DNA of 64,000 bases from Planctomycetota bacterium (GTDB lineage Bacteria > Planctomycetota > Planctomycetia > Pirellulales > UBA1268), in NCBI GenBank assembly GCA_003669585.1, contig QWOQ01000005.1, forward strand, positions 584,502-648,501, written 5' to 3'. This document shows, one piece after another, positions 1-64,000 of the stretch. The notes under the pieces were generated by a model. The model was not told where the DNA came from and searched no databases. It saw only the letters and a program-made list of their open reading frames with translations. The first letter of the stretch is position 1. Each line of letters opens with the position of its first letter. Both the position numbers and the translations under genes were made by a program.

Positions 1-2107
1 CTGCGACGGTGCGCACGACGTTGCGGCTTGCCACTTGATCGATGATGGCCAAGCGGTCGGCCTCGGATGAACTTTCTAACGTGCGGCAGTCTGTTGCATG
101 AACCGATCGGGCGATGCTCTGCAGAATCGGCTCGACGTGAGTGCAGCCTGGGGCTGCAACGCGGTCTGGATGGCACGTGGCCTGCGTGCCGGCGGTGACC
201 GCACCGCAGCGGGTGTGTCCGAGGACGATGATGAGCTTTGCACCGGCAACCACGCAGGCGTATTCAATGCTGCCCAACACCTCACAAGTGGCGATGTTGC
301 CGGCGACTCGCACGCTGAAGATGTCGCCGAGCCCGAGGTCGAAGAGCAGTTCAGCCGGAGAACGCGAGTCGATGCAGCTCAGCACGACCGCAATCGGATG
401 CTGCCCGGCAGCCGTGGCGGTGAGCTGTTGGCTCAAGTCTCGCTTCAGCCGTCGACCTTTGCGAAAGCGCTCGTTGCCTTCGAGTAAGATCTCAAGCGCC
501 CGCTGCGGGGTCATGTCGGATTGGATTTCGAGACTCGAATAGTTCAAAAAGTGGGTGTCGTCGCCGATCTGCGGATACTTTTCCCGAAACCCGATTACCC
601 CAAACTCAACGCCTCGCGCCGGAGCGGATGTGTTTTTAAAGTCGGTCAAGAGATCCAGGACGTCAGGATCGATGTAGTCGGTGTTAGTGGCGTCCACAAG
701 CACTTTCCCTCCCGCAGGCACATCAAAGAGCGCCTTTTGGATCGCTGCGCGGTTGAAGAAGCTCACCTGATTGCCGAGTTCCATTCGCAGCACGTTCCCA
801 GAGAGATGCTGCTCGATGACACGCCGGATCGGGTGCTGAAAATTACTGCGGAGCGTGAAGAGCAGGCTGATTCCCAAACCAATCGCAATGCCAACCATCA
901 GGTCGGTGAACAGGATCGCCACCACCGTGCCGGCAAACGGCAAAAATTGATACGGGCCGCTGCGCCACATGCGCTTCACTATTTTTGGGCTCGTGAGCCT
1001 GAAGCCTGTGGCGATGAGAATGGCCGCCAGAGAGGCCAGCGGGATCTGGTTGAGGAGCGATGGCCCCAGCGAGACGCACCCCAATAACAACCCGCCGTGA
1101 ACCATCGTCGCCGCTTTGGTCTGAGCGCCGGCGTTGATGTTGGCGCTGCTTCGCAGGATCACGCTGGACACAGGCAAGCCTCCGATAGCACCGCAGAGCA
1201 TGTTGCCAAACCCTTGCGCCAAAAGTTCGCGGTCGGGAGGAGTTTTGCGTCGCTGTGGATCCAGTTTGTCGATAGCTTCGATCGTCACGAGCGATTCAAG
1301 GCTGGCAATCAGTCCGAGCGTGAGTGCGGCTGAATAGACCGCCGGATTGGCAAAAGCGGCGAGGTCTGGAGATGAAAAAAAAGTACAAAAGTTGGCAAAG
1401 CTTTCGGCCACCGGCACCTGCACCAGGTGAGAAGGGCCCACAGCGAGTGCCGGCGCATAATTCCACAGAAGTTGATTCACTCCCACGCCTGAAAGCACCG
1501 CTGCCAGTGGCGACAGCATCGGCACTCGGCGGCACCCGGGGAGCTTGGACCACACGGACAGGATTCCGAGCGATAGCCCGCCGATCAATGCGGCTCCGGG
1601 GAGAAAGAACTGCAGCGATTTCGGAATCTCAGAGAGCGTTGTTTCGTGATCCGGCTGGCTGAAAGCCATATCGCCTATCGGATCCAAGTCGTAGCCGATG
1701 AGATGCGGCACCTGTTTGAGAATAATAATCAGACCGATGGCCGCGAGCAGACCCTTGATCACGCTCGTTGGGAAAAATGACGTGAGGAAGCCCACCCGGC
1801 ACAACCCCAGACCGATCTGGAATGCGCCCGCTAGAAACAGAGCCGCCAGGAAGGTTTCAAAACTTCCAAGGGAAACAATGTGCAAGGCAACGATCGTTGC
1901 CAGTCCGGCTGCCGGCCCCGATACGCTTGTGGCCGAACCGCTCAAAGCCCCCACGACGATGCCGCCGGCGATGCCGGCAATCAGACCCGAAAAGAGCGGC
2001 GCCCCAGAGGCCAGCGAAATCCCCAAGCACAGCGGCAATGCCACCAGAGCCACCACGGTGCCGGCAGCAAAATCTTGAGAACCGACATTTTTCCAGCTGT
2101 TTTGCAT
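1..2107 (-). CDS. SulP-family anion transporter fused to STAS and beta-carbonic anhydrase domains (3' end cut by window edge)
   Basis: An uninterrupted reading frame starts at 2107 (ATG, with AAAGGG upstream) and stays open for 702 codons to the window edge. Residues about 10-430 are a multi-helix SulP permease (AGTVVALVALPL, GGIVVGALSGS, VSGPAAGLA), and about 435-520 a STAS-like domain. From about 540 a beta-class carbonic anhydrase follows, with zinc ligands and dyad visible: C578 and D580-R582 in SCIDSR, H631 and C634 in GHTRCG. Known members of this fused family are thought to couple bicarbonate or anion transport at the inner membrane to CO2 hydration. The C-terminal end of the anhydrase lies outside the window. 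Upstream is a broken COG0523 gene. Base composition is richer in GC than most of the window. Domain assignment is firm; the transported ion is inferred. Confidence 0.93.
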   Translation of the reverse strand, partial: MQNSWKNVGSQDFAAGTVVALVALPLCLGISLASGAPLFSGLIAGIAGGIVVGALSGSATSVSGPAAGLATIVALHIVSLGSFETFLAALFLAGAFQIGLGLCRVGFLTSFFPTSVIKGLLAAIGLIIILKQVPHLIGYDLDPIGDMAFSQPDHETTLSEIPKSLQFFLPGAALIGGLSLGILSVWSKLPGCRRVPMLSPLAAVLSGVGVNQLLWNYAPALAVGPSHLVQVPVAESFANFCTFFSSPDLAAFANPAVYSAALTLGLIASLESLVTIEAIDKLDPQRRKTPPDRELLAQGFGNMLCGAIGGLPVSSVILRSSANINAGAQTKAATMVHGGLLLGCVSLGPSLLNQIPLASLAAILIATGFRLTSPKIVKRMWRSGPYQFLPFAGTVVAILFTDLMVGIAIGLGISLLFTLRSNFQHPIRRVIEQHLSGNVLRMELGNQVSFFNRAAIQKALFDVPAGGKVLVDATNTDYIDPDVLDLLTDFKNTSAPARGVEFGVIGFREKYPQIGDDTHFLNYSSLEIQSDMTPQRALEILLEGNERFRKGRRLKRDLSQQLTATAAGQHPIAVVLSCIDSRSPAELLFDLGLGDIFSVRVAGNIATCEVLGSIEYACVVAGAKLIIVLGHTRCGAVTAGTQATCHPDRVAAPGCTHVEPILQSIARSVHATDCRTLESSSEADRLAIIDQVASRNVVRTVA

Positions 2108-2166
2108 CGGAATGCCCTTTAAAAAGTCCCTTGTATCATATTCCTTACGAAATCGACAGGTTTCTT

Positions 2167-2870
2167 TTATGGGATTTTCCTGGTTCGCCACAAGTGCAAT
2201 GGTCGTGGAAAGCGGCCGGTGTTGAGTATTTCGTCAAGAGTTACCTCGCCATTGGTGGCGCGGAGAATTCGCGCGTCAGGGTTGAGCCGGCGGAGAATCG
2301 CTTCCAGAATGGTTCGCGTCGAGTGCGTCAATCAGGTCTGTCTTCGTTAACACCAGCAAATCGGCACACTCGATCTGATCGACTAGCAACTGCACAAGGT
2401 CGCGGAATCGTTTTCGTCTACTCCAATCCCGCGGTCGCGCAGTTCCTCGCGCGAGCAGTAATCGTTGAGAAAGTTCTTCGCGTCCACCACCGGTCACAAG
2501 CGTGTCGAGGCGCGCCAGCGACGAAAGGCTTGCGCCTTGTTCGTCGGTAAACGTAAAGGTTTCGGCGACGCCGGTGCTTTCCACGAGTAAATAGTCAAAC
2601 CGCTGCTCACGGGCAAGGCAGGCAACTTCCTTGAGCAGATCCTCGCGGAGCGTGCAGCAGATGCAGCCGCTGGGGAAACTCGACGAGTTTTTCATCGGTA
2701 CGACTCAAGCGGCTTCGCCCTGCCCGTGCCGCCGGTCGACTGGAGCTATTCTCGTGCAGGTGCATGCCGAATGGGTCATCTTTCAAGCGTCGCCCGAGGA
2801 CCTGCCGGCCATTGACATCCACACGCTTGAACGGTTTCTGGCACCTGTTTGTCTGCGTTGGATACTGCAC
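2167..2870 (-). pseudogene. Frameshifted, truncated COG0523/CobW-like GTPase (metallochaperone) pseudogene
   Basis: Recognisable pieces of one CobW/COG0523 GTPase appear in different frames: LSRTDEKLVEF, then SGCICCTLREDLLKEV (the CxCC metal-binding motif), YLLVESTGVAE directly joined to TFTFTDEQG, VDAKNFLNDYCSREELRDRG in another frame, VDQIECADLLVLTKTDLID, and finally TILEAILRRLNPDARILRATNG in a third frame. At least three frame changes are needed. A short in-frame piece after the STGVAE motif is missing, the N-terminal P-loop is degraded beyond use, and the C-terminal domain is absent because the last frame stops at 2167-2169. Family members bind zinc or other metals and GTP. It lies directly upstream of a zinc enzyme gene (carbonic anhydrase), which fits a former zinc-delivery role. 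Sequencing error alone is unlikely to cause this many lesions. Confidence 0.8.
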
Positions 2871-2920
2871 GTCGATCGACGCAAAGGCACTGAGGGCGCA
2901 GTGCCTTACTGTGGAACAGA

Positions 2921-5900
2921 TTATTCAGACGCAACCTTCACCCAGTCGCTCGCGTCGAGTGGCAGCGCTATCTCAATTTCGCCCTCGGCCGTTTGCTCGA
3001 AGGGCAGTGGGCCGCGGTGGACAGATTCGACGCGGATCGCTCGACGAGCGACCTGAAAGCGAAGTTTGAGTTGCGGGATCGGACTGAGTGTGTGATTGGC
3101 GAGTGCAATCAACACGCCCTGTTCGCACGGGAGATAGACGGCATCGACCAACGCAGCGTCGCACGTCAGCGGCGGAGTAAGTTTTGCTTCTCGCACAGGA
3201 ATCAAGAGCCGTTCGCGAATGCCAGCGGGATAACGCCACGGGCTGAGCGAACGATTCAACAACTCTTTGTCGGCGATGGCGAGCGAACTGGGAGAGTTGG
3301 TAACCGACACGACGGCACTCGTCGCCAACGGTTGATCCGCGTTCTCAGTTGCTGCTCGGGCTTCGCTGGCCAAGGCCGCGGCTAGGCGTTCCGCATCGGC
3401 ACGCTGATCAAGCGGCACGCGCGCGACAAGGGCCGGCTTGATGTACGAAAGCGCCGGCAGGAAACCGACACTGATGATTCGCCCATGGCCGGCGGGAGCT
3501 GCGACGACGGCCGGTTGTCCGTCGGCAAATGTCGCCAGCGTCGTGGCGTTGGCTCGCGCGGCTTGCGGCTGTTGTACCGAGAGCACTTCGAGCCGTTCGT
3601 CGTTCCAGATGACAGTGTCGCGAGTTAGAAGGTGATGCAGGAACAAACCCGATGCCTGATACGGCTCGTGCACGACGAGCTCGCCACGCTCGGCGGGCAG
3701 CAGCGCGGTTAGCGTGTCGAGTGGGCGATTGAACTCGTCACGCGATGCGGCCCCGGCAGTCAGCCACAACGTGCCACCGGCTTCGACCCATGCCTTCAAT
3801 TTCACGGCCGCGGCTTGCGTGAGATTCGGACCAGAGAGGTAACAGACGCGGTACTTGGCAAGTTGTCCCTCGGCGACTTCGTGTTCCGGAACGATGTCCA
3901 CCGGCGTCTGCGCGTGAGTCAGCGCCAGCCACGTGTGCATACGGTCAAAGCCATACGAAAAATTGTTCATCGTCCAGATATCGGACGATGACGAGTACAA
4001 GATCGCGACCTCAGCGGGAGTCGGCTTCGCGGTCAGCAACCAGTCTTCGACGGCTCCGATCTCGCGCGTGATCTCGGCGTTGGCGGTCCATTCTTTCGGC
4101 TTCGAGTACCACAACGCACTCTTCCATGCTGGCCCACCCTCGTGACTGCCCCAGCTTGGCCCGTAGGCAAAGTTCATCCATTGTCGAACGCCTCGAGCAG
4201 TCTCGCTTGTCGCCTTCAGTTTGTTGTCCCACGGCGTACGACTATAAGTGATCAGGTAATGCCCGATCGTCTGCCCACGTTTGCGAGCAGCCGCACGCAT
4301 CAAATCGACGTTGAAGCCGGCACACTGATATGTCGAAGCGTTGTTCGACCAGTCTTCGCCCCAGATGGCGTTCGAATCGTCGCGATTGAGCAACTCGAAG
4401 TAATCGATTCCTTGGCTGTAAAAATTGGCGTGGTAGACAGCCCCGTCACTGAAGTTGACATTCGTCGGAAACGAGCGGCCGTAAGCTTCCTCGATGATCT
4501 TTTTTTGAGTCGCCATGAAATCGCCAATCGCCACGGTGCGAAATCGCTGAGTAAAGTAATGCAACGCGGGATGTTGATCTCGCTGCGTTTCAATGACCGG
4601 TCGCACGGCTTCCCAATCCGGTTCGAGCAAGTCCTTCAGCGAAATGCTGAGTCCCTTTAACCACGCGCTGAAGCGATCGCGATAGCCATCATCCTGCGCC
4701 ATGAACGACGCCGATTGACCGGTCGGTTCGTCCATCAACATGCAGTACGCGATGTCGTCGAGCTTGCGCCCAGACTTATGGAACGCCTCGACATCGTGCT
4801 TGATTCGCTCGCGCATGCCATCCACATCGGGGCGGCAGTACGAATCCTTCTTCATTATCCACAGACCGTGCAAAGTGTGGCTGTGATCTCCATTGAAACC
4901 GAAATTGTCGAGCGTCTTCTCCTCGCGCGCCTTTACGGCAGCATCGACCGGCAGTTCATAGCCACCGATGTTCGCGCTGACGAAAAACGGAATGCGAGTG
5001 GGACGTCGGCCAATCGTTGGCCACGCAAACGCATCGGCGAACAGTCCGGTTTCTTCCGCAAAGTCGCGGTCTCGCTGCAGAATGGCAATGTTCTTCGGTG
5101 ACTCCAAATCTGGCGGCACGATCACGACCAGCCCGTTCGGCAACGCCTCGACGTCAAACGTCTTCATAATTTCGATGTCGTCCGCGTTTCCGTTACGAGC
5201 CCTCCCAAACTCCAACGTCGCTCGTAATCGATCTGCTTTTTCTTGGTACGAATGCCGCAGTGAGCAGTTCAACGACGCCCCCGAATCCTGGTAGACGACA
5301 TGCGAGATGTTGCTCCACGGAGACTGCTCGCCATCTTTGAACATCTCGTCGGCCGGCGGAGCCAGTTCATCGCGCAGACCCGCCTTGCCAATCGCATGAT
5401 GCCCATACCACGGATCGCGGTAATGGTCCGCGAAAAGATGCAGATAGACGGGCCGCTGATAGCCGTCCCCGACGGTGACTCGCAGAAACGTCTGCGGTCC
5501 AAACGAAACATGGTTCGGCTTGAGTTCCTGATCTGTCGTGAGCAACAAACAGTCCACCTGCCTTACATAGCCGACGCAGTTTTTCTGCTCGTGCTTGGTC
5601 AGCGTGAGCAGCACCTCGCCCGCCGGCAGTTGGGCCTCGAACGACTGCCATGCGAAGTCCCAATCCGCGACGCCCGGTCGCATTTCGAGATCAAACGTTT
5701 TCGACGCCACCTCACGCCCCGCCGCCGAAACGCTAACTCGAAACGGCCCGCGCCAAGCCGAGACCTGCATCCAGCGCACCCAGATATTGAACTTTCCGGC
5801 CTGTTGAATCGTGACCGACTTCGTTGCGATCGCATCCCCCGATCCATCCGCGCCCCACATCGTCTTCGCACGCGACGCCCGTCGCACCTCGTTTGCACCA

Positions 5901-6040
5901 ACCGCCTTCCACCCGTCGGCTGATGGCGTGAAAGTCTCGGCCTCGACGAAATGTGTCTCCGCCATCAACAGCCGCGGCAGCAGCAAAACTGCCAAGAGCA
6001 GAATCCACGCTCGCTTTAGGATTTTCATTTTATGAATCAT
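2921..6040 (-). CDS. Large secreted glycoside-hydrolase-like protein with beta-galactosidase trimerisation-type domain
   Basis: 1039 residues. Residues 1-27 form a signal peptide (hydrophobic ILLLAVLLLPRLLMA). Residues about 28-180 resemble a galactose-binding-like beta-sandwich. A central region looks like an alpha/beta barrel with acidic motifs typical of retaining glycosidases: MDEP (E438) and GEDW (E562). Around 700-800 a flavodoxin-like segment with LKAWVEAGGTLWLTAG resembles the trimerisation domain of GH42 beta-galactosidases. The C-terminal part is beta-rich. I infer a periplasmic or secreted enzyme acting on a polysaccharide, as is common in planctomycetes; neither the substrate nor the catalytic residues are certain. 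Two start codons (6040 and 6028) are possible and neither has a clear ribosome binding site. Codon use is GC-rich like the SulP gene. Confidence 0.75.
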   Translation of the reverse strand: MIHKMKILKRAWILLLAVLLLPRLLMAETHFVEAETFTPSADGWKAVGANEVRRASRAKTMWGADGSGDAIATKSVTIQQAGKFNIWVRWMQVSAWRGPFRVSVSAAGREVASKTFDLEMRPGVADWDFAWQSFEAQLPAGEVLLTLTKHEQKNCVGYVRQVDCLLLTTDQELKPNHVSFGPQTFLRVTVGDGYQRPVYLHLFADHYRDPWYGHHAIGKAGLRDELAPPADEMFKDGEQSPWSNISHVVYQDSGASLNCSLRHSYQEKADRLRATLEFGRARNGNADDIEIMKTFDVEALPNGLVVIVPPDLESPKNIAILQRDRDFAEETGLFADAFAWPTIGRRPTRIPFFVSANIGGYELPVDAAVKAREEKTLDNFGFNGDHSHTLHGLWIMKKDSYCRPDVDGMRERIKHDVEAFHKSGRKLDDIAYCMLMDEPTGQSASFMAQDDGYRDRFSAWLKGLSISLKDLLEPDWEAVRPVIETQRDQHPALHYFTQRFRTVAIGDFMATQKKIIEEAYGRSFPTNVNFSDGAVYHANFYSQGIDYFELLNRDDSNAIWGEDWSNNASTYQCAGFNVDLMRAAARKRGQTIGHYLITYSRTPWDNKLKATSETARGVRQWMNFAYGPSWGSHEGGPAWKSALWYSKPKEWTANAEITREIGAVEDWLLTAKPTPAEVAILYSSSSDIWTMNNFSYGFDRMHTWLALTHAQTPVDIVPEHEVAEGQLAKYRVCYLSGPNLTQAAAVKLKAWVEAGGTLWLTAGAASRDEFNRPLDTLTALLPAERGELVVHEPYQASGLFLHHLLTRDTVIWNDERLEVLSVQQPQAARANATTLATFADGQPAVVAAPAGHGRIISVGFLPALSYIKPALVARVPLDQRADAERLAAALASEARAATENADQPLATSAVVSVTNSPSSLAIADKELLNRSLSPWRYPAGIRERLLIPVREAKLTPPLTCDAALVDAVYLPCEQGVLIALANHTLSPIPQLKLRFQVARRAIRVESVHRGPLPFEQTAEGEIEIALPLDASDWVKVASE

Positions 6041-6460
6041 AAAAATTGTTTTTCATTAAAGATCGTTCAGCCAACGGCACTTCCGCTATAGCACGGACAT
6101 AGGGACGAAGCACGAGCAGTCTGCAAACCGTGGCCTAGACTGTTTTTAGAATCTTCGGGCATCGCGTGAAACGGATTGGGTGGAGAAACATCCTGCCCAC
6201 GAGTGTGCCGCTATGGATGGGACACTCTCCAGCCATTGCGGCGGCGCACTCCTTGCAGGCTCGAAATCATCACTTTGAATCTGTCGTGAATGCCGGTCGA
6301 AAATCCAGCGCAGAATCCAGCGCACGGACAGCGTAAAATCGAGCGCAGCAAGCATCCGCAACGAAATGCCAAGAATTGCAAAACGGAATAGAAACCGATG
6401 AATTGTCCAGAGTTATCACAGTTTTACCGAACAAAACAGGAACATTGCACAAACGAATAG
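6041..6460. other. Intergenic region without a recognisable gene
   Basis: About 420 bases separate the glycosidase-like gene from tRNA-Val. Short reading frames here have no convincing start signal or similarity. A small tandem duplication of AATCCAGCGCA is visible near 6302-6326. The AT-rich stretch next to 6040 probably contains the promoter of the glycosidase-like gene, but no clear -35/-10 pair stands out. Confidence 0.5.
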
Positions 6461-6534
6461 TGGGCGGCACAGGATTCGAACCTGTGACCTCTACGGTGTG
6501 AACGTAGCGCTCTAACCAACTGAGCTAGCCGCCC
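6461..6534 (-). tRNA. tRNA-Val (anticodon CAC)
   Basis: On the minus strand the 7-bp acceptor stem GGGCGGC/GCCGCCC, D arm GCTC...GAGC, anticodon stem CTACG/CGTAG with loop TTCACAC (anticodon CAC, reading GUG) and T arm with GGTTCGAATCC form a complete cloverleaf with discriminator A. CCA is not encoded. It stands alone between the glycosidase-like gene and the TatA-like genes. Confidence 0.97.
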
Positions 6535-6727
6535 AAAAGAAGCCACCGATTACTGCGTAAGAGTGCAACACCTTTTTCAGTGACGGGCTCTGCGTAATTC
6601 TGAAAAATCTCAGCCCAGATGGAGTCAATTTTAAAGGCTTTCCCGAACATCGTGAAAACGTCGATATTCTATTTTCCAATTCCATTTGCTGCTATGCGTT
6701 GGTGCATGACTCAAGTGATAAACGATC

Positions 6728-7015
6728 TCATGCCACGTGAGACTCTTCAACCGAAGCTGATTCGAGATGCGTTGATAGAGTCGGCGGATCAAATCGCACG
6801 CCTGTAGCCTGCGGTTGCTCAATATCACGCAAACGCTTCGACGGGCTCTGCACCTGAGACGAGACATCGAGATCTCGCGATAACGAATTAAACGTTTTTT
6901 TCATTTCACCGATCGTCTTTCCAAACGAACGGCCGACCTCGGGCAAATTTTTCCCATAAAGCATCACAGCAATTGCACCGATGACACAAATTTCAAGGGG
7001 TCCAAGACCAAACAT
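6728..7015 (-). CDS. TatA/E-like twin-arginine translocase protein, second copy
   Basis: 95 residues. It has a short periplasmic N-terminus, a single transmembrane helix (about 6-20), a hinge with LYGKNLPEVGRSFGK and an amphipathic helix (SFGKTIGEMKKTFNSL), which is the TatA/TatB plan. A polar tail of about 45 residues follows. SD AGGA lies just before the ATG. It is downstream of a shorter TatA-like gene. TatA proteins oligomerise to form the protein-conducting element of the Tat pathway. No tatC lies in this window. The longer polar tail could mean a TatB-like role, but the sequence does not settle this. Confidence 0.85.
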   Translation of the reverse strand: MFGLGPLEICVIGAIAVMLYGKNLPEVGRSFGKTIGEMKKTFNSLSRDLDVSSQVQSPSKRLRDIEQPQATGVRFDPPTLSTHLESASVEESHVA

Positions 7016-7114
7016 TTTTTTCCTGTCAATTCATTTTCATAGTTGAGGAGTAATCCACGTTCAAATCCCTGTCACTTTTACCCCACACTTTTAAAAACTT
7101 TCACTGGAAGTCTT

Positions 7115-7309
7115 TCACTTCAAGTCATTGGGGGAATCCGCTACCGATTCATCCTCAATTCCCTGAACTCCCCGTTTGAATTCGACGATCCCTTGGCCGA
7201 GTGAACGCATTACTTTTGGAAGCCTGTTTCCAAACAGCAGAAGAATCACACCCGCGACGATCATCAATTCCATCGTGCCTATTCCCATGAAACCCAAGAG
7301 TGTGTTCAC
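7115..7309 (-). CDS. tatA: TatA-like twin-arginine translocase protein, first copy
   Basis: 64 residues from a GTG start at 7309 preceded by GGAGG at good spacing. One transmembrane helix (ELMIVAGVILLLFG) is followed by the typical TatA hinge and amphipathic helix FGNRLPKVMRSLGQG. The acidic tail is short. It is co-directional with the upstream ExbBD-toroid genes (gap about 108 bases) and with the second TatA-like gene downstream. The product would export folded proteins together with TatC; the DUF1501 protein encoded at 34732 is a likely class of substrate. Confidence 0.9.
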   Translation of the reverse strand: MNTLLGFMGIGTMELMIVAGVILLLFGNRLPKVMRSLGQGIVEFKRGVQGIEDESVADSPNDLK

Positions 7310-7417
7310 AAACAGTTCCTCCGAAACCTAAAATCTAGAGCTCCACAACGCGAAACATCCGGTAGCCGTACCGACGAATCTCCTATGCAGTCTATTATGC
7401 GTTGCCGCAGGGTCAAA

Positions 7418-9052
7418 TCAATCGACAACGGCGACCTTTTCTTGCTGCCGTTCGTGCATCGGAAGGTATCGGTAGTAGACCTCGAGCATCATCGCAGACA
7501 TCGATGTTGAATAGACTCGGCCTCCATACCAACCCCAGACAGAATCTGGGTCCCAACTCCCATCGAGCGGTCCTTTTTCCTGACGCTGTGATTGAATCAA
7601 CACTTTCTGAATGCTCGCGTTCCAACGTTCCCACTGTGGACCGCCAGCATGAAAAGATGCAAGCGTTCCGTAATACCAAGCGTAAACATTCGGTGTCGTT
7701 GATTCGGGAAGTGATTGTTGAAGCCACTCAATCGCTTCAACGGCCGCAGGATCATTCGCCTTCATCCCCAGCAGCAATCGACACGTAAGGGCTTCGGCCG
7801 TCATCGCAATACTGGCTCGCTCACCTGCTCGATACGACGCAAGACCTCTGTTGGCTCCCGACGAGACGCTCTGAATAAAAAACTTTGCTCGTTCCTTTGC
7901 CTGTTCAATTCCTTTGAGTCCTGTGGTGGAAGCACTTGAGAGCACCATGACCTGCCAGCCGTGTTGACTCGTATCTCCTCTGTCACCAGGCGCATACCGC
8001 CAACCACCAGTCTGTGGATGTTGCATCGATAGCGTATATTCCACGGCACGCTTGAGCGGAAGTTGCAAAGTTTCATCACCGGTCATCGCAACCGTCTCGG
8101 CCAGGGCGATCGTTGCCATACCATGGCAGTAGAGCGATGCAAAAAATTCAGCGTTCCCGGCAAGAGATCCGTTGGTGCCTTGATTGTTAATAAGAAATTG
8201 TATTCCTCGATGAACCTGATCGGCATACGGTCCATTGTGATGGGTGTTGCCGGCACCAAGCATTGCAAGCAGCGCTAATCCCGTCACGCCATGATCCGTT
8301 TTGGCACTTCCGCTTTGACGATGATGGGTTCCAGTATTTTGTCCCGTGCCTGCACCGTGTCTCGCCGCGCTCCAACGACCATCCGGCGACTGCGCCGCCG
8401 ACAACCAGGCAAGTGCTGAGTGAACAGCTCGCTCACTTTCAACCGAACCGCCTCGTGATGCTGCAGCCGATGCCTTTCTTGCGTCAGATCGATCTGCATA
8501 CGCATCTATCGCAACATCAAGAAGAGCGGGTTCTTCCTTTTCCGACAAAGGCTTTTCGTCAGGAATGGGCTCAGATTGCTCCGCGATCTCTTCGCGTGGC
8601 GCCTCGAGCAGCGGCACAAAATCGGGTGGCGCATCGACCGTGTTGTCGGGTTGTGAATTCAACAAATCTGTCGGAGAATGATCGACTCCATTTCCATTTT
8701 CCGGACTTCCTTCTGCGTCTGGAGATGGATCGAGAGATTCGTTCGCACTCGGGGCAGGATCGTCCGACGGCTCTTCCGCCATCACTACCACCATCGACAT
8801 CTCTTCAACGTCCGCTTGTCCCCACGATGCCGGAGTAGCGCCACCAATCATCGCTGCAACAATCGCCAACACTCCGTGCACAAGAAGAGAGACGATCGCG
8901 CATTTTCTCAGTGTGTGCGATTGAAGCCAAGTCGTGCGGGCAAGAACTGTCAAAACAGCTCCCATCACAATCAGACAGACGCCACAAAAGATCCATCCAT
9001 TACTGGAGTGCGCGAGGAGAATGAAATGTGTTGGCGTGTGCGTCCATGCCAC
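7418..9052 (-). CDS. Membrane-anchored alpha/alpha-toroid (prenyltransferase/squalene-oxidase repeat) protein
   Basis: 544 residues. There are two N-terminal transmembrane helices (about 18-38 and 50-70), then about 100 residues rich in Pro, Glu, Asp and Ser (residues 85-190), then a C-terminal alpha/alpha toroid (about 200-530). The toroid has repeats of the terpene cyclase/protein prenyltransferase fold: ALAWLSAAQSPDGRW, GVTGLALLAMLGAG, GIQFLINNQG, TGGWRYAPGD, AIEWLQQSLP. The start lies only 9 bases after the exbD stop, so translation is probably coupled. The acidic DxDD of squalene cyclases is not evident, so terpene cyclisation is not supported; the fold more likely serves binding in the periplasm. 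By analogy with TonB (membrane anchor, extended linker, C-terminal domain) it may be the ExbBD-driven component. That is inference. Confidence 0.85.
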   Translation of the reverse strand: MAWTHTPTHFILLAHSSNGWIFCGVCLIVMGAVLTVLARTTWLQSHTLRKCAIVSLLVHGVLAIVAAMIGGATPASWGQADVEEMSMVVVMAEEPSDDPAPSANESLDPSPDAEGSPENGNGVDHSPTDLLNSQPDNTVDAPPDFVPLLEAPREEIAEQSEPIPDEKPLSEKEEPALLDVAIDAYADRSDARKASAAASRGGSVESERAVHSALAWLSAAQSPDGRWSAARHGAGTGQNTGTHHRQSGSAKTDHGVTGLALLAMLGAGNTHHNGPYADQVHRGIQFLINNQGTNGSLAGNAEFFASLYCHGMATIALAETVAMTGDETLQLPLKRAVEYTLSMQHPQTGGWRYAPGDRGDTSQHGWQVMVLSSASTTGLKGIEQAKERAKFFIQSVSSGANRGLASYRAGERASIAMTAEALTCRLLLGMKANDPAAVEAIEWLQQSLPESTTPNVYAWYYGTLASFHAGGPQWERWNASIQKVLIQSQRQEKGPLDGSWDPDSVWGWYGGRVYSTSMSAMMLEVYYRYLPMHERQQEKVAVVD

Positions 9053-9061
9053 CTGTTCACG

Positions 9062-9484
9062 CTAGCGCCGAGCAGCGCCCCCGGTCTGTACGGAGATCGC
9101 CACATGTATTACCTGCGATTGTCGACAGGCCTCGTACACTTCGGCCATTCGGCCATGTGCCACAGCCTTATCACCTCGAATGAGTACGCTGATATTGGGT
9201 GACTGCTTTTTCTGCTCCTTGAGCCGAGAGAGAAGGCCGTCAAGATCAACTTCTTCTCCGTCGAGTTTGATTCCACCGGAGGGATTTACTTCAACTATCT
9301 GACTGCCTGAACCTCCCACAACCTGTCCGCTCGATACCTGCGGTAAATCAAGATCAAACTTATGTTCATCGCCTGAGAATTTCGTGGCGCACATGAAGAA
9401 GATCGTAAGAACAAGAATGACATCGATCATCGGTGCGAGGTTAATGACTGGATCTTCGTCCTCTGAAAGCCTCACTCGTGGCAT
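9062..9484 (-). CDS. exbD: ExbD/TolR-family biopolymer transport protein
   Basis: 140 residues: a short cytoplasmic N-terminus (MPRVRLSEDEDPVINLAPMID), one transmembrane helix (about 18-37) with the conserved membrane Asp in PMIDVILVLTIFFM, and a periplasmic domain with IRGDKAVAHGRMAEVYEACR. ExbD works with ExbB as a proton-driven motor in the inner membrane. It sits between exbB (gap 80 bases) and the toroid gene (gap 9 bases). No tonB or tolA is present nearby. Confidence 0.94.
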   Translation of the reverse strand: MPRVRLSEDEDPVINLAPMIDVILVLTIFFMCATKFSGDEHKFDLDLPQVSSGQVVGGSGSQIVEVNPSGGIKLDGEEVDLDGLLSRLKEQKKQSPNISVLIRGDKAVAHGRMAEVYEACRQSQVIHVAISVQTGGAARR

Positions 9485-9564
9485 TGGTCACTTCCTTCCC
9501 TAAAGTCGCACCGCAACCCGGGGACTACACAAGAGGCATATGGAGATTGAGGCGACGTGTTCAT

Positions 9565-10503
9565 TCACGCAGCTTGCTTGTTTCCTGATTCGTCACGTTT
9601 TCCATGACTGCGAGAACGTCGTCTGGTGTTTGAAGATGCCTCGGCAGAAATTTCGTCGATTACTTGCTGGGAAGTTTCATCGAGTCGCATCGCGATTCGA
9701 TCCACGCGACTTGTAAAAACCCAGTGCAAGATCATTGCCGGTATCGCAACCAGCAATCCCATCGCAGTAGTAATTAAGGCTTCTCCAAATCCACGCGCAA
9801 GGAGATCGGGTCTTCCCATGGCTCCGGCGCTGGCCACATCGTTGAACGAGCGAATCAAACCGAACACCGTGCCGAGCAATCCCAGCAGTGGACCGACTGT
9901 GGCAATTCCATTAAACACTCGACGGTAACGACGAAGTCGGCCAACGACACGTTCGCTCGAATCGATGACCGCCTGCTCGATTTCAACTGCGGGTCGCCCC
10001 CAACGCTTTACGGCGGCGGCAAACACATCCGATGCCGGACTCCCATTGGCTTCACATGCATCGAGTGCTTCATCGCGAGATAGTTGGCCTTCTTGCAATT
10101 GTTCAAGAAATCGATCGACAAAAAGATGTGGTACCACATGTCCCCATCGAAGATTCACGAGTCGTTCAAGTGCAAATGCTGCCAGTACAAATGAGCATCC
10201 CAGCAGCGGCACCATTAACAGGCCACCGCTTTGAATTGTGGCAAAGAGACTTCCGGTAGGAATCGCTTCTTTATCGGTCCGCGCACGGTTTTTGGAAGCA
10301 GACTGCGAAGATTCACTTTCATCGACGACACCAACGGCGTCGGGTCGACGACCGTCGTAGACGCCTGTTCCAGACCAAGCCCCGGGTGACTGGGCCGTCA
10401 GAATTCCTGCACTGAACAGACCCACCACAAGCGTTATGAAGGCAACGCACGCCTGTCGAGAAAGATTTTTTTTGTGCAGCAATCTGCCTGAATCAACGAT
10501 CAT
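9565..10503 (-). CDS. exbB: MotA/TolQ/ExbB proton channel family protein with signal-like N-terminus
   Basis: 312 residues from the ATG at 10503. An upstream in-frame start at 10602 would add 33 unlikely residues, whereas 10503 gives a good signal-like segment (ACVAFITLVVGLFSAGILTAQ). A transmembrane helix at about 75-100 follows. The diagnostic ExbB/TolQ core comes next: FNGIATVGPLLGLLGTVFG and EALITTAMGLLVAIPAM. The C-terminus is Arg/Ser-rich and basic. It forms the stator-like proton channel with ExbD. It is the upstream gene of exbB-exbD-toroid, all on the minus strand. Confidence 0.92.
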   Translation of the reverse strand: MIVDSGRLLHKKNLSRQACVAFITLVVGLFSAGILTAQSPGAWSGTGVYDGRRPDAVGVVDESESSQSASKNRARTDKEAIPTGSLFATIQSGGLLMVPLLGCSFVLAAFALERLVNLRWGHVVPHLFVDRFLEQLQEGQLSRDEALDACEANGSPASDVFAAAVKRWGRPAVEIEQAVIDSSERVVGRLRRYRRVFNGIATVGPLLGLLGTVFGLIRSFNDVASAGAMGRPDLLARGFGEALITTAMGLLVAIPAMILHWVFTSRVDRIAMRLDETSQQVIDEISAEASSNTRRRSRSHGKRDESGNKQAA

Positions 10504-10740
10504 GCCACACACCACTTCCCTGATGTCATCAACACCCCAATCCTTCGGAGTGACTCTTTGACTAAGACATCGGCTTCGCGGGGGCCTGCAGGGGAGAATC
10601 ATTCACGCCGCTGGGATTGGCCGGCACAGCCCGCATCTTTGGTAGATCTTCGCTGGAGGATCCGATGTCAATTTTGATTAGTGTGATTTGATTTCTTGAC
10701 TACACAATCTTTTTCATCACACGGGCGTTCTCAAAATCAA

Positions 10741-11319
10741 TTAGTAGGGCGTATCAGATCCTGCGTCGACGTCACCGACCATGTGAAGATGATTATGGTC
10801 GATGTAGACAACTTCTCGACAATCTTCGTCGACGAGCGTATGCGGGACCGGCCAGCCAATACGGGTGACTTCCATGAAGTAGACCGTGCACTTGTACTGA
10901 GCATGATGTTGCTGCGCGGGGCCAACGATTGGATAAAAGCGGGGGGGATCAATGTAATCTGCAATTTTGCACTTCACGATGCGCACGTCATTTCTCTGTT
11001 TTTCGTAGAGAAAAGGCCAAGGTCCTTGCACCGGACGGGCCTTTTCAATTGCTCGCATGACCTCATCATCACTCGGTTCGTCGAGCGCCTCTGTAGGGCC
11101 TCCGGCCGGAATCGGACCAAGCACTGGAGCCCGACCATAACGTTCTTTCTTCCAAAACTGATCTTCTTTATTTTTCTGAATTCCCACTGGTACCGGAATT
11201 GGAATCGCCATGGGCCCGATATTTGGTCCGGACTGCATCATCCAAAAACACCCCGTCTGCGAGAGTGCCACAGATGCGACCACGAGGGCGATGACCATTC
11301 GGCTTGCACGATCGATCAT
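10741..11319 (-). CDS. Putative lipoprotein of unknown function
   Basis: 192 residues from the ATG at 11319, which is preceded by AAGGAG seven bases upstream. This start creates a clean lipoprotein signal (MVIALVVASVALSQTGC) with lipobox cysteine; the longer frame to 11463 lacks both signals. The mature part has a Pro/Ile stretch (PMAIPIPVPVG), an acidic helix and a C-terminal region with aromatic and His residues (YIDHNHLHMVGD). I recognise no named domain. It is upstream of exbB, separated by about 240 bases. Location in the inner or outer membrane lipid layer is inferred from the lipobox. Confidence 0.8.
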   Translation of the reverse strand: MIDRASRMVIALVVASVALSQTGCFWMMQSGPNIGPMAIPIPVPVGIQKNKEDQFWKKERYGRAPVLGPIPAGGPTEALDEPSDDEVMRAIEKARPVQGPWPFLYEKQRNDVRIVKCKIADYIDPPRFYPIVGPAQQHHAQYKCTVYFMEVTRIGWPVPHTLVDEDCREVVYIDHNHLHMVGDVDAGSDTPY

Positions 11320-11620
11320 GAGAACAACTCCTTGAGTTGCCGGGATGTATTTTTTGAATCCGGCTTCCCTTCTATCGACCGGAAGTGGTTCCGAACTTTT
11401 GGATATTTCCGGTTGCGCAAAGCTTGCGGACTTTTCCATCTTCCTTATTGTTCCGATATTCACATTTTCTCTGCATTGCGAACCACAATGTACGTGAAAA
11501 CATTTTTGGACTGATTGGCAGTTGACGATTCAAATTGTTCGTTCCAAAAGAATCTGGCTGCGAGAGATCGTTTCTCCCGCAGCCAGATTTTAAATTCGAT
11601 TGTTATGAAATTCAGAACGA
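11320..11620. other. Intergenic region containing the terminator of the BON gene and the lipoprotein leader
   Basis: About 300 bases between the lipoprotein start and the BON-protein stop. It contains a strong terminator hairpin (see 11546-11589) and an AAGGAG ribosome binding site at its lower end. Since a terminator precedes it, a promoter for the lipoprotein and perhaps for the exbBD genes should lie between 11330 and 11545; I could not pick one out with certainty. Confidence 0.5.
11546..11589 (-). terminator. Rho-independent terminator after the BON-domain gene
   Basis: A 17-position inverted repeat, AATCTGGCTGCGAGAGA (11551-11567) against 11573-11589, with a 5-base loop. The only non-Watson-Crick position (11563/11577) becomes a G-U pair when transcribed from the minus strand but an A-C mismatch from the plus strand, and TTCTTTT follows on the minus strand. 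Both points assign it to the BON gene, whose stop codon is about 30 bases away. Confidence 0.88.
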
Positions 11621-12664
11621 TTAGTGGTGTTTATTCGTTTGTCGGTCATCGAAGTCAAGAAACCACCATCCATCATCCCACTCCAGTGAAACCTTCCGCC
11701 ATCCCAGAGGAACTTGGGGATAGGGATAGAAGGGTCCAATATAGGGCCAGGCCGTCGGTGAATACTGGGTTGGATATTGGAGCGCTGCGTAGTTGGGATA
11801 AGAGGCGTAACTTGGCCATGCGTATTTTGGCATGTTCGGACCATCGCCACGCATCGGAATCGGAGGCATTCCAACACCAGCACTCCCCATGGGCATCGGC
11901 CGACCCATTCCCGGACCACCCATTCCCGGACCACCCATTCCCGGACCTCCGGGGCCTGGTCCACCGGCACCGGGGCTTGGGCCCGGGCCATAAGCCTTAT
12001 CACCAATGATTCGCTCGCTACCGGGCACTTCTGAACTTTGTCCCGGAGACGGTAATCGCATGGTTCCACCAGTCTGTCGGGCACTGATCGGTCTGGCTGG
12101 AGTGGAAGCCAGCGGCCGAGGCGACTTGCCTGTGGAAGATGTTTTTCGAGGTGCACCGTTCGCAGACTGTGATTTCCCCGTTGCCGCCGTTAATTGAACT
12201 GGTGACGACAGTGATTCCGCCGCCTGTCCTAGATGCGCAACTCGTGAAAGTTCCGATTCGCTGCGTACCGTACGCGAAGGAGTTGGCAACATTTTTCCAA
12301 CGACTGACTGTACAGACGTTGGCATACCGAGAGTCAGTTCTGCGGTGGAAGTCTCTTGATTTGGCGTAAGGACCGCATGTGGATTGGCAATGGAAAGGCG
12401 GTTGACAACTCGCTGTACCCCTTCCACGCCATGCGCAAGATCGATCGCCATGACGAGTTGTGATTGATCGGAAACGGTTCCCTCAAGCCAAACAGTTCCG
12501 GCTTCTTCTTTTACATTCACTCGGTAGCCAACGAGTGTCCCAGATTCTCGCAGCTTTGCAGCCACGCTTGATGCCACTTCATCAGCGGCCAGCAATCCGG
12601 CACACGCAATGAGAGGGACAAACGACAACAAAATCTTTCTACTCGACATGCTCAACATGGACAT
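11621..12664 (-). CDS. Secreted BON-domain protein with Gly/Met/Pro-rich repeats
   Basis: 347 residues with an ideal AAGGAGG six bases before the ATG. Signal peptide about 1-26 (ILLSFVPLIACAGLLAADE). A BON domain occupies about 30-95 (YRVNVKEEAGTVWLEGTVSD, HGVEGVQRVVNRL), a fold that associates with phospholipid or outer-membrane partners. The middle is low-complexity Ser/Thr-rich. Then comes a Gly-Pro-Met tract encoded by 15-base tandem repeats. The C-terminal 70 residues are rich in Tyr, Pro and Trp and end in a DDGWWFLDFDD-like acidic/aromatic patch. Probably a structural or envelope protein; function unknown. Confidence 0.82.
   Translation of the reverse strand: MSMLSMSSRKILLSFVPLIACAGLLAADEVASSVAAKLRESGTLVGYRVNVKEEAGTVWLEGTVSDQSQLVMAIDLAHGVEGVQRVVNRLSIANPHAVLTPNQETSTAELTLGMPTSVQSVVGKMLPTPSRTVRSESELSRVAHLGQAAESLSSPVQLTAATGKSQSANGAPRKTSSTGKSPRPLASTPARPISARQTGGTMRLPSPGQSSEVPGSERIIGDKAYGPGPSPGAGGPGPGGPGMGGPGMGGPGMGRPMPMGSAGVGMPPIPMRGDGPNMPKYAWPSYASYPNYAALQYPTQYSPTAWPYIGPFYPYPQVPLGWRKVSLEWDDGWWFLDFDDRQTNKHH
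11903..11947. repeat. 15-bp tandem repeat, three copies, inside the BON-domain gene
   Basis: The unit CCCATTCCCGGACCA is repeated head to tail three times with the last copy slightly diverged. It encodes the repeated pentapeptide Gly-Pro-Gly-Met-Gly on the minus strand. Because the period is a multiple of three, copy-number change would keep the frame. Confidence 0.85.
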
Positions 12665-13063
12665 GGATGCCTCCTTGACTTTCGCAAAACATTTTTAAGG
12701 CCCGTGCGATCTTCGGCCCTATTGGTGGTGAGTACGTTGATTGCAAACACGCTCCAAGATGGGGTATCAGAAGAGAAGCGGGGAAATGCGAATTGTGATG
12801 ATCGCACTGCGTATCGCTCCCTTCGCTGACACAAACACCTAGAAGGAGTTTTCGGCTGTCAGCCGCACCGAAGGGGAGTTTTTTTCCGACTTTAACGAAG
12901 ATGAACGTCAAACGCGAAGGCTGAGCAAGAAGGGAAAGAGGGGCAAGCGATGACTGCCCGTAGAAAAATACATCGTGGTGTATTCGATGGAGCGTAGCTG
13001 ACGCTCACGTTTTCAATTCTCACGACTCAAAGCCGTTTGGAATTTGGGTTTGAGCGAAAATTA
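12665..13063. other. Intergenic region, no gene seen
   Basis: About 400 bases between the BON gene and the small membrane-protein gene. It contains a perfect 13-base palindrome CGGCTGTCAGCCG at 12853-12865 and a small AATACA/TGTATT inverted repeat near 12966. One or both may be operators or weak terminators for the minus-strand genes. The BON gene promoter should lie here. Confidence 0.45.
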
Positions 13064-13375
13064 TCACTCAGCATGTTCAGAGCCAGACTGAAAATCTGCC
13101 ACTGCAATGAGCGTCATAAGCGCAAGAGTTGATGCGGAAAGCGCGCTTGTGCCAGGACCCATTTCAAGAGATGCCCCGCAAACCGCTCCAATAACAGCCA
13201 ACGCGAAAAGAAAAAAGATCTGCGCAGTTCGTTCATGTGAAGTGCCTTGAGCGATTCGAGTAAACCACGCAGAGAACAGACCGGCCACCTGCAAGCATCC
13301 CAGTGCGCAGAGTGCCGGGCTCATTGAATGTACGGCAAGCGCGCCAAAGAGAACCGTCGAACCGCTGACCATCAT
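13064..13375 (-). CDS. Small integral membrane protein of unknown function
   Basis: 103 residues, strongly hydrophobic, with three likely transmembrane helices (about 5-33, 45-65 and 72-93) and a short acidic C-terminus (DFQSGSEHAE). No motif identifies a family. It follows the thioredoxin-like gene on the same strand after about 180 bases. The distribution of hydrophobic segments and charged loops argues for a real protein rather than a chance frame, but no homologue is recognised. Confidence 0.55.
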   Translation of the reverse strand: MMVSGSTVLFGALAVHSMSPALCALGCLQVAGLFSAWFTRIAQGTSHERTAQIFFLFALAVIGAVCGASLEMGPGTSALSASTLALMTLIAVADFQSGSEHAE

Positions 13376-13557
13376 TCATACTCCCACGAGATTCAAACCC
13401 ACCCGTGGCGAAACCATAGCACCTCTTGGTCGAGCATGCAGTACCAAAAATCCACTGTATTTCTGTCCATACGGCCGTAACACTCTTTTCTTCAAAGGCC
13501 TTCCAGTTGCTTGACTCCACGGAGAATCGAATAGCGATTAGAAACGCAGGACGGCAC

Positions 13558-15594
13558 TCAATCGCCCCCGAGAATCGCTTCTATTTTTTTTTCCAGTTCA
13601 GTGATTCCAACATTTCGATCCACCACTTTTCCCTGTGAATCAAGGAGCAGCATGGTTGGTAGAGTCAACACTCCAAGCATCTCAGCCAGACGTCCATCGA
13701 GACCGCCAGGCTCGTGCAACTGTATCCAAGGAATTGGTTTGGATTTAAGGTATTTCTCAAGAACTCCCTTGTCTGAATCGAGTGCGATTCCGACGACTGC
13801 GAGTTTCTTGTTTCCATAGCGAAGAGACAGTTCTTTGATCTGAGAAATATCCACCTTGCACGGCTCACACCAAGTAGCCCAATAATGAATCAACACCGGA
13901 GTGCCTCGGAGACTTGCTAAATCAATAGACTTTCCATCGAGAGAAGTTCCTGACAATTCAAGGATCGTTCCCACACTCTGCAGTCGCTTTGATGCACCGG
14001 TTGCCTTGCGTGCCGATGACGACAGCGAAAAATCGGCAACAATTTTATCGTAGAGTTCAATTGCTTTTTGTTCGTTTCCTGAAAACTCTTCCGAAATCGC
14101 GATCTGCAGCATCGCCTCGGGTGTATCGGGAGCAGAAGGATGCTCCTCAATAAATTTCCGCAACTCCTCAAGCCAAGCACGTTGTGCTTTATCAATATCA
14201 GCATCTGCTCCCTGCATGTTGACTGCATAGCGGGCCGATGCCAGACGAAATTTTGCAAATGATTGCAGTGATTCTTCATCTTTGAGACTTGCCACAAGTT
14301 TTTCAAGTAACTCAATTCCCGAGGGAAGTACATTTTCCTGAACCGCCGAGGCGAGCGTCTCAGACATCTGTTTGACCCAGAACTCTCTCTCTTCGGGTTC
14401 CGCCGCAAGAACAATTTTTCCCAAGATCACCGATTGCTTTTCGGCCAAAGCAGGCCTCGCTTCCGGTCCCGCCGCACCAAACTTGCTTTCAATATCTCGA
14501 AGCTCCACCAGCAGCGGTTTCAGTTTTTCGCTTGAGCCGGGATCGGATTCAGGCGTACCTCTACCGATCATGCCAAACGAGAGAACGCCCACCAGATCAA
14601 CGATTTCCGCTCCGGGCAACTGTGGAGCATCAATCGGTCTCCAGACATCACCAAAACGTACAAGTGATCCAATAAAAATCTGCCCACCTTGCCCACCATC
14701 TTCAACAAGTGCCATGACGTTGTCATACGCCACAACATCCTTTGTCGAACCGTCAGTCCCCAGAGGAATCATTCCCGGAATCGGCGCAAGCATGTTGTTC
14801 CACTGCGTCTGCTGGCTCAGCTTTTTTTGCGAACCGAGCGTCTTTACAAATGCTTTTTTTGCACTGTCAACGCGTCGCTCAACGTCAGCGAGACGATCTC
14901 CAGAAAGACCCAGCGAATCGATTTCCGCTTTTGTTGGTAGCAATCTTCCAAACGCCGCTTCGTCTCGATATTTGATTGCTTCCACAATCTCACTCGTTGC
15001 CTCTTCGGCAGACATCGACTTCCATCGATCGATGTTGCCGTCTTCATTTTCATCGACCCCAAAGCGACTGCCTGCGGTGTTGAGCCAGCGGTGTTCGTCA
15101 GCTTTCGCATTGAAATTTGAATCAACGTCGCGGTAGACCTCGACGCCATTCTTAAAATAGCTCCAACGATCAACGACTCGGTCCCCATTCGTATCGGCAA
15201 ACGATCGAAGCACATCGCCTCGTGGTCCACGCACCACCCAAGCCGTAATCGATCCCTGTTTTTCCATTTTAATAGTTGATTCTTTTGCTTCGGATGCGGC
15301 GGGCCGGTCGTAATCGACGTTTTTCTGAAAGGGCGCAAGGCCCATTGCATATTCGACCGTCGGCTGAGCAGCGTTTGACACTGCACAGAAAAACATCGAC
15401 GCCAGAGACACAGTCCAGCTGGTCCACTGGCGATCTCGAAATACAACCCCAGCGAAGACGCACTGAAGCAGCCCTAGAAAACGCTGCGGTCTGTTACAAA
15501 ACCATTGTTTGGAATTGATCGACCCTCCTCGCACGTCGACCATTTTCACTCCGGCAGAAGAAGCGTTCTTCCGTAAATGATTTTTGATATTCAT
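13558..15594 (-). CDS. Secreted TlpA-like thioredoxin with Asp-rich calcium-binding-type repeats
   Basis: 678 residues. A hydrophobic signal-like segment lies at about 58-76 (SLASMFFCAVSNAAQP), so either the N-terminal 50 residues are a long leader or translation starts later. Residues about 100-180 contain three Asp/Asn loops of the DxNxDxxxD type (DTNGDRVVD, DSNFNAKAD, DENEDGNID), each followed by a Trp-containing strand. A helical middle part (about 200-500) has TPR-like character (ISEEFSGNEQKAIELYDKI). The C-terminal 150 residues are a TlpA/ResA-like thioredoxin domain with active site WCEPC and the cis-Pro motif TLPTM. Likely a periplasmic thiol-disulphide oxidoreductase tethered to a calcium-binding module. 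Confidence 0.85.
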   Translation of the reverse strand: MNIKNHLRKNASSAGVKMVDVRGGSINSKQWFCNRPQRFLGLLQCVFAGVVFRDRQWTSWTVSLASMFFCAVSNAAQPTVEYAMGLAPFQKNVDYDRPAASEAKESTIKMEKQGSITAWVVRGPRGDVLRSFADTNGDRVVDRWSYFKNGVEVYRDVDSNFNAKADEHRWLNTAGSRFGVDENEDGNIDRWKSMSAEEATSEIVEAIKYRDEAAFGRLLPTKAEIDSLGLSGDRLADVERRVDSAKKAFVKTLGSQKKLSQQTQWNNMLAPIPGMIPLGTDGSTKDVVAYDNVMALVEDGGQGGQIFIGSLVRFGDVWRPIDAPQLPGAEIVDLVGVLSFGMIGRGTPESDPGSSEKLKPLLVELRDIESKFGAAGPEARPALAEKQSVILGKIVLAAEPEEREFWVKQMSETLASAVQENVLPSGIELLEKLVASLKDEESLQSFAKFRLASARYAVNMQGADADIDKAQRAWLEELRKFIEEHPSAPDTPEAMLQIAISEEFSGNEQKAIELYDKIVADFSLSSSARKATGASKRLQSVGTILELSGTSLDGKSIDLASLRGTPVLIHYWATWCEPCKVDISQIKELSLRYGNKKLAVVGIALDSDKGVLEKYLKSKPIPWIQLHEPGGLDGRLAEMLGVLTLPTMLLLDSQGKVVDRNVGITELEKKIEAILGGD

Positions 15595-15755
15595 AGTCCA
15601 ATTCTCACTGCTGAAAGGGTCGATGGGCAGATTGTGAGTCTTTCTGATGTTGCCAATTCATCAAAAATGTACCGCGTGCAAGCTTTTCAGTCTGCATGAG
15701 ATTTTCATTGAACACCGCAGCGTTTTGTTGCATCCCATGAGATCAAGACGACCCT

Positions 15756-15783
15756 TTGACTTCGGGGCCGACAAATCTATGAT
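15756..15783 (+). promoter_or_regulatory. Sigma-70-type promoter for the tRNA-Ile/tRNA-Ala pair
   Basis: TTGACT (15756-15761) and TATGAT (15778-15783) are separated by 16 bases and lie about 60 bases before tRNA-Ile, with no gene between. Both hexamers match the consensus at five of six positions. No start-site data are available. Confidence 0.55.
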
Positions 15784-15845
15784 CTTCAACTGGTTTCTTG
15801 GTTTTTTACTCATCGCTGCACCGGCCGCGTGCGTACAAGCCTCGA

Positions 15846-15919
15846 GCGCGCGTAGCTCAGTTGGTTAGAGCGCCACCCTGATAAGGTGGAGGTCCCAAGT
15901 TCGAGTCTTGGCGCGCGCA
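15846..15919 (+). tRNA. tRNA-Ile (anticodon GAT)
   Basis: Full cloverleaf: acceptor GCGCGCG/CGCGCGC, D arm GCTCAGTTGGTTAGAGC, anticodon stem CCACC/GGTGG with loop CTGATAA (GAT, reading AUC), T arm CCAAG-TTCGAGT-CTTGG, discriminator A. It is followed after 178 bases by tRNA-Ala. This Ile-Ala pair is normally found in the 16S-23S spacer, but no rRNA is present here. Confidence 0.97.
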
Positions 15920-16096
15920 CTGTTTTGTGGATTGATTTTTCGGCGATGGATTGTTCAATTTTGTTTTCCCCGTACATGAAGGTGCTTCTGCTTTTGCCGC
16001 TTCGTATGGATGCGGTCGACAGCAAAGACCAATCACACACCTCACAACAAAAAGACTGCCGCAAAAAAATAGCCCACAAAGAATCTCGAAAACATT

Positions 16097-16170
<74 letters not shown>

Positions 16171-16665
16171 TTGTATGACTGCCTGAAAAAATCAATGAAC
16201 GTTGCCAAGGGGCGCACGTCGTTCAACGATCCGATGCCAATGCACAGTGGTCGTCTTTTGAGTCGTTTGTTTTATAATTCTGCATGAATTGAAAAAGTCT
16301 CGTCACGAGAGAACCGCACCGTCTTGACTCTCGATCGCTGTCATTCTCTGGCGAGGCCTTAGATCGATCGACAGTTGATACGACTCGCTCAGCCACACGA
16401 ATGTGCACCAGAAAGACACGCGGGCTTTTTCGATCCAATCCGGTGGGATCGTTCTCAATCGCAGAATCCACGATGCACTTGGCCGCAATTCTATCGGTTC
16501 ATCGATTCTCGGATTTCTGATCCGGTTACGTTGAATACAATCTTTTCACATACGCTTAGCTTCTGATGTTTTGATTCCATTGATTCTGTTTTCCTTACAA
16601 CTCTCTGTTGCACACAGAACTTTTACATTTTCTGAAAAACTCATGCGTACATCACCGAGGAAACA
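16171..16665. other. Intergenic region, no gene seen
   Basis: About 495 bases between tRNA-Ala and the GGDEF gene. It includes a perfect 13-base palindrome TCTCGTCACGAGA (16298-16310) and an AT-rich TATAAT at 16273-16278 without an obvious -35 partner. Short frames on either strand lack start signals and similarity. Confidence 0.45.
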
Positions 16666-17256
16666 ATGGAAGAACGTTTTCATTTTCATACGGATGACCT
16701 GCATCGAAAAAAAACCCATCGGGATTCCATTCTTTTTTTAGGTGGTCGCGATTCGGCAAGGCCACCTCGCACAAACTCACGACTTTCAATACGTCACAAA
16801 CGCCAAGCAAGTGGAGATTTTCTCACCGGCCTGCCGCTTCGCGCGGCGTTTGAGGCATCGCTTGCCAGACATTTAAAGCACGGCGGGACGGGAAGGGTCG
16901 CACTGGTGATGGTGGACGTTATGGGGCTTAAAGAGATCAACGATCAATATGGATTTCTAGCCGGAGACGACATGATCCTCGCTGCTGCAGCCTGCCTCCA
17001 GAAGCATGGAAGGGGAGGGCGAATCATTGCCCGAATTGGGGGCGATGAATTTGGAGTCTTATTTGTGGGCGTGCATGCGAGTGAATCTGCTGCACATGCT
17101 GCCGATTCACTCGGTCGTTCTCGCCGGCTTCTCGGCCGTGGGAAACCTCATTCTCACCGGCTCACGATGCATGTTGGAATGGCGGTATCTCGTTCGAATG
17201 ACTCTCCTCGCCATCTTTTTGAACGCGCGGATGAGAGCCTTCGCGCTCGGCGATAG
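16666..17256 (+). CDS. GGDEF-domain protein (diguanylate cyclase-like)
   Basis: 196 residues with GAGGAAAC just before the ATG. After about 48 basic, apparently disordered residues comes a GGDEF domain: DFLTGLP at about 51-57, metal-binding VDVMGLKEIND, and signature RIGGDEFGV. The catalytic GGDEF is intact, so cyclic-di-GMP synthesis from two GTP is plausible. No RxxD inhibitory site precedes the signature. No sensory domain or membrane segment is present, so regulation must come from the short N-terminus or from a partner. The next gene starts about 210 bases downstream. Confidence 0.85.
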   Translation: MEERFHFHTDDLHRKKTHRDSILFLGGRDSARPPRTNSRLSIRHKRQASGDFLTGLPLRAAFEASLARHLKHGGTGRVALVMVDVMGLKEINDQYGFLAGDDMILAAAACLQKHGRGGRIIARIGGDEFGVLFVGVHASESAAHAADSLGRSRRLLGRGKPHSHRLTMHVGMAVSRSNDSPRHLFERADESLRARR

Positions 17257-17467
17257 TTTCGATTTGTGTTCATTCGTATCGATTCAAAGCGGTGAGGACA
17301 TATCTCTCTGGACGCTTGAGGGGTTCGGACCAATACTATTGTCTCGGTCGGTGTTCGCCGTCCGCAGGGACGCTTTTGAGAGCGAGGCTGTGGTCACCTC
17401 CCGCCTCGCCAACACCATCTTCTCCTACTTTCCTTCCCGTCTTCCCTCGCCCTCGATAGTGATACCC

Positions 17468-19318
17468 ATGTCCACACTTCAAAACAGCGCTGATTCCGTC
17501 GTATCCAGACGCACCAACATCCGAAACGTCGCAATTATTGCGCATGTCGATCATGGCAAGACCACACTGGTTGATTGTTTGCTACGCCAATGCGGACAGT
17601 TTCGAGCAAGCCAAGTTTCAGGCGAATGCATTCTCGACTCGAACGACCTTGAACGCGAGCGAGGAATCACGATTCTTGCCAAAAACATCGCCATCGAATG
17701 GAAGGGGGTGAAGATCAATCTGATCGACACTCCAGGGCACGCCGACTTCGGCGGAGAGGTTGAACGAGTGCTGCGGATGGCTGACGGCGCGCTTGTGCTC
17801 GTTGATGCTGCGGAAGGACCAATGCCGCAAACCCGATTTGTTCTTTCCAAGGCACTTGAAGCAAACTTACGACCGGTGGTGGTGATCAACAAAATCGACC
17901 GACCCGATGCACGACCGCATGAAGTGCTCGATGAAGTACTCGGTTTGTTTCTCGAACTTGGCGCAGATGACGAATTAGCCGATTTTCCATTTGTCTATTC
18001 ATCAGCTCGCGAAGGTTTTTCTTCAAGCGTCGTATCAGATCGTTCTGGCACCATGGCGCCGCTGCTTGACTTAGTGCTTGAAAAAATTCCCGGTCCACTT
18101 GTCGCTCCAGATGCTCCCCTACAGATGCTCGTGACTACGCTCGATTGGTCGGACTACGTAGGTCGTATCGCAATTGGCAGAGTGGAGTCGGGAACGCTTT
18201 CAAAGAATATTGCGATCGTTCGATCCACTGCCGATGGAAGTATCGTTCCGGCAAAAGTGACGGCCCTACAAACTTTCGACAAACTCGGCCGCGTGGATGC
18301 GATGGAGGTCACTGCTGGTGACATTGCCGCAGTCAGCGGTTTGGAAAATGTTGAAATTGGAGATACGTTGTGCGATGCGATGGATCCTCGCCCACTTGCG
18401 AGAATCACCATCGATGAACCGACCTTGAGCATGGTCTTTGGTGTGAATTCTTCTCCGCTTGCCGGACGTTCTGGGAAATATCTGACGACTCGCCATTTGC
18501 GTGATCGACTGATGCGAGAACTTGAGCGCAATGTGGCGTTACGGGTCGAGCCAGTTCCGGGAACAGAGCAGTTTTCTGTGAGCGGCCGAGGATTGCTTCA
18601 TTTGTCTGTGTTAATTGAAACGATGCGTCGTGAGGGATTTGAGCTTTCTGTTGGCAAGCCCCGCGTGATCATTCGCAAGGAAGGAGATGTCGAACTGGAA
18701 CCATTCGAAACCCTTGTCGTAGAAGTACCTCATGACCGACTCGGTCCGGTTATGGAATTGACAGGCTCTCGCAGGGCACAGATGGTTCACATGGGGTCTC
18801 GAGGAGACTTTGCAAACGTAGTTTTCTCTATTCCTGCCCGGGGTCTTATCGGCCTTCGCACGAGAGTCCTTAACGCTACGCAAGGTACTGCCATCATGCA
18901 TCATCGATTCGAATCCTGGAGGCCGCAGGAAGGTGATATCAGTGGCCGCGCAAATGGAGCACTCGTCTCAATGGTTGCTGGCAAGGCCGTGGCATTTGGT
19001 CTGGATAGTCTTCAAGAACGAGCAGAATTGTTTGTCTCTCCGGGTGACGAGGTCTACGAAGGAATGGTTGTCGGTGAAAATAGTCGTTCCGAAGACATGG
19101 CCGTTAATCCAACGAAGGAGAAAAAACTTACCAATATGCGCGCTTCCGGAAGCGACCGAAACATTCTCCTCAAGCCTCCGCGACGAATGTCGCTCGAGGA
19201 GTCGCTTGAGTACATTGAAGAGGACGAGCTCGTCGAAGTGACGCCGGCTGCTGTGCGTCTCCGAAAAATCCTACTCTCAGAACACGAACGTAGGCGAAAC
19301 GCTCGGCAAAAGACCTGA
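17468..19318 (+). CDS. typA: Ribosome-associated GTPase TypA/BipA
   Basis: 616 residues from the ATG at 17468, the family's usual length; the frame is open back to 17006 but that stretch overlaps the GGDEF gene and is not BipA-like. GTPase motifs are in order: AHVDHGKTT (G1), RERGITI (G2), DTPGHADF (G3), NKID (G4) and SSA (G5), then EF-Tu-like domain II, the EF-G-like domains III and V, and the BipA-specific C-terminus (NLTNMRASG-like LTNMRASGSD). It is a translational GTPase acting on 50S assembly and stress adaptation in the cytoplasm. No strong SD is visible. Confidence 0.96.
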   Translation: MSTLQNSADSVVSRRTNIRNVAIIAHVDHGKTTLVDCLLRQCGQFRASQVSGECILDSNDLERERGITILAKNIAIEWKGVKINLIDTPGHADFGGEVERVLRMADGALVLVDAAEGPMPQTRFVLSKALEANLRPVVVINKIDRPDARPHEVLDEVLGLFLELGADDELADFPFVYSSAREGFSSSVVSDRSGTMAPLLDLVLEKIPGPLVAPDAPLQMLVTTLDWSDYVGRIAIGRVESGTLSKNIAIVRSTADGSIVPAKVTALQTFDKLGRVDAMEVTAGDIAAVSGLENVEIGDTLCDAMDPRPLARITIDEPTLSMVFGVNSSPLAGRSGKYLTTRHLRDRLMRELERNVALRVEPVPGTEQFSVSGRGLLHLSVLIETMRREGFELSVGKPRVIIRKEGDVELEPFETLVVEVPHDRLGPVMELTGSRRAQMVHMGSRGDFANVVFSIPARGLIGLRTRVLNATQGTAIMHHRFESWRPQEGDISGRANGALVSMVAGKAVAFGLDSLQERAELFVSPGDEVYEGMVVGENSRSEDMAVNPTKEKKLTNMRASGSDRNILLKPPRRMSLEESLEYIEEDELVEVTPAAVRLRKILLSEHERRRNARQKT

Positions 19319-19383
19319 CCGTAGAGATCCCAGAAGATTTCGAAGTAACTTTCACATTCGCTGCGTTCACGATCGCCGAGGCT

Positions 19384-20145
19384 CTAAAACCAATACGGCA
19401 CTCCGCAGCGAACCATTTCAATTCCCGCGATCCCAAGAGATTCAAGCTCCTTGGCCACTTGATCGGAGTCTGACGGCTTTCGATGGACGACCATCCATCG
19501 CACGGGAGTTGTGATTTTTCTAGTCTCGATAGCAAATGTGCTCGGGCACAGATGGCCGCACACGAGAGCCAAGTCGATCAATTTCTCTGGGAAACTTGCT
19601 TCGAGAAACACTGCCTTGAGATTATTCGTCTTTGCGGCATGAGACCAGATTGCCTCAGTCGGTCCGGTATCGGATGGAAATACAACGGCCGAAGCCGCAT
19701 CCTCCACGATGAATCCAATTGAAGGCACACCGTGCGACACCGGCACCGGTGTGATCGTTACATTACAGCGACGAATCGGCTTGAATAGCTCGAGAGGCGT
19801 GACTCGAACCATCGGCTCATGAGTCAGCGTGGGATTGAAAAAATCAGGCCACACCCGGCCGTTAAAAATATCGTTGCGAAGAAATTGAAGTACGTCGGGC
19901 ATGGCCAGCACCTCAACGCAGTCCACACCGGGTTCAAAGCTGTTGGAAAGAACCAGAGGCAGAGTTGCAATGTGATCGATGTGCTCATGCGTAATAAATA
20001 TATGTTTGACCCGCTTTTGTCGCTCCAGATCAGCAAGCAGGCCCAGCGATCCGCAGTCGATCGCAATCTCATCGTTTATAAGATATGTCGTCAAATACTG
20101 AACGTCGCTGACTGGGACGCTCGATGGAAGAAGTTCTATTTTCAT
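19384..20145 (-). CDS. Metallo-beta-lactamase-fold hydrolase resembling class II cyclic-nucleotide phosphodiesterases
   Basis: 253 residues with no signal peptide. The metal site is visible as HEHIDHIATLP (about residues 53-63), followed by PVSHGVPSIGFIVED and FPSDTGPTE, the pattern of the class II cAMP phosphodiesterase group of the metallo-beta-lactamase fold. Such enzymes hydrolyse 3',5'-cyclic nucleotides. It follows the cyclic-nucleotide-binding MscS channel gene after 33 bases on the same strand, which supports a cyclic-nucleotide substrate. A generic MBL hydrolase is the alternative. Confidence 0.78.
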   Translation of the reverse strand: MKIELLPSSVPVSDVQYLTTYLINDEIAIDCGSLGLLADLERQKRVKHIFITHEHIDHIATLPLVLSNSFEPGVDCVEVLAMPDVLQFLRNDIFNGRVWPDFFNPTLTHEPMVRVTPLELFKPIRRCNVTITPVPVSHGVPSIGFIVEDAASAVVFPSDTGPTEAIWSHAAKTNNLKAVFLEASFPEKLIDLALVCGHLCPSTFAIETRKITTPVRWMVVHRKPSDSDQVAKELESLGIAGIEMVRCGVPYWF

Positions 20146-20178
20146 AATTCTTAGAAATGATTCTAGACGGGGGAGGTT

Positions 20179-21678
20179 CTAAATTGCAAAAAACTTTTTG
20201 ATTCGTTCAAAAAGATCGATCGAACTCGGAGCTTGTTTTTCAATTTGTGAAATGATCTCAAAACGAGCCACCTGTCTGCCGACGAGATACTCACTTGCTC
20301 GCTTAACCAAAAGTGGCTCGACAGTAAGAAGCTTTGACATTGCAGGCTTATCGATTCGCAGAATGCGAGTTTCAACCATAGCCGTGACGGTGGCGCTTCT
20401 CTGCGCTCCGGTCATCAGTGACATCTCTCCAAAAACATCTTTGGAAGAGAGTATTGCCAACCGGGTCGGCGCGGATCCCGAATCGCTCACCGTAACGTCA
20501 ACGTTGCCCGATTCAATGATGAACATGCTCGATCCGAGATCGCCTTGACGAATGATCTCTTCTCCGCTGGCAAATGTCTCTTGCACCGCGTCAGACGCCA
20601 GTTGCAGCATCTGGTCTTCGGAAAGCATTCCTAGCAGATCGACTTCCGAAAGAATTTCTTTTCGCTGCTTGAGTATCTCGTCGAACGAAGATGCAGCCTC
20701 CGTCGGGAGATGTGTGAGTCGGATGGCTTGTGTCGCCACTGGGATTTTGATTCCGTGCCGGGCCAAGGCATACCAAATGCGATCGCGTGCCATTCCGTCA
20801 ACACGGTCTCGCTTATCAAATTCAGTGGTAAACAATCGCACCCAGTATTCGATGCCGCGTTCTTTAAAATCGTTCGTGACCACTGAGGCCGCCGGGTGCT
20901 CCAGCACGCCGAAGCTACCGCGAATCGCTTCCAGCATGATCTGCTGAACTCGCTGCGGCGATTCTTCATAGGGTGCTACAACAAACAGAGAACGTCGCGA
21001 CCAGCGTTGTGGCTTCGTAAAGTTTCGAATCGACGCCTGTGCCAACTGCCCATTCGGAATGATCACTTCGGCTTCGTCGAGGGTGATCACTTTCGTTGCT
21101 CGCCAGTTGATCTCTGTAACTTTTCCAATGTGCGCCTGATTGGTGTCGTACTGAATCCAATCTCCCAGCTCAAATGGCTGCTCAGCATGAATCGCAAGAC
21201 CAGCAAATACGTTGCCCAGTGTATCTTTGAGTGCAAAGCCCATTACCGCAGTAAGTACCGCCGATCCGGTAAATAGTTCTGCTGGATCAGCACCGCTTTC
21301 CAAAAGCACAACAAAGAGTGCGAGAATCGTTCCAGACCACCTCAGTACATCAAAAAAGATCTTGGGCATCGGTCGGCTGACCTGCTCCCATATCGAAATA
21401 CAGAAAATGATCAGGAGCGACTGAACGATTGAGGTAATCAGAAAAAAGTGAATACCCAGACCCAGAAAACGATTCAAATCGATCGATTCTGGAAAAAGAC
21501 CCGCAGCTGCTATTGGCAGTGGCGCAAGCAACAAAAAAATTATTGGAACCTGTACCAAACGACGGCGTTTACCAAGTGGCAAGACAAACGCCACAGCGAT
21601 TGCAGCCAACGCTACGAGCAATTCGCGAGGCAAGTCTGTGCCGAATATTCCAATCACCGACTGAAGCCAATTCCACAT
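20179..21678 (-). CDS. MscS-type channel with C-terminal cyclic-nucleotide-binding domain
   Basis: 499 residues from the ATG at 21678, which has AGGTG at SD distance; a GTG at 21735 is possible. Four or five transmembrane helices (about 15-185) lead into the MscS pore helix and beta domain (GFALKDTLGNVFAGLAIHAEQPFELGD split over about 145-175, then VTEINWRATKV). The C-terminal about 130 residues are a cAMP-receptor-type domain: FASGEEIIRQGDLGSSMFII, IESGNVDVTV, phosphate-binding cassette FGEMSLMTGAQRSATV. This is the bacterial cyclic-nucleotide-gated (bCNG) architecture. The cassette Arg-Ser-Ala pattern is compatible with cNMP binding. It probably forms an operon with the phosphodiesterase-like gene. 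Confidence 0.93.
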   Translation of the reverse strand: MWNWLQSVIGIFGTDLPRELLVALAAIAVAFVLPLGKRRRLVQVPIIFLLLAPLPIAAAGLFPESIDLNRFLGLGIHFFLITSIVQSLLIIFCISIWEQVSRPMPKIFFDVLRWSGTILALFVVLLESGADPAELFTGSAVLTAVMGFALKDTLGNVFAGLAIHAEQPFELGDWIQYDTNQAHIGKVTEINWRATKVITLDEAEVIIPNGQLAQASIRNFTKPQRWSRRSLFVVAPYEESPQRVQQIMLEAIRGSFGVLEHPAASVVTNDFKERGIEYWVRLFTTEFDKRDRVDGMARDRIWYALARHGIKIPVATQAIRLTHLPTEAASSFDEILKQRKEILSEVDLLGMLSEDQMLQLASDAVQETFASGEEIIRQGDLGSSMFIIESGNVDVTVSDSGSAPTRLAILSSKDVFGEMSLMTGAQRSATVTAMVETRILRIDKPAMSKLLTVEPLLVKRASEYLVGRQVARFEIISQIEKQAPSSIDLFERIKKFFAI

Positions 21679-21735
21679 CAAATCACCTGTTGCAAAAAAC
21701 ATTCGGGAGTTCACAATTCTCACTTTTTCATCCAC

Positions 21736-22073
21736 GATCGCAGGAGCAGTCTCAAACGCTCGGAATTTCCGTCATCTTTGGCCATGTTTGAAACGCTTCA
21801 CGCGTCGCTCTTCCCGCGACTCTCGGGGGAAATTTGCACTGTCGGGTCGGTGAGCGTACTCCGTATAGACTCCTCGCTGCAAAAAAAGGTAAGGTTTCTC
21901 GGTGTGAGAGTTCCGTGAGGTTGCCAATTTTACAGAATTTCTTACGATCCTGAGGTCTTCCTCTTATTTTTATTTCATATCTTGTCTCATTTTTTGAAAC
22001 AAGTTGACGAAAATATTTTGACGAACATAGCGCGTCTTTAACGAACGTCCCTGAACTTTTCCTGTGGAACACG
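21736..22073. other. Divergent intergenic region between the channel gene and rpsU
   Basis: About 340 bases. It holds a near-perfect hairpin (CTTGTCTC / GAAACAAG, 21981-22003) and, directly after it, two direct copies of TTGACGAA at 22004 and 22018. No coding sequence is evident. Confidence 0.5.
22004..22032 (+). promoter_or_regulatory. Candidate promoter/operator of rpsU
   Basis: TTGACG (22004-22009) with 17-base spacing to ATAGCG (22027-22032); the -10 is weak. TTGACGAA recurs at 22018-22025, so a regulator may bind a 14-base-spaced direct repeat. The AUG is 41 bases downstream. Confidence 0.35.
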
Positions 22074-22274
22074 ATGGTCAAACTTACAATTCGAGAACGA
22101 GAAAGCATTCAGGAAGCGGTTCGACGCTTTCGAAAACTCGTCGAGCGCAGCGGTGTAAAAAAAGAGATGCGCCGTCGAGAGTTTTTTGAAAAACCCAGCG
22201 AAATTAACCGGCGTGCTCGCATGCGTGCCGAACGTCGTACACGACGCACAAAACTTCTGGGCGTTACTGCCTGA
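22074..22274 (+). CDS. rpsU: 30S ribosomal protein S21
   Basis: 66 residues, highly basic, with the S21 pattern: [13 protein letters not shown] then [18 protein letters not shown], and a basic tail [11 protein letters not shown]21 binds the 30S subunit platform near the anti-Shine-Dalgarno region of 16S rRNA. The gene is monocistronic and converges on nadC 33 bases downstream. Typical family length is 55-75 residues. Confidence 0.97.
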
Positions 22275-22307
22275 GTTTGAGAATCTTTGGTTATTCGCTC
22301 TTCGCTC

Positions 22308-23225
22308 TTACAGCCAGTCGAGCGCAACATCAAGCCATGGACTGCTATGGGTAGGCCATCCTGTGCTGATCCGATCGATTCCGGTCGCCGCAAGGCTGGC
22401 AACATTTTCAAGCGTCACTCCTCCTGATGCTTCTAAAACCACGCTGGGATCTATTCGATTTCGGATTCCAACAGCCTGTTCGAGTTCTCGAACGCCCATA
22501 TTGTCGAGCAGTACGATGTCAGGTCGGGCGTCGAGCACTGCCGAAAGGGAATCAATTCGATCAATTTCAATTTCAATCACCATTGCTTCTGCTCGGTCGA
22601 CTGGAAAACATCGATTGACCATCGACTTCGCGCGGCACACGGCCTCAGCCGGGCCGATGCCGTATTGCTGAAGTGCAAGCAGATGATTGTCCTTGATCAA
22701 AATCGCGTCGTAGAGTCCCATTCGATGATTCCATCCACCACCACTTCGCACGGCGTACTTGTCGAGAAGTCTCCATCCTGGAATGGTCTTTCGCGTATCG
22801 AAAATCTGGCATGCTGAGTCTTGAAGACAATCGACGAGTAAACGGGTGGCGGTTGCCACGCCGCAGAGTCGCCCAAGAATATTGAGAATCGTTCGCTCGG
22901 CAGTGAGGATAGAACGCGTCGGACCGCTCATCTTTGCGATGACACTCCCTGCCGCTGCACGGTCGCCGTCGCGCGAACACGACTCCCAAGTAATAAAAGT
23001 ATCAACAACTTCGGCCACAATCTTTCCGGCATCCAAGCCCGAAACAATGCCTTCCGACCGCACCACAACAGCGGCTACTGATCGCGAGTCAGCGGGCACT
23101 AAGCCAACGCTTGTCCAGTCACACTCAAACCCAAGATCTTCGGCAAGCCAATCGGTTGCCCGTTGGCGAACGAAAGCCTCAAGTGTCTGATCCCACTGAG
23201 ACTGCTGAAACAATCCTTGATTCAT
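22308..23225 (-). CDS. nadC: Nicotinate-nucleotide pyrophosphorylase (carboxylating), quinolinate phosphoribosyltransferase
   Basis: 305 residues. It converts quinolinate and PRPP to nicotinate mononucleotide, CO2 and PPi in de novo NAD synthesis. Family motifs: TILNILGRLCGVAT, FDTRKTIPGWRLLDKYAVRSGG (split over about 140-165), NHRMGLYDAILIKDNH, the substrate-contacting EIEIDRID and PDIVLLDNMG, and EASGGVTLENVASLAATGID. All expected phosphate and quinolinate contacts appear. The upstream 250 bases contain two hairpins shared with the divergent comEA gene. No nadA or nadB nearby. Confidence 0.96.
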   Translation of the reverse strand: MNQGLFQQSQWDQTLEAFVRQRATDWLAEDLGFECDWTSVGLVPADSRSVAAVVVRSEGIVSGLDAGKIVAEVVDTFITWESCSRDGDRAAAGSVIAKMSGPTRSILTAERTILNILGRLCGVATATRLLVDCLQDSACQIFDTRKTIPGWRLLDKYAVRSGGGWNHRMGLYDAILIKDNHLLALQQYGIGPAEAVCRAKSMVNRCFPVDRAEAMVIEIEIDRIDSLSAVLDARPDIVLLDNMGVRELEQAVGIRNRIDPSVVLEASGGVTLENVASLAATGIDRISTGWPTHSSPWLDVALDWL

Positions 23226-23272
23226 AACGTGCTCACTCTCTATTTCGCATTTCGGTGGACATAGAGACGTTT

Positions 23273-23308
23273 TTGACCGAGTGCCCCCTCAAGCACAATG
23301 ACGGTCAA
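23273..23308. promoter_or_regulatory. Stem-loop 1 in the nadC-comEA divergent region
   Basis: Outer stem TTGACCG (23273-23279)/CGGTCAA (23302-23308) encloses an inner stem GTGC/GCAC (23281-23284/23293-23296) with a C-rich loop. The element could be an operator or part of a structured leader on either strand. Confidence 0.45.
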
Positions 23309-23330
23309 GGGGTGGTTCTCGCCTCGGGGA

Positions 23331-23365
23331 CCTGAAGACTCTACTCTACAGAGAAGAGTTTCAGG
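23331..23365. promoter_or_regulatory. Stem-loop 2 in the nadC-comEA divergent region
   Basis: CCTGAA-g-ACTCT (23331-23342) pairs with AGAGTTTCAGG (23355-23365), eleven base pairs with one bulge and a 12-base loop. It lies 22 bases from stem-loop 1 and 110 bases upstream of comEA. No T-run follows, so a terminator is unlikely. Confidence 0.45.
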
Positions 23366-23475
23366 AGTGGAAACTTATCCGAGATTCGCTTGCGTCAATC
23401 TGCCATCATATTTGTGCACGCGGATTTTTGAGTGTTTTCACTTTTACCAAGTGCCCACTCGGATGAAAAAGTTGT

Positions 23476-23952
23476 ATGACTGATCCACTTCAAAGCGAAT
23501 CTGCTTCATCCTCGAAGGATCAAATTTTGAAGACCAGTACTCACTCTCACACTTCTGGCAGCCAATTCGTCCCGATACTCTCTTGTGGTGGACAACGCGT
23601 GCTTGCTGCTGGAGTCATGAGCTGCCTGGTTTTCATACTGATCTGGTACGTCTGGCACGGTGGTCCTTCAAGCATGGTGGATTACGACGACGCCTTGTTT
23701 CAGCCGGCCGCGTATACCGTGAATGTCAACGTGGCCGAATGGCCAGAACTGGCGCAGCTTCCGGGCGTCGGTCCATCACTAGCACGACGGATCGTTGAGT
23801 TTCGCGTGGAGCATGGAGCTTTTGATTCTCCTCAACAATTGCTCGATGTGCCTGGGGTCGGCGACATCACGCTACGCGGTATGCTCCCGTACATTCAAAA
23901 TTTTTCCAGCGATGAAACCATGACCACTCAGGCAGAGGCAATCGCTCCATGA
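23476..23952 (+). CDS. comEA: ComEA-like helix-hairpin-helix DNA-binding membrane protein
   Basis: 158 residues. Polar N-terminus of about 35 residues, one transmembrane helix (about 43-61, AAGVMSCLVFILIWYVW), then a helix-hairpin-helix DNA-binding domain (about 78-145) with paired hairpins LPGVGPSLARRIVEFR and LLDVPGVGDITLRGM. ComEA proteins bind incoming double-stranded DNA in the periplasm during natural transformation. Its stop overlaps the uvrB start by four bases (ATGA), so the two are translationally coupled. SD-like GGATG precedes the ATG. Confidence 0.88.
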   Translation: MTDPLQSESASSSKDQILKTSTHSHTSGSQFVPILSCGGQRVLAAGVMSCLVFILIWYVWHGGPSSMVDYDDALFQPAAYTVNVNVAEWPELAQLPGVGPSLARRIVEFRVEHGAFDSPQQLLDVPGVGDITLRGMLPYIQNFSSDETMTTQAEAIAP

Positions 23953-26000
23953 CTGCTGATTCGAAATTTCATCTGGTGAGTCCTTTTGCGCCGGCAGGGG
24001 ATCAACCAGCCGCAATCGATGCGTTGGTCAACGGTATTGAATCGGGCCGACGCAGCCAGGTGTTGATGGGTGTAACCGGTTCTGGAAAGACGTTTACGAT
24101 GGCCAACGTGATCGCACGAATCGGTCGGCCAACTCTCGTGCTTTCGCACAACAAGACCCTTGCAGCACAACTTTACAGTGAATTTCGAGATTTCTTTCCG
24201 CACAACGCCGTGCAGTATTTTGTCAGTTACTACGACTACTATCAGCCCGAGGCTTACATTCCACAGCGCGACATCTACATCGAGAAAGATGCCGCCATCA
24301 ACAAAGACATTGACCGTCTGCGATTGGCAGCCACAAGCGCTCTGGTAAGTCGCCGTGATGTGATCGTAGTTGCAAGTGTGTCGTGCATCTACGGCCTCGG
24401 TTCTCCCGATGACTACCGTGCGATGGTCATCCGTCTCGCCAGCGGAATCCAAATAAAGCGGGATAGTATTCTTGAAAAGCTCATCTCGATTCACTACGAG
24501 CGAAGCGATGTCTCGCTCGAACGTGGACGCTTTCGAGTGCGTGGCGATACCATCGACATTTGGCCTCCTTACGATGAATATGCCTGCCAAGTTGAACTCT
24601 GGGGAGATACCATCGATTCCATTGCCGTCACGCACCCAGTCAGTGGCGAGGTGTTGATGAAAAAAAATGAAATCTACATTTATCCTTCACGGCACTTCGT
24701 GATGCCCGAGGAACGAGTGAAGGCAGCGGTGGCTTCAATCCGTCAGGAACTTGAGGCAAGGCTTGAGGAACTCAAATCGCAGGGGAAACTTCTCGAAGCG
24801 CAGCGGCTTTCCGCTCGCACTCGATTTGATTTGGAAATGATGTTGGAGGCTGGTTTTTGTCCCGGCATTGAGAATTACAGCCGTCCCTTAAGCGGCCGGC
24901 CTGCCGGGAGCATTCCCGAAACGCTCTTCAGCTATTTTCCAAAAGATTTTCTCTTTTTTGTAGACGAGTCGCATGTCACCGTGCCTCAGGTGCGGGGCAT
25001 GTATTTTGGAGATCGAAGCCGAAAGCTGACACTCGTTGATCATGGATTTCGTTTGCCAAGTGCCCTCGATAATAGGCCGCTGATGTTTGAAGAGTGGGAG
25101 TCAAAACTTGATCAAACAATCTTTGTATCGGCAACTCCTGCCAACTACGAACTTGAGCGTTCTGGTGGAGAGGTCGTTGAACAAGTGATTCGACCGACAG
25201 GCCTACTCGATCCGGCAATCGAAGTTGTACCGGCTCGGGATCAGGTACCCCATTTACACAGCCAGATTATCGCCACTGTTGCTGCCGGTCAGCGAGTGCT
25301 GGTCACTACACTCACCAAAAAACTTGCCGAAGATCTGTCGGCCTACTTGGTTCAACGAAGCGTAAAAAGTCGATGGCTGCACAGCGAACTCGATGCCTTC
25401 GAACGGGTTGAACTGCTCGACAACCTTCGCGCAGGAAAATTTGACGTACTCGTCGGGGTCAACCTTCTGCGGGAAGGACTTGATCTACCAGAAGTTTCAC
25501 TCGTGGCGATCATGGATGCTGATAAGGAAGGATTTCTTCGGAGTGAGACTTCACTGATGCAGACCATTGGAAGATCGGCTCGAAATGTCGATGCCCGTGT
25601 CATTCTCTATGCCGACACGGTAACGGGTTCAATGCAAAGGGCGATCGACGAAACCCACCGACGGCGGGTATTGCAGGAAGAGTACAACGCCACTCATGGC
25701 ATTACTCCGGAATCTATTCGAAAAGAAATTCGTGCTGGAATTCAAGCTGAATCGGCATCGAGAACCGTGGCGTTCAAGCCTATTGGCCACGAAGACGATT
25801 CCGCGAGTAAACAGGCAGAACTTCTGAACCAACTCGAGATCGACATGATGGAGGCTGCCGCAGAATTTGATTACGAAAGGGCCGCTGTCATTCGCGACCA
25901 GATTTCAAACCTCCGAGGCGAATCATCATCTGTTCGAAAAGGGAAAAAACGTTTCCAGAATCGATCGCGACAAGAAAAGATTCCTCATCCAAAGCGATGA
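23949..26000 (+). CDS. uvrB: UvrABC excinuclease subunit B
   Basis: 683 residues. Motifs: Walker A GVTGSGKTFTMANV, the beta-hairpin SYYDYYQPEAYIP, DExH-type FVDESH, GMYFGDRSRK, helicase motif VSATPANYE, LLREGLDLPEV, and QTIGRSARN; a UvrB/UvrC-interacting coiled coil closes the protein (AAAEFDYERAAVIRDQI). It is the damage-verifying helicase-like subunit of nucleotide excision repair. Length is usual. Start overlaps the comEA stop. Confidence 0.98.
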   Translation: MTADSKFHLVSPFAPAGDQPAAIDALVNGIESGRRSQVLMGVTGSGKTFTMANVIARIGRPTLVLSHNKTLAAQLYSEFRDFFPHNAVQYFVSYYDYYQPEAYIPQRDIYIEKDAAINKDIDRLRLAATSALVSRRDVIVVASVSCIYGLGSPDDYRAMVIRLASGIQIKRDSILEKLISIHYERSDVSLERGRFRVRGDTIDIWPPYDEYACQVELWGDTIDSIAVTHPVSGEVLMKKNEIYIYPSRHFVMPEERVKAAVASIRQELEARLEELKSQGKLLEAQRLSARTRFDLEMMLEAGFCPGIENYSRPLSGRPAGSIPETLFSYFPKDFLFFVDESHVTVPQVRGMYFGDRSRKLTLVDHGFRLPSALDNRPLMFEEWESKLDQTIFVSATPANYELERSGGEVVEQVIRPTGLLDPAIEVVPARDQVPHLHSQIIATVAAGQRVLVTTLTKKLAEDLSAYLVQRSVKSRWLHSELDAFERVELLDNLRAGKFDVLVGVNLLREGLDLPEVSLVAIMDADKEGFLRSETSLMQTIGRSARNVDARVILYADTVTGSMQRAIDETHRRRVLQEEYNATHGITPESIRKEIRAGIQAESASRTVAFKPIGHEDDSASKQAELLNQLEIDMMEAAAEFDYERAAVIRDQISNLRGESSSVRKGKKRFQNRSRQEKIPHPKR

Positions 26001-26039
26001 GGCCGAATGATCGCATCAGATTTTCGGCATCGGCGAACT

Positions 26040-26069
26040 CCTTTAGAAATGTTCCTAACTATCTAAAGG
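26040..26069 (+). terminator. Possible terminator hairpin after uvrB
   Basis: Perfect 8-bp inverted repeat CCTTTAGA (26040-26047)/TCTAAAGG (26062-26069) with a 14-base loop, 40 bases after the uvrB stop. No poly-T follows, so termination is uncertain. Confidence 0.35.
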
Positions 26070-26127
26070 ATTGCATTCCACACAATGCCACGAAAAACGA
26101 CTTCTGAAAAAAGGTTGCCTACGGAAA

Positions 26128-26361
26128 TTATTGTGGTCCATGAACCTTCTCAATGTGAATGTTATTGTGGATTGAAAGAACGCCTTCAATCCTTCGACAG
26201 CAGTCCTCGCATACATTTTTTTCGAAGTAAGTCAGTACGCTCCCTCCGAGTTCAACCAAAGAATCTTCGACTTTTACGGTGATCTTTTCCAGCGACGGCA
26301 GTCGCATCACCAAAAACATTGCTCGAAGCTGAAGCTCAATATCGATATCCGTGGTATGCAT
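26128..26361 (-). CDS. Small BON-domain-like cytoplasmic protein
   Basis: 77 residues from an ATG at 26361; a TTG at 26391 would add ten residues. The core VKVEDSLVELGGSVLTYFEK-to-EGVLSIHNNIHI matches the beta-alpha-beta pattern of BON domains, where a secondary-structure unit ending in GxV is followed by a helix and a V-x-x-V-x-N strand. A CEDCC cluster in the helix is unusual. No signal peptide is present, unlike most BON proteins. It lies convergent to uvrB, without a partner. Confidence 0.6.
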   Translation of the reverse strand: MHTTDIDIELQLRAMFLVMRLPSLEKITVKVEDSLVELGGSVLTYFEKNVCEDCCRRIEGVLSIHNNIHIEKVHGPQ

Positions 26362-26754
26362 GATCAACACTTTTTTTCGCGGCGCGACCAACTCAACGAG
26401 AGACTGGTACAGATGTTTTCACGCTGCGAGATCTCTGCTAATCGAGTGCCGCTCTCACTCAATGAGAATTTGTATTTTGCAAACGCCGTGCCAATCAAAT
26501 CGCAACTTTGTTCAGTGTTTGATCCTTTGGTGAATAAAAACCTTTTTTACGAACCGTTCTTCTACTTTTTTATTTTTTCTACAACAGTAAATGCATTTTG
26601 AAGTCGCCGATTCATTTGTCTCACTGCTCGACTGACAAGCAGGGACTGCCTTTTTTGTCAGCAGTCAGTTAAAAATAGTTTTCGCGTCTCTGATTGATCA
26701 TCGCAGTCCGTGTATCTTTACAATTTCTTTTTCACACGGTTTTTTGATGTTCTT
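26362..26754. other. Intergenic region, no gene seen
   Basis: About 390 bases between the small BON-like gene and the sensor kinase, AT-rich toward its right end. It includes the inverted repeat CTGACAA / TTGTCAG near 26633-26661. Promoters for both divergent genes should lie here; none is distinct. Confidence 0.4.
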
Positions 26755-27852
26755 ATGTCTCACTTTGAAACCGATACCTGCTCGCCACTGCCTCCCCTCG
26801 AACTTCTCTGGAAAAGTCTTACCGATAGCATCGAGTGTTCTATTGTCGTGATCGATCGCAGCTACAGAATTCAGTTCATCAACCGTTTCGAGGGGGGATG
26901 GGTGGCTGCGGACATGCTCGGCCGCAATGTGTTCGACTTTGTGCAGCCCTCTTCTGTGGAATACAGTCAAACGATGATTGAATCTGTTTTTCAAACGGGA
27001 CAGGCCTGTGCCTTTGACATAGAGAGCTTCGACGCTCCCAATCACCCTACTACGGTCTATTCTGTGCGAGCGGTTCCGATACAGATCAGCGGCGCCGTCG
27101 TCTCGGTCGTCGTCACATTGATCGACACACGTCTCGCTCAAGCGGCAGAAAGCCTACAGAGGGAGTCACAACAGAATCTGCAAAAACTTCTTACTCTGCA
27201 CGATCGCGAACGCCAGCTTATCTCGTATGAGATTCACGACGGACTGGCTCAATATCTCGCCGGTGCCGCAATGCAACTCGAGGCGTTTGACCATGCGTGT
27301 CGACCTCATTCCAAAAGTATTTTAACGGATTCTTTTCATTTCTTGGAGGAGGGACTCCGGCTCGTAGGGGCTTCCGTTGATGAGTCTCGCCGTTTGGTCA
27401 GCGGAATGCGTCCTTTGTCGCTTGACGAACTCGGAATTATTTCTGCAGTCGAAATTCTTGTTGACGAAGCGCGGATCGACATCCCACACGTTGAGTACTC
27501 ATGGTCAGAGGGGATTTTACGATTTTGTCCTGGCCTGGAAACCACCGTCTTTCGAATCGTTCAAGAATCGCTCACAAACATTCGCAAACACTCCGACGCG
27601 CACCGGGCAAGCGTGCGTCTTGAGCGACGTGGTGACAGTGACCTTGCGATCATCGTCACCGACGACGGTATTGGCTTCGATCTCACTGCCGTTGCGGCTA
27701 ATCACTTTGGGATCGAAGGCATTTGCCAGCGAGCCAAGATCTATGGCCGCGAAGCGCTCATCACCAGTTCGATCGGAAAAGGCAGCCGAGTTGAGGTCGT
27801 CTTGCCTTTTATCCCAGACACTCGCAATGAGCAGCAGTCCCAAATCATCTGA
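26755..27852 (+). CDS. PAS-domain NarX-type sensor histidine kinase
   Basis: 365 residues from the ATG at 26755; an in-frame GTG at 26710 is possible. A PAS domain (about 20-140; IVVIDRSYRIQFINR) is followed by a HisKA_3 dimerisation domain with H-box YEIHDGLAQYLAG and a GHKL ATPase domain with N-box QESLTNIRKHSDA, G1 DDGIGFD and a GxG-type loop (IGKGSRVEV). It autophosphorylates on His and normally pairs with a LuxR/NarL-type regulator, none of which is in the window. No membrane segments, so it is soluble. Confidence 0.9.
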   Translation: MSHFETDTCSPLPPLELLWKSLTDSIECSIVVIDRSYRIQFINRFEGGWVAADMLGRNVFDFVQPSSVEYSQTMIESVFQTGQACAFDIESFDAPNHPTTVYSVRAVPIQISGAVVSVVVTLIDTRLAQAAESLQRESQQNLQKLLTLHDRERQLISYEIHDGLAQYLAGAAMQLEAFDHACRPHSKSILTDSFHFLEEGLRLVGASVDESRRLVSGMRPLSLDELGIISAVEILVDEARIDIPHVEYSWSEGILRFCPGLETTVFRIVQESLTNIRKHSDAHRASVRLERRGDSDLAIIVTDDGIGFDLTAVAANHFGIEGICQRAKIYGREALITSSIGKGSRVEVVLPFIPDTRNEQQSQII

Positions 27853-27872
27853 CACGCTGTCGCTTACTGGCA

Positions 27873-28121
27873 TTAGACCGCCTTGCGAAATCCTTCTCGC
27901 GTGGCGTCGAGCGATCGACCGAGCCGGCGTCTACTCGCGCCTACACCCTGCTCAATGACACGCGGTTCTTTTCCAACAGCGAGTCGATCACGGAGCGATT
28001 GAGCAAGTGCGGGTCCGAGTTCTTCGCCATTTGTCCGGGTTCCAACGTCGTCTACTGCGTCGGCCAATCCGAGCACCACCGCCTGCCGCACTCCTTCACG
28101 GAGCCATTGAAAAAAACTCAT
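27873..28121 (-). CDS. Small conserved-looking protein of unknown function
   Basis: 82 residues from the ATG at 28121, preceded by AAGGAG at correct spacing. It reads MSFFQWLREGVRQAVVLG at the N-terminus, then an acidic/Gly stretch and a basic, Arg-rich C-terminus (GVGASRRRLGRSL). No domain recognised. It lies 158 bases after the FHA-GAF-PP2C gene on the same strand and converges on the sensor kinase 20 bases away. The strong ribosome binding site and the alternation of hydrophobic residues favour a real gene. Confidence 0.65.
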   Translation of the reverse strand: MSFFQWLREGVRQAVVLGLADAVDDVGTRTNGEELGPALAQSLRDRLAVGKEPRVIEQGVGASRRRLGRSLDATREGFRKAV

Positions 28122-28279
28122 CGACTCTCCTTGCAAACATGTATTTCTTGCCGGTTGAGAATCCGACAATCGCCGCACCCTTGTTCTCTCGGAAAACGTA
28201 TCGACCAACAAACGCTGCAGCTTTGTTCCGCGTTTGGTTCGTCGGGCTTCGGGTTCTGGGGAAACTCTGCGGGCTACAA

Positions 28280-29956
28280 TCAGGTTCTTCCCAGGCAGAC
28301 CAAACAGATGTCATCGCTGCGAATCTGTCCAGCAGTGTATCGCTCAACATCTTTGAGAATGCGTCGCCCTGTCTCCTCGGCCGAATCTGTCGGGGCTAAA
28401 CACATTTTCTCAAGCCTCTCCATGCCGTAGGGACGTTGATCCTGGTCCATCGCCTCGCTGATGCCGTCGGTATAGAGCACAACCACTGATCCAGCCGGCA
28501 ACGCAATGTCAATCGATTCGTACACCGCCTGAGAAACCACTCCCAGTGGGGTTCCCGCCGTGTCATCGCCATGGGTTTCGAGACGGCCATCGGGGGTTCG
28601 AACGTATGCCGGCATATGGCCAGCACTCACGAGCTTGGCTTTGTGTGCAATTGGATCAAGCACCAGAAAAATCGCCGTAGCAAACCGATCGTCCCAACCA
28701 CCTTTGCAAAAACTTTCATTGATGCGTGCAACAGCTGTAGAGAGATCTTCTTCTGAAGCGAGGCAATATCTGACATCCTTGGAAAGCGCCATCATCACAA
28801 GCGCCGCGGAGACGCCTTTTCCAGAAACATCCGCCAGCACAATCGCCAATCGCCCTCCCGACAGCGGAATATAATCGAAAAAATCTCCTCCGATCTCGCG
28901 TGCAGGCTCATAGAAATCGAACAACTGATACCCTGTCACGTCCGGTGGCTTGGACGGCAAGAGGCCTTGCTGCACCCGTTTCGCGAGATCGAGGTCTCGG
29001 TTCACCTGCTCTTGGCCTATTCTTTCTTCATAGGTTCTCGCCTGCTCGACCACACGAGAAGCCATGCCTGCAATTCCAGCGAGTACCTCCAGATCTTTTG
29101 CATCGAAACTATCACGAAGATCGAGCGTGTCGACGTGTATGACTCCGGTGACCACATCGTCTGATCGCACCAGCGGCACACACAGCAGCGAGCGAATCCG
29201 ACAATCGATCATGCTTTCGTTATTGGCTCCAAACTGAGAATCACTTGCGGCATCGGCCGAAAGAATGCCCCGTTTGGTCAAAACCACCTGCTGCAATAAT
29301 GAGACGCTCAACCTGATTGGACCGGGCTCAGGAACGGAACGAAGTTTTTTTGATCGAAGAATGAGTCGCTTTGATTTCATGTCACGAAGGAGCACGAAAC
29401 CTCGATCTGCTTTTGGGAACATTTCAAAAATGCCGTCGAGTAGTTTTGGGAGCACTTCTTCTAATGAAACACTCCCTCCGAGTGCCTTGTTGAGATTTAT
29501 GACAGCTCGAAGTTTGGCCTCAGTATTGAGAGCCATTGCCGCTTCACTTGCGACCGCCGGTACATCGACTTGCGACATAATTCGAGAACCATCGATTGCC
29601 GAGTCGATAAAATCATCTGGATTCGATGTTTCTGAACCAATGACATAGGCTTCTTCTGACGGTGTCGTTCCGGTGGTAAAGATCAGTGACTGCTCGCAAA
29701 TCTGGACTTCGTCCCCATCTTCGAGTCGCTTTTTTGCATCCACTCGAACACCATTGAGTGTCGTTCCGTTGCGACTGCTGAGGTCTTCGAGAAAATAGGT
29801 GTCGGTCTCAAGCACAATCGTTGCGTGCTGACGACTCACTGCCGATGTATCGAGCACGATGTCACAGGCCGGATGTCGACCGATGACAACCTTTTCTTTG
29901 GTGAGTGATACGCGTTCACCGGCGCGAGGTCCGGATCGAATTTGGAGAAAAGCCAC
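28280..29956 (-). CDS. FHA-GAF-PP2C (SpoIIE/RsbU-type) serine phosphatase
   Basis: 558 residues from a GTG. Domain order: FHA (about 1-95; phosphopeptide-binding VIGRHPACDIVLD, VSRQHA, SSRNGT), a linker, GAF (about 150-305; GFVLLRDMKSKRL), a short coiled segment (RVQQGLLPSKPPD) and a PP2C phosphatase (about 335-555) with metal-binding GGDFFDY, VLADVSGKGVSAAL and YTDGISEAMD. It is soluble. Such proteins dephosphorylate anti-anti-sigma factors or FHA-partner proteins of Ser/Thr kinase circuits. No STAS or kinase partner is adjacent. Confidence 0.94.
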   Translation of the reverse strand: MAFLQIRSGPRAGERVSLTKEKVVIGRHPACDIVLDTSAVSRQHATIVLETDTYFLEDLSSRNGTTLNGVRVDAKKRLEDGDEVQICEQSLIFTTGTTPSEEAYVIGSETSNPDDFIDSAIDGSRIMSQVDVPAVASEAAMALNTEAKLRAVINLNKALGGSVSLEEVLPKLLDGIFEMFPKADRGFVLLRDMKSKRLILRSKKLRSVPEPGPIRLSVSLLQQVVLTKRGILSADAASDSQFGANNESMIDCRIRSLLCVPLVRSDDVVTGVIHVDTLDLRDSFDAKDLEVLAGIAGMASRVVEQARTYEERIGQEQVNRDLDLAKRVQQGLLPSKPPDVTGYQLFDFYEPAREIGGDFFDYIPLSGGRLAIVLADVSGKGVSAALVMMALSKDVRYCLASEEDLSTAVARINESFCKGGWDDRFATAIFLVLDPIAHKAKLVSAGHMPAYVRTPDGRLETHGDDTAGTPLGVVSQAVYESIDIALPAGSVVVLYTDGISEAMDQDQRPYGMERLEKMCLAPTDSAEETGRRILKDVERYTAGQIRSDDICLVCLGRT

Positions 29957-30252
29957 GTTGAGAAACTCCAGAAGTTCTTACGGCAGGCGATCACTCAACG
30001 TCTTTTTTTTACAGTGCCACATCGAAAGACGAAACTTCCTGCAATGACGAATTATCTTCGGTTGTTTCTTTCGTCATGAAAAGAGGGCCGGCACAATCGT
30101 CGTGGACACTTGAGTTGATGATGCGAAACCAACGCCATGCTGAACATTTTTCGGCGGCACTGCTACAGACCAATTGCCGGTCTGATTCGTTGTCGGTACG
30201 CTTCGAGGATTCCTTGTTAGACCGACGGTTGTCGTTTTCCGATCAACACGTT
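29957..30252. other. Intergenic region upstream of tRNA-Gln
   Basis: About 295 bases between the phosphatase gene start and tRNA-Gln. No gene, hairpin or clear promoter stands out. It should contain promoters for both divergent units. Confidence 0.4.
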
Positions 30253-30323
30253 TGGGGAATTGTGTAACGGTAGCACGACTGGCTCTGAACCAGTTAGTCT
30301 AGGTTCGAATCCTAGTTCCCCAA
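30253..30323 (+). tRNA. tRNA-Gln (anticodon CTG)
   Basis: Cloverleaf with acceptor TGGGGAA/TTCCCCA, anticodon stem ACTGG/CCAGT around loop CTCTGAA (CTG, reading CAG), T arm CTAGG-TTCGAAT-CCTAG and discriminator A. Isolated; not part of a tRNA array. Confidence 0.96.
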
Positions 30324-30484
30324 TTTTAATTTCTGCCTCTACAAAAAGTCTAAAACACGCCTTTGCGAGAAATCATCCAAACGCTGAAAACACTCGGTGC
30401 TACCGCAGGAATGGTTTGGGCGCTCCCGCAACATCAGGCTTCCCACAGCGGGTGAGACCTTTATGCCTGCGCTGCTGTCACTGT

Positions 30485-31291
30485 TTACTGTGCCGACTGA
30501 CTGCGGGCCAATCGCAAACCCATAGTATTAAAGCGAACCGATGGAATCATATTGAAGCGATGTGCCGATCGGCAGATGACTGGCGTGTCTCTCCAACTGC
30601 CGCCTCTGTACACCCGGTATGCACCACTGCTTGGCCCAGCTGGATCGTCTCCCCCCGCAAGTGTTCCAAAACAATCCGAACACCATTCGAAGACATTTCC
30701 ATGCATGTCACAAAATCCCCAAGGATTTGGTTTTTTCTTGCCCACCTCGAGAGCATGTTGAGGAGCATTTTCTTCAAAGAATGCATGCTCATTGAGATTC
30801 GATCCGTCGTTGCCAAATGAAAACATGGTTGTTGACCCTGCACGGCAGGCGTATTCCCACTCGGCTTCCGTCGGGAGTCGATACCTTTCTTCAGCTGAAA
30901 GGCTTCCGTTGTCGCATTCTCGCTGGGTTAGTTTCTCACAAAATGCCGAACAATCATCCCACGACAGACACGCTGCGGGATAGTCATCTCCATGGCCAAC
31001 CCCTTTTTGATCAGCCCACGGTTGAGTCTCCATCACCTGCTTCCACTGACCTTGCGTCACTTCAGTTTTTCCAAGCCAATACCCAACTGTGATCGAAACA
31101 CGAACGGGATTTTCATTGTCCTTGCGTCCCTCTTCGCTTGCAGGACTTCCCATTTGATAAGTTCCCTCTCGAACTTCAATGAATTCAATGCCAATTGAGT
31201 TGGTTGATGTTATTGGTTTTCCATCTTCTGCAGACAGATTTGTTCCACAGACAAACGCAATAGCACAAATGTTCAGGGTAACGGTTCGCAT
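30485..31291 (-). CDS. Secreted SUMF1/formylglycine-generating-enzyme-fold protein
   Basis: 268 residues; the ATG at 31291 has AAGGA six bases upstream, while the in-frame ATG at 31297 is too close to it. Signal peptide about 1-21 (LNICAIAFVCGTNLSAE). The SUMF1 domain fills the rest: YQMGSPASEEGR, LGKTEVTQGQW, RYRLPTEAEWEYACRAG, DMHGNVFEWCSD, YRVYRGGSWRD. The two active-site cysteines of true formylglycine-generating enzymes are not at their expected place after GGSW, so sulfatase activation is doubtful. The family also includes carbohydrate- or peptide-binding members. Confidence 0.85.
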   Translation of the reverse strand: MRTVTLNICAIAFVCGTNLSAEDGKPITSTNSIGIEFIEVREGTYQMGSPASEEGRKDNENPVRVSITVGYWLGKTEVTQGQWKQVMETQPWADQKGVGHGDDYPAACLSWDDCSAFCEKLTQRECDNGSLSAEERYRLPTEAEWEYACRAGSTTMFSFGNDGSNLNEHAFFEENAPQHALEVGKKKPNPWGFCDMHGNVFEWCSDCFGTLAGGDDPAGPSSGAYRVYRGGSWRDTPVICRSAHRFNMIPSVRFNTMGLRLARSQSAQ

Positions 31292-31559
31292 GTGCATTCC
31301 TTTTGTTCATTGCTCTACATTCGTAACTTGAATTCCGCTGAAGGGGGACAGGTCAATCGACATTGGGGTTTGCTTTCTTCGCTAGGCCGAAAAAATCCTC
31401 GCTGAACATCCAGCCCAGCTCACTCGCGACAGGCTCATCCGCCAATATGTGTTACCATGTTGCGTCTCAATTTTTTCTTTCACTCGTTCGCCACTTGTGG
31501 AAGTTCCGTTGATCGGGCTATCCTCTTTAAAATAGTGACAGACCTGAATGAGGATGTTC

Positions 31560-34500
31560 ATGCAAAACTCAGCCCGCAGCTTCGCAGGGATTTGTCTGAT
31601 TGCTGCGTCACTGTTTTTCATTTGGTCCTCGGCGTTTGCAAATGATGTCACGTTTGAACGTGACATCCGTCCGATTCTCAGAGCCCACTGCTTTGATTGT
31701 CATGGGGCAACGGAGGAACCCAAGGGCGGCTTGGACTTGCGGCAAGTTCGCCGGATGCTGCAAGGCGGCGAATCTGGAACTGCGATCGTTCCAGCCAACG
31801 TCGATGCGAGCCTTTTGCTGCAACGAGTCCGTGCGGGAGAAATGCCGCCCGGCGAAACGAAGCTGACTCCAAAGGAAATCAATACGCTCACACTCTGGAT
31901 CGCAGGTGGAGTCAAAATCGCTCGGCCCGAACCAGACACGATCCCTCCGGGACTAGGAATTACTCCGGAAGAACGAGCTTTCTGGTCATTTCAACCGATT
32001 CAGCGACCAGCCGAGCCCGCTGTTCGCGATGATGTCCGTGGCCGTATTCGCAATCCGATCGATGCGTTTCTTCTCGCACGAATGCCGGAGGGTCTCACGT
32101 TTGCCGACGACGCCGATCGGCATACCTTGATTTTGCGTACTCACTTTGATCTCACGGGACTGCCTCCTTCGAGCGAGCAGCTTCAGCAGTGGATGAACGA
32201 TCCATCGGAAGACTGGTACGCGGGGCTGTTTGAATCCCTCTTGGTCTCCCCGAACTACGGTGAGCGTTGGGCGAGGCATTGGCTCGATGTGGCTGGCTAC
32301 GCGGATTCCGATGGCTACACTGCCAGCGATCTCGAACGACCTTGGGCTTGGAAGTATCGCGATTACGTCATTCGCGCCTTCAATGCCGACAAGCCATTTG
32401 ATCGATTCATAACCGAACAACTAGCCGGTGATGAACTATCCGGTCCTCAACAGGGTGATCTTACGAGCGCCCAAATCGAACTGCTGTCGGCCACTGGTTA
32501 TTTGCGCATGGCGGCCGATGGAACGGGCAGTGGAGAAGACAATCCAACGGGCCGCAATCAGACGATTGGCGACACGCTGAAGATCGTCAGCACGTCACTG
32601 CTGGGTCTCAGTGTCGGCTGTGCGCAGTGCCACGATCATCGCTACGATCCAATTCCTCAAACCGATTACTATGCCCTCCGAGCGATCTTTGCCCCAGCCA
32701 TGGACTGGCAGAATTGGCGCGTTCCTGCGCAGCGGATGGTGTCTTTGTACACGGAAGTCGATCGACAAAAGGCTGCAGCGGCCGGCGCGGAGGCGGGGGC
32801 CATTGGAACCCAGCGGGCCGCCAAAGAAAAGGAATATATGCTTCAGGCACTGGAGAAAGAGTTGCAGAAATATGCAGAGCCGCTGCGTGCCTCGTTGAAA
32901 GAAGCCTACGAAATCGAAGCCGGAAATCGCACGGCCGAACAAACTGATCTGCTTGCCAAATATCCGAGCGTCAATATTTCTCCGGGCGTGTTGTATCAGT
33001 ACTTGCCGGAAGCTGCTGAAGATCTGAAGAAGTATGACGCGAGAATCGCGGAGGCTAACGGAAAACGACCTGCCGAAGAATTTTTAGCCGTGCTCACGGA
33101 ACCAGCCGGGCATCTCCCAGACACGAACTTGTTCTATCGAGGGGAGTTTCTGCAGCCTCTGGCTGTTGTCCCGCCCGCCGCATTGACCGTGGCCTGTTCA
33201 GAGGACGCTCGTGTGGAATTTCCGCTTGACGATCCGTCGCTACCAACGTCCGGCCGCCGTCTGGCATTCGCGAAGTGGTTAACCAGTCGTGACAACCCAT
33301 TGATGGCACGAGTCATCGTAAACCGCATCTGGCTGCATCACTTCGGAAAGGGTCTGGTGCCGACGCCTGCGGACTTCGGCCGACTTGGCGTTCCGCCGAC
33401 GCATCCGGAACTGCTCGACTGGCTGGCTGATGAATTCGTCCAGAACGGCTGGAGTGTCAAGCATTTGCATCGGATCATTCTGTCGTCCTCCGCATGGCGG
33501 CAGTCGTCTCGTCGTGCCGCAATGCATCATGCGTTGGATCCCGACAATCAGTTCTATTCGCGTCAGTCGATCATGCGTCTGGATGCGGAGTTGGTACGAG
33601 ACCGCATGCTGGCCGTGACAGGTCGATTGAACCCACAGCAGTTTGGTTCCCCGGCTTCCATCACTGAAGACGATGCGGGCCAGATCGTGATCGACGACAA
33701 CGAGACGCGACGTAGCATGTACATTAAGGTTCGGCGTTCGCAGCCAGTCGCCATGCTGCAGTCTTTTGACGCGCCGGTCATGGACGTAAATTGCGAGCGG
33801 CGTCCGGTTTCAACCGTGGCCACGCAGTCTTTGATGCTGATGAATTCTAGTTCCGTCCTGAATCATGCGGCAAAACTCGCGGAGCGTTGTCGGGCCGAAG
33901 CCACTCCGATTCCGGATGATCAGTTGGCTAGCCTGCCGTTTCTCCCGGCACCGTCGCATGAAGCATGGCAGTATGGATACGGTGCGTTCAATGAAACGAC
34001 AAAACAGACCGAAACATTTACGCCGTTGCCGTTTTTCACTGGATCCCAGTGGCAGGCCAGCGCGGCCTTGCCAGACCCAACACTCGGTTTTGTTCTGCTG
34101 CACGCAACGGGTGGCCATCCGGATCAACCGAACCGGGCTGTGATTCGACGATGGGTGGCTCCACAGTCTGGAATGCTCACCATTTCTGGATCATTACAGC
34201 ACGGAAGCTCCAGCGGCGATGGCGTGCGAGGTCGCGTGGTTAGCAGTCGAGCGGCTTTGCTCGGTGAATGGACCTGTTTTAGCTCCACGGTCGACACTCC
34301 CGTCTCGGCAACAATCGTGGAAACCGGCGACACGCTCGACCTGATTGTTGACTGCCTAACCGAAATTACTTCCGATTCATTCCAGTGGACAGTGATCATC
34401 AGCCTGACGACGGCCGATGGAGCAGTCCAGTCGTTTGCTTCGAACGCTGGATTTCAGGGACCACCGGAGCCTCGCGGGCTGGTTGTCGGACAGGTGATAA

Positions 34501-34697
34501 AAGCTTGGCAGCTGGCATATTGCCGTCACCCGGAACTCGATGAAATGGTGACTTCCATGACCTTCCTCGCCGATCAAATTGGATACCTGCAAACCCACCG
34601 CGACCAAATCCCTGCTGGTCTCACAGCATCACAGCAAGCCCTGACGGATCTTTGTCAGGTGTTGCTGACATCGAATGAGTTTTTGTATTTAAAGTAG
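31560..34697 (+). CDS. PSD1-type planctomycete cytochrome c (PSCyt1-DUF1549-DUF1553)
   Basis: 1045 residues from the ATG at 31560, which has AGGA at SD distance; 31548 is possible. Signal peptide about 1-27. Order: one haem c site CFDCH within the PSCyt1 domain (about residues 40-110), DUF1549 (about 140-370; GERWARHWLDVAGYADSDG) and DUF1553 (about 540-800; LAFAKWLTSRDNPL, NRIWLHHFG). These exported proteins are a planctomycete/Verrucomicrobia hallmark; a role in periplasmic sugar or polysaccharide oxidation is suspected but unproved. The DUF1501 gene follows after 34 bases. The haem motif is intact. GC is richer than in flanking genes. Confidence 0.95.
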   Translation: MQNSARSFAGICLIAASLFFIWSSAFANDVTFERDIRPILRAHCFDCHGATEEPKGGLDLRQVRRMLQGGESGTAIVPANVDASLLLQRVRAGEMPPGETKLTPKEINTLTLWIAGGVKIARPEPDTIPPGLGITPEERAFWSFQPIQRPAEPAVRDDVRGRIRNPIDAFLLARMPEGLTFADDADRHTLILRTHFDLTGLPPSSEQLQQWMNDPSEDWYAGLFESLLVSPNYGERWARHWLDVAGYADSDGYTASDLERPWAWKYRDYVIRAFNADKPFDRFITEQLAGDELSGPQQGDLTSAQIELLSATGYLRMAADGTGSGEDNPTGRNQTIGDTLKIVSTSLLGLSVGCAQCHDHRYDPIPQTDYYALRAIFAPAMDWQNWRVPAQRMVSLYTEVDRQKAAAAGAEAGAIGTQRAAKEKEYMLQALEKELQKYAEPLRASLKEAYEIEAGNRTAEQTDLLAKYPSVNISPGVLYQYLPEAAEDLKKYDARIAEANGKRPAEEFLAVLTEPAGHLPDTNLFYRGEFLQPLAVVPPAALTVACSEDARVEFPLDDPSLPTSGRRLAFAKWLTSRDNPLMARVIVNRIWLHHFGKGLVPTPADFGRLGVPPTHPELLDWLADEFVQNGWSVKHLHRIILSSSAWRQSSRRAAMHHALDPDNQFYSRQSIMRLDAELVRDRMLAVTGRLNPQQFGSPASITEDDAGQIVIDDNETRRSMYIKVRRSQPVAMLQSFDAPVMDVNCERRPVSTVATQSLMLMNSSSVLNHAAKLAERCRAEATPIPDDQLASLPFLPAPSHEAWQYGYGAFNETTKQTETFTPLPFFTGSQWQASAALPDPTLGFVLLHATGGHPDQPNRAVIRRWVAPQSGMLTISGSLQHGSSSGDGVRGRVVSSRAALLGEWTCFSSTVDTPVSATIVETGDTLDLIVDCLTEITSDSFQWTVIISLTTADGAVQSFASNAGFQGPPEPRGLVVGQVIKAWQLAYCRHPELDEMVTSMTFLADQIGYLQTHRDQIPAGLTASQQALTDLCQVLLTSNEFLYLK

Positions 34698-34731
34698 ACT
34701 TCCCTCACCCCAGCTCACAAATCTCTCCCTT

Positions 34732-36177
34732 ATGAATACTCCATTTTCTATGTCGCGCCGATCATTCCTTGAGCACAACGCGATGGGAATCGGATCGGTC
34801 GCGTTGGCTTGGTTGATACAGCAGGAAGCGGCTCGCGCTGTACCACCTGCGATCAAGCAGAAGCCAGTGACGGACCTAAAGCCACGCGTACCGCAGGCTC
34901 AGCCTCAGGCTCGCGCTATGATTTCGCTGTTTCAGCATGGTGGCCCGTCGCACATGGATCTGACTGATCCCAAGCCAGAATTGACAAAGTTCTCTGGGAC
35001 TGACTATCCGGGAGAAGTGCAGTTCAGTTTCGTGAATCAGGCCAGCAAGAAACTCTTGGGCAGTCCATTTCAATTTCACAAGCATGGCGAATGTGGAACA
35101 GAGATTTCCGAGTTGTTGCCCCACACCGCGGATATCGTCGATGACATTTGCCTGATTCGCAGTATGCACACCGGAGCCAATGGTCATGAAGTGTCGATTC
35201 GGTATTTTCATGGCGGAATTCCGGGGGTGCTCGGACGGCCGCATTTTGCGTCATGGCTGTTGTACGCGCTCGGATCGGAGACGCAGGATTTGCCGGCATA
35301 TATGGTGCTGACCGATCCGGGCGGACATCCGGTGGATGGTGTGAACAACTGGTCAAACGGGTTCATGCCACCGTTGTTTCAGGGGACCGTGTTGCGTCCC
35401 AAAGAACCTCGCATTCTCAATCTCGCTGCTCCGTCACATCTCCAAGGTACGCTGCAGCAGCAAAATCTGGCGTTGCTTCAAAAGCTCAATTCACGACATT
35501 TGGAACAAACCGGCGGTGACGCAGATCTGGAAGCCCGCATTGCCAGTTATGAACTGGCTGCCAGAATGCAGACATCTGCGACGGAGGCTTTGGACATCAG
35601 TCAGGAAACACAGGCCACTCAGAATCTTTACGGACTAGACAATGATGCGACTCGGGAATATGGAACGCGGTGTCTCATCGCCCGTCGGCTTGTCGAACGT
35701 GGTGTGCGGTTTGTGCAATTGTTTCTTGCCGGTCAGCCGTGGGATAATCACTCGAGCATTGGTACATCGCTTCCGGCCATATGTCAGCGTGTGGACAAGC
35801 CATCTGCGGCCCTCGTTACCGACCTCAAACAGCGAGGTTTGCTCGATTCTACGATCGTCCACTGGGGCGGAGAAATCGGACGACTCCCAGTAACGCAGGT
35901 CATGGGCGACCAGGCTTCTGCCGGCCGCGACCACAATGGCCAAGGCTTCAGCACCTGGCTTGCCGGTGGTGGCATCAAAGGCGGAATGACGTGGGGGAAC
36001 ACCGACGAATTCGGCCATCGTGCCGTTGAGAACGTGGTCACGCCCAACGACTTTCAAGCCACGCTCATGTCGCTCTTTGGACTCGACCATTCAAAACTGA
36101 TTTACCACCACAACGGACAACCTCAGGGACTCACCGCAAATCGACCCGCAAAAATCGTGACCGAACTTCTGCTTTAA
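34732..36177 (+). CDS. DUF1501 (sulfatase-like) Tat-exported protein
   Basis: 481 residues. N-terminal twin-arginine signal MSRRSFLEHNAMGIGSVALA, then the DUF1501 domain: ISLFQHGGPSHMDLTDPKP, SMHTGANGHEVSI, HFASWLLYALGSE, VHWGGEIGRLPV, RDHNGQGFSTWLAGGG. The fold resembles alkaline phosphatase/sulfatase superfamily members. It is regularly paired with PSD1-type genes, as here (gap 34 bases). Activity unknown. Probably exported folded through the Tat system, whose TatA-like components are encoded near 7000. Confidence 0.95.
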   Translation: MNTPFSMSRRSFLEHNAMGIGSVALAWLIQQEAARAVPPAIKQKPVTDLKPRVPQAQPQARAMISLFQHGGPSHMDLTDPKPELTKFSGTDYPGEVQFSFVNQASKKLLGSPFQFHKHGECGTEISELLPHTADIVDDICLIRSMHTGANGHEVSIRYFHGGIPGVLGRPHFASWLLYALGSETQDLPAYMVLTDPGGHPVDGVNNWSNGFMPPLFQGTVLRPKEPRILNLAAPSHLQGTLQQQNLALLQKLNSRHLEQTGGDADLEARIASYELAARMQTSATEALDISQETQATQNLYGLDNDATREYGTRCLIARRLVERGVRFVQLFLAGQPWDNHSSIGTSLPAICQRVDKPSAALVTDLKQRGLLDSTIVHWGGEIGRLPVTQVMGDQASAGRDHNGQGFSTWLAGGGIKGGMTWGNTDEFGHRAVENVVTPNDFQATLMSLFGLDHSKLIYHHNGQPQGLTANRPAKIVTELLL

Positions 36178-36250
36178 AGGTGTCAAAACCGTTTCTTGTG
36201 CATGTGCTTTATATTGAAAAACGACATTAGAAACGATCCCTGACACCTTT
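36176..36250. repeat. REP-like palindrome between DUF1501 and adenylate cyclase genes
   Basis: Ten-base inverted repeat AAAGGTGTCA (36176-36185) / TGACACCTTT (36241-36250), with a second inner pair CGTTTC / GAAACG. The arms read AAAGGTGTCAAAACCGTTTC and, from the other side, AAAGGTGTCAGGGATCGTTTC-like, i.e. two copies of one palindrome unit. The 5' arm overlaps the DUF1501 stop codon. A related arm sits after the cyclase (37404-37418). Could serve as a terminator. Confidence 0.5.
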
Positions 36251-36272
36251 GTTTTGCTCTCTACAGACACTC

Positions 36273-37385
36273 ATGACAGAAAACAACGCAAACCAAGCCC
36301 AGCGACATAGGGTACTGTTGATCGATGATCAGAAGATCATCGGTGAAGCAGTTCGTCGCATGCTCGCTTCCGAAAGCGACATTCTCTTCTCATTTTGCTC
36401 CAGTGCCGACGAGGCCGTTACGTTCGCAATTGAATTCAAGCCAACGGTAATTCTCCAGGATCTCGTTATGCCAGGATTAAGTGGCCTCGAGCTCGCACGA
36501 AGGTATAGAGCAACACCATCATTATCACAGGTCCCGGTGATCGTTTTGTCGTCTCAGGAAGACGCCACTGTCAAGGCAGAACTCTTTCAAGCCGGAGCCA
36601 ACGATTACCTCGTCAAGCTTCCTGATCGAATTGAACTCATCGCTCGGATTCGGGTGCACTCGGAAGCCTATCAACGACTGCTCGAGAGAGATTTTGCCTT
36701 CTCACAGCTCGAAGCATCCTTGCTCCAGCTTGATCGCGAAAAAGCGAAGTCGGAGGGGTTGCTGCTCAATATTTTGCCGCACTCGATTGCCGAAAAACTG
36801 AAAAATAATCAAGTGACGATTGCTCAGAGCTTTGAATCAGTCACTGTGATGTTTGCTGATTTAAGTGGATTCACTGAGTATTCCCAACATATTCATCCAC
36901 AATCACTCCTCACACTCTTGGATGAAATATTTTCGGCGTTTGACCATCTCGCCTCCGATCACTCCGTGGAAAAGATCAAAACCATAGGTGATGCTTACAT
37001 GGCGGCTTCAGGAGTTCCTGAGATAAGCGTCAATCATGCCGAGGCAATGGCCGATATGACGCTTGAAATGATCGATGTTTTTGAACGCATTCGCGAGAAA
37101 CATAATTTTTCGCTGAGAGTCCGGATTGGCATGCACTCGGGTTCGGTCGTTGCTGGAGTGATCGGCAAACATAAATTCTCATATGACCTGTGGGGCGATA
37201 CTGTCAACATTGCCAGTCGTATGGAGTCGCACGGAGAGGCTTCACGAATTCACGTAAGTCAAACGACCCGCGATTTACTTCAATCATCATTTCGATTCGA
37301 GGAACGCGGTGAGATCACCATTAAAGGAAAGGGGGTCATGCGGACCTACTTTCTTCTGGGCCGCATCTCAAGCACAGCTCCCTAG
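36273..37385 (+). CDS. Response regulator with class III adenylate cyclase output domain
   Basis: 370 residues from the ATG at 36273. Receiver domain (about 13-130; VLLIDDQKIIG, phosphoacceptor Asp in LQDLVMPG, switch KL in YLVKLPD), a coiled-coil linker (about 145-180), then a class III cyclase (about 185-365). Catalytic signs: VTVMFADLSGFTEYS (metal Asp), KIKTIGDAYMAASG with the adenine-specifying Lys, and YDLWGDTVNIASRM with the matching Asp, so ATP rather than GTP is expected. Product would be cAMP, gated by phosphorylation. No cognate kinase adjacent. Confidence 0.94.
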   Translation: MTENNANQAQRHRVLLIDDQKIIGEAVRRMLASESDILFSFCSSADEAVTFAIEFKPTVILQDLVMPGLSGLELARRYRATPSLSQVPVIVLSSQEDATVKAELFQAGANDYLVKLPDRIELIARIRVHSEAYQRLLERDFAFSQLEASLLQLDREKAKSEGLLLNILPHSIAEKLKNNQVTIAQSFESVTVMFADLSGFTEYSQHIHPQSLLTLLDEIFSAFDHLASDHSVEKIKTIGDAYMAASGVPEISVNHAEAMADMTLEMIDVFERIREKHNFSLRVRIGMHSGSVVAGVIGKHKFSYDLWGDTVNIASRMESHGEASRIHVSQTTRDLLQSSFRFEERGEITIKGKGVMRTYFLLGRISSTAP

Positions 37386-37391
37386 CTGCCC

Positions 37392-37422
37392 GTGGAAAAA
37401 GTCATCCCTGACCTTTTTCCAC
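37392..37422 (+). terminator. Hairpin terminator after the adenylate cyclase gene
   Basis: GTGGAAAAAGTCA (37392-37404) pairs with TGACCTTTTTCCAC (37409-37422) around loop TCCC, with one bulged C. It starts seven bases past the stop. The right arm repeats the ATCCCTGAC-CCTTT core of the palindrome at 36235-36250. A weaker AAAAA/TTTTT stem follows at 37433-37457 and may serve the convergent corA. Confidence 0.7.
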
Positions 37423-37582
37423 TTGGGACACACCAGAAAAAGCCGAGGTTTTTCCGGGGCATCCGGCGGCGGATCACTTTATCCACAGCCTGCTAACGCT
37501 TCTCAGCTCTCAATCTCTATAGCTTCTGCCCGACGTGCCCACTTGATGTGAGCCAAAAAAGTCGCACCTTGAAAATGCCAAC

Positions 37583-38674
37583 TCAGAGCCATTGTCTCAG
37601 CCAGCCGCGTCGCCAGAAAAAAATACTCATGCTGAGTGTTACAAGAACCATGATCGCAATCGCTACGATCGAGCCGTATGAATATCCCAACAGTGGCATA
37701 TTCCATGCACTGGATCGGTCAAAGTTCATGCCAAAATAACCTGTAATAAACGTCAACGGCATAAAGATCGTAGCAACAACCGCAAGCACCTTCATGATGT
37801 CATTCATGCGACTGTTAATACTTGCCAGATAAATGTCGCGAAGGTCGCTCCCAATCTCCCGATACGATTCCATCAAGTCGAGCAACTCCATCGTGTGATC
37901 GTAACTATCGCGGAGATGGGCGCGCGCATGATCTCCGACAAATACAGACGATTCTCGTGACAAACAGTGGAGCAAATCTCGCGTTGGCCAAAGTGCTCTC
38001 CTCAGCGTCATGAGATCGTTACGCACGTCATGAATGTGAGAAAGCAACTTGCGATCGGGATTGTTGATCGCATTTTCTTCGAGATCTTCGAGTCGTTCGC
38101 CAAACTGTTCCAGTACTGGGAAATATCCGTCGACTGCCGCATCGAGGAGCAGTGAACAAAGCATATCGGCACCGAAGCGCTCAGCCTGCGGGCGATGCAT
38201 TCGAAAGCGTTCTCTTACCACACGAAATCCGTCGGCGGTAAAACGTTCGCGAAAGGTAATAACGACTCGTGATCCAAAGATAATTCCGACAGGGTCGGTC
38301 ACAATCGTTCCTTCATCGATGCGCACCATCCGCACTGTAATAATCGCCTGATTTTCAAAAAAATCTACTTTGGGTCGCTCATCCGGTGTCACCGCATCTT
38401 CCAGAGCGAGGTGCGGTATCTCGAAAAGCTTACCAATCGCTCTGATTGTCGGCACGTCGTCAAGGCCTTCAACATCGACCCACAGCAGGGGCCACTGCGC
38501 GATGTCGACCGAGAGTTCTTTTATATTCGTAACAATCCGCTCATGGCACGCATCGACACTGCAGGCGGTTACTCGCACCGTTGATCGAACACTCGATTCG
38601 ACGACTTCGACTGCTTGTGAAAAATTCACATCCTTTCGTCGAGGCTTTTTTTTACGCTGCGACACGATTTCCAA
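37583..38674 (-). CDS. corA: CorA-type Mg2+/Co2+ transporter
   Basis: 363 residues. Large cytoplasmic alpha/beta domain (about 1-290) and two C-terminal transmembrane helices (about 300-325 and 335-355). The signature YFGMNF (GMN pore motif) lies at the end of the first helix. It forms a pentameric Mg2+ channel in the inner membrane. The N-terminus is unusually basic (RKKKPRRK). Its start codon overlaps the end of the MscK-like gene by 23 bases, so expression is probably coupled. Confidence 0.95.
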   Translation of the reverse strand: MEIVSQRKKKPRRKDVNFSQAVEVVESSVRSTVRVTACSVDACHERIVTNIKELSVDIAQWPLLWVDVEGLDDVPTIRAIGKLFEIPHLALEDAVTPDERPKVDFFENQAIITVRMVRIDEGTIVTDPVGIIFGSRVVITFRERFTADGFRVVRERFRMHRPQAERFGADMLCSLLLDAAVDGYFPVLEQFGERLEDLEENAINNPDRKLLSHIHDVRNDLMTLRRALWPTRDLLHCLSRESSVFVGDHARAHLRDSYDHTMELLDLMESYREIGSDLRDIYLASINSRMNDIMKVLAVVATIFMPLTFITGYFGMNFDRSSAWNMPLLGYSYGSIVAIAIMVLVTLSMSIFFWRRGWLRQWL

Positions 38675-41600
38675 AGCCTCCGCGAGTCGACTCGATCACT
38701 TCGCTAGAAGACAATGTGGATGTCAATGAGGCATCGATGGAACGGATATGAACGTCTGTCTGTGGAAATGCGACCTCGATTTTATGCTCGCGAAACTTTT
38801 GGTCGATTGCCATGTTGAGATGGTGCGAAATCGTATGAAAATCTTCCATTGAAGCAACGTAACACCACAATTCAAAGTCGAGCGTGCTATCGCCAAATCG
38901 ATTAAATAATGCCTGCGGGGCGGGAGTATTGAGCACCTTAGACTGTTTTTGAGCAATTTCCAGCAAGAGCGACTGCACTTTGGAAGCATCGGTTCCGTAC
39001 GCCACACCAACTCGCACAATCACACGCAGCACTCGATTCGAAAGCGTCCAGTTGGAAACTTTGTCGGTGATAAAGGAACGATTGGGAATCACTGATTCGC
39101 GACAATCCCAATCCGTGATTGTTGTGGCTCGCATCTTGATCTTTGTGACGATCCCCGTCACGCCCCCGACGGTGACAGTGTCTCCCGGACGAACCGGACG
39201 CTCCAAGAGCATGATGATGCCCGAAGCAAAATTGGCAAAAATTTCTTGAAGACCAAATCCAAGTCCAAATGTCATTGCGGCAGCGAGCCACTGCACTCGA
39301 TCCCATCCGATACCGAGAAGCATCGCTGTAACACAGATACCAGTTGCATAGGTGCTGTATCGAGCAATCGATGAAAATGCTTGCTGTGCTCCGGTGTTGC
39401 TTCCACGAACGCACTGCGAAGACGCTTCGACGATACTTGCTACATCGCGAGAGAGTATCCATGTCAATGCGAGTGCCGCACCGGCCATCATCATCCGCGA
39501 CACGCTTATCGAAATATTTGTCTTGGGATCAACCCAGAGAACCATTCCGCACAGCTCGTCGAATCCCGGAATCATCGTTTGCCAAGTTGCCAGAACACAC
39601 CCCGCAGAGACGAACATGAGGAGCGATCCAGCGAATCGACGAACACCCACGAATGAATCTTCGCATGCCATACTTGGGTCGGAGATATCACCTGTGTGAT
39701 CGGCGAACAATTCCAGGCAATTCAATTCGTTTTTCGTCGTTTCTACTGTGTCACAGAGGTCAACCCGATTGATTGTCTTGCGAGTATTCGTTTGTGGTGG
39801 AAACACAGACACCACACATCCAAACAGAAATCCTGCAAGCGTGAGTATGACTGCCGTGGAATGCAATCTCGTCGCAAATCCCAACGATGTGTCGTGAAAG
39901 CCTGTAACGCTCGCCACCACAAGGCCGACGGGAATCGCCACGAGTGCTGCGTGCAGAAGGCGCCGCATCCACACACCACGAAGACTTGGTTTTTTAAGAG
40001 AGTGCCCGATCGCAGAAAAGACTCTTGAAATACTCGTTGCCACAATCACCAGCAACAGAACAAAACTTGCTTGACTAAGACTGTGCAGATGCTGAGTAGA
40101 ACTTGAATTTTTCAGAAATCCCAGAAGCACTACCATCGGAAATGCGGCAGCAGCCCACTTCGTCGCCACTCTCAAAACTCGATGTGTGCGAATCGGATCC
40201 CAACCGAGCCATGATTCAAGGAGTCCTCCCGTTCGGCAACTCGCACGCGCCACTTCCACCGGCAGGAATATCCATGCAGACACCAGCAGCGACTCGCCCA
40301 AGCAGAGCGTCATTTCCTGCACACCGTTGGTCAGTCGCAAACCCATTGCCGCCAACACCGAAGGAATCACAAGAGCAATCGCACATGTTTCAAGAATTCC
40401 GGGAAGACTCAACCACCCTGCGTGTCGACCAATCGAAACTCCGATCAATATCACTGCCGTGGAAATACACAACCACTCGAGCAGCCCAGGAAACCTTGCC
40501 TGATGAATCGATCCAAGCAATGAGTGATAGTGAGTCGGTTCAAACATTGAAAACAATCCGGTTGCCGCCTCAATCCAACGAGAAGGGCCAAAAAGGTCCG
40601 TACTGCGCATCCACACAACCCTTCGATCGATATCGTCCTGACATTGTGTCACCAGAGTCTGCAATTCCTTCGCATCGATTTCAGCTTCAACAATTGTTCG
40701 GTAGCAACTTTCGCGATCCGAATGAAGACTTTCTGCGATACTCACACACAATGGCGAATGACCTTTGATTTGAACAAAAGACGACGGCACATCTCCCAAG
40801 TTTGAAAATAAAAGATCATCGGCAAGAAGTTCTGACTCCATCCTGGTGCGCATCTCTTCGATTCGCATCAAACGCTGCAAAATTTCATGGCGTCCGGGAA
40901 GTTCGCCGCGCTGTCGCCGCAAATACAGCCCAACCTTTGAGGATTCAATCGATGCGTCAGTGAAGTTTGATACTCGTCTGGTTACCATTCTCGCTCTTGA
41001 GAGCGAAAGTTGAATCATTTCCAGCGTCGCATGAGCATCTGTGAGGCGTGCGATCACGTCGAATCGATGTTTTACAACTCCTTGTGCAGCGTTATCGTTT
41101 GAAGTTTTCGCAGCCGATTCCTGTTCAATCGCTTCTCGTTGGCGTAAAAGGCATTCCACTTGCTGAAGATTCTGTACCGTCGCAATTCCTTCTGTAATCC
41201 GCTGGCGGGTCAGCCTTCGTTTGAGATCGAGAAGCTTTGTAGAATTGCCTTCAAGCCCAAGGAGTTTTTCATGAAGGAGATCCAGGCGAGCCTGAAGCTC
41301 AGCACTGGAAGCGGCATCGTAGAGAGCACACGCCTGCTCGGTCTGTTCAGACGAGCCATGCACTGCAGTATCACTGTCGCGGGCATCAATTTTTTGTTGC
41401 AGTTTTTCGAGTTTCATTGAAGTGCGAGAGACTTCAACTGCAATACTCTGTCGCCGATTTCGCCAATGCCCCGCTTCTGATTCAAGACGAGCCAGTTCGA
41501 GCCGTTCACTTGCAAGATGCTTCTCTGCCGTAACAAGCATTGCTACGGCTTGATCGATAGACAGATCAGCACTCGAAGAATTCACAACGGCTGGCCGATC

Positions 41601-41954
41601 GAGTTGGCTCTGCAACGATTGAATCTGCCGCGGAGCCATTTCTCGATCCAAAATCATCTGTTGGATGGACGAACGGTACTCTTGCTCTTTTTCAAGCGAT
41701 ACAATCGCATTGGAATAGAAGGCGACTATTGTTTCTGAATTCACTGAATCGTTCGTTGTTTCGGCTTTAAATTGTTCGAATGTCGTTCGAACTGTTTCTA
41801 AAGAAATCTGATCATCAACCAGATGCACCAACGATTTCTGACTCTTGGTCGCATTGATGGGATTTTCCAATTCAGCGGCAATACACACCGTTGCGACGAG
41901 GGCAATGAAGCCAGCCACAGAACCACAGATCACGCAACGAATGATGGATTGCAT
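38652..41954 (-). CDS. MscK-like large mechanosensitive channel
   Basis: 1100 residues from the ATG at 41954; a GTG at 41993 is possible. Signal peptide (VICGSVAGFIALVATVCIAA), a periplasmic coiled-coil domain to about residue 470, then about eight to eleven transmembrane helices and a C-terminal MscS domain: GLGFGLQEIFANFASGI (pore helix), RPVRPGDTVTVGGVTG, VIPNRSFITDKVSNW. This architecture matches MscK/MscM, larger relatives of MscS that release solutes on membrane tension. It overlaps corA downstream. Confidence 0.92.
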   Translation of the reverse strand: MQSIIRCVICGSVAGFIALVATVCIAAELENPINATKSQKSLVHLVDDQISLETVRTTFEQFKAETTNDSVNSETIVAFYSNAIVSLEKEQEYRSSIQQMILDREMAPRQIQSLQSQLDRPAVVNSSSADLSIDQAVAMLVTAEKHLASERLELARLESEAGHWRNRRQSIAVEVSRTSMKLEKLQQKIDARDSDTAVHGSSEQTEQACALYDAASSAELQARLDLLHEKLLGLEGNSTKLLDLKRRLTRQRITEGIATVQNLQQVECLLRQREAIEQESAAKTSNDNAAQGVVKHRFDVIARLTDAHATLEMIQLSLSRARMVTRRVSNFTDASIESSKVGLYLRRQRGELPGRHEILQRLMRIEEMRTRMESELLADDLLFSNLGDVPSSFVQIKGHSPLCVSIAESLHSDRESCYRTIVEAEIDAKELQTLVTQCQDDIDRRVVWMRSTDLFGPSRWIEAATGLFSMFEPTHYHSLLGSIHQARFPGLLEWLCISTAVILIGVSIGRHAGWLSLPGILETCAIALVIPSVLAAMGLRLTNGVQEMTLCLGESLLVSAWIFLPVEVARASCRTGGLLESWLGWDPIRTHRVLRVATKWAAAAFPMVVLLGFLKNSSSTQHLHSLSQASFVLLLVIVATSISRVFSAIGHSLKKPSLRGVWMRRLLHAALVAIPVGLVVASVTGFHDTSLGFATRLHSTAVILTLAGFLFGCVVSVFPPQTNTRKTINRVDLCDTVETTKNELNCLELFADHTGDISDPSMACEDSFVGVRRFAGSLLMFVSAGCVLATWQTMIPGFDELCGMVLWVDPKTNISISVSRMMMAGAALALTWILSRDVASIVEASSQCVRGSNTGAQQAFSSIARYSTYATGICVTAMLLGIGWDRVQWLAAAMTFGLGFGLQEIFANFASGIIMLLERPVRPGDTVTVGGVTGIVTKIKMRATTITDWDCRESVIPNRSFITDKVSNWTLSNRVLRVIVRVGVAYGTDASKVQSLLLEIAQKQSKVLNTPAPQALFNRFGDSTLDFELWCYVASMEDFHTISHHLNMAIDQKFREHKIEVAFPQTDVHIRSIDASLTSTLSSSEVIESTRGGFGNRVAA

Positions 41955-42329
41955 ACCGCATAAACCACAAAAAGTTTGTCTGAAAGTCCCCACACCCCAC
42001 CGACGAAGATTTATCTCACGAACCCCTCAATTCTCATCGAGGCGTTTCATCCGCCAGCGAAATGCTTCCGTAAGATGCGGGAGACGGTAGCTATGAACCG
42101 GGAAAAGGTCGACCCCGTTTAACACCTCAAAACAGCGTATTGAAAACAGCTTTTGAAGCGATGGGAGGTTGTACGAGTCGTTGACATCGAGGCTTTCCCA
42201 TCGATACCGTTACGCTTTCATTGCAGAGAGTCCGGTGGGGATGCTTTTGGTTTCAAATGACAAAAGATATTCGAAAACAGTTTTTTGATGCTTGATGTGC
42301 CGATTTCTGAACGCTGAGAAGACCTACCG
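41955..42329. other. Divergent intergenic region upstream of the ATP synthase operon
   Basis: About 375 bases between the MscK-like gene and atpZ. It contains the promoter-like pair at 42181, an 8-bp inverted repeat CGATGGGA (42159-42166)/TCCCATCG (42196-42203) that brackets the -35, and three copies of AAAACAG. No coding sequence seen. Confidence 0.5.
42181..42210 (+). promoter_or_regulatory. Candidate promoter of the atp operon
   Basis: A consensus TTGACA (42181-42186) with a weak -10 (TACCGT at 42205-42210, 18-base spacing). It is bracketed by the 8-bp inverted repeat that ends at 42203, so a repressor or a hairpin could control it. Distance to atpZ is about 120 bases. Confidence 0.35.
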
Positions 42330-42620
42330 ATGATCGATCAAAGCAGAGACAATCGAAATGTTGAATTAAGCGAATCAAATTCTCACAACTCCGAACCGCT
42401 CGGCGACGGGCTCGGCTGGGCCTCTCGGATCACAGGCGTCGCGCTCATGATGGTTCTTCCGGGGATTGGTGGAACATGGCTCGACGAGAGACTCGGGACT
42501 GGGTTTTGGGGACCGCTTGGGTTTATTCTTGGTATGACTGGATCGTTGACGTGGCTGGTGCAGTTGGCGAATCAGAACGTCAAGAAAATCAAAAAGAAAA
42601 GCCCGCCGTCTGGATCATGA
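42330..42620 (+). CDS. atpZ: AtpZ-like protein (AtpZ/AtpI family)
   Basis: 96 residues with a polar N-terminus and two transmembrane helices (about 33-50 and 60-80); the pattern GWASRITGVALMMVLPGIGG and FWGPLGFILGMTGS matches AtpZ. It is the first gene of the ATP synthase operon. AtpZ/AtpI proteins are thought to supply Mg2+ or aid c-ring assembly. The C-terminal tail is Lys-rich. Confidence 0.82.
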   Translation: MIDQSRDNRNVELSESNSHNSEPLGDGLGWASRITGVALMMVLPGIGGTWLDERLGTGFWGPLGFILGMTGSLTWLVQLANQNVKKIKKKSPPSGS

Positions 42621-42689
42621 AGATTTTCATCTCGCTGAGCCGGCTTATACTGTGTGGGCTTTTCATACTTTTTCGAAAAAATCATTTGA

Positions 42690-43169
42690 ATGACCGATGC
42701 AATAAATCACCAGCATTCCGTTCGGCAATCGCTGATTGGTGCAGTAATTCTTACCTCCGTACTCGGGATTTCGTGCGGACTGGCTGCCACTGCCGCTTCC
42801 AATAATTTTTTCACTGGTGGCAAACCAGACGGCTGGCCGAGATTTTCTGAAGTGTTATTCTTTTGCAGCACAACCATGTTCGCCTCAAGTGTGGGAGGAT
42901 GGCTGACAGCAGGACTCTTTTCAGGCGTTTATTCCGCATCCGTGGCAGGCACCGTGGCGGGAATGCTCTTGAGATTGTTTTTGCCGCTGGGAGCCCTTGC
43001 CTGGCTTGGAAGCGTTGATCCTGCGCTATTGAACGAGTGTGGTGCAGGTCGCTTGCTCGTGCTGCTCTACATGGTCATGTTGCTCACCTACACACTGTTA
43101 CACGTAAGAATGCACCCCAGTCGGTCTGATTCCCACTTCTACGATCACACGAACACCAGACGGAGCTGA
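42690..43169 (+). CDS. AtpI-like membrane protein of the ATP synthase operon
   Basis: 159 residues with four likely transmembrane helices (about 15-35, 50-70, 80-105, 115-140). It lies where atpI is normally found, between atpZ and atpB (5-base gap to atpB). Sequence similarity to AtpI is weak; the topology and position support the role. In other bacteria AtpI assists assembly of the c-ring. Confidence 0.7.
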   Translation: MTDAINHQHSVRQSLIGAVILTSVLGISCGLAATAASNNFFTGGKPDGWPRFSEVLFFCSTTMFASSVGGWLTAGLFSGVYSASVAGTVAGMLLRLFLPLGALAWLGSVDPALLNECGAGRLLVLLYMVMLLTYTLLHVRMHPSRSDSHFYDHTNTRRS

Positions 43170-43174
43170 ACGGA

Positions 43175-44125
43175 ATGTCAAATCCCATTTTTCATCTTAA
43201 AGACAGCTATTACTTTGAAATTCCAAAGTCTTTGTGGAGACACGGATACGACTCGCTCGACAAAGTGCCAAAGTTTTTGCGAGATGCGCATCCGGAGGTC
43301 ACCGACCCGCAAGAGTTTAATGCCGCTCTCGATGGAAAAATTTTGATCCCTCAGCCTTTTGGAGAACTTGAAAGCCTCTATTCGGCCAAGTCTGGGTTTG
43401 CGATCTCGAAATACATGATTCTCGAGGTCATGGTGGGACTTGTGATGCTTCTCATTTTTTCGTGGGTGGGAGCAAAAATTCGATCCGGTACAGCTCCCAA
43501 AGGGCGATTTGTCAATCTTTTTGAATCGATGCTGGTGTTTGTTCGAGATTCGATCGCGAGACCGGCTATCGATGATCCACATCATCACGGCCACGAAGAA
43601 GCCGACTCTTTTGTTCCACTCCTGTGGACACTCTTCTTCTTTATTCTTGGTTGTAATCTTCTCGGAATGCTCCCATGGGCAGGCTCTCCGACGGCGTCGT
43701 TCGCGGTCACTCTCGCGATGGCCGGCGTGACTTTTGGAACTGTTCTGATTGCGGGAATGCGAAAGTTTGGACTGATTGGATTTTTTACAAATCAGGTTCC
43801 ATCGATGGATCTTCCGCTCTATTTAAGCCCACTGAAAGTCCTGATTTTTGTCATTGAAATTGCTGGCCTTCTCATTAAGCATCTCATCTTATCGGTGCGA
43901 CTTCTCGCCAATATGGTCGCGGGTCACCTTGTACTTTTGGGCATCATGGGATTGATCGTGTCGAGCGCCTCGGCGACTACCTCCATGTGGGCTACAGTAA
44001 CCACAATCAGCGTCTTGAGCGCAGTGCTCTTCAGCATTTTAGAACTGTTCGTTGCATTCCTTCAGGCCTACATTTTCACGTTCCTTTCCGCTCTTTTTAT
44101 TGGAGCCTCAGTCCATCATCACTAA
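43175..44125 (+). CDS. atpB: ATP synthase Fo subunit a
   Basis: 316 residues with about six transmembrane helices. A polar N-terminus of about 75 residues precedes helix 1 (YMILEVMVGLVMLLIF). A His-rich loop HHHGHEE lies in the first extramembrane segment. The stator Arg and conserved helix are in LSVRLLANMVAGHLVL. Subunit a carries the two proton half-channels against the c-ring. The unusually long gap of about 240 bases to the atpE start is noted separately. Confidence 0.96.
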   Translation: MSNPIFHLKDSYYFEIPKSLWRHGYDSLDKVPKFLRDAHPEVTDPQEFNAALDGKILIPQPFGELESLYSAKSGFAISKYMILEVMVGLVMLLIFSWVGAKIRSGTAPKGRFVNLFESMLVFVRDSIARPAIDDPHHHGHEEADSFVPLLWTLFFFILGCNLLGMLPWAGSPTASFAVTLAMAGVTFGTVLIAGMRKFGLIGFFTNQVPSMDLPLYLSPLKVLIFVIEIAGLLIKHLILSVRLLANMVAGHLVLLGIMGLIVSSASATTSMWATVTTISVLSAVLFSILELFVAFLQAYIFTFLSALFIGASVHHH

Positions 44126-44364
44126 TCCCATTCGATTGAATGATCTCCGGCAGGGCTATGGCAGTCAGAAACTATGGTATGCGGTGGGTTTAAAATCGGC
44201 CTAAGGGCCTGAAAAATGCGATTCGATCCTGCGTTCATCCGTTTTGAAACAAGCCCACTTCCCTCCTGATGAATTTCGCGTACAACACCGCTGTTGTGAG
44301 ATAAAAATAGTATTCAAATAGTTTTGTGATCAATTTTTCCCCCGATTCGAAGGAGTCCTTTGCC

Positions 44365-44694
44365 GTGAAGATTCGCTCGAGACTTACTGCACGAGTTTTT
44401 TTGATTGCCGCTGCTTTTGTTGTGACCCTTGCCATGGCTGATTCTGCCAGCGCTCAGGAAGCCACTGGCGGGGCAGATACCCGCACGCTCGTTGAGCTCA
44501 CACGTTTTCTTGGAGCTGGGCTGGTCGTCATTGGTGCGGCTATGGGTATCGGCAGACTTGCTGCCTCTGCCTATGAGAGCATGGCTCGTCAGCCTGAAGT
44601 GGCAGGAACTATTCAGACGGCAATGATCATCGCCGCCGCTCTCATTGAAGGCTTCACGTTCTACGCACTCTTCATCTGCCAGTCAGGGAAGTGA
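44365..44694 (+). CDS. atpE: ATP synthase Fo subunit c with signal-peptide-like leader
   Basis: 109 residues from the GTG at 44365 with AAGGAG nine bases upstream; an ATG at 44326 would add thirteen residues. Residues 1-31 look like a cleavable signal peptide (VFLIAAAFVVTLAMADSASA before QE). The mature part is a two-helix c subunit: GAAMGIGRLAASAYESMARQPE, then TM2 with the essential carboxylate in AAALIEGFTFYALF. The residue pattern around that Glu lacks the Ser/Thr sodium ligands, so a proton-coupled ring is expected. Confidence 0.94.
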   Translation: MKIRSRLTARVFLIAAAFVVTLAMADSASAQEATGGADTRTLVELTRFLGAGLVVIGAAMGIGRLAASAYESMARQPEVAGTIQTAMIIAAALIEGFTFYALFICQSGK

Positions 44695-44805
44695 TTCGCA
44701 AGGAATTTGATTTTGCCTAGTCTGCAAAGCTCATAAAAGTACAGTGAGTACAGATGAGTTTGTTGAAGAATTGTAAAGTATTTTCAGGACACCTGGAGAT
44801 CTGCC

Positions 44806-45585
44806 GTGGCAGGAGGATTACAGTTTCCGATGTTATGGAACACACCATCGATGTTTGGTCTTGTTCGCGATCGTAACGATACATCGCGGCACGACTGCCG
44901 ATCGATCGGTTCCATGATCGCACTCTGTCTTACTGCTGCGGTTGTAATTGCAGTGGGAATGTCCTCGACAGTTTTTGCAGAAGACTCTTCCCATGAACAC
45001 GGAACTGTTCATGGGAAGAGTGATGAACATCACACTGAGATTGGTCACAAACCACCTGCCGGTGTCTCCCAAGAAGACTTTGAGAGTCCTGCCGAATTCA
45101 AACGTGATTTGGCAATCTATTCTCTTGCGGTTTTTGTTCTGCTGTTCGGCTTGCTCTCAAAATTCGCATGGAAACCGATTTGCGAAGGACTCGACAAACG
45201 CGAACAGGGAATCAAGAACATGATCGCGTCTGCACAGCGGTCACAAGACGAGGCCAAGGAAGTGCTTGCCGTCTACGAGCGAAGGGTGGCTGCTGCATCT
45301 GACGAAGTTCGAATGATGCTCGATGAAGCTCGAAAAGATGCCGATGTAACTCGCCAAACAATCATCGCAGAAGCCAGACATTCAGCGGAGGAAGAATTGG
45401 CGAGAACCCGTCGCGAGATCAACCTTGCTACAGACGATGCGCTCACTCAGATTTCGCAACGGGCCGGTGAACTCGCGGTGCAGGTTGCTGGAAAATTTCT
45501 ACGCGAAAAGATTGGTCGCGACGATCATGCTCGCCTCATTCAAGACGCGATTGCCGGTGTTTCTATTAAATCAAGTATCAATTGA
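44806..45585 (+). CDS. atpF: ATP synthase Fo subunit b with signal-like leader and His-rich linker
   Basis: 259 residues from the GTG at 44806, with GGAG at SD distance; an ATG at 44830 is possible. A first hydrophobic segment (about 36-58, ending TVFA before ED) resembles a signal peptide. A His-rich stretch (about 61-80: HEHGTVHGKSDEHHTEIGH) precedes the true membrane helix (about 102-122), and a long Ala/Arg/Glu coiled coil forms the peripheral stalk. Typical b subunits have about 160 residues, so the extra 90 N-terminal residues are notable. In order with atpE and atpH. Confidence 0.93.
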   Translation: MAGGLQFPMLWNTPSMFGLVRDRNDTSRHDCRSIGSMIALCLTAAVVIAVGMSSTVFAEDSSHEHGTVHGKSDEHHTEIGHKPPAGVSQEDFESPAEFKRDLAIYSLAVFVLLFGLLSKFAWKPICEGLDKREQGIKNMIASAQRSQDEAKEVLAVYERRVAAASDEVRMMLDEARKDADVTRQTIIAEARHSAEEELARTRREINLATDDALTQISQRAGELAVQVAGKFLREKIGRDDHARLIQDAIAGVSIKSSIN

Positions 45586-45612
45586 CAGAACGCTTACTGA
45601 AGAATCGACTCC

Positions 45613-46251
45613 ATGGTTGATAGCACGCTGCCTCGCCCAAAATCCAAAGATCTGCCTCCTGACATCGGTGCCGCGCGCATTGCAAAGGTTTATGCACAGG
45701 CCATTGTTGAGGCTTCGGATCGAAAGAATTGTCGTGCAGAAGTAATTGCGGAACTTGCGCATATTGTTCGTGAACTCCTGCCGCGAGTGCCTGCCGCGCT
45801 GCATGTATTTGCATCGCCACGAGTTTCTGAACGCGAAAAAATTTCAATGCTTGACACAATTCTTGGTAGCACAATGCTGCCAACGACGCTGCATTCTCTC
45901 AAGGTGCTGGCACGCCATGATCGGCTTGGCATTCTTCCCGAAGTTGTTGAAGCTGCCGAGCATCTCCTCGATGAACTTGCCGGCAGACGTCGTGCAACGT
46001 TTCTGACGGCTGTTGATCTCGAGGAGTCTCAGCAATCGATGGCTGTTTTACAGCTTGAAAAACTTGTTGGTGGGGCTATCACTCCCACGTTCCGGGTCGA
46101 TCCGGAACTACTCGGTGGAATGATTGTCCGTGTTGGCGATACCGTATTCGACGATTCGGTGGCAACGAGTCTTGTGCGACTCGGATCCCGTCTCGTTCAG
46201 AGGAGTGTTCATGAAATTCAATACAGACGAGATCGCCTCGGTTCTGCGTGA
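45613..46251 (+). CDS. atpH: ATP synthase F1 subunit delta
   Basis: 212 residues. N-terminal helical domain ([12 protein letters not shown]) and C-terminal [20 protein letters not shown], the conserved OSCP/delta signature. It links the F1 head to the b stalk. A 25-residue N-terminal extension is rich in Pro/Lys. Its 3' end overlaps the atpA start by 41 bases. Confidence 0.95.
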
Positions 46252-47761
46252 GGAAATCGATCGTTACGAGTCAAGCATTGACGTTCGCGAAGTCGGACGA
46301 GTGCTTGAAGTCGGCGACGGTATCGCACGCGTATGGGGACTTTCTGGCGTGATGGCCGGAGAAATGGTCGAATTCCCAGGCGGTATTATCGGACTTGCCT
46401 TTAATCTCGAGGAAAATTCGGTTGGTGTCATCATTCTTGGTGACTACCTCAAAGTAACCGAGGGCGACGAGGTCCGCAGCACCGGCCGTCTGCTCAGCGT
46501 TCCGGTTGGAGATGCGGTGGTTGGCCGCGTACTCGATCCGCTCGGAAATCCGCTCGACGGTCGAGGCCCGGTGGTCACCACTCAGCAACGCCCCGTAGAG
46601 GCGTTGGCTCCTGGTGTTGCACAGCGTTCACCCGTTCGAGAGCCTCTTCAAACGGGCATCAAAGCAATCGATGCAATGACACCCATCGGACGAGGACAAC
46701 GCGAACTCATTATTGGAGATCGTAAAACCGGGAAAACTGCGATCGGTCTCGACGCAATCATCAATCAGCGATCGAGCGGTGTGAAATGTTTCTATGTCGC
46801 TGTTGGACAAAAAGACTCGACCGTCGCAGTGGCTATCGACGTTCTCAGGCAACATGGGGCGATGGACTACACCACGGTGATCGTCTCAGGCGCAAGTACG
46901 CCAGCCCCGCTTCAGTACATCGCACCTTACTCCGGCACGGCAATGGCCGAGCATTTTATGTATCGGGGCGAGCATGTGCTGATCATCTACGACGATCTTT
47001 CAAAGCAAGCTCAGGCCTACCGTCAACTGTCGCTTTTGATGAGACGTCCTCCGGGACGAGAAGCTTATCCTGGCGACGTATTTTACGCCCACAGTCGGTT
47101 ACTTGAGCGATCTGCAAAGCTCTCGAGTGAACTTGGCGGTGGATCAATCACCTCACTTCCGATCATTGAAACGCTCGAAGGTGAAGTGTCTGCCTATATT
47201 CCAACAAACGTGATTTCGATCACCGACGGTCAGATTTACTTGCAGCCCGACTTATTTTTCGCAGGACAGCGTCCTGCCATGAATGTCGGAATCTCAGTAT
47301 CTCGAGTCGGTGGTGCCGCTCAAACAAAGGCCATGAAGAAGGTCTCCGGAGGCCTGAGGCTCGATCTTGCGTCGTTTCGTGAACTCGAAGCGTTTGCTCA
47401 ACTCGGAACCGATCTCGACGCTGCCACCCAATCACGACTTGATCGTGGTTATCGCATGGTTGAGCTTCTCAAGCAGGGACAATATCAGCCAATGGCTATG
47501 GTCGATCAGGTGATGATGATTTATGCAGGAACTCGCGGTCACTTGGACGATGTCAAGCGCGAAGATGTTGCGATGTGGGAGAAAGAATTTCTAACGTTCG
47601 TTCGCGATCAGATGCCGGAACTTCGCAAAGCAATCGATGAGTCGAATCAACTCGACGACAAGTCCGAAAAGACGCTTGAAGGAGCCATTGCCGAGTTCAA
47701 ACGTCAGCGGGCATCTGCGTTGGTCGTTCAACCAAGCTCAACAGTCGCTGCCGGACGATAA
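46211..47761 (+). CDS. atpA: ATP synthase F1 subunit alpha
   Basis: 516 residues from the ATG at 46211 with GAGGAG upstream; the frame is open earlier but that part overlaps atpH and is not alpha-like. Walker [12 protein letters not shown], conserved GMxxR-type core ([17 protein letters not shown]), and the catalytic-site Arg within VGGAAQ context are present. Non-catalytic nucleotide-binding subunit of the F1 hexamer. Confidence 0.98.
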
Positions 47762-47783
47762 ACGAGAAAGAGGCAAGTTTGTC

Positions 47784-50223
<2,440 letters not shown>

Positions 50224-50254
50224 TCCGTTCCATGCTCTTTTGAAGGGTCCCTGA

Positions 50255-50689
50255 ATGGTTGATTCAACTCCTGTAAAAAATTCAGCTCACACTCTGAGAC
50301 TGGTGATCGTTACACCCGAGCTCACTATTTTTGATGAACCGTCTCGGTTCGTGACCCTTCCCCTTTTTGACGGTCAACGCGGCGTGGCGTATGGCCATGC
50401 TCCGTTTATCGGTCGGCTCGGTGCCGGTGAAGTTCGAATCATCGGAGTTGATAAAACTATTCACCGCTATTTTGTCGAAGGGGGATTTGTCGAAGTTGGA
50501 CCATCGGCAGTGAGCATTGTGGCACACCGTGCCATTCGTTCGCAGAATCTAAACGCAGTCGTGGCGCGTGAACAGAAAGAAGCATTGCTCAAAGTTTCTG
50601 CCCATGGCGACGAGGCAATTGACGCTCGTCAACGCGCCGTAGACGCCGCGAGAGCCAAGGTCCGCGCTGCTACCAATGATCACGCATAG
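50255..50689 (+). CDS. atpC: ATP synthase F1 subunit epsilon
   Basis: 144 residues. N-terminal beta-sandwich (LVIVTPELTIFDEP, LPLFDGQRGVAYGHAPFIG, EGGFVEV) and C-terminal two-helix hairpin that inhibits ATP hydrolysis. Last gene of the operon; it converges on cysE 36 bases away. Usual length. Confidence 0.95.
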   Translation: MVDSTPVKNSAHTLRLVIVTPELTIFDEPSRFVTLPLFDGQRGVAYGHAPFIGRLGAGEVRIIGVDKTIHRYFVEGGFVEVGPSAVSIVAHRAIRSQNLNAVVAREQKEALLKVSAHGDEAIDARQRAVDAARAKVRAATNDHA

Positions 50690-50725
50690 CTTTTGAAGTG
50701 CAGCGTCAGCAACAGACTTTTTCGA

Positions 50726-51676
50726 TCAAATCTGATAGTCATTTTCTGGCAGATTGACTTCACCACGCATCCGCAATTTCGGTCGCTCAAGCACAACCGT
50801 CGTGTGTGAATCAACACTTCTCGTGAGCCAAACATTGCTTCCAATCACGGAATCATGGCCAATACGCGTAGCGCCTCCGAGAACCGTCGCATTGGCATAA
50901 ATCACGACACGGTCTTCAATGGTTGGATGCCGCTTTGTGCCCCGTACTAAGTTTCCATCCCCATCGGTTTGAAAGGAAAGTGCGCCGAGCGTCACGCCTT
51001 GATAGAGTTTCACATGACTGCCAATTTCACAGGTTTCACCGATCACCACGCCGGTACCATGATCGATAAAAAAGTGGTCACCAATCGTGGCGCCAGGATG
51101 AATATCAATCCCTGTTTTGGAGTGAGCCCACTCTGTCATCATTCGCGGAATAAGCGGAACCCGAAGGGTATGAAGCAGGTGCGCGAGTCTGTAAATCGTG
51201 ACCGCTTCGAGACCTGGATAGCAGAAGATTACCTCATCGAGAGTACGCACCGCAGGATCACCGTCAAAGGCAGCTTGTACGTCGCGTGAAAGAACGCGTC
51301 TGAGTTCTGGGAGATTTTCAAGAAATTCAACTGCTTTTGCCTGACCGAGCGCTTCGTAATCGGATTCTTCTACGCATTGCTGCCTTGCCACAGCGTCATG
51401 CCGCAACGCCCGACCAATCTGCGTCGTCAATTTATCATGCAGGCTGTCAATCAGATCTCCCACGTGATAGGTCACGTTCCCGAGATGGAGATTTTCTCGC
51501 CGACGGTATCCGGGATAGAGAATCTCTTTGAGATCCTCGCATGCCGCGATGATCGCTTCAAATTTTGGAAGAGGGCAGTGCCCGAGATACTGGATTGTTG
51601 GAACCTCCAGATAGGTCTCAACAATTTTTTTTGTCAGTTCGGGGAGCTGTTCCTTGATACGAACGTCTGTAGCCAT
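50726..51676 (-). CDS. cysE: Serine O-acetyltransferase (EpsC/CysE type)
   Basis: 316 residues. Helical N-terminal domain (about 1-170) and C-terminal left-handed beta-helix of hexapeptide repeats: [21 protein letters not shown] in two pieces, [23 protein letters not shown] likewise, [30 protein letters not shown]. Catalytic His lies in DHGTGVV. It acetylates L-serine with acetyl-CoA, the first step to cysteine. The N-terminal domain is longer than in E. coli CysE. No cysK adjacent. Confidence 0.94.
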
Positions 51677-51901
51677 ACCTCGCGATCCTACAGGTGTGAA
51701 ACAATCCCTTCAAATCGACTCTTCGCTTCATTCGACTTTGTGACGGGGAAGAATTGATGCATTTCTCATCGAACGATGTCTTTTACGGCACTTTCAGTAT
51801 CGAGCGCGATTTCCGGGATACTCCACAAACTTTTCCGCCGAGGCGAGAAAGACTTGATCTCAAGTCGCTTGAAGACGGGAAACTCCCTTTCCTCACTTTT
51901 T

Positions 51902-52618
51902 TTATTCACCGCATACTTTGATTGCATCTTCAAGGGAAAATCTTTCGTCGTAGAGCGCCCGACCCACAATACAGCCTGCGGCACCGGTGCTGCGCACGAG
52001 ATGAATGTCATCGAGGGATGAAATTCCACCCGATGCCACGACAGGAAACTTCACTGACTCAATCATGATTCTCAAGGCCTGTATGTTTGGACCCAAAAGC
52101 GTTCCATCTCGAGCAATATCGGTGTACACGATTGCCGCCAAAGGTAAATCTTCATGACGACGAGCCACGTCTATCGCCAAAAGGCTGCTCGTCTCAATCC
52201 AGCCACGGGTTGCCACCAATCCATCTCTCGCATCCAGTCCAAGCACAATACGCCCTGGAAAAGCGCGGGCGAGCCGCTCAAACTCGGACGTCTTTTCAAT
52301 GGCCAGCGATCCCACAATCAATCGCGACACGCCACATTCAAAATATTTTACGGCCGTTTCAAACGAACGAACTCCCCCTCCCAGCTGACATCCAACTGCT
52401 ACGCTACGAACGATCTGAGACACCACATCCGATTGCAAATCACTTCCAGCTTTTGCACCATCCAGATCAACGAGATGGATGCGAGACGCTCCTCTCTCAA
52501 CAAATCGGGACGCGACGGCAATCGGGTCATTATCAAAGACCGTTTCCTTCGCATAATCTCCTTGTACGAGACGAACGCATTTACCTCCTCGAAGATCGAT
52601 GGCCGGCCAAAGTTCCAT
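51902..52618 (-). CDS. hisA: Phosphoribosylformimino-5-aminoimidazole carboxamide ribotide isomerase
   Basis: 238 residues, a TIM barrel. Catalytic Asp in PAIDLRGGKCVRLVQGDY and second Asp in LGLDARDG; phosphate-binding QLGGGVRS and ASGGISSLDD. Fourth step of histidine biosynthesis. It follows hisH by 39 bases. Length is normal. Confidence 0.97.
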   Translation of the reverse strand: MELWPAIDLRGGKCVRLVQGDYAKETVFDNDPIAVASRFVERGASRIHLVDLDGAKAGSDLQSDVVSQIVRSVAVGCQLGGGVRSFETAVKYFECGVSRLIVGSLAIEKTSEFERLARAFPGRIVLGLDARDGLVATRGWIETSSLLAIDVARRHEDLPLAAIVYTDIARDGTLLGPNIQALRIMIESVKFPVVASGGISSLDDIHLVRSTGAAGCIVGRALYDERFSLEDAIKVCGE

Positions 52619-52657
52619 TACAAAATGCTCCTCATTGTTTCTACAATCGTTGTGGTC

Positions 52658-53263
52658 TCACGCTGTTTTCAGAAACTTTTCGATCAAATGTATTCCTGCA
52701 GCTTGGCTTTTCTCTGGATGAAACTGCGTTGCCAGCAGGCGTCCTCGCGACACCGCTGAACAGAACTCGCCTCCGTAATCGGTGTACGCTGCAACCACCG
52801 ATTCGTCTCTTGGTTGCACGCAGTAGGAATGAACAAAATAAAAATGTTCTGCCTCGCCAGGCGTGGGACAGTCCAATCTGTTTCTCCATACAACCTGATT
52901 CCATCCCATGTGGGGAATTTTCATGCCGTGAGGAAGGTCGAATCTTGCCACATCTCCTTCAAGTAGGCCGAGCCCTGCGTGACGACCTCCTTCTAATCCA
53001 AATTCGAAGAGCAACTGCAGTCCCATGCAAATTCCCAAGAATGGACGATCTGCATGAACGTGTCGGATAATTGGATCGACAAGCTGGCGACGATGTAGCT
53101 CACCGATCGCGTCACAAAATGCTCCCACGCCGGGAAGTACAACGCATTTGGCTTCTGCCACCTGATTGGGATCGGATGTGATAACGGCAAGCACACCGAG
53201 TCTCTCAAATGCTTTTTGAACGCTTCGAAGATTTCCACTACCGTAGTCAATGATTGTCACCAC
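52658..53263 (-). CDS. hisH: Imidazole glycerol phosphate synthase glutamine amidotransferase subunit
   Basis: 201 residues from GTG at 53263 (AAGGA upstream; the next codon is also GTG); the frame runs to 53644 but that stretch is not HisH-like. N-terminal TIIDYGSGNLRS, nucleophile Cys in GICMGLQ, and catalytic His-Glu in FHPEKS. It supplies ammonia to HisF, which is not in this window. Operon with hisA. Confidence 0.96.
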   Translation of the reverse strand: MVTIIDYGSGNLRSVQKAFERLGVLAVITSDPNQVAEAKCVVLPGVGAFCDAIGELHRRQLVDPIIRHVHADRPFLGICMGLQLLFEFGLEGGRHAGLGLLEGDVARFDLPHGMKIPHMGWNQVVWRNRLDCPTPGEAEHFYFVHSYCVQPRDESVVAAYTDYGGEFCSAVSRGRLLATQFHPEKSQAAGIHLIEKFLKTA

Positions 53264-53387
53264 GAATGAGATCCTTATCGCAGAGAAATGCGTTGGTCTT
53301 CCACTGGGTACCACACGAGCGACGTTGGCCCTGCATGACACGGTTTGAGTGTAAGCCGTATGAGCACAAAGAAAAGATCGCTCGATA

Positions 53388-54245
53388 CTAATTCGGAGCA
53401 GATCGCTCTGGATACACAACCAGTTCAATACGCCGATTTCTCGCCCGACCAGCAGCAGTTGCATTGGAGACGATCGGATGATTGGCTCCGTGTGCCACAA
53501 GAAAGAGTTGCCCGTGACCAACAGACGTTCGAGCGGTAAGAAATTCAAAGACTGTCGCTGCGCGGGCACTGGAAAGCTGATGTGGACTTGTCCACGTCGG
53601 GCCGGAAAGAGGTTCCGTATCGGTATGCCCCTCAATTCCAACAAAGTGATCTGGGAAAAGCCGATCTACCTCGGAGGCAATCGTCGTGAGTATGGCAGCT
53701 GCTCCGGGCATCAGCGTGGCACTTCCCGATTCAAAAAGTTTGTCCGATGGAATTTCAATACGCACCACACTGCCGTCCATTCTGCTTTGCATGCCCGGCA
53801 TCGCAAGCTGTGATGCCGCCGCCTGCATGGTAGAAGCACTGGCAAAGACCGCAGGGGTCCCCGCTTCTGACTGAACAGGAGAAGTTATTGTTCCAGGAGA
53901 GCCAGGCAAAGCACTCCCAGTGACGGGACGCGAAATGGATAACTGATTTGAAGTGCTCGATAACTGTTCGCGGAGCACGAGGACTTCATCCTCGAGCAGT
54001 TTTGATTCTTGCCGGCTTCGTGCCAGCAGCGACTCAAGTTCCTGATTATTTCGATCGAGCGCATTGGAACGCTGATCATTCTCGGCAGCAGGCGCCATGA
54101 CTGCTGCGGGGGGCATCTGCACCGGTCCACCAATGCCTGCAGTGCGAAACGGATTATTTGAACATCCCGAAGTCAGAAGAAGCGCAGCTGCGATCAGCAA
54201 TATTTGCAATGGGCGTTTCGTCCACATTTTGTAACCGCCAGACAT
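53388..54245 (-). CDS. OmpA-family lipoprotein with C-terminal peptidoglycan-binding domain
   Basis: 285 residues (an ATG at 54227 is an equally good start). Lipobox LLTSGC at about 24-28. A coiled-coil segment (about 60-95: NNQELESLLARSRQESKLLE) and a Ser/Thr/Pro-rich linker lead to the OmpA/MotB domain (about 165-280): VGIEGHTDTEPLSGPTW, LSSARAATVFEFL, ARNRRIELVVYP. It probably ties the outer membrane or its lipid layer to peptidoglycan. Presence of peptidoglycan-binding residues (HTDTEP, RRIEL) fits planctomycetes having a wall. Confidence 0.9.
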   Translation of the reverse strand: MSGGYKMWTKRPLQILLIAAALLLTSGCSNNPFRTAGIGGPVQMPPAAVMAPAAENDQRSNALDRNNQELESLLARSRQESKLLEDEVLVLREQLSSTSNQLSISRPVTGSALPGSPGTITSPVQSEAGTPAVFASASTMQAAASQLAMPGMQSRMDGSVVRIEIPSDKLFESGSATLMPGAAAILTTIASEVDRLFPDHFVGIEGHTDTEPLSGPTWTSPHQLSSARAATVFEFLTARTSVGHGQLFLVAHGANHPIVSNATAAGRARNRRIELVVYPERSAPN

Positions 54246-54361
54246 TCGCCGCTCTCCGTTGATGGAAGAGCAGGGATACTAGGGGGATACAAAGGACCGG
54301 AGCAAGACCGTATCACAGCCTCACTTTCAGCCTTTTTTCCGAAAGTTTTGATTCTTTCTCG

Positions 54362-55561
54362 TTACGCCTTTTCTGATGCATTGCCGCGACCAAGCATTCG
54401 ATAGAGCATGAGCGTAACGGTTGTCGCTATCACCACCACGACAACGACCCCAATGAGCAATATCGGATCAGCAAAAAATTCCGACACGCGATACCAGACG
54501 AGCCTCCAGAAAAACACGCATGCTACTGCTGCTAAACAGAGACTTGGTCCATACGGAAGTTCATTTCCACGATACTTGAGCCACTGAATGGTGCCCCACA
54601 AAAGCCCTATAAAGGCAGCCATGAAAAATATGATCACACCCGCTTGCCAGCCCAACCAAGCACCGATGGTCGCCATCAGTGTCGCATCCCCAAGCCCCAT
54701 CGCCTCACGTCCAAGCGCATGCGAAGCACCCGATCGCACAGCCAGTACAAGTCCCATCGACACACCCACGCCGATGAGTGACGTTTCAAGTGACACAAAT
54801 GCCTCTGTTCCCCACCACCATGCACCGACAATAAATACCGCACCTGCAGCGAGGAGCCATGTGCGAGGGTCGTGCAGTACCGCCCGCCGAGCATCAGCTA
54901 CGGTGCAGATCACCCACCAGAAAAAGAAGAGGCCTAAGCTCATCAAAAGCCCCATCCACTGTGGCGCAGCTGTATATCCATCCGGCATTCCAACGCAATG
55001 AAGACCTCCCGCTGGTCCAAGAACATCAAGGACGAGTTTTGGAGTTGCATAACTTCTCGCCTGCTCACACCCGATTGGCAAAAGAATTTCTGGAAACGCC
55101 CACACACACACGAGTCCCAGAAGCGTTCCGGGAACAGTGATTGCATCGGGAATGACCCGGTGTAAAAGATCGCTCCAGGTTGCTGCAGCCATAAATCCAA
55201 AGAGCACCAGATGCGCAAATACTCGCAACACAGGTGCCCCTTGCTCGTGGGCAAGAAATTCTAAAGGCAACTGAGAGCGAGCAACGATCTCCCACCACGC
55301 CATGCCTCCACCAATCGCAATTGCCGAAATTTCAATCCATGACCACAGCCTTTTTTCCGGTCCGTTCTTTTTTATGAACAACGTTCCGATTATTGGCATC
55401 TGTTCCCAACAATTCCTGATTTGAACACGTTTGATCTGAGGCGCAGTTGTTTCGCAGAAGAGGGGCGGAACCAGTGCCGTAAGAATTCTTCCAACGACTC
55501 CGCCACACAGCGCCACTCCCACACAAACGTAAATTGATTCCCACGAGTCCAGACCGTTCAT
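54362..55561 (-). CDS. Prepilin peptidase (A24 family)
   Basis: 399 residues from the ATG at 55561 (AAGGA upstream, ATGA overlap with aroK); a start at 55597 would lie inside aroK. Eight or so transmembrane helices. The aspartates sit in TWSDLLHRVIPD (about residue 130) and AMGLGDATLMATIGAW (about 290), matching the two active-site positions of type IV prepilin peptidases. It cleaves prepilin leaders and may N-methylate them. The methyltransferase zinc-cysteine domain is absent. Pilus or secretion genes are elsewhere. Confidence 0.88.
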   Translation of the reverse strand: MNGLDSWESIYVCVGVALCGGVVGRILTALVPPLFCETTAPQIKRVQIRNCWEQMPIIGTLFIKKNGPEKRLWSWIEISAIAIGGGMAWWEIVARSQLPLEFLAHEQGAPVLRVFAHLVLFGFMAAATWSDLLHRVIPDAITVPGTLLGLVCVWAFPEILLPIGCEQARSYATPKLVLDVLGPAGGLHCVGMPDGYTAAPQWMGLLMSLGLFFFWWVICTVADARRAVLHDPRTWLLAAGAVFIVGAWWWGTEAFVSLETSLIGVGVSMGLVLAVRSGASHALGREAMGLGDATLMATIGAWLGWQAGVIIFFMAAFIGLLWGTIQWLKYRGNELPYGPSLCLAAVACVFFWRLVWYRVSEFFADPILLIGVVVVVVIATTVTLMLYRMLGRGNASEKA

Positions 55562-56100
55562 CGTTTTTCCTTCATCACATCGCTTGAGGAGAGCCATACT
55601 TCAATACATCGTACGACCGCAACGGCGTCTATCGATGAAGTATCTATTCGCACATCTGCACACTCGCGGTAGAGCGGTTCTCTGAATCGCAGTGTCGACT
55701 CGACTTCTTCGAGAACATCTTTTCCAGAAAGAGCCGGTCGTCGTGATGCTGTGAAGGGGTCTGTTTTTAATCGCAATCGCACGGAAAAGGAATCTGCATC
55801 CAGCCAGACAATAGGCCGTCCGTGAGTTTTCAGAAGCATTCTGTTCGCTTCCCGAAGGATCACCCCGCCACCGGTAGCAAGAATCAGATCCTGCCCAACG
55901 AGCCGCCGAAGAACCGCCGATTCAGCATCCCGGAATGCCTCTTCACCATCCAACTGAATAATTTCTGCAACACTTCTCCCAAGCTCTCGCTCCAGTTCCG
56001 TGTCTGCGTCAATCCAAGAACATTTGAGGGATGACGCAAGCATGGAGGCAATCGTTGATTTACCTGTGCCGCGATAGCCGATAAGCGTGAGGCGTGGCAT
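55558..56100 (-). CDS. aroK: Shikimate kinase
   Basis: 180 residues. Walker A GYRGTGKSTIA, shikimate-binding Asp in DADTELER and ILATGGGVILRE, lid Arg in KTDPFTASRRPAL. It phosphorylates shikimate at O-3. It is 34 bases after aroDE and its stop overlaps the prepilin peptidase start by four bases. Confidence 0.96.
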   Translation of the reverse strand: MPRLTLIGYRGTGKSTIASMLASSLKCSWIDADTELERELGRSVAEIIQLDGEEAFRDAESAVLRRLVGQDLILATGGGVILREANRMLLKTHGRPIVWLDADSFSVRLRLKTDPFTASRRPALSGKDVLEEVESTLRFREPLYRECADVRIDTSSIDAVAVVRCIEVWLSSSDVMKEKR

Positions 56101-56134
56101 GTGATTCGAAAAACGGCGAGTCCGGGCAGAGTCG

Positions 56135-57682
56135 TTACGAAGGCTGCTTATAGGAAGCAGTAGCCTGCTTCAGGGCTAAACGCATATCCGATTCAGGCGC
56201 ATCGATGCCATGCCAGATGGAAAATTGCATTGCCGCCTGTCGGACAAACATATCGACGCCCGTGATAATCCGACAACCCAAGCTTTTCGCGTTCTTGATG
56301 AGAAGCGTATTTTCCGGATTATAGATCGTGTCAAAAATAATCATGTACGGACGCATAGATTCCATCTCGAATGGTGTTTCAGCAACATTCGGATGCATTC
56401 CGACCGGCGTTGCATTCACCAGAAGCTCAAATGGAACTCGGTGTCGTGCGCTCCAATCAATTGCTTTGCAACCGATATCGGCAGCCACTTTTCTTGCACG
56501 CTCAATCGACCGACTGGCAATCGTCACTTCCCCTCCCTGACGCTTGAGTGCAAAAGCTATCGCCCGCGCCACTCCTCCAGCTCCCAAAATCAATGTCGGC
56601 CGGCGGGACAAGCCACCGGAGGATTCCATCTGCACGGCATCTCGCTCGGCCTGCCAGAAGTGCGTTCCTGCGGACTGCGCGTCACCAGACGCAATGGCCT
56701 CGTCGATCGACCTGCCTGCAGCCAACACATCGCTGTTAAAAGCAGCCAAACCATCCGGCCTGAATGCAAGAGTATTCGTCGCACCGATCTCACTGACGAG
56801 TTCATCGGAAATATCGACTCGTTGCAAAACATTTTCCTTGTGTGGAATCGTGACGCTCAGTCCGGCAAGCGGCCATTTGTTACTCGTACGAATAAATTCT
56901 TCCAAATCCTCTGCCGGAACTCGGAAGGGAAGATACACCGCGTCAATGTCGGCGATCGCCAGAGCGGTGTTGTGCACAATTGGACTGTAGCTGTGGGATA
57001 TTGGATCGGCAATCAAACCATAAATTTTTGTTTGCGGAGTAATCCGATCATATCGATAGAGATCCCGCATCTGTTTCCAACTCAATTGACCAGGCGCCAT
57101 AGCGCGATCGTCACTGAGTGTGGCATAGGTAAAAGGCGCACCGACGCTTCCCGCAAGAATTCGACTCGGAGTGCCTATGTCTCCCATACAGATACCGACG
57201 GTTGGGAGTGTACTTTCTCGAATGAGTTCGAGCATCCGGAGATTGTCCTCCGGATGATTCGCCATCGTTGCAATTTTGACAACATCGGCATCAAGAGCAG
57301 CCAGAGAAGCATGCAGTGCGCCTAAATCCTCCGGGGTTCTGTGAAAATTGTGATAGCTGATGATGCGTTTCGTTTTTCCATACCGAGGAATGGTACGGGC
57401 AATATCATCTTCAAGATCGACCCAGTCTGCCCCCTCCGCGATCGCAGTGCGAAGCACCATCAATCGCTCATCTTCAGAACCTTTCCAACGTCCTAAGTCG
57501 TCTGAACGTCGACAGGTGACAATCACAGGGCAAGGACGATCGGCGAGCAAACGCTGCACACTCACTGTGCCCTGAATATAGTCTATACGCAGCTCAACGA
57601 GACCAATGCCGTTGTCCGCTACATGTTTGTGCTCTGCGATAACGTGGCGATGCCGACCACGCCCAATACTCACGCAAATCAT
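56135..57682 (-). CDS. aroDE: Bifunctional 3-dehydroquinate dehydratase (type I)/shikimate dehydrogenase
   Basis: 515 residues from the ATG at 57682, which has GGGGGAG seven bases upstream. Residues about 1-215 are the type I dehydratase barrel: VELRIDYIQ, CRRSDDLGRW, Schiff-base Lys in DVVKIATMA and catalytic His in ISYHNFHRTP. Residues about 230-510 are shikimate dehydrogenase: GDPISHS-like ADPISHSYSPIVHN, LSVTIPHKEN, GATNTLAF and NAD(P)-binding LGAGGVARAIAFAL. The plant-like AroD-AroE fusion is common in planctomycetes and chlamydiae. Steps three and four of the shikimate pathway are thus made together, with aroK next. Confidence 0.97.
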   Translation of the reverse strand: MICVSIGRGRHRHVIAEHKHVADNGIGLVELRIDYIQGTVSVQRLLADRPCPVIVTCRRSDDLGRWKGSEDERLMVLRTAIAEGADWVDLEDDIARTIPRYGKTKRIISYHNFHRTPEDLGALHASLAALDADVVKIATMANHPEDNLRMLELIRESTLPTVGICMGDIGTPSRILAGSVGAPFTYATLSDDRAMAPGQLSWKQMRDLYRYDRITPQTKIYGLIADPISHSYSPIVHNTALAIADIDAVYLPFRVPAEDLEEFIRTSNKWPLAGLSVTIPHKENVLQRVDISDELVSEIGATNTLAFRPDGLAAFNSDVLAAGRSIDEAIASGDAQSAGTHFWQAERDAVQMESSGGLSRRPTLILGAGGVARAIAFALKRQGGEVTIASRSIERARKVAADIGCKAIDWSARHRVPFELLVNATPVGMHPNVAETPFEMESMRPYMIIFDTIYNPENTLLIKNAKSLGCRIITGVDMFVRQAAMQFSIWHGIDAPESDMRLALKQATASYKQPS

Positions 57683-57741
57683 CGTTCTGCTCCCCCGCAT
57701 ATCACATAGACCACTCTCTCATTTTGATCATTGCCCCAAAA

Positions 57742-59532
57742 TCAGGTCCGACGAAACTGTCTATCCAACTCTTCTTTTGAGAGCGTCAGCGAAGTCGGTC
57801 TGCCGTGTGGGCAATGATGGCTATGTTCGATGATGTGACGATCTCGCACAAGTGCATTGACCTCCCCCTCTGATAGAGGATCACCCGCTTTGACTGCCGC
57901 TTTACAGGCAAGTCCGTGTAGGACTTCATCAACAATCACCTCTCCTGCGGACTGCGAAGAACACTCGAGGCGTTCCAAAAGTTCTCGTATCAGCGACACA
58001 GCAGGCGTCTTGCCAACGAGCACTGGTTTTGAAGTGACGAGGATCGTTGAACCTCCAAACGATTCGACCTTTACGCCCGCACCCTCAAGTGCTTCGCTAT
58101 GTTCCATTATCAGATGGGCTTGGGAATGTGTGAGTTCGACTGGTTCCGGAACAAGCAAGGGCTGAACTTCAAGCGTGCCTCCGCGAACCGATTCCTTCAA
58201 TCGAGCAAAAAGAACCTGCTCGTGCAGAGCATGCTGATCGATAACCTCGATGCCTTCTTTACTCTCAACAACGATGTACCGATCGTGCATCTGCACAGAA
58301 AACTCATCTGCTGGCACGCGTGGAGAAAGTGCTTCCGTCACTTCCAATTGGCTTTTAACCAACCATGTACGATCCTGAGTCGCATTCACATTAATGGATT
58401 CAGGCTCTGAAATACTTTTTTCAAAAAATAGTCTCGATGTACTCTCTGCGAATGACTTGAATGAAGGAGGAACCGTTGCCGCAGGAGCCAACGGACCAAA
58501 CGACCTGAGGGGATCAACAGGTGGACGCAGCGGAGCCTTTAAGTTGCTTGTAAGAAATTTCGTACGAAGGGCGCTGAGTACCAGACGATGAAGTCGCGAT
58601 GGATTGAGAAATCGAACCTCGATTTTTGTTGGATGCACATTGACATCGACACTCTCGGCCGGGATGTCAAACCGAAGGAATACCATTGGCTGCCGACCAC
58701 TGAGCAAAATTCCCCGGTATGCCTCATGAATTGCATGCAGAATTGTTCTGTCGCGAAAAGGTCTTCCGCCGACGAACAAATACTGCATCCGACTTCCGGC
58801 AACGTCATCTTCGGGCCTGCCTACAAAGCCACTCACAGAGATTTCGTTGTCCGATGCCTCCACCTCGAGAAGTCGATCAGCAAGATCCGTTCCAAAAATA
58901 CCTCCAATGCGACTTCGCCAGAGGGTCGTAGCGGCGAGGTCGTGAACCACTCGGGGCCCATGCGTAAGCGAGAATGCCACCGAAGGATGTGCAAGTGCTG
59001 TTCGCACAAACGCCTCACTGGCATGCGAAAACTCAGTTGACGCCGTCTTTAAAAAGGCGCGTCTGGCCGGCACATTCCAAAACAGTTGATGAGACTCGAT
59101 CGTGGTTCCCTCGGCCCCTCCATCGGGTATCACCTCACCGAGCTTTCCTCCATCAATCTCAATTGCTGCGCCGTGTGAGCGACCTTTGACTCGCGATCGA
59201 ATCACCAAACGAGATACCTCGCCGATAGATGCCAGTGCCTCCCCCCGAAATCCGAGCGACCGAATGGTATCGAGGTCTTCTGCTACCAAAAGTTTACTTG
59301 TTGCATGCGGAGCGACTGCTAGTAGAAGGTCGTCGGGTTCAATCCCTTCTCCATCATCCACTACGCGCACAAGCGATGTACCGCCCTGATGGAGTTCAAC
59401 CGCGATTCGCGATGCACCAGAATCGATTGCATTCTCAAGGAACTCTTTCACCACACTTGCAGGTCGTTCAATCACCTCCCCGGCAGCGATGCGGTTGATT
59501 ACCGAAGGCGTGAGGGTTTGGATTCTTCCCAT
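57742..59532 (-). CDS. mutL: DNA mismatch repair protein MutL
   Basis: 596 residues. N-terminal GHKL ATPase: NRIAAGEVIERPASVVKEF, ENAIDSGASRI, DDGEGIE, FRGEALASI. C-terminal dimerisation domain with DQHALHEQVLFARL near residue 430, LACKAAVKAG and CPHGRPT. The endonuclease metal motif DQHA-x2-E-x4-E has Ala instead of the final Glu, while the later ACK and CPH-x-RP elements remain. It coordinates MutS recognition with strand removal. Upstream neighbour gap about 87 bases. Confidence 0.96.
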   Translation of the reverse strand: MGRIQTLTPSVINRIAAGEVIERPASVVKEFLENAIDSGASRIAVELHQGGTSLVRVVDDGEGIEPDDLLLAVAPHATSKLLVAEDLDTIRSLGFRGEALASIGEVSRLVIRSRVKGRSHGAAIEIDGGKLGEVIPDGGAEGTTIESHQLFWNVPARRAFLKTASTEFSHASEAFVRTALAHPSVAFSLTHGPRVVHDLAATTLWRSRIGGIFGTDLADRLLEVEASDNEISVSGFVGRPEDDVAGSRMQYLFVGGRPFRDRTILHAIHEAYRGILLSGRQPMVFLRFDIPAESVDVNVHPTKIEVRFLNPSRLHRLVLSALRTKFLTSNLKAPLRPPVDPLRSFGPLAPAATVPPSFKSFAESTSRLFFEKSISEPESINVNATQDRTWLVKSQLEVTEALSPRVPADEFSVQMHDRYIVVESKEGIEVIDQHALHEQVLFARLKESVRGGTLEVQPLLVPEPVELTHSQAHLIMEHSEALEGAGVKVESFGGSTILVTSKPVLVGKTPAVSLIRELLERLECSSQSAGEVIVDEVLHGLACKAAVKAGDPLSEGEVNALVRDRHIIEHSHHCPHGRPTSLTLSKEELDRQFRRT

Positions 59533-59619
59533 ACGTCATCCTCTTCTCGTGGCACAAACGCTGTCGAGCGAAGCACATATTACTTACTGAATCGCGACAC
59601 ACCAGTGGCACGATCGGCA

Positions 59620-61050
59620 TTAGGAGAGTTGAAAATCTTTGATCTTGCGATAGAGCGTTCGTTCACCAATACCAAGCATTTCAGCCGCACGCTCCCGATT
59701 TCCGCCGGTTACTTTAAGCGTTTCAGTGATCAAAATACGCTCGATCTCCTCGAGCGGCCTACCGATCAGCGGTCCAATGCCCGAGATTTCAGCGGCAAGC
59801 ACAGCAGGGATCGCAACGGCAGCGTTTGCTGGCTCAAAATCAACTGGAAGATCATCGACGTCGAGCGATTCGTCGTAGTCTACGACCACCATACTCTCCA
59901 CCACATTTCTGAGTTGGCGAACGTTTCCGGGCCATGCATCGGCGATGAGTCTAGCCCTGGCAGCTGCCGACATGCCTTTGATTACCTTGTGATGTCGCTT
60001 AGAAAAATGGCGGAGAAAATGGTCTATCAACAATGGAATATCAGTTGGGCGATCGGCAAGACGGGGAATAGAAACAGTCACCACCTTTAAACGGTGATAG
60101 AGATCACTTCGAAATGTTCCAGCGACGATCGCCTCTTCAAGATTTCGATTGGTCGCAGATAGAATGCGAACATTCACCCTCGTTGTTGTATTCGACCCAA
60201 CTTTCGTGATCTCTCCGCTCTCTAAAACACGTAGGAGCTTGATTTGCGTTGGCATCGGCATGTCGCCAACTTCATCTAAAAACAGAGTTCCTCCATGTGC
60301 ATATTCGAACTTTCCAATTCGATCACTTGAGGCATCCGTGAAGGCACCTCGGATATGCCCAAAGAGTTCACTCTCGAGAATATTTTCGCTGAGCGCAGCA
60401 CAGTTAAGAGCAACGAAAGCTTTTTGTTTGCGCGTACTATTTTGATGGATTGCCTGTGCGACAAGTTCTTTCCCAGTTCCAGTTTCTCCTTGAATGAGCA
60501 CGCTCGCATCGGTCGGAGCAATTCGCTTCAATCGTTCGAGGAGTGCAAGAATTGATGGACTTGAGCCAACCAGCCCCTCAAATCCGAATTTTTCGTCGAG
60601 TCTCTTATTGAGTTCGATATTCTGCTGCTTGAGTCGAACTGATTCCGACGCCTTTTGAACGGCCGTTCGCAGATGAACAAGATCGAGCGGTTTTTGAAGA
60701 TAGCTGAACGCTCCCTGCTGCATTGCGGTAACCGCCGAGGGAATCGTTCCATGTCCGGTTACTACAATCACCTCAACCTCGGAGCAGGCTTTTTTCGCAA
60801 GCATGAGAATCTCGAGGCCGCCGATGTCATTCATCATCAGATCGGTTACCACTACGTCGAATATTTCTTCGCTGAGACGCCTGGCTCCTTCGATACCACT
60901 TCCCGCCACAATGCACCGGTATCCAAGTCTCTCGAGCCCTTCGCTCACAGTTCGGGCGTGCACGAGTTCATTATCAATCACGAGCACACGTACAGGAGCT
61001 CCTCGCTGGGACGCATCGGTAGTGTCGAGTGAAGGAGCAGCTGGTGTCAT
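59620..61050 (-). CDS. Sigma-54-dependent response regulator (NtrC/AtoC family)
   Basis: 476 residues from the ATG at 61050. Receiver (about 20-135; [14 protein letters not shown], phosphoacceptor in VVTDLMMND), AAA+ domain (about 155-390; Walker [15 protein letters not shown] in the sigma-54-contact loop, Walker [11 protein letters not shown]) and a Fis-type helix-turn-helix (about 440-475; [22 protein letters not shown]). It activates RNA polymerase with sigma-54. Contact loop reads GAFTDA where GAFTGA is classic. Pairs with the kinase gene upstream (gap 55 bases). Confidence 0.96.
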
Positions 61051-61105
61051 AAGTGAGATGGTACGAGAGGTCGACGCGACGCGTCCAGCAACTGAAATAA
61101 AAACT

Positions 61106-61840
61106 CTACGCAACGATCGGGGTCAACAGACGGGGTGGGACTGGTAGCCAAATTGCCACTTTTGTTCCGCGTCCCGGGGCACTTTGAATGTCAATACTTC
61201 CACCGTGGGCTTCGATCACCTTTCGGGTCGTGGGAAGCCCCAGTCCCGAGCCTCCCTGTTTGGTCGTATAAAATGCACGAAAGGCGCGAGCAAGTGTCTC
61301 TTCATCCATTCCTGGGCCGGTGTCTATCAATTCGAGAACGACTCCCATGCCGGATAGACGCGTTCGAACAACAAGTTGTCCTCCCTCGTGCATTGCCTGC
61401 ACGGCATTGAGCAACAGATTGAGAACGGCTGAGCGAAAAGTTTTATGATCCAAACGAACCGCCGGAAGAGCCGGGTCGAGATATCGAACAATCTCCACAT
61501 TCGACCGCTTTGCTTCTGGAGAAAAAAATTCAAGCAGATCACTCATCTCTGTATTGAGATTTCCAGGCTCCAAATCGAGCGATTCTTGTCTCGCAAAATC
61601 TAAGAAGTCACCGAGCAGTTTTTGAAGTCGGTCGCATTCCTGTCGAACCAGTTCGATCTTTGCAATCGCCCGCCTCTCGCGAGGATTTACAGGCTCTTGG
61701 AAATCCTCCGCAAGCAGTTCCATGTTGAGACGAATCGTAGAGAGAGGATTGCGAATTTCATGAGCCAGCGCACCAACGAGTTCCGAAAACGATCGATACA
61801 CGTCAGAGACGTCTACTTCAGAATGAATTGGCTTCGTCAT
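61106..61840 (-). CDS. Soluble sensor histidine kinase partner of the sigma-54 regulator
   Basis: 244 residues from the ATG at 61840 (AGGG upstream). HisKA domain with phosphoacceptor in [15 protein letters not shown] (about residues 25-40), then HATPase with N-box [16 protein letters not shown]1 DTGPGMD, G2 [14 protein letters not shown]. No membrane or input domain, so it probably senses through a partner, like NtrB-type kinases. Directly upstream of the response regulator. Confidence 0.94.
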
Positions 61841-61926
61841 GCGTAAAGGCCCTGCGCACGCCCGCCAAACGAGCCATTCCCGTGTCAATGATTCTCAATG
61901 ATTTCCAAAGAAAAACAGCTGAAAAA

Positions 61927-64000
61927 TCAGGACGGCTTGGGAGTTGCCCCTTCTGCAGCTTCACGAGCATCACGCAAAACAGCACGACGACTGAGTTTTA
62001 CACGATCCTGATCATCTACCGCAATAACCTTGACTCGCATGGTATCGCCAATACGACAGACATCGGCAACGCTTGCCACGTAGTCGTCGGAGAGTTCACT
62101 GATATGGCACAAACCATCCTTGCCTGGAACCAACTCAATGAATGCACCGAAGTCCTTCACGCTCGTAACGCGTCCCTCGTAAATCCGACCGATCTGAATC
62201 GAGGCGGTAAGCGCTTCGATTTTCGCCATCGCTGCATTTGCCCCTTCGGCGTCATGACTGGCAACCGTCACGGTTCCATCATCGTCGACTTCAATCACAG
62301 CACCTGACGACTCCTGAATCGCACGAATTGTTTTTCCTCCGGGACCAATCAGGAGGCCAATTTTCTCCGGATCAATTTTTGTTCGCAGTAATCTTGGAGC
62401 CCACACAGAAATCTCTGCTCGTGGACTACGAATCGCCGTGAGCATCTGTTTGAGAATTTCAAGACGGGCCTCTCTTGATTGCCGTAACGTGGCTTCAATG
62501 ATTGCCGATGAAATTCCATCGATCTTCATATCGAGCTGGATGCCCGTGATCCCTGTATGAGAACCGGCGATCTTAAAGTCCATGTCGCCGTGATGATCCT
62601 CGTCTCCGATGATGTCCGTCAACAGCACCCAACGATTCTCGGATTCCTTCACCAGCCCAACTGAAATTCCCGCAACCGGACTTGTGATCGGCACACCCGC
62701 AGCCATCAGACCCAACGTTGCTCCGCAGACTGACGCCATAGAACTTGAACCGTTGGACTCAAGAATGTCAGAAATCACTCTGATTGTGTATGGAAAAACG
62801 TCCGGTTCTGGAAGCACAGGCTTTACACTTCGCTCCGCAAGCGCCCCGTGACCAATCTCGCGCCGACCTGGCCCACGAATCGGACGACACTCTCCCACAG
62901 AGAACGACGGAAAATAATAGTCCAACATGAATTTCTTTGAGTATTCGTCGATGAGCCCGTCAACTCGCTGCTCGTCTCTACCGGTACCAAGCGTGACCGT
63001 AATAAGAGCCTGCGTTTCACCACGCTGAAAGAGCGCGGAGCCATGTACCCGAGGCAGCAAGTCAACTTGACACACAATTTCGCGAAGGGCTGTGGAGTTT
63101 CGTCCGTCTGGACGACGCTGCTCTAAAATCAATTCTCTCACAGCACGTTCTTCAAGACCGTGCCACACGTAAGAAAAATCACTTTCGCTCGCGGCACCGG
63201 CTGTTTGCAAATCCAAAACAACCTCTGCTTTTGCCTTCTCTCGCAGAGCCTTTACGGCCTGGCCACGATCGTGCTTCACAGGGATTGCTTTGGCCTGACG
63301 TAAGTCGGAAAGATAGGAACTCACGAGCCGTTGCGTGAGTTCGCTGTGATCGTCGAGCACATACTGCTTTTTTGGCTTGCCAGCTTTGGCCATCAACTCC
63401 AACTGCATATCGCACAGTTCACGGATGATTCGATGCGCCTCTTCAATCGCTTGCAGCATTCGCTCTTCGGGCATTTCACGAGCGAAGCCTTCTATCATGA
63501 GTACCGCTGTTTTGCTTCCCGATACAATTAAGTCGAGATCGCTTTCCTCAAGTTGATCCTGCGACGGAAATGGCACGAACTTGCCGTCGATTTGTGCGAG
63601 TCGCACTGAACCCAAAGGACCGTTAAAAGGCAGCGGTGAAATAGAAAGCGCCGCCGACGCTCCATTCATGGCCAACAAGTCGCCGTCGTTTTGCTTGTCG
63701 CTTGAGAGCACGAACGCCTGAATCTGTACCTCGTCGTGAAAACCTTCTGGAAACAGTGGGCGAATGGGGCGATCCATCATTCGACTTGTGAGCGTTTCCT
63801 TCATGGTCGGCCTGCCTTCTCGCTTGAGAAAGCCACCTGGAAATTTTCCGGCCGCCGCCGAGCGCTCACGGTAATCACAAGTGAGGGGGAAAAAGTCGAT
63901 TCCTGCTCTGGGGGCGCCTGTTGCGGTGGCGACGAGGACCGTTGTTTCCCCGTATTGAACGAACACACTTCCCGCAGCCTGCTTTGCCAACAATCCAGTT
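61927..64000 (-). CDS. pnp: Polyribonucleotide nucleotidyltransferase (5' end cut by window edge)
   Basis: About 690 residues visible; the frame is open past the right edge, and the normal PNPase N-terminus (about 20-30 residues before LAKQAAGSV) is missing. Two RNase PH-like domains (FFPLTCDYRERSAAAGK; QRGETQALITVTLG), a KH domain (LIGPGGKTIRAIQ) and an S1 domain (EGRVTSVKDFGAFIEL). It degrades RNA phosphorolytically and is a degradosome component. Downstream end is followed by the sensor kinase. Confidence 0.98.
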   Translation of the reverse strand, partial: TGLLAKQAAGSVFVQYGETTVLVATATGAPRAGIDFFPLTCDYRERSAAAGKFPGGFLKREGRPTMKETLTSRMMDRPIRPLFPEGFHDEVQIQAFVLSSDKQNDGDLLAMNGASAALSISPLPFNGPLGSVRLAQIDGKFVPFPSQDQLEESDLDLIVSGSKTAVLMIEGFAREMPEERMLQAIEEAHRIIRELCDMQLELMAKAGKPKKQYVLDDHSELTQRLVSSYLSDLRQAKAIPVKHDRGQAVKALREKAKAEVVLDLQTAGAASESDFSYVWHGLEERAVRELILEQRRPDGRNSTALREIVCQVDLLPRVHGSALFQRGETQALITVTLGTGRDEQRVDGLIDEYSKKFMLDYYFPSFSVGECRPIRGPGRREIGHGALAERSVKPVLPEPDVFPYTIRVISDILESNGSSSMASVCGATLGLMAAGVPITSPVAGISVGLVKESENRWVLLTDIIGDEDHHGDMDFKIAGSHTGITGIQLDMKIDGISSAIIEATLRQSREARLEILKQMLTAIRSPRAEISVWAPRLLRTKIDPEKIGLLIGPGGKTIRAIQESSGAVIEVDDDGTVTVASHDAEGANAAMAKIEALTASIQIGRIYEGRVTSVKDFGAFIELVPGKDGLCHISELSDDYVASVADVCRIGDTMRVKVIAVDDQDRVKLSRRAVLRDAREAAEGATPKPS

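Follow-up and report, generated by a model that had tools for sequence, protein, structure and literature searches.

The window, a 64,000-nucleotide stretch of a contig from a Planctomycetota bacterium, carries on its minus strand a gene for an MscS-type channel with a cyclic-nucleotide-binding domain (CNBD; 21678-20179) followed by a gene for a metallo-beta-lactamase-fold enzyme resembling the class II phosphodiesterases (PDE; 20145-19384). Only 33 bp (20146-20178) separate the two. An initial annotation had proposed this arrangement, and on checking, the positions and spacing proved exact. The gap is too short for a terminator plus a promoter, which suggests that the channel and the PDE are probably co-transcribed.

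The channel gene starts at an ATG at 21678, with an in-frame GTG at 21735, and encodes a single polypeptide of 499 residues in which the CNBD lies C-terminal to the MscS pore and beta domain. Three Pfam models scored above their cut-offs: PF00924 at 65.7 bits (MscS beta domain, residues 152-222, 21013-21225), PF21082 at 32.1 bits and PF00027 at 70.2 bits (CNBD, residues 367-451, 20326-20580). Sequence matches of the CNBD in the PDB were PKG and PKA regulatory domains and SthK. The phosphate-binding cassette FGEMSLMTGAQRSATV (20386-20433) is intact and holds the Glu and Arg expected in domains that bind cyclic mononucleotides (cNMP), here E418 and R427, in agreement with the earlier description of the domain as intact-looking. 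Among orthologues, E418 is invariant in 23 of 23 family channels and R427 is kept in 21, with Cys in the remaining two; orthologous channels of the family are 52-59% identical. The AlphaFold model of the channel monomer was poor (pLDDT 71, pTM 0.36), and the channel was left out of the fold search for that reason.

Channels of the MscS type with a CNBD have been known since 2010. The bCNG channels, reportedly the subject of work by Caldwell and co-workers in 2010 and Malcolm and co-workers in 2012 (both cited in PMC4560390), are said to be MscS-superfamily channels with a C-terminal CNBD. Like them, the window channel has an MscS core and, after it, a CNBD whose binding cassette is intact. It belongs with them architecturally and presumably binds a cNMP as its predicted reader. 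The titles of the bCNG papers, on which this comparison rests, mention no neighbouring PDE or cyclase.

The PDE gene encodes 253 residues, and the best Pfam match of the product is the class II PDE model PF02112 (52.2 bits, cut-off 23.7), which outscores PF12706. Alignment with homologues places a metal-binding motif, HEHIDH, at residues 53-58 (19972-19989), and the predicted ligands H53, H55, D57, H58, H138, D159, H198 and H221 are invariant across 28 homologues. The AlphaFold model had a pLDDT of 90.8. Its top two distinct matches in the PDB were yeast PDE1 and YhfI of B. subtilis, followed by RNase Z and, lower, Apyc1; yeast PDE1 was the best match in the profile search as well. These results bear out the assignment of the enzyme to the class II PDE group in the initial annotation. 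Typical class II PDEs carry the motif HxHLDH and atypical ones [T/S]HxHxDH (PMC9293780). The window enzyme shares with the typical group (S. cerevisiae PDE1, Vibrio CpdP; PF02112) a PF02112 score over cut-off, an HxHxDH motif and PDE1 as best structural match; however, it is only ~17% identical to S. cerevisiae PDE1, is shorter, and its HEHIDH departs from the strict HxHLDH, the family consensus being HEHLDH. With the atypical enzymes (Rv1339, YhfI, C. glutamicum CpdA; PMC9293780) it shares the fold, YhfI as second-best distinct structural match, and the [T/S]HxHxDH motif, which its THEHIDH satisfies, but it reaches 25.2 bits against a cut-off of 400 on NF041851, the NCBI model for cyclic nucleotide-degrading phosphodiesterase, and scores higher with PF02112 than with PF12706. 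A position between the typical and atypical groups fits these features, and the protein is a predicted cNMP phosphodiesterase, the putative eraser of the pair.

The initial annotation had left it to be checked whether the pair recurs in other genomes. Related contigs bear titles such as Planctomycetaceae, Pirellulales and Planctomycetia, some of which are plain mislabellings, and we refer to the bacterium's own family as f1. Most f1 genomes contain the PDE, and most contain the channel. The channel lies upstream of the PDE on the same strand in 45 of 53 usable family loci (the window counted in, two truncated contigs left out), which rules out an arrangement unique to the source genome. The gap between them is -4 to 92 bp in 43 of those 45 loci; in the two exceptions the channel is broken (genome G028) or the gap is filled by a receiver-cyclase gene (G021). 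Adjacency within the family is weak evidence alone because the pair sits inside a syntenic block of ~20 kb (nadC, channel, PDE, typA, with uvrB and other housekeeping genes in the flanks), and we rejected it as sufficient proof, since it may equal inherited order. The spacing between nadC and the channel varies from ~0.5 to 5.7 kb across the family while that between channel and PDE is tightly constrained, which counts against pure inertia of gene order. Three genomes (G020, G198 and G146) lack the channel and retain the PDE, and in G028 (L047:9919-10822, minus strand) the channel is in pieces and the PDE intact. The two genes are thus separable, and the PDE is not solely the channel's servant.

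The persistence of the PDE without the channel, the family-wide conservation of the block and its flanks, and the presence of further CNBD proteins in the genome would also be expected if the pair were a case of bystander synteny, with the PDE a general housekeeping cNMP phosphodiesterase at a junction of a frozen block and the channel perhaps responding to another ligand. We consider this rather unlikely. Other junctions of the block take insertions, as between nadC and the channel, but the channel-PDE junction does so only in G021, where the insert is a cyclase, and an independent locus combining an MscS-CNBD channel, a cyclase and a PDE exists in another family, as described below.

The linkage of the PDE to cyclases and CNBDs across the class is stronger evidence than adjacency within the family. 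By profile search, 127 of the 398 Planctomycetia genomes contain the PDE family; an alignment served as query in the contig search for relatives. Of 55 genera outside the family, each represented by one locus, 12 had a cyclase domain at most 3 kb from the PDE (~0.2 expected) and 3 had a CNBD gene in that range, one of them weak (~0.3 expected), the expectations being based on ~0.6 cyclase and ~1 CNBD per Mb. These counts are not independent, because related genera share loci; the set is less biased than a 28-genome enrichment test, yet phylogenetically dependent. The 28 genomes are related and were partly chosen after the loci had been seen, and that test was not relied on alone. Many members of the class have no cyclase or CNBD neighbour of the PDE, as in most Isosphaeraceae-type loci. 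With the CNBD association treated as a label on the PDE tree, 7 changes are needed, at least 4 of them forced by well-supported branches, suggesting that several independent PDE-CNBD associations are likely.

The CNBD neighbours of the PDE are of unrelated kinds: type II NADH dehydrogenase (NDH-2), an Fe-S protein, glutaminase, an ABC transporter and the MscS channel. An NDH-2-CNBD fusion lies near the PDE at L093, and throughout L090-L093 and L095 (genus g40) this fusion is divergent from the PDE, a locus that suggests cNMP control of respiration. Fe-S-CNBD proteins are encoded near the PDE at L094 and L180. At L178 (3184-7763) the gene for a glutaminase-CNBD fusion is followed on the same strand by those for an FHA-cyclase and the PDE, and a cNMP-controlled glutaminase is possible; in G315 an ABC ATPase-CNBD, the sole CNBD of that genome, adjoins the PDE. 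Genus g189, which belongs to another family, has an MscS-CNBD channel and a PDE with an FHA-cyclase between them in four genomes, the channel being 29% identical to that of the window over its whole length. In a fifth g189 genome an ABC exporter-CNBD replaces the channel beside the cyclase and PDE. This swap of CNBD partner can be seen at L285:650-2866 (minus strand) and L244:2361-3830 (plus strand).

The FHA-cyclases beside the PDE (loci L178, L185, L187, L242, L244, L247, L249, L254, L256, L271 and L278) keep the metal and transition-state residues, but their two base-specificity positions hold Asp and Gly, so a substrate other than ATP is possible. Near the PDE of G221 lies a CYTH gene that may encode a triphosphatase, and it was left out of the cyclase counts. 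We give about even chances to the view that these loci represent a toolkit of the Planctomycetia, in which the class II-like PDE is the fixed eraser, used with cyclases (some of the FHA type, without the adenylyl residues and maybe acting on another nucleotide), and one CNBD effector replaces another from lineage to lineage.

A candidate maker of the messenger, overlooked in the initial annotation, lies in the same window. The gene at 36249-37385 (plus strand) encodes 378 residues comprising a receiver domain (PF00072, 71 bits) fused to a class III cyclase domain (PF00211, 227.7 bits), and it is the only PF00211 match in the genome, ~15 kb from the channel-PDE pair. The cyclase classes searched in the source genome were PF00211 and CYTH, with one match each. 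The catalytic residues of the receiver-cyclase are intact (VEKIKTIGDAYM and SYDLWGDTVNIASRM), including two metal-binding Asp residues, Asn, Arg, and a Lys and Asp that we take to be of adenylyl type on what is established about class III cyclases. Of 59 genomes searched, 31 have an orthologue, almost all of them members of the same family, and in about ten it lies on the same contig 8-16 kb from the pair. In G021 a receiver-cyclase sits exactly between channel and PDE, the three genes in a row on one strand. The PDE adjoins a receiver-cyclase or its cyclase domain in G018, G227, G273, G176 and L149, being divergent from the receiver-cyclase in G227 and G273 and convergent with the cyclase in G176. 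The source genome has a single PF02112 match, the window PDE, and three CNBD proteins, namely the window channel, an 883-residue Fe-S protein and a 190-residue protein; together with the single PF00211 match this leaves few alternative partners.

Several other genes of the window deserve mention. The conserved block includes a PAS histidine kinase (26710-27852, plus strand) and an FHA-GAF-SpoIIE phosphatase (28280-29956, minus strand), either of which is a possible input to the receiver-cyclase. An MscK-like channel of 1113 residues with MscS_porin, MscS_TM and MS_channel domains is encoded at 38652-41993 (minus strand), with a CorA-like gene beside it at 37583-38674.

Collectively, domain content, intact motifs, conserved adjacency and the class-wide linkage of the PDE to cyclases and CNBDs make it probable that channel and PDE act as reader and eraser in a cAMP-type circuit whose maker is the receiver-cyclase. 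The enzymatic activities, ligand identity, gating, co-transcription and kinase input in this scheme are what we infer from that evidence. A histidine kinase would control the receiver-cyclase as in a two-component system. The cyclase product, a cyclic mononucleotide and most probably cAMP, would bind the cytoplasmic C-terminal CNBD and shift the open probability of the channel, through which ions or small solutes would cross the inner membrane. Hydrolysis of the 3',5'-cyclic phosphate by the class II-like PDE would then reset the channel, and probable co-transcription would keep the amounts of channel and PDE in proportion. The Cys that replaces the binding Arg in two of the 23 orthologous channels counts against the scheme, as do the genomes that keep the PDE with the channel lost or decayed and the many class members whose PDE has no cyclase or CNBD neighbour. 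The initial annotation had described the pair as a self-contained sensing module. Its pairing of a cNMP reader with an eraser is upheld by the domains, motifs, family conservation and cyclase and CNBD linkage, but the pair comes without a maker, the likely one lying ~15 kb away in the window and between the two genes in G021.

The same annotation had cast the module as a sensor of osmotic or membrane tension, a view in which membrane tension gates the MscS portion and the CNBD has no more than a tuning role. That the channel has an MscS fold and belongs to the superfamily agrees with this, but the MscK-type channel of the window (38652-41993) could serve osmotic release, and we regard the tension reading as unsupported and unlikely. 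It is quite improbable that the enzyme is another metallo-beta-lactamase-fold phosphodiesterase, such as RNase Z or a PhnP-like protein. These share its fold and score in both sequence and structure searches, but the enzyme falls far under the cut-offs of the NCBIfam equivalogs for RNase Z (TIGR02651, 34 bits against 293) and PhnP. An RNase Z identity was rejected on those scores and on a better RNase Z candidate elsewhere in the genome; the PF02112 score, the agreement of both searches on yeast PDE1, and the linkage to cyclases and CNBDs argue likewise for a cNMP phosphodiesterase.

A Pycsar-like antiphage module, with the channel as membrane effector, the cyclase as infection sensor and the PDE as safety valve, is highly improbable and membership was rejected, for although PADLOC Pycsar effector and cyclase models match the CNBD and cyclase domains and Apyc1-type class II PDEs counter Pycsar (PMC9117128), those hits are to single domains only, the locus has been conserved by vertical descent amid housekeeping genes rather than in a variable island, and there is no adjacent pyrimidine cyclase, the cyclase 15 kb away being receiver-fused with adenylyl-type residues. 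The logic of a cyclase, a CNBD effector and a class II PDE is common to both systems, but Apyc1 is a phage counter-defence nuclease against Pycsar (PMC9117128), whereas the gene of the window PDE is chromosomal, conserved and adjacent to that of the effector.

The channel type and the enzyme class are known, and their linkage would be the new part. The initial annotation knew of no description of such a pair, and our check of the open literature, the original bCNG papers aside, likewise turned up no description of a bCNG channel paired with a PDE, nor any of the linkage of this PDE family in planctomycetes; because those papers were outside the search, the novelty is provisional. Nor was an account of a circuit around an MscS-type CNBD channel found in the literature searched, and little on planctomycete cyclic-nucleotide signalling appeared in the papers searched. 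The conserved reader-eraser pair and the plausible maker nearby provide a defined three-gene set. The recurrence of the PDE family beside CNBDs fused to unrelated enzymes offers a means of finding cases where cAMP directly controls channels, respiration, transport and metabolism in the phylum. In this aquatic planctomycete family, the gene for a channel predicted to be switched by a cNMP almost always adjoins that for an enzyme predicted to destroy the messenger, and the two have the look of a reader-eraser pair in a small signalling circuit.
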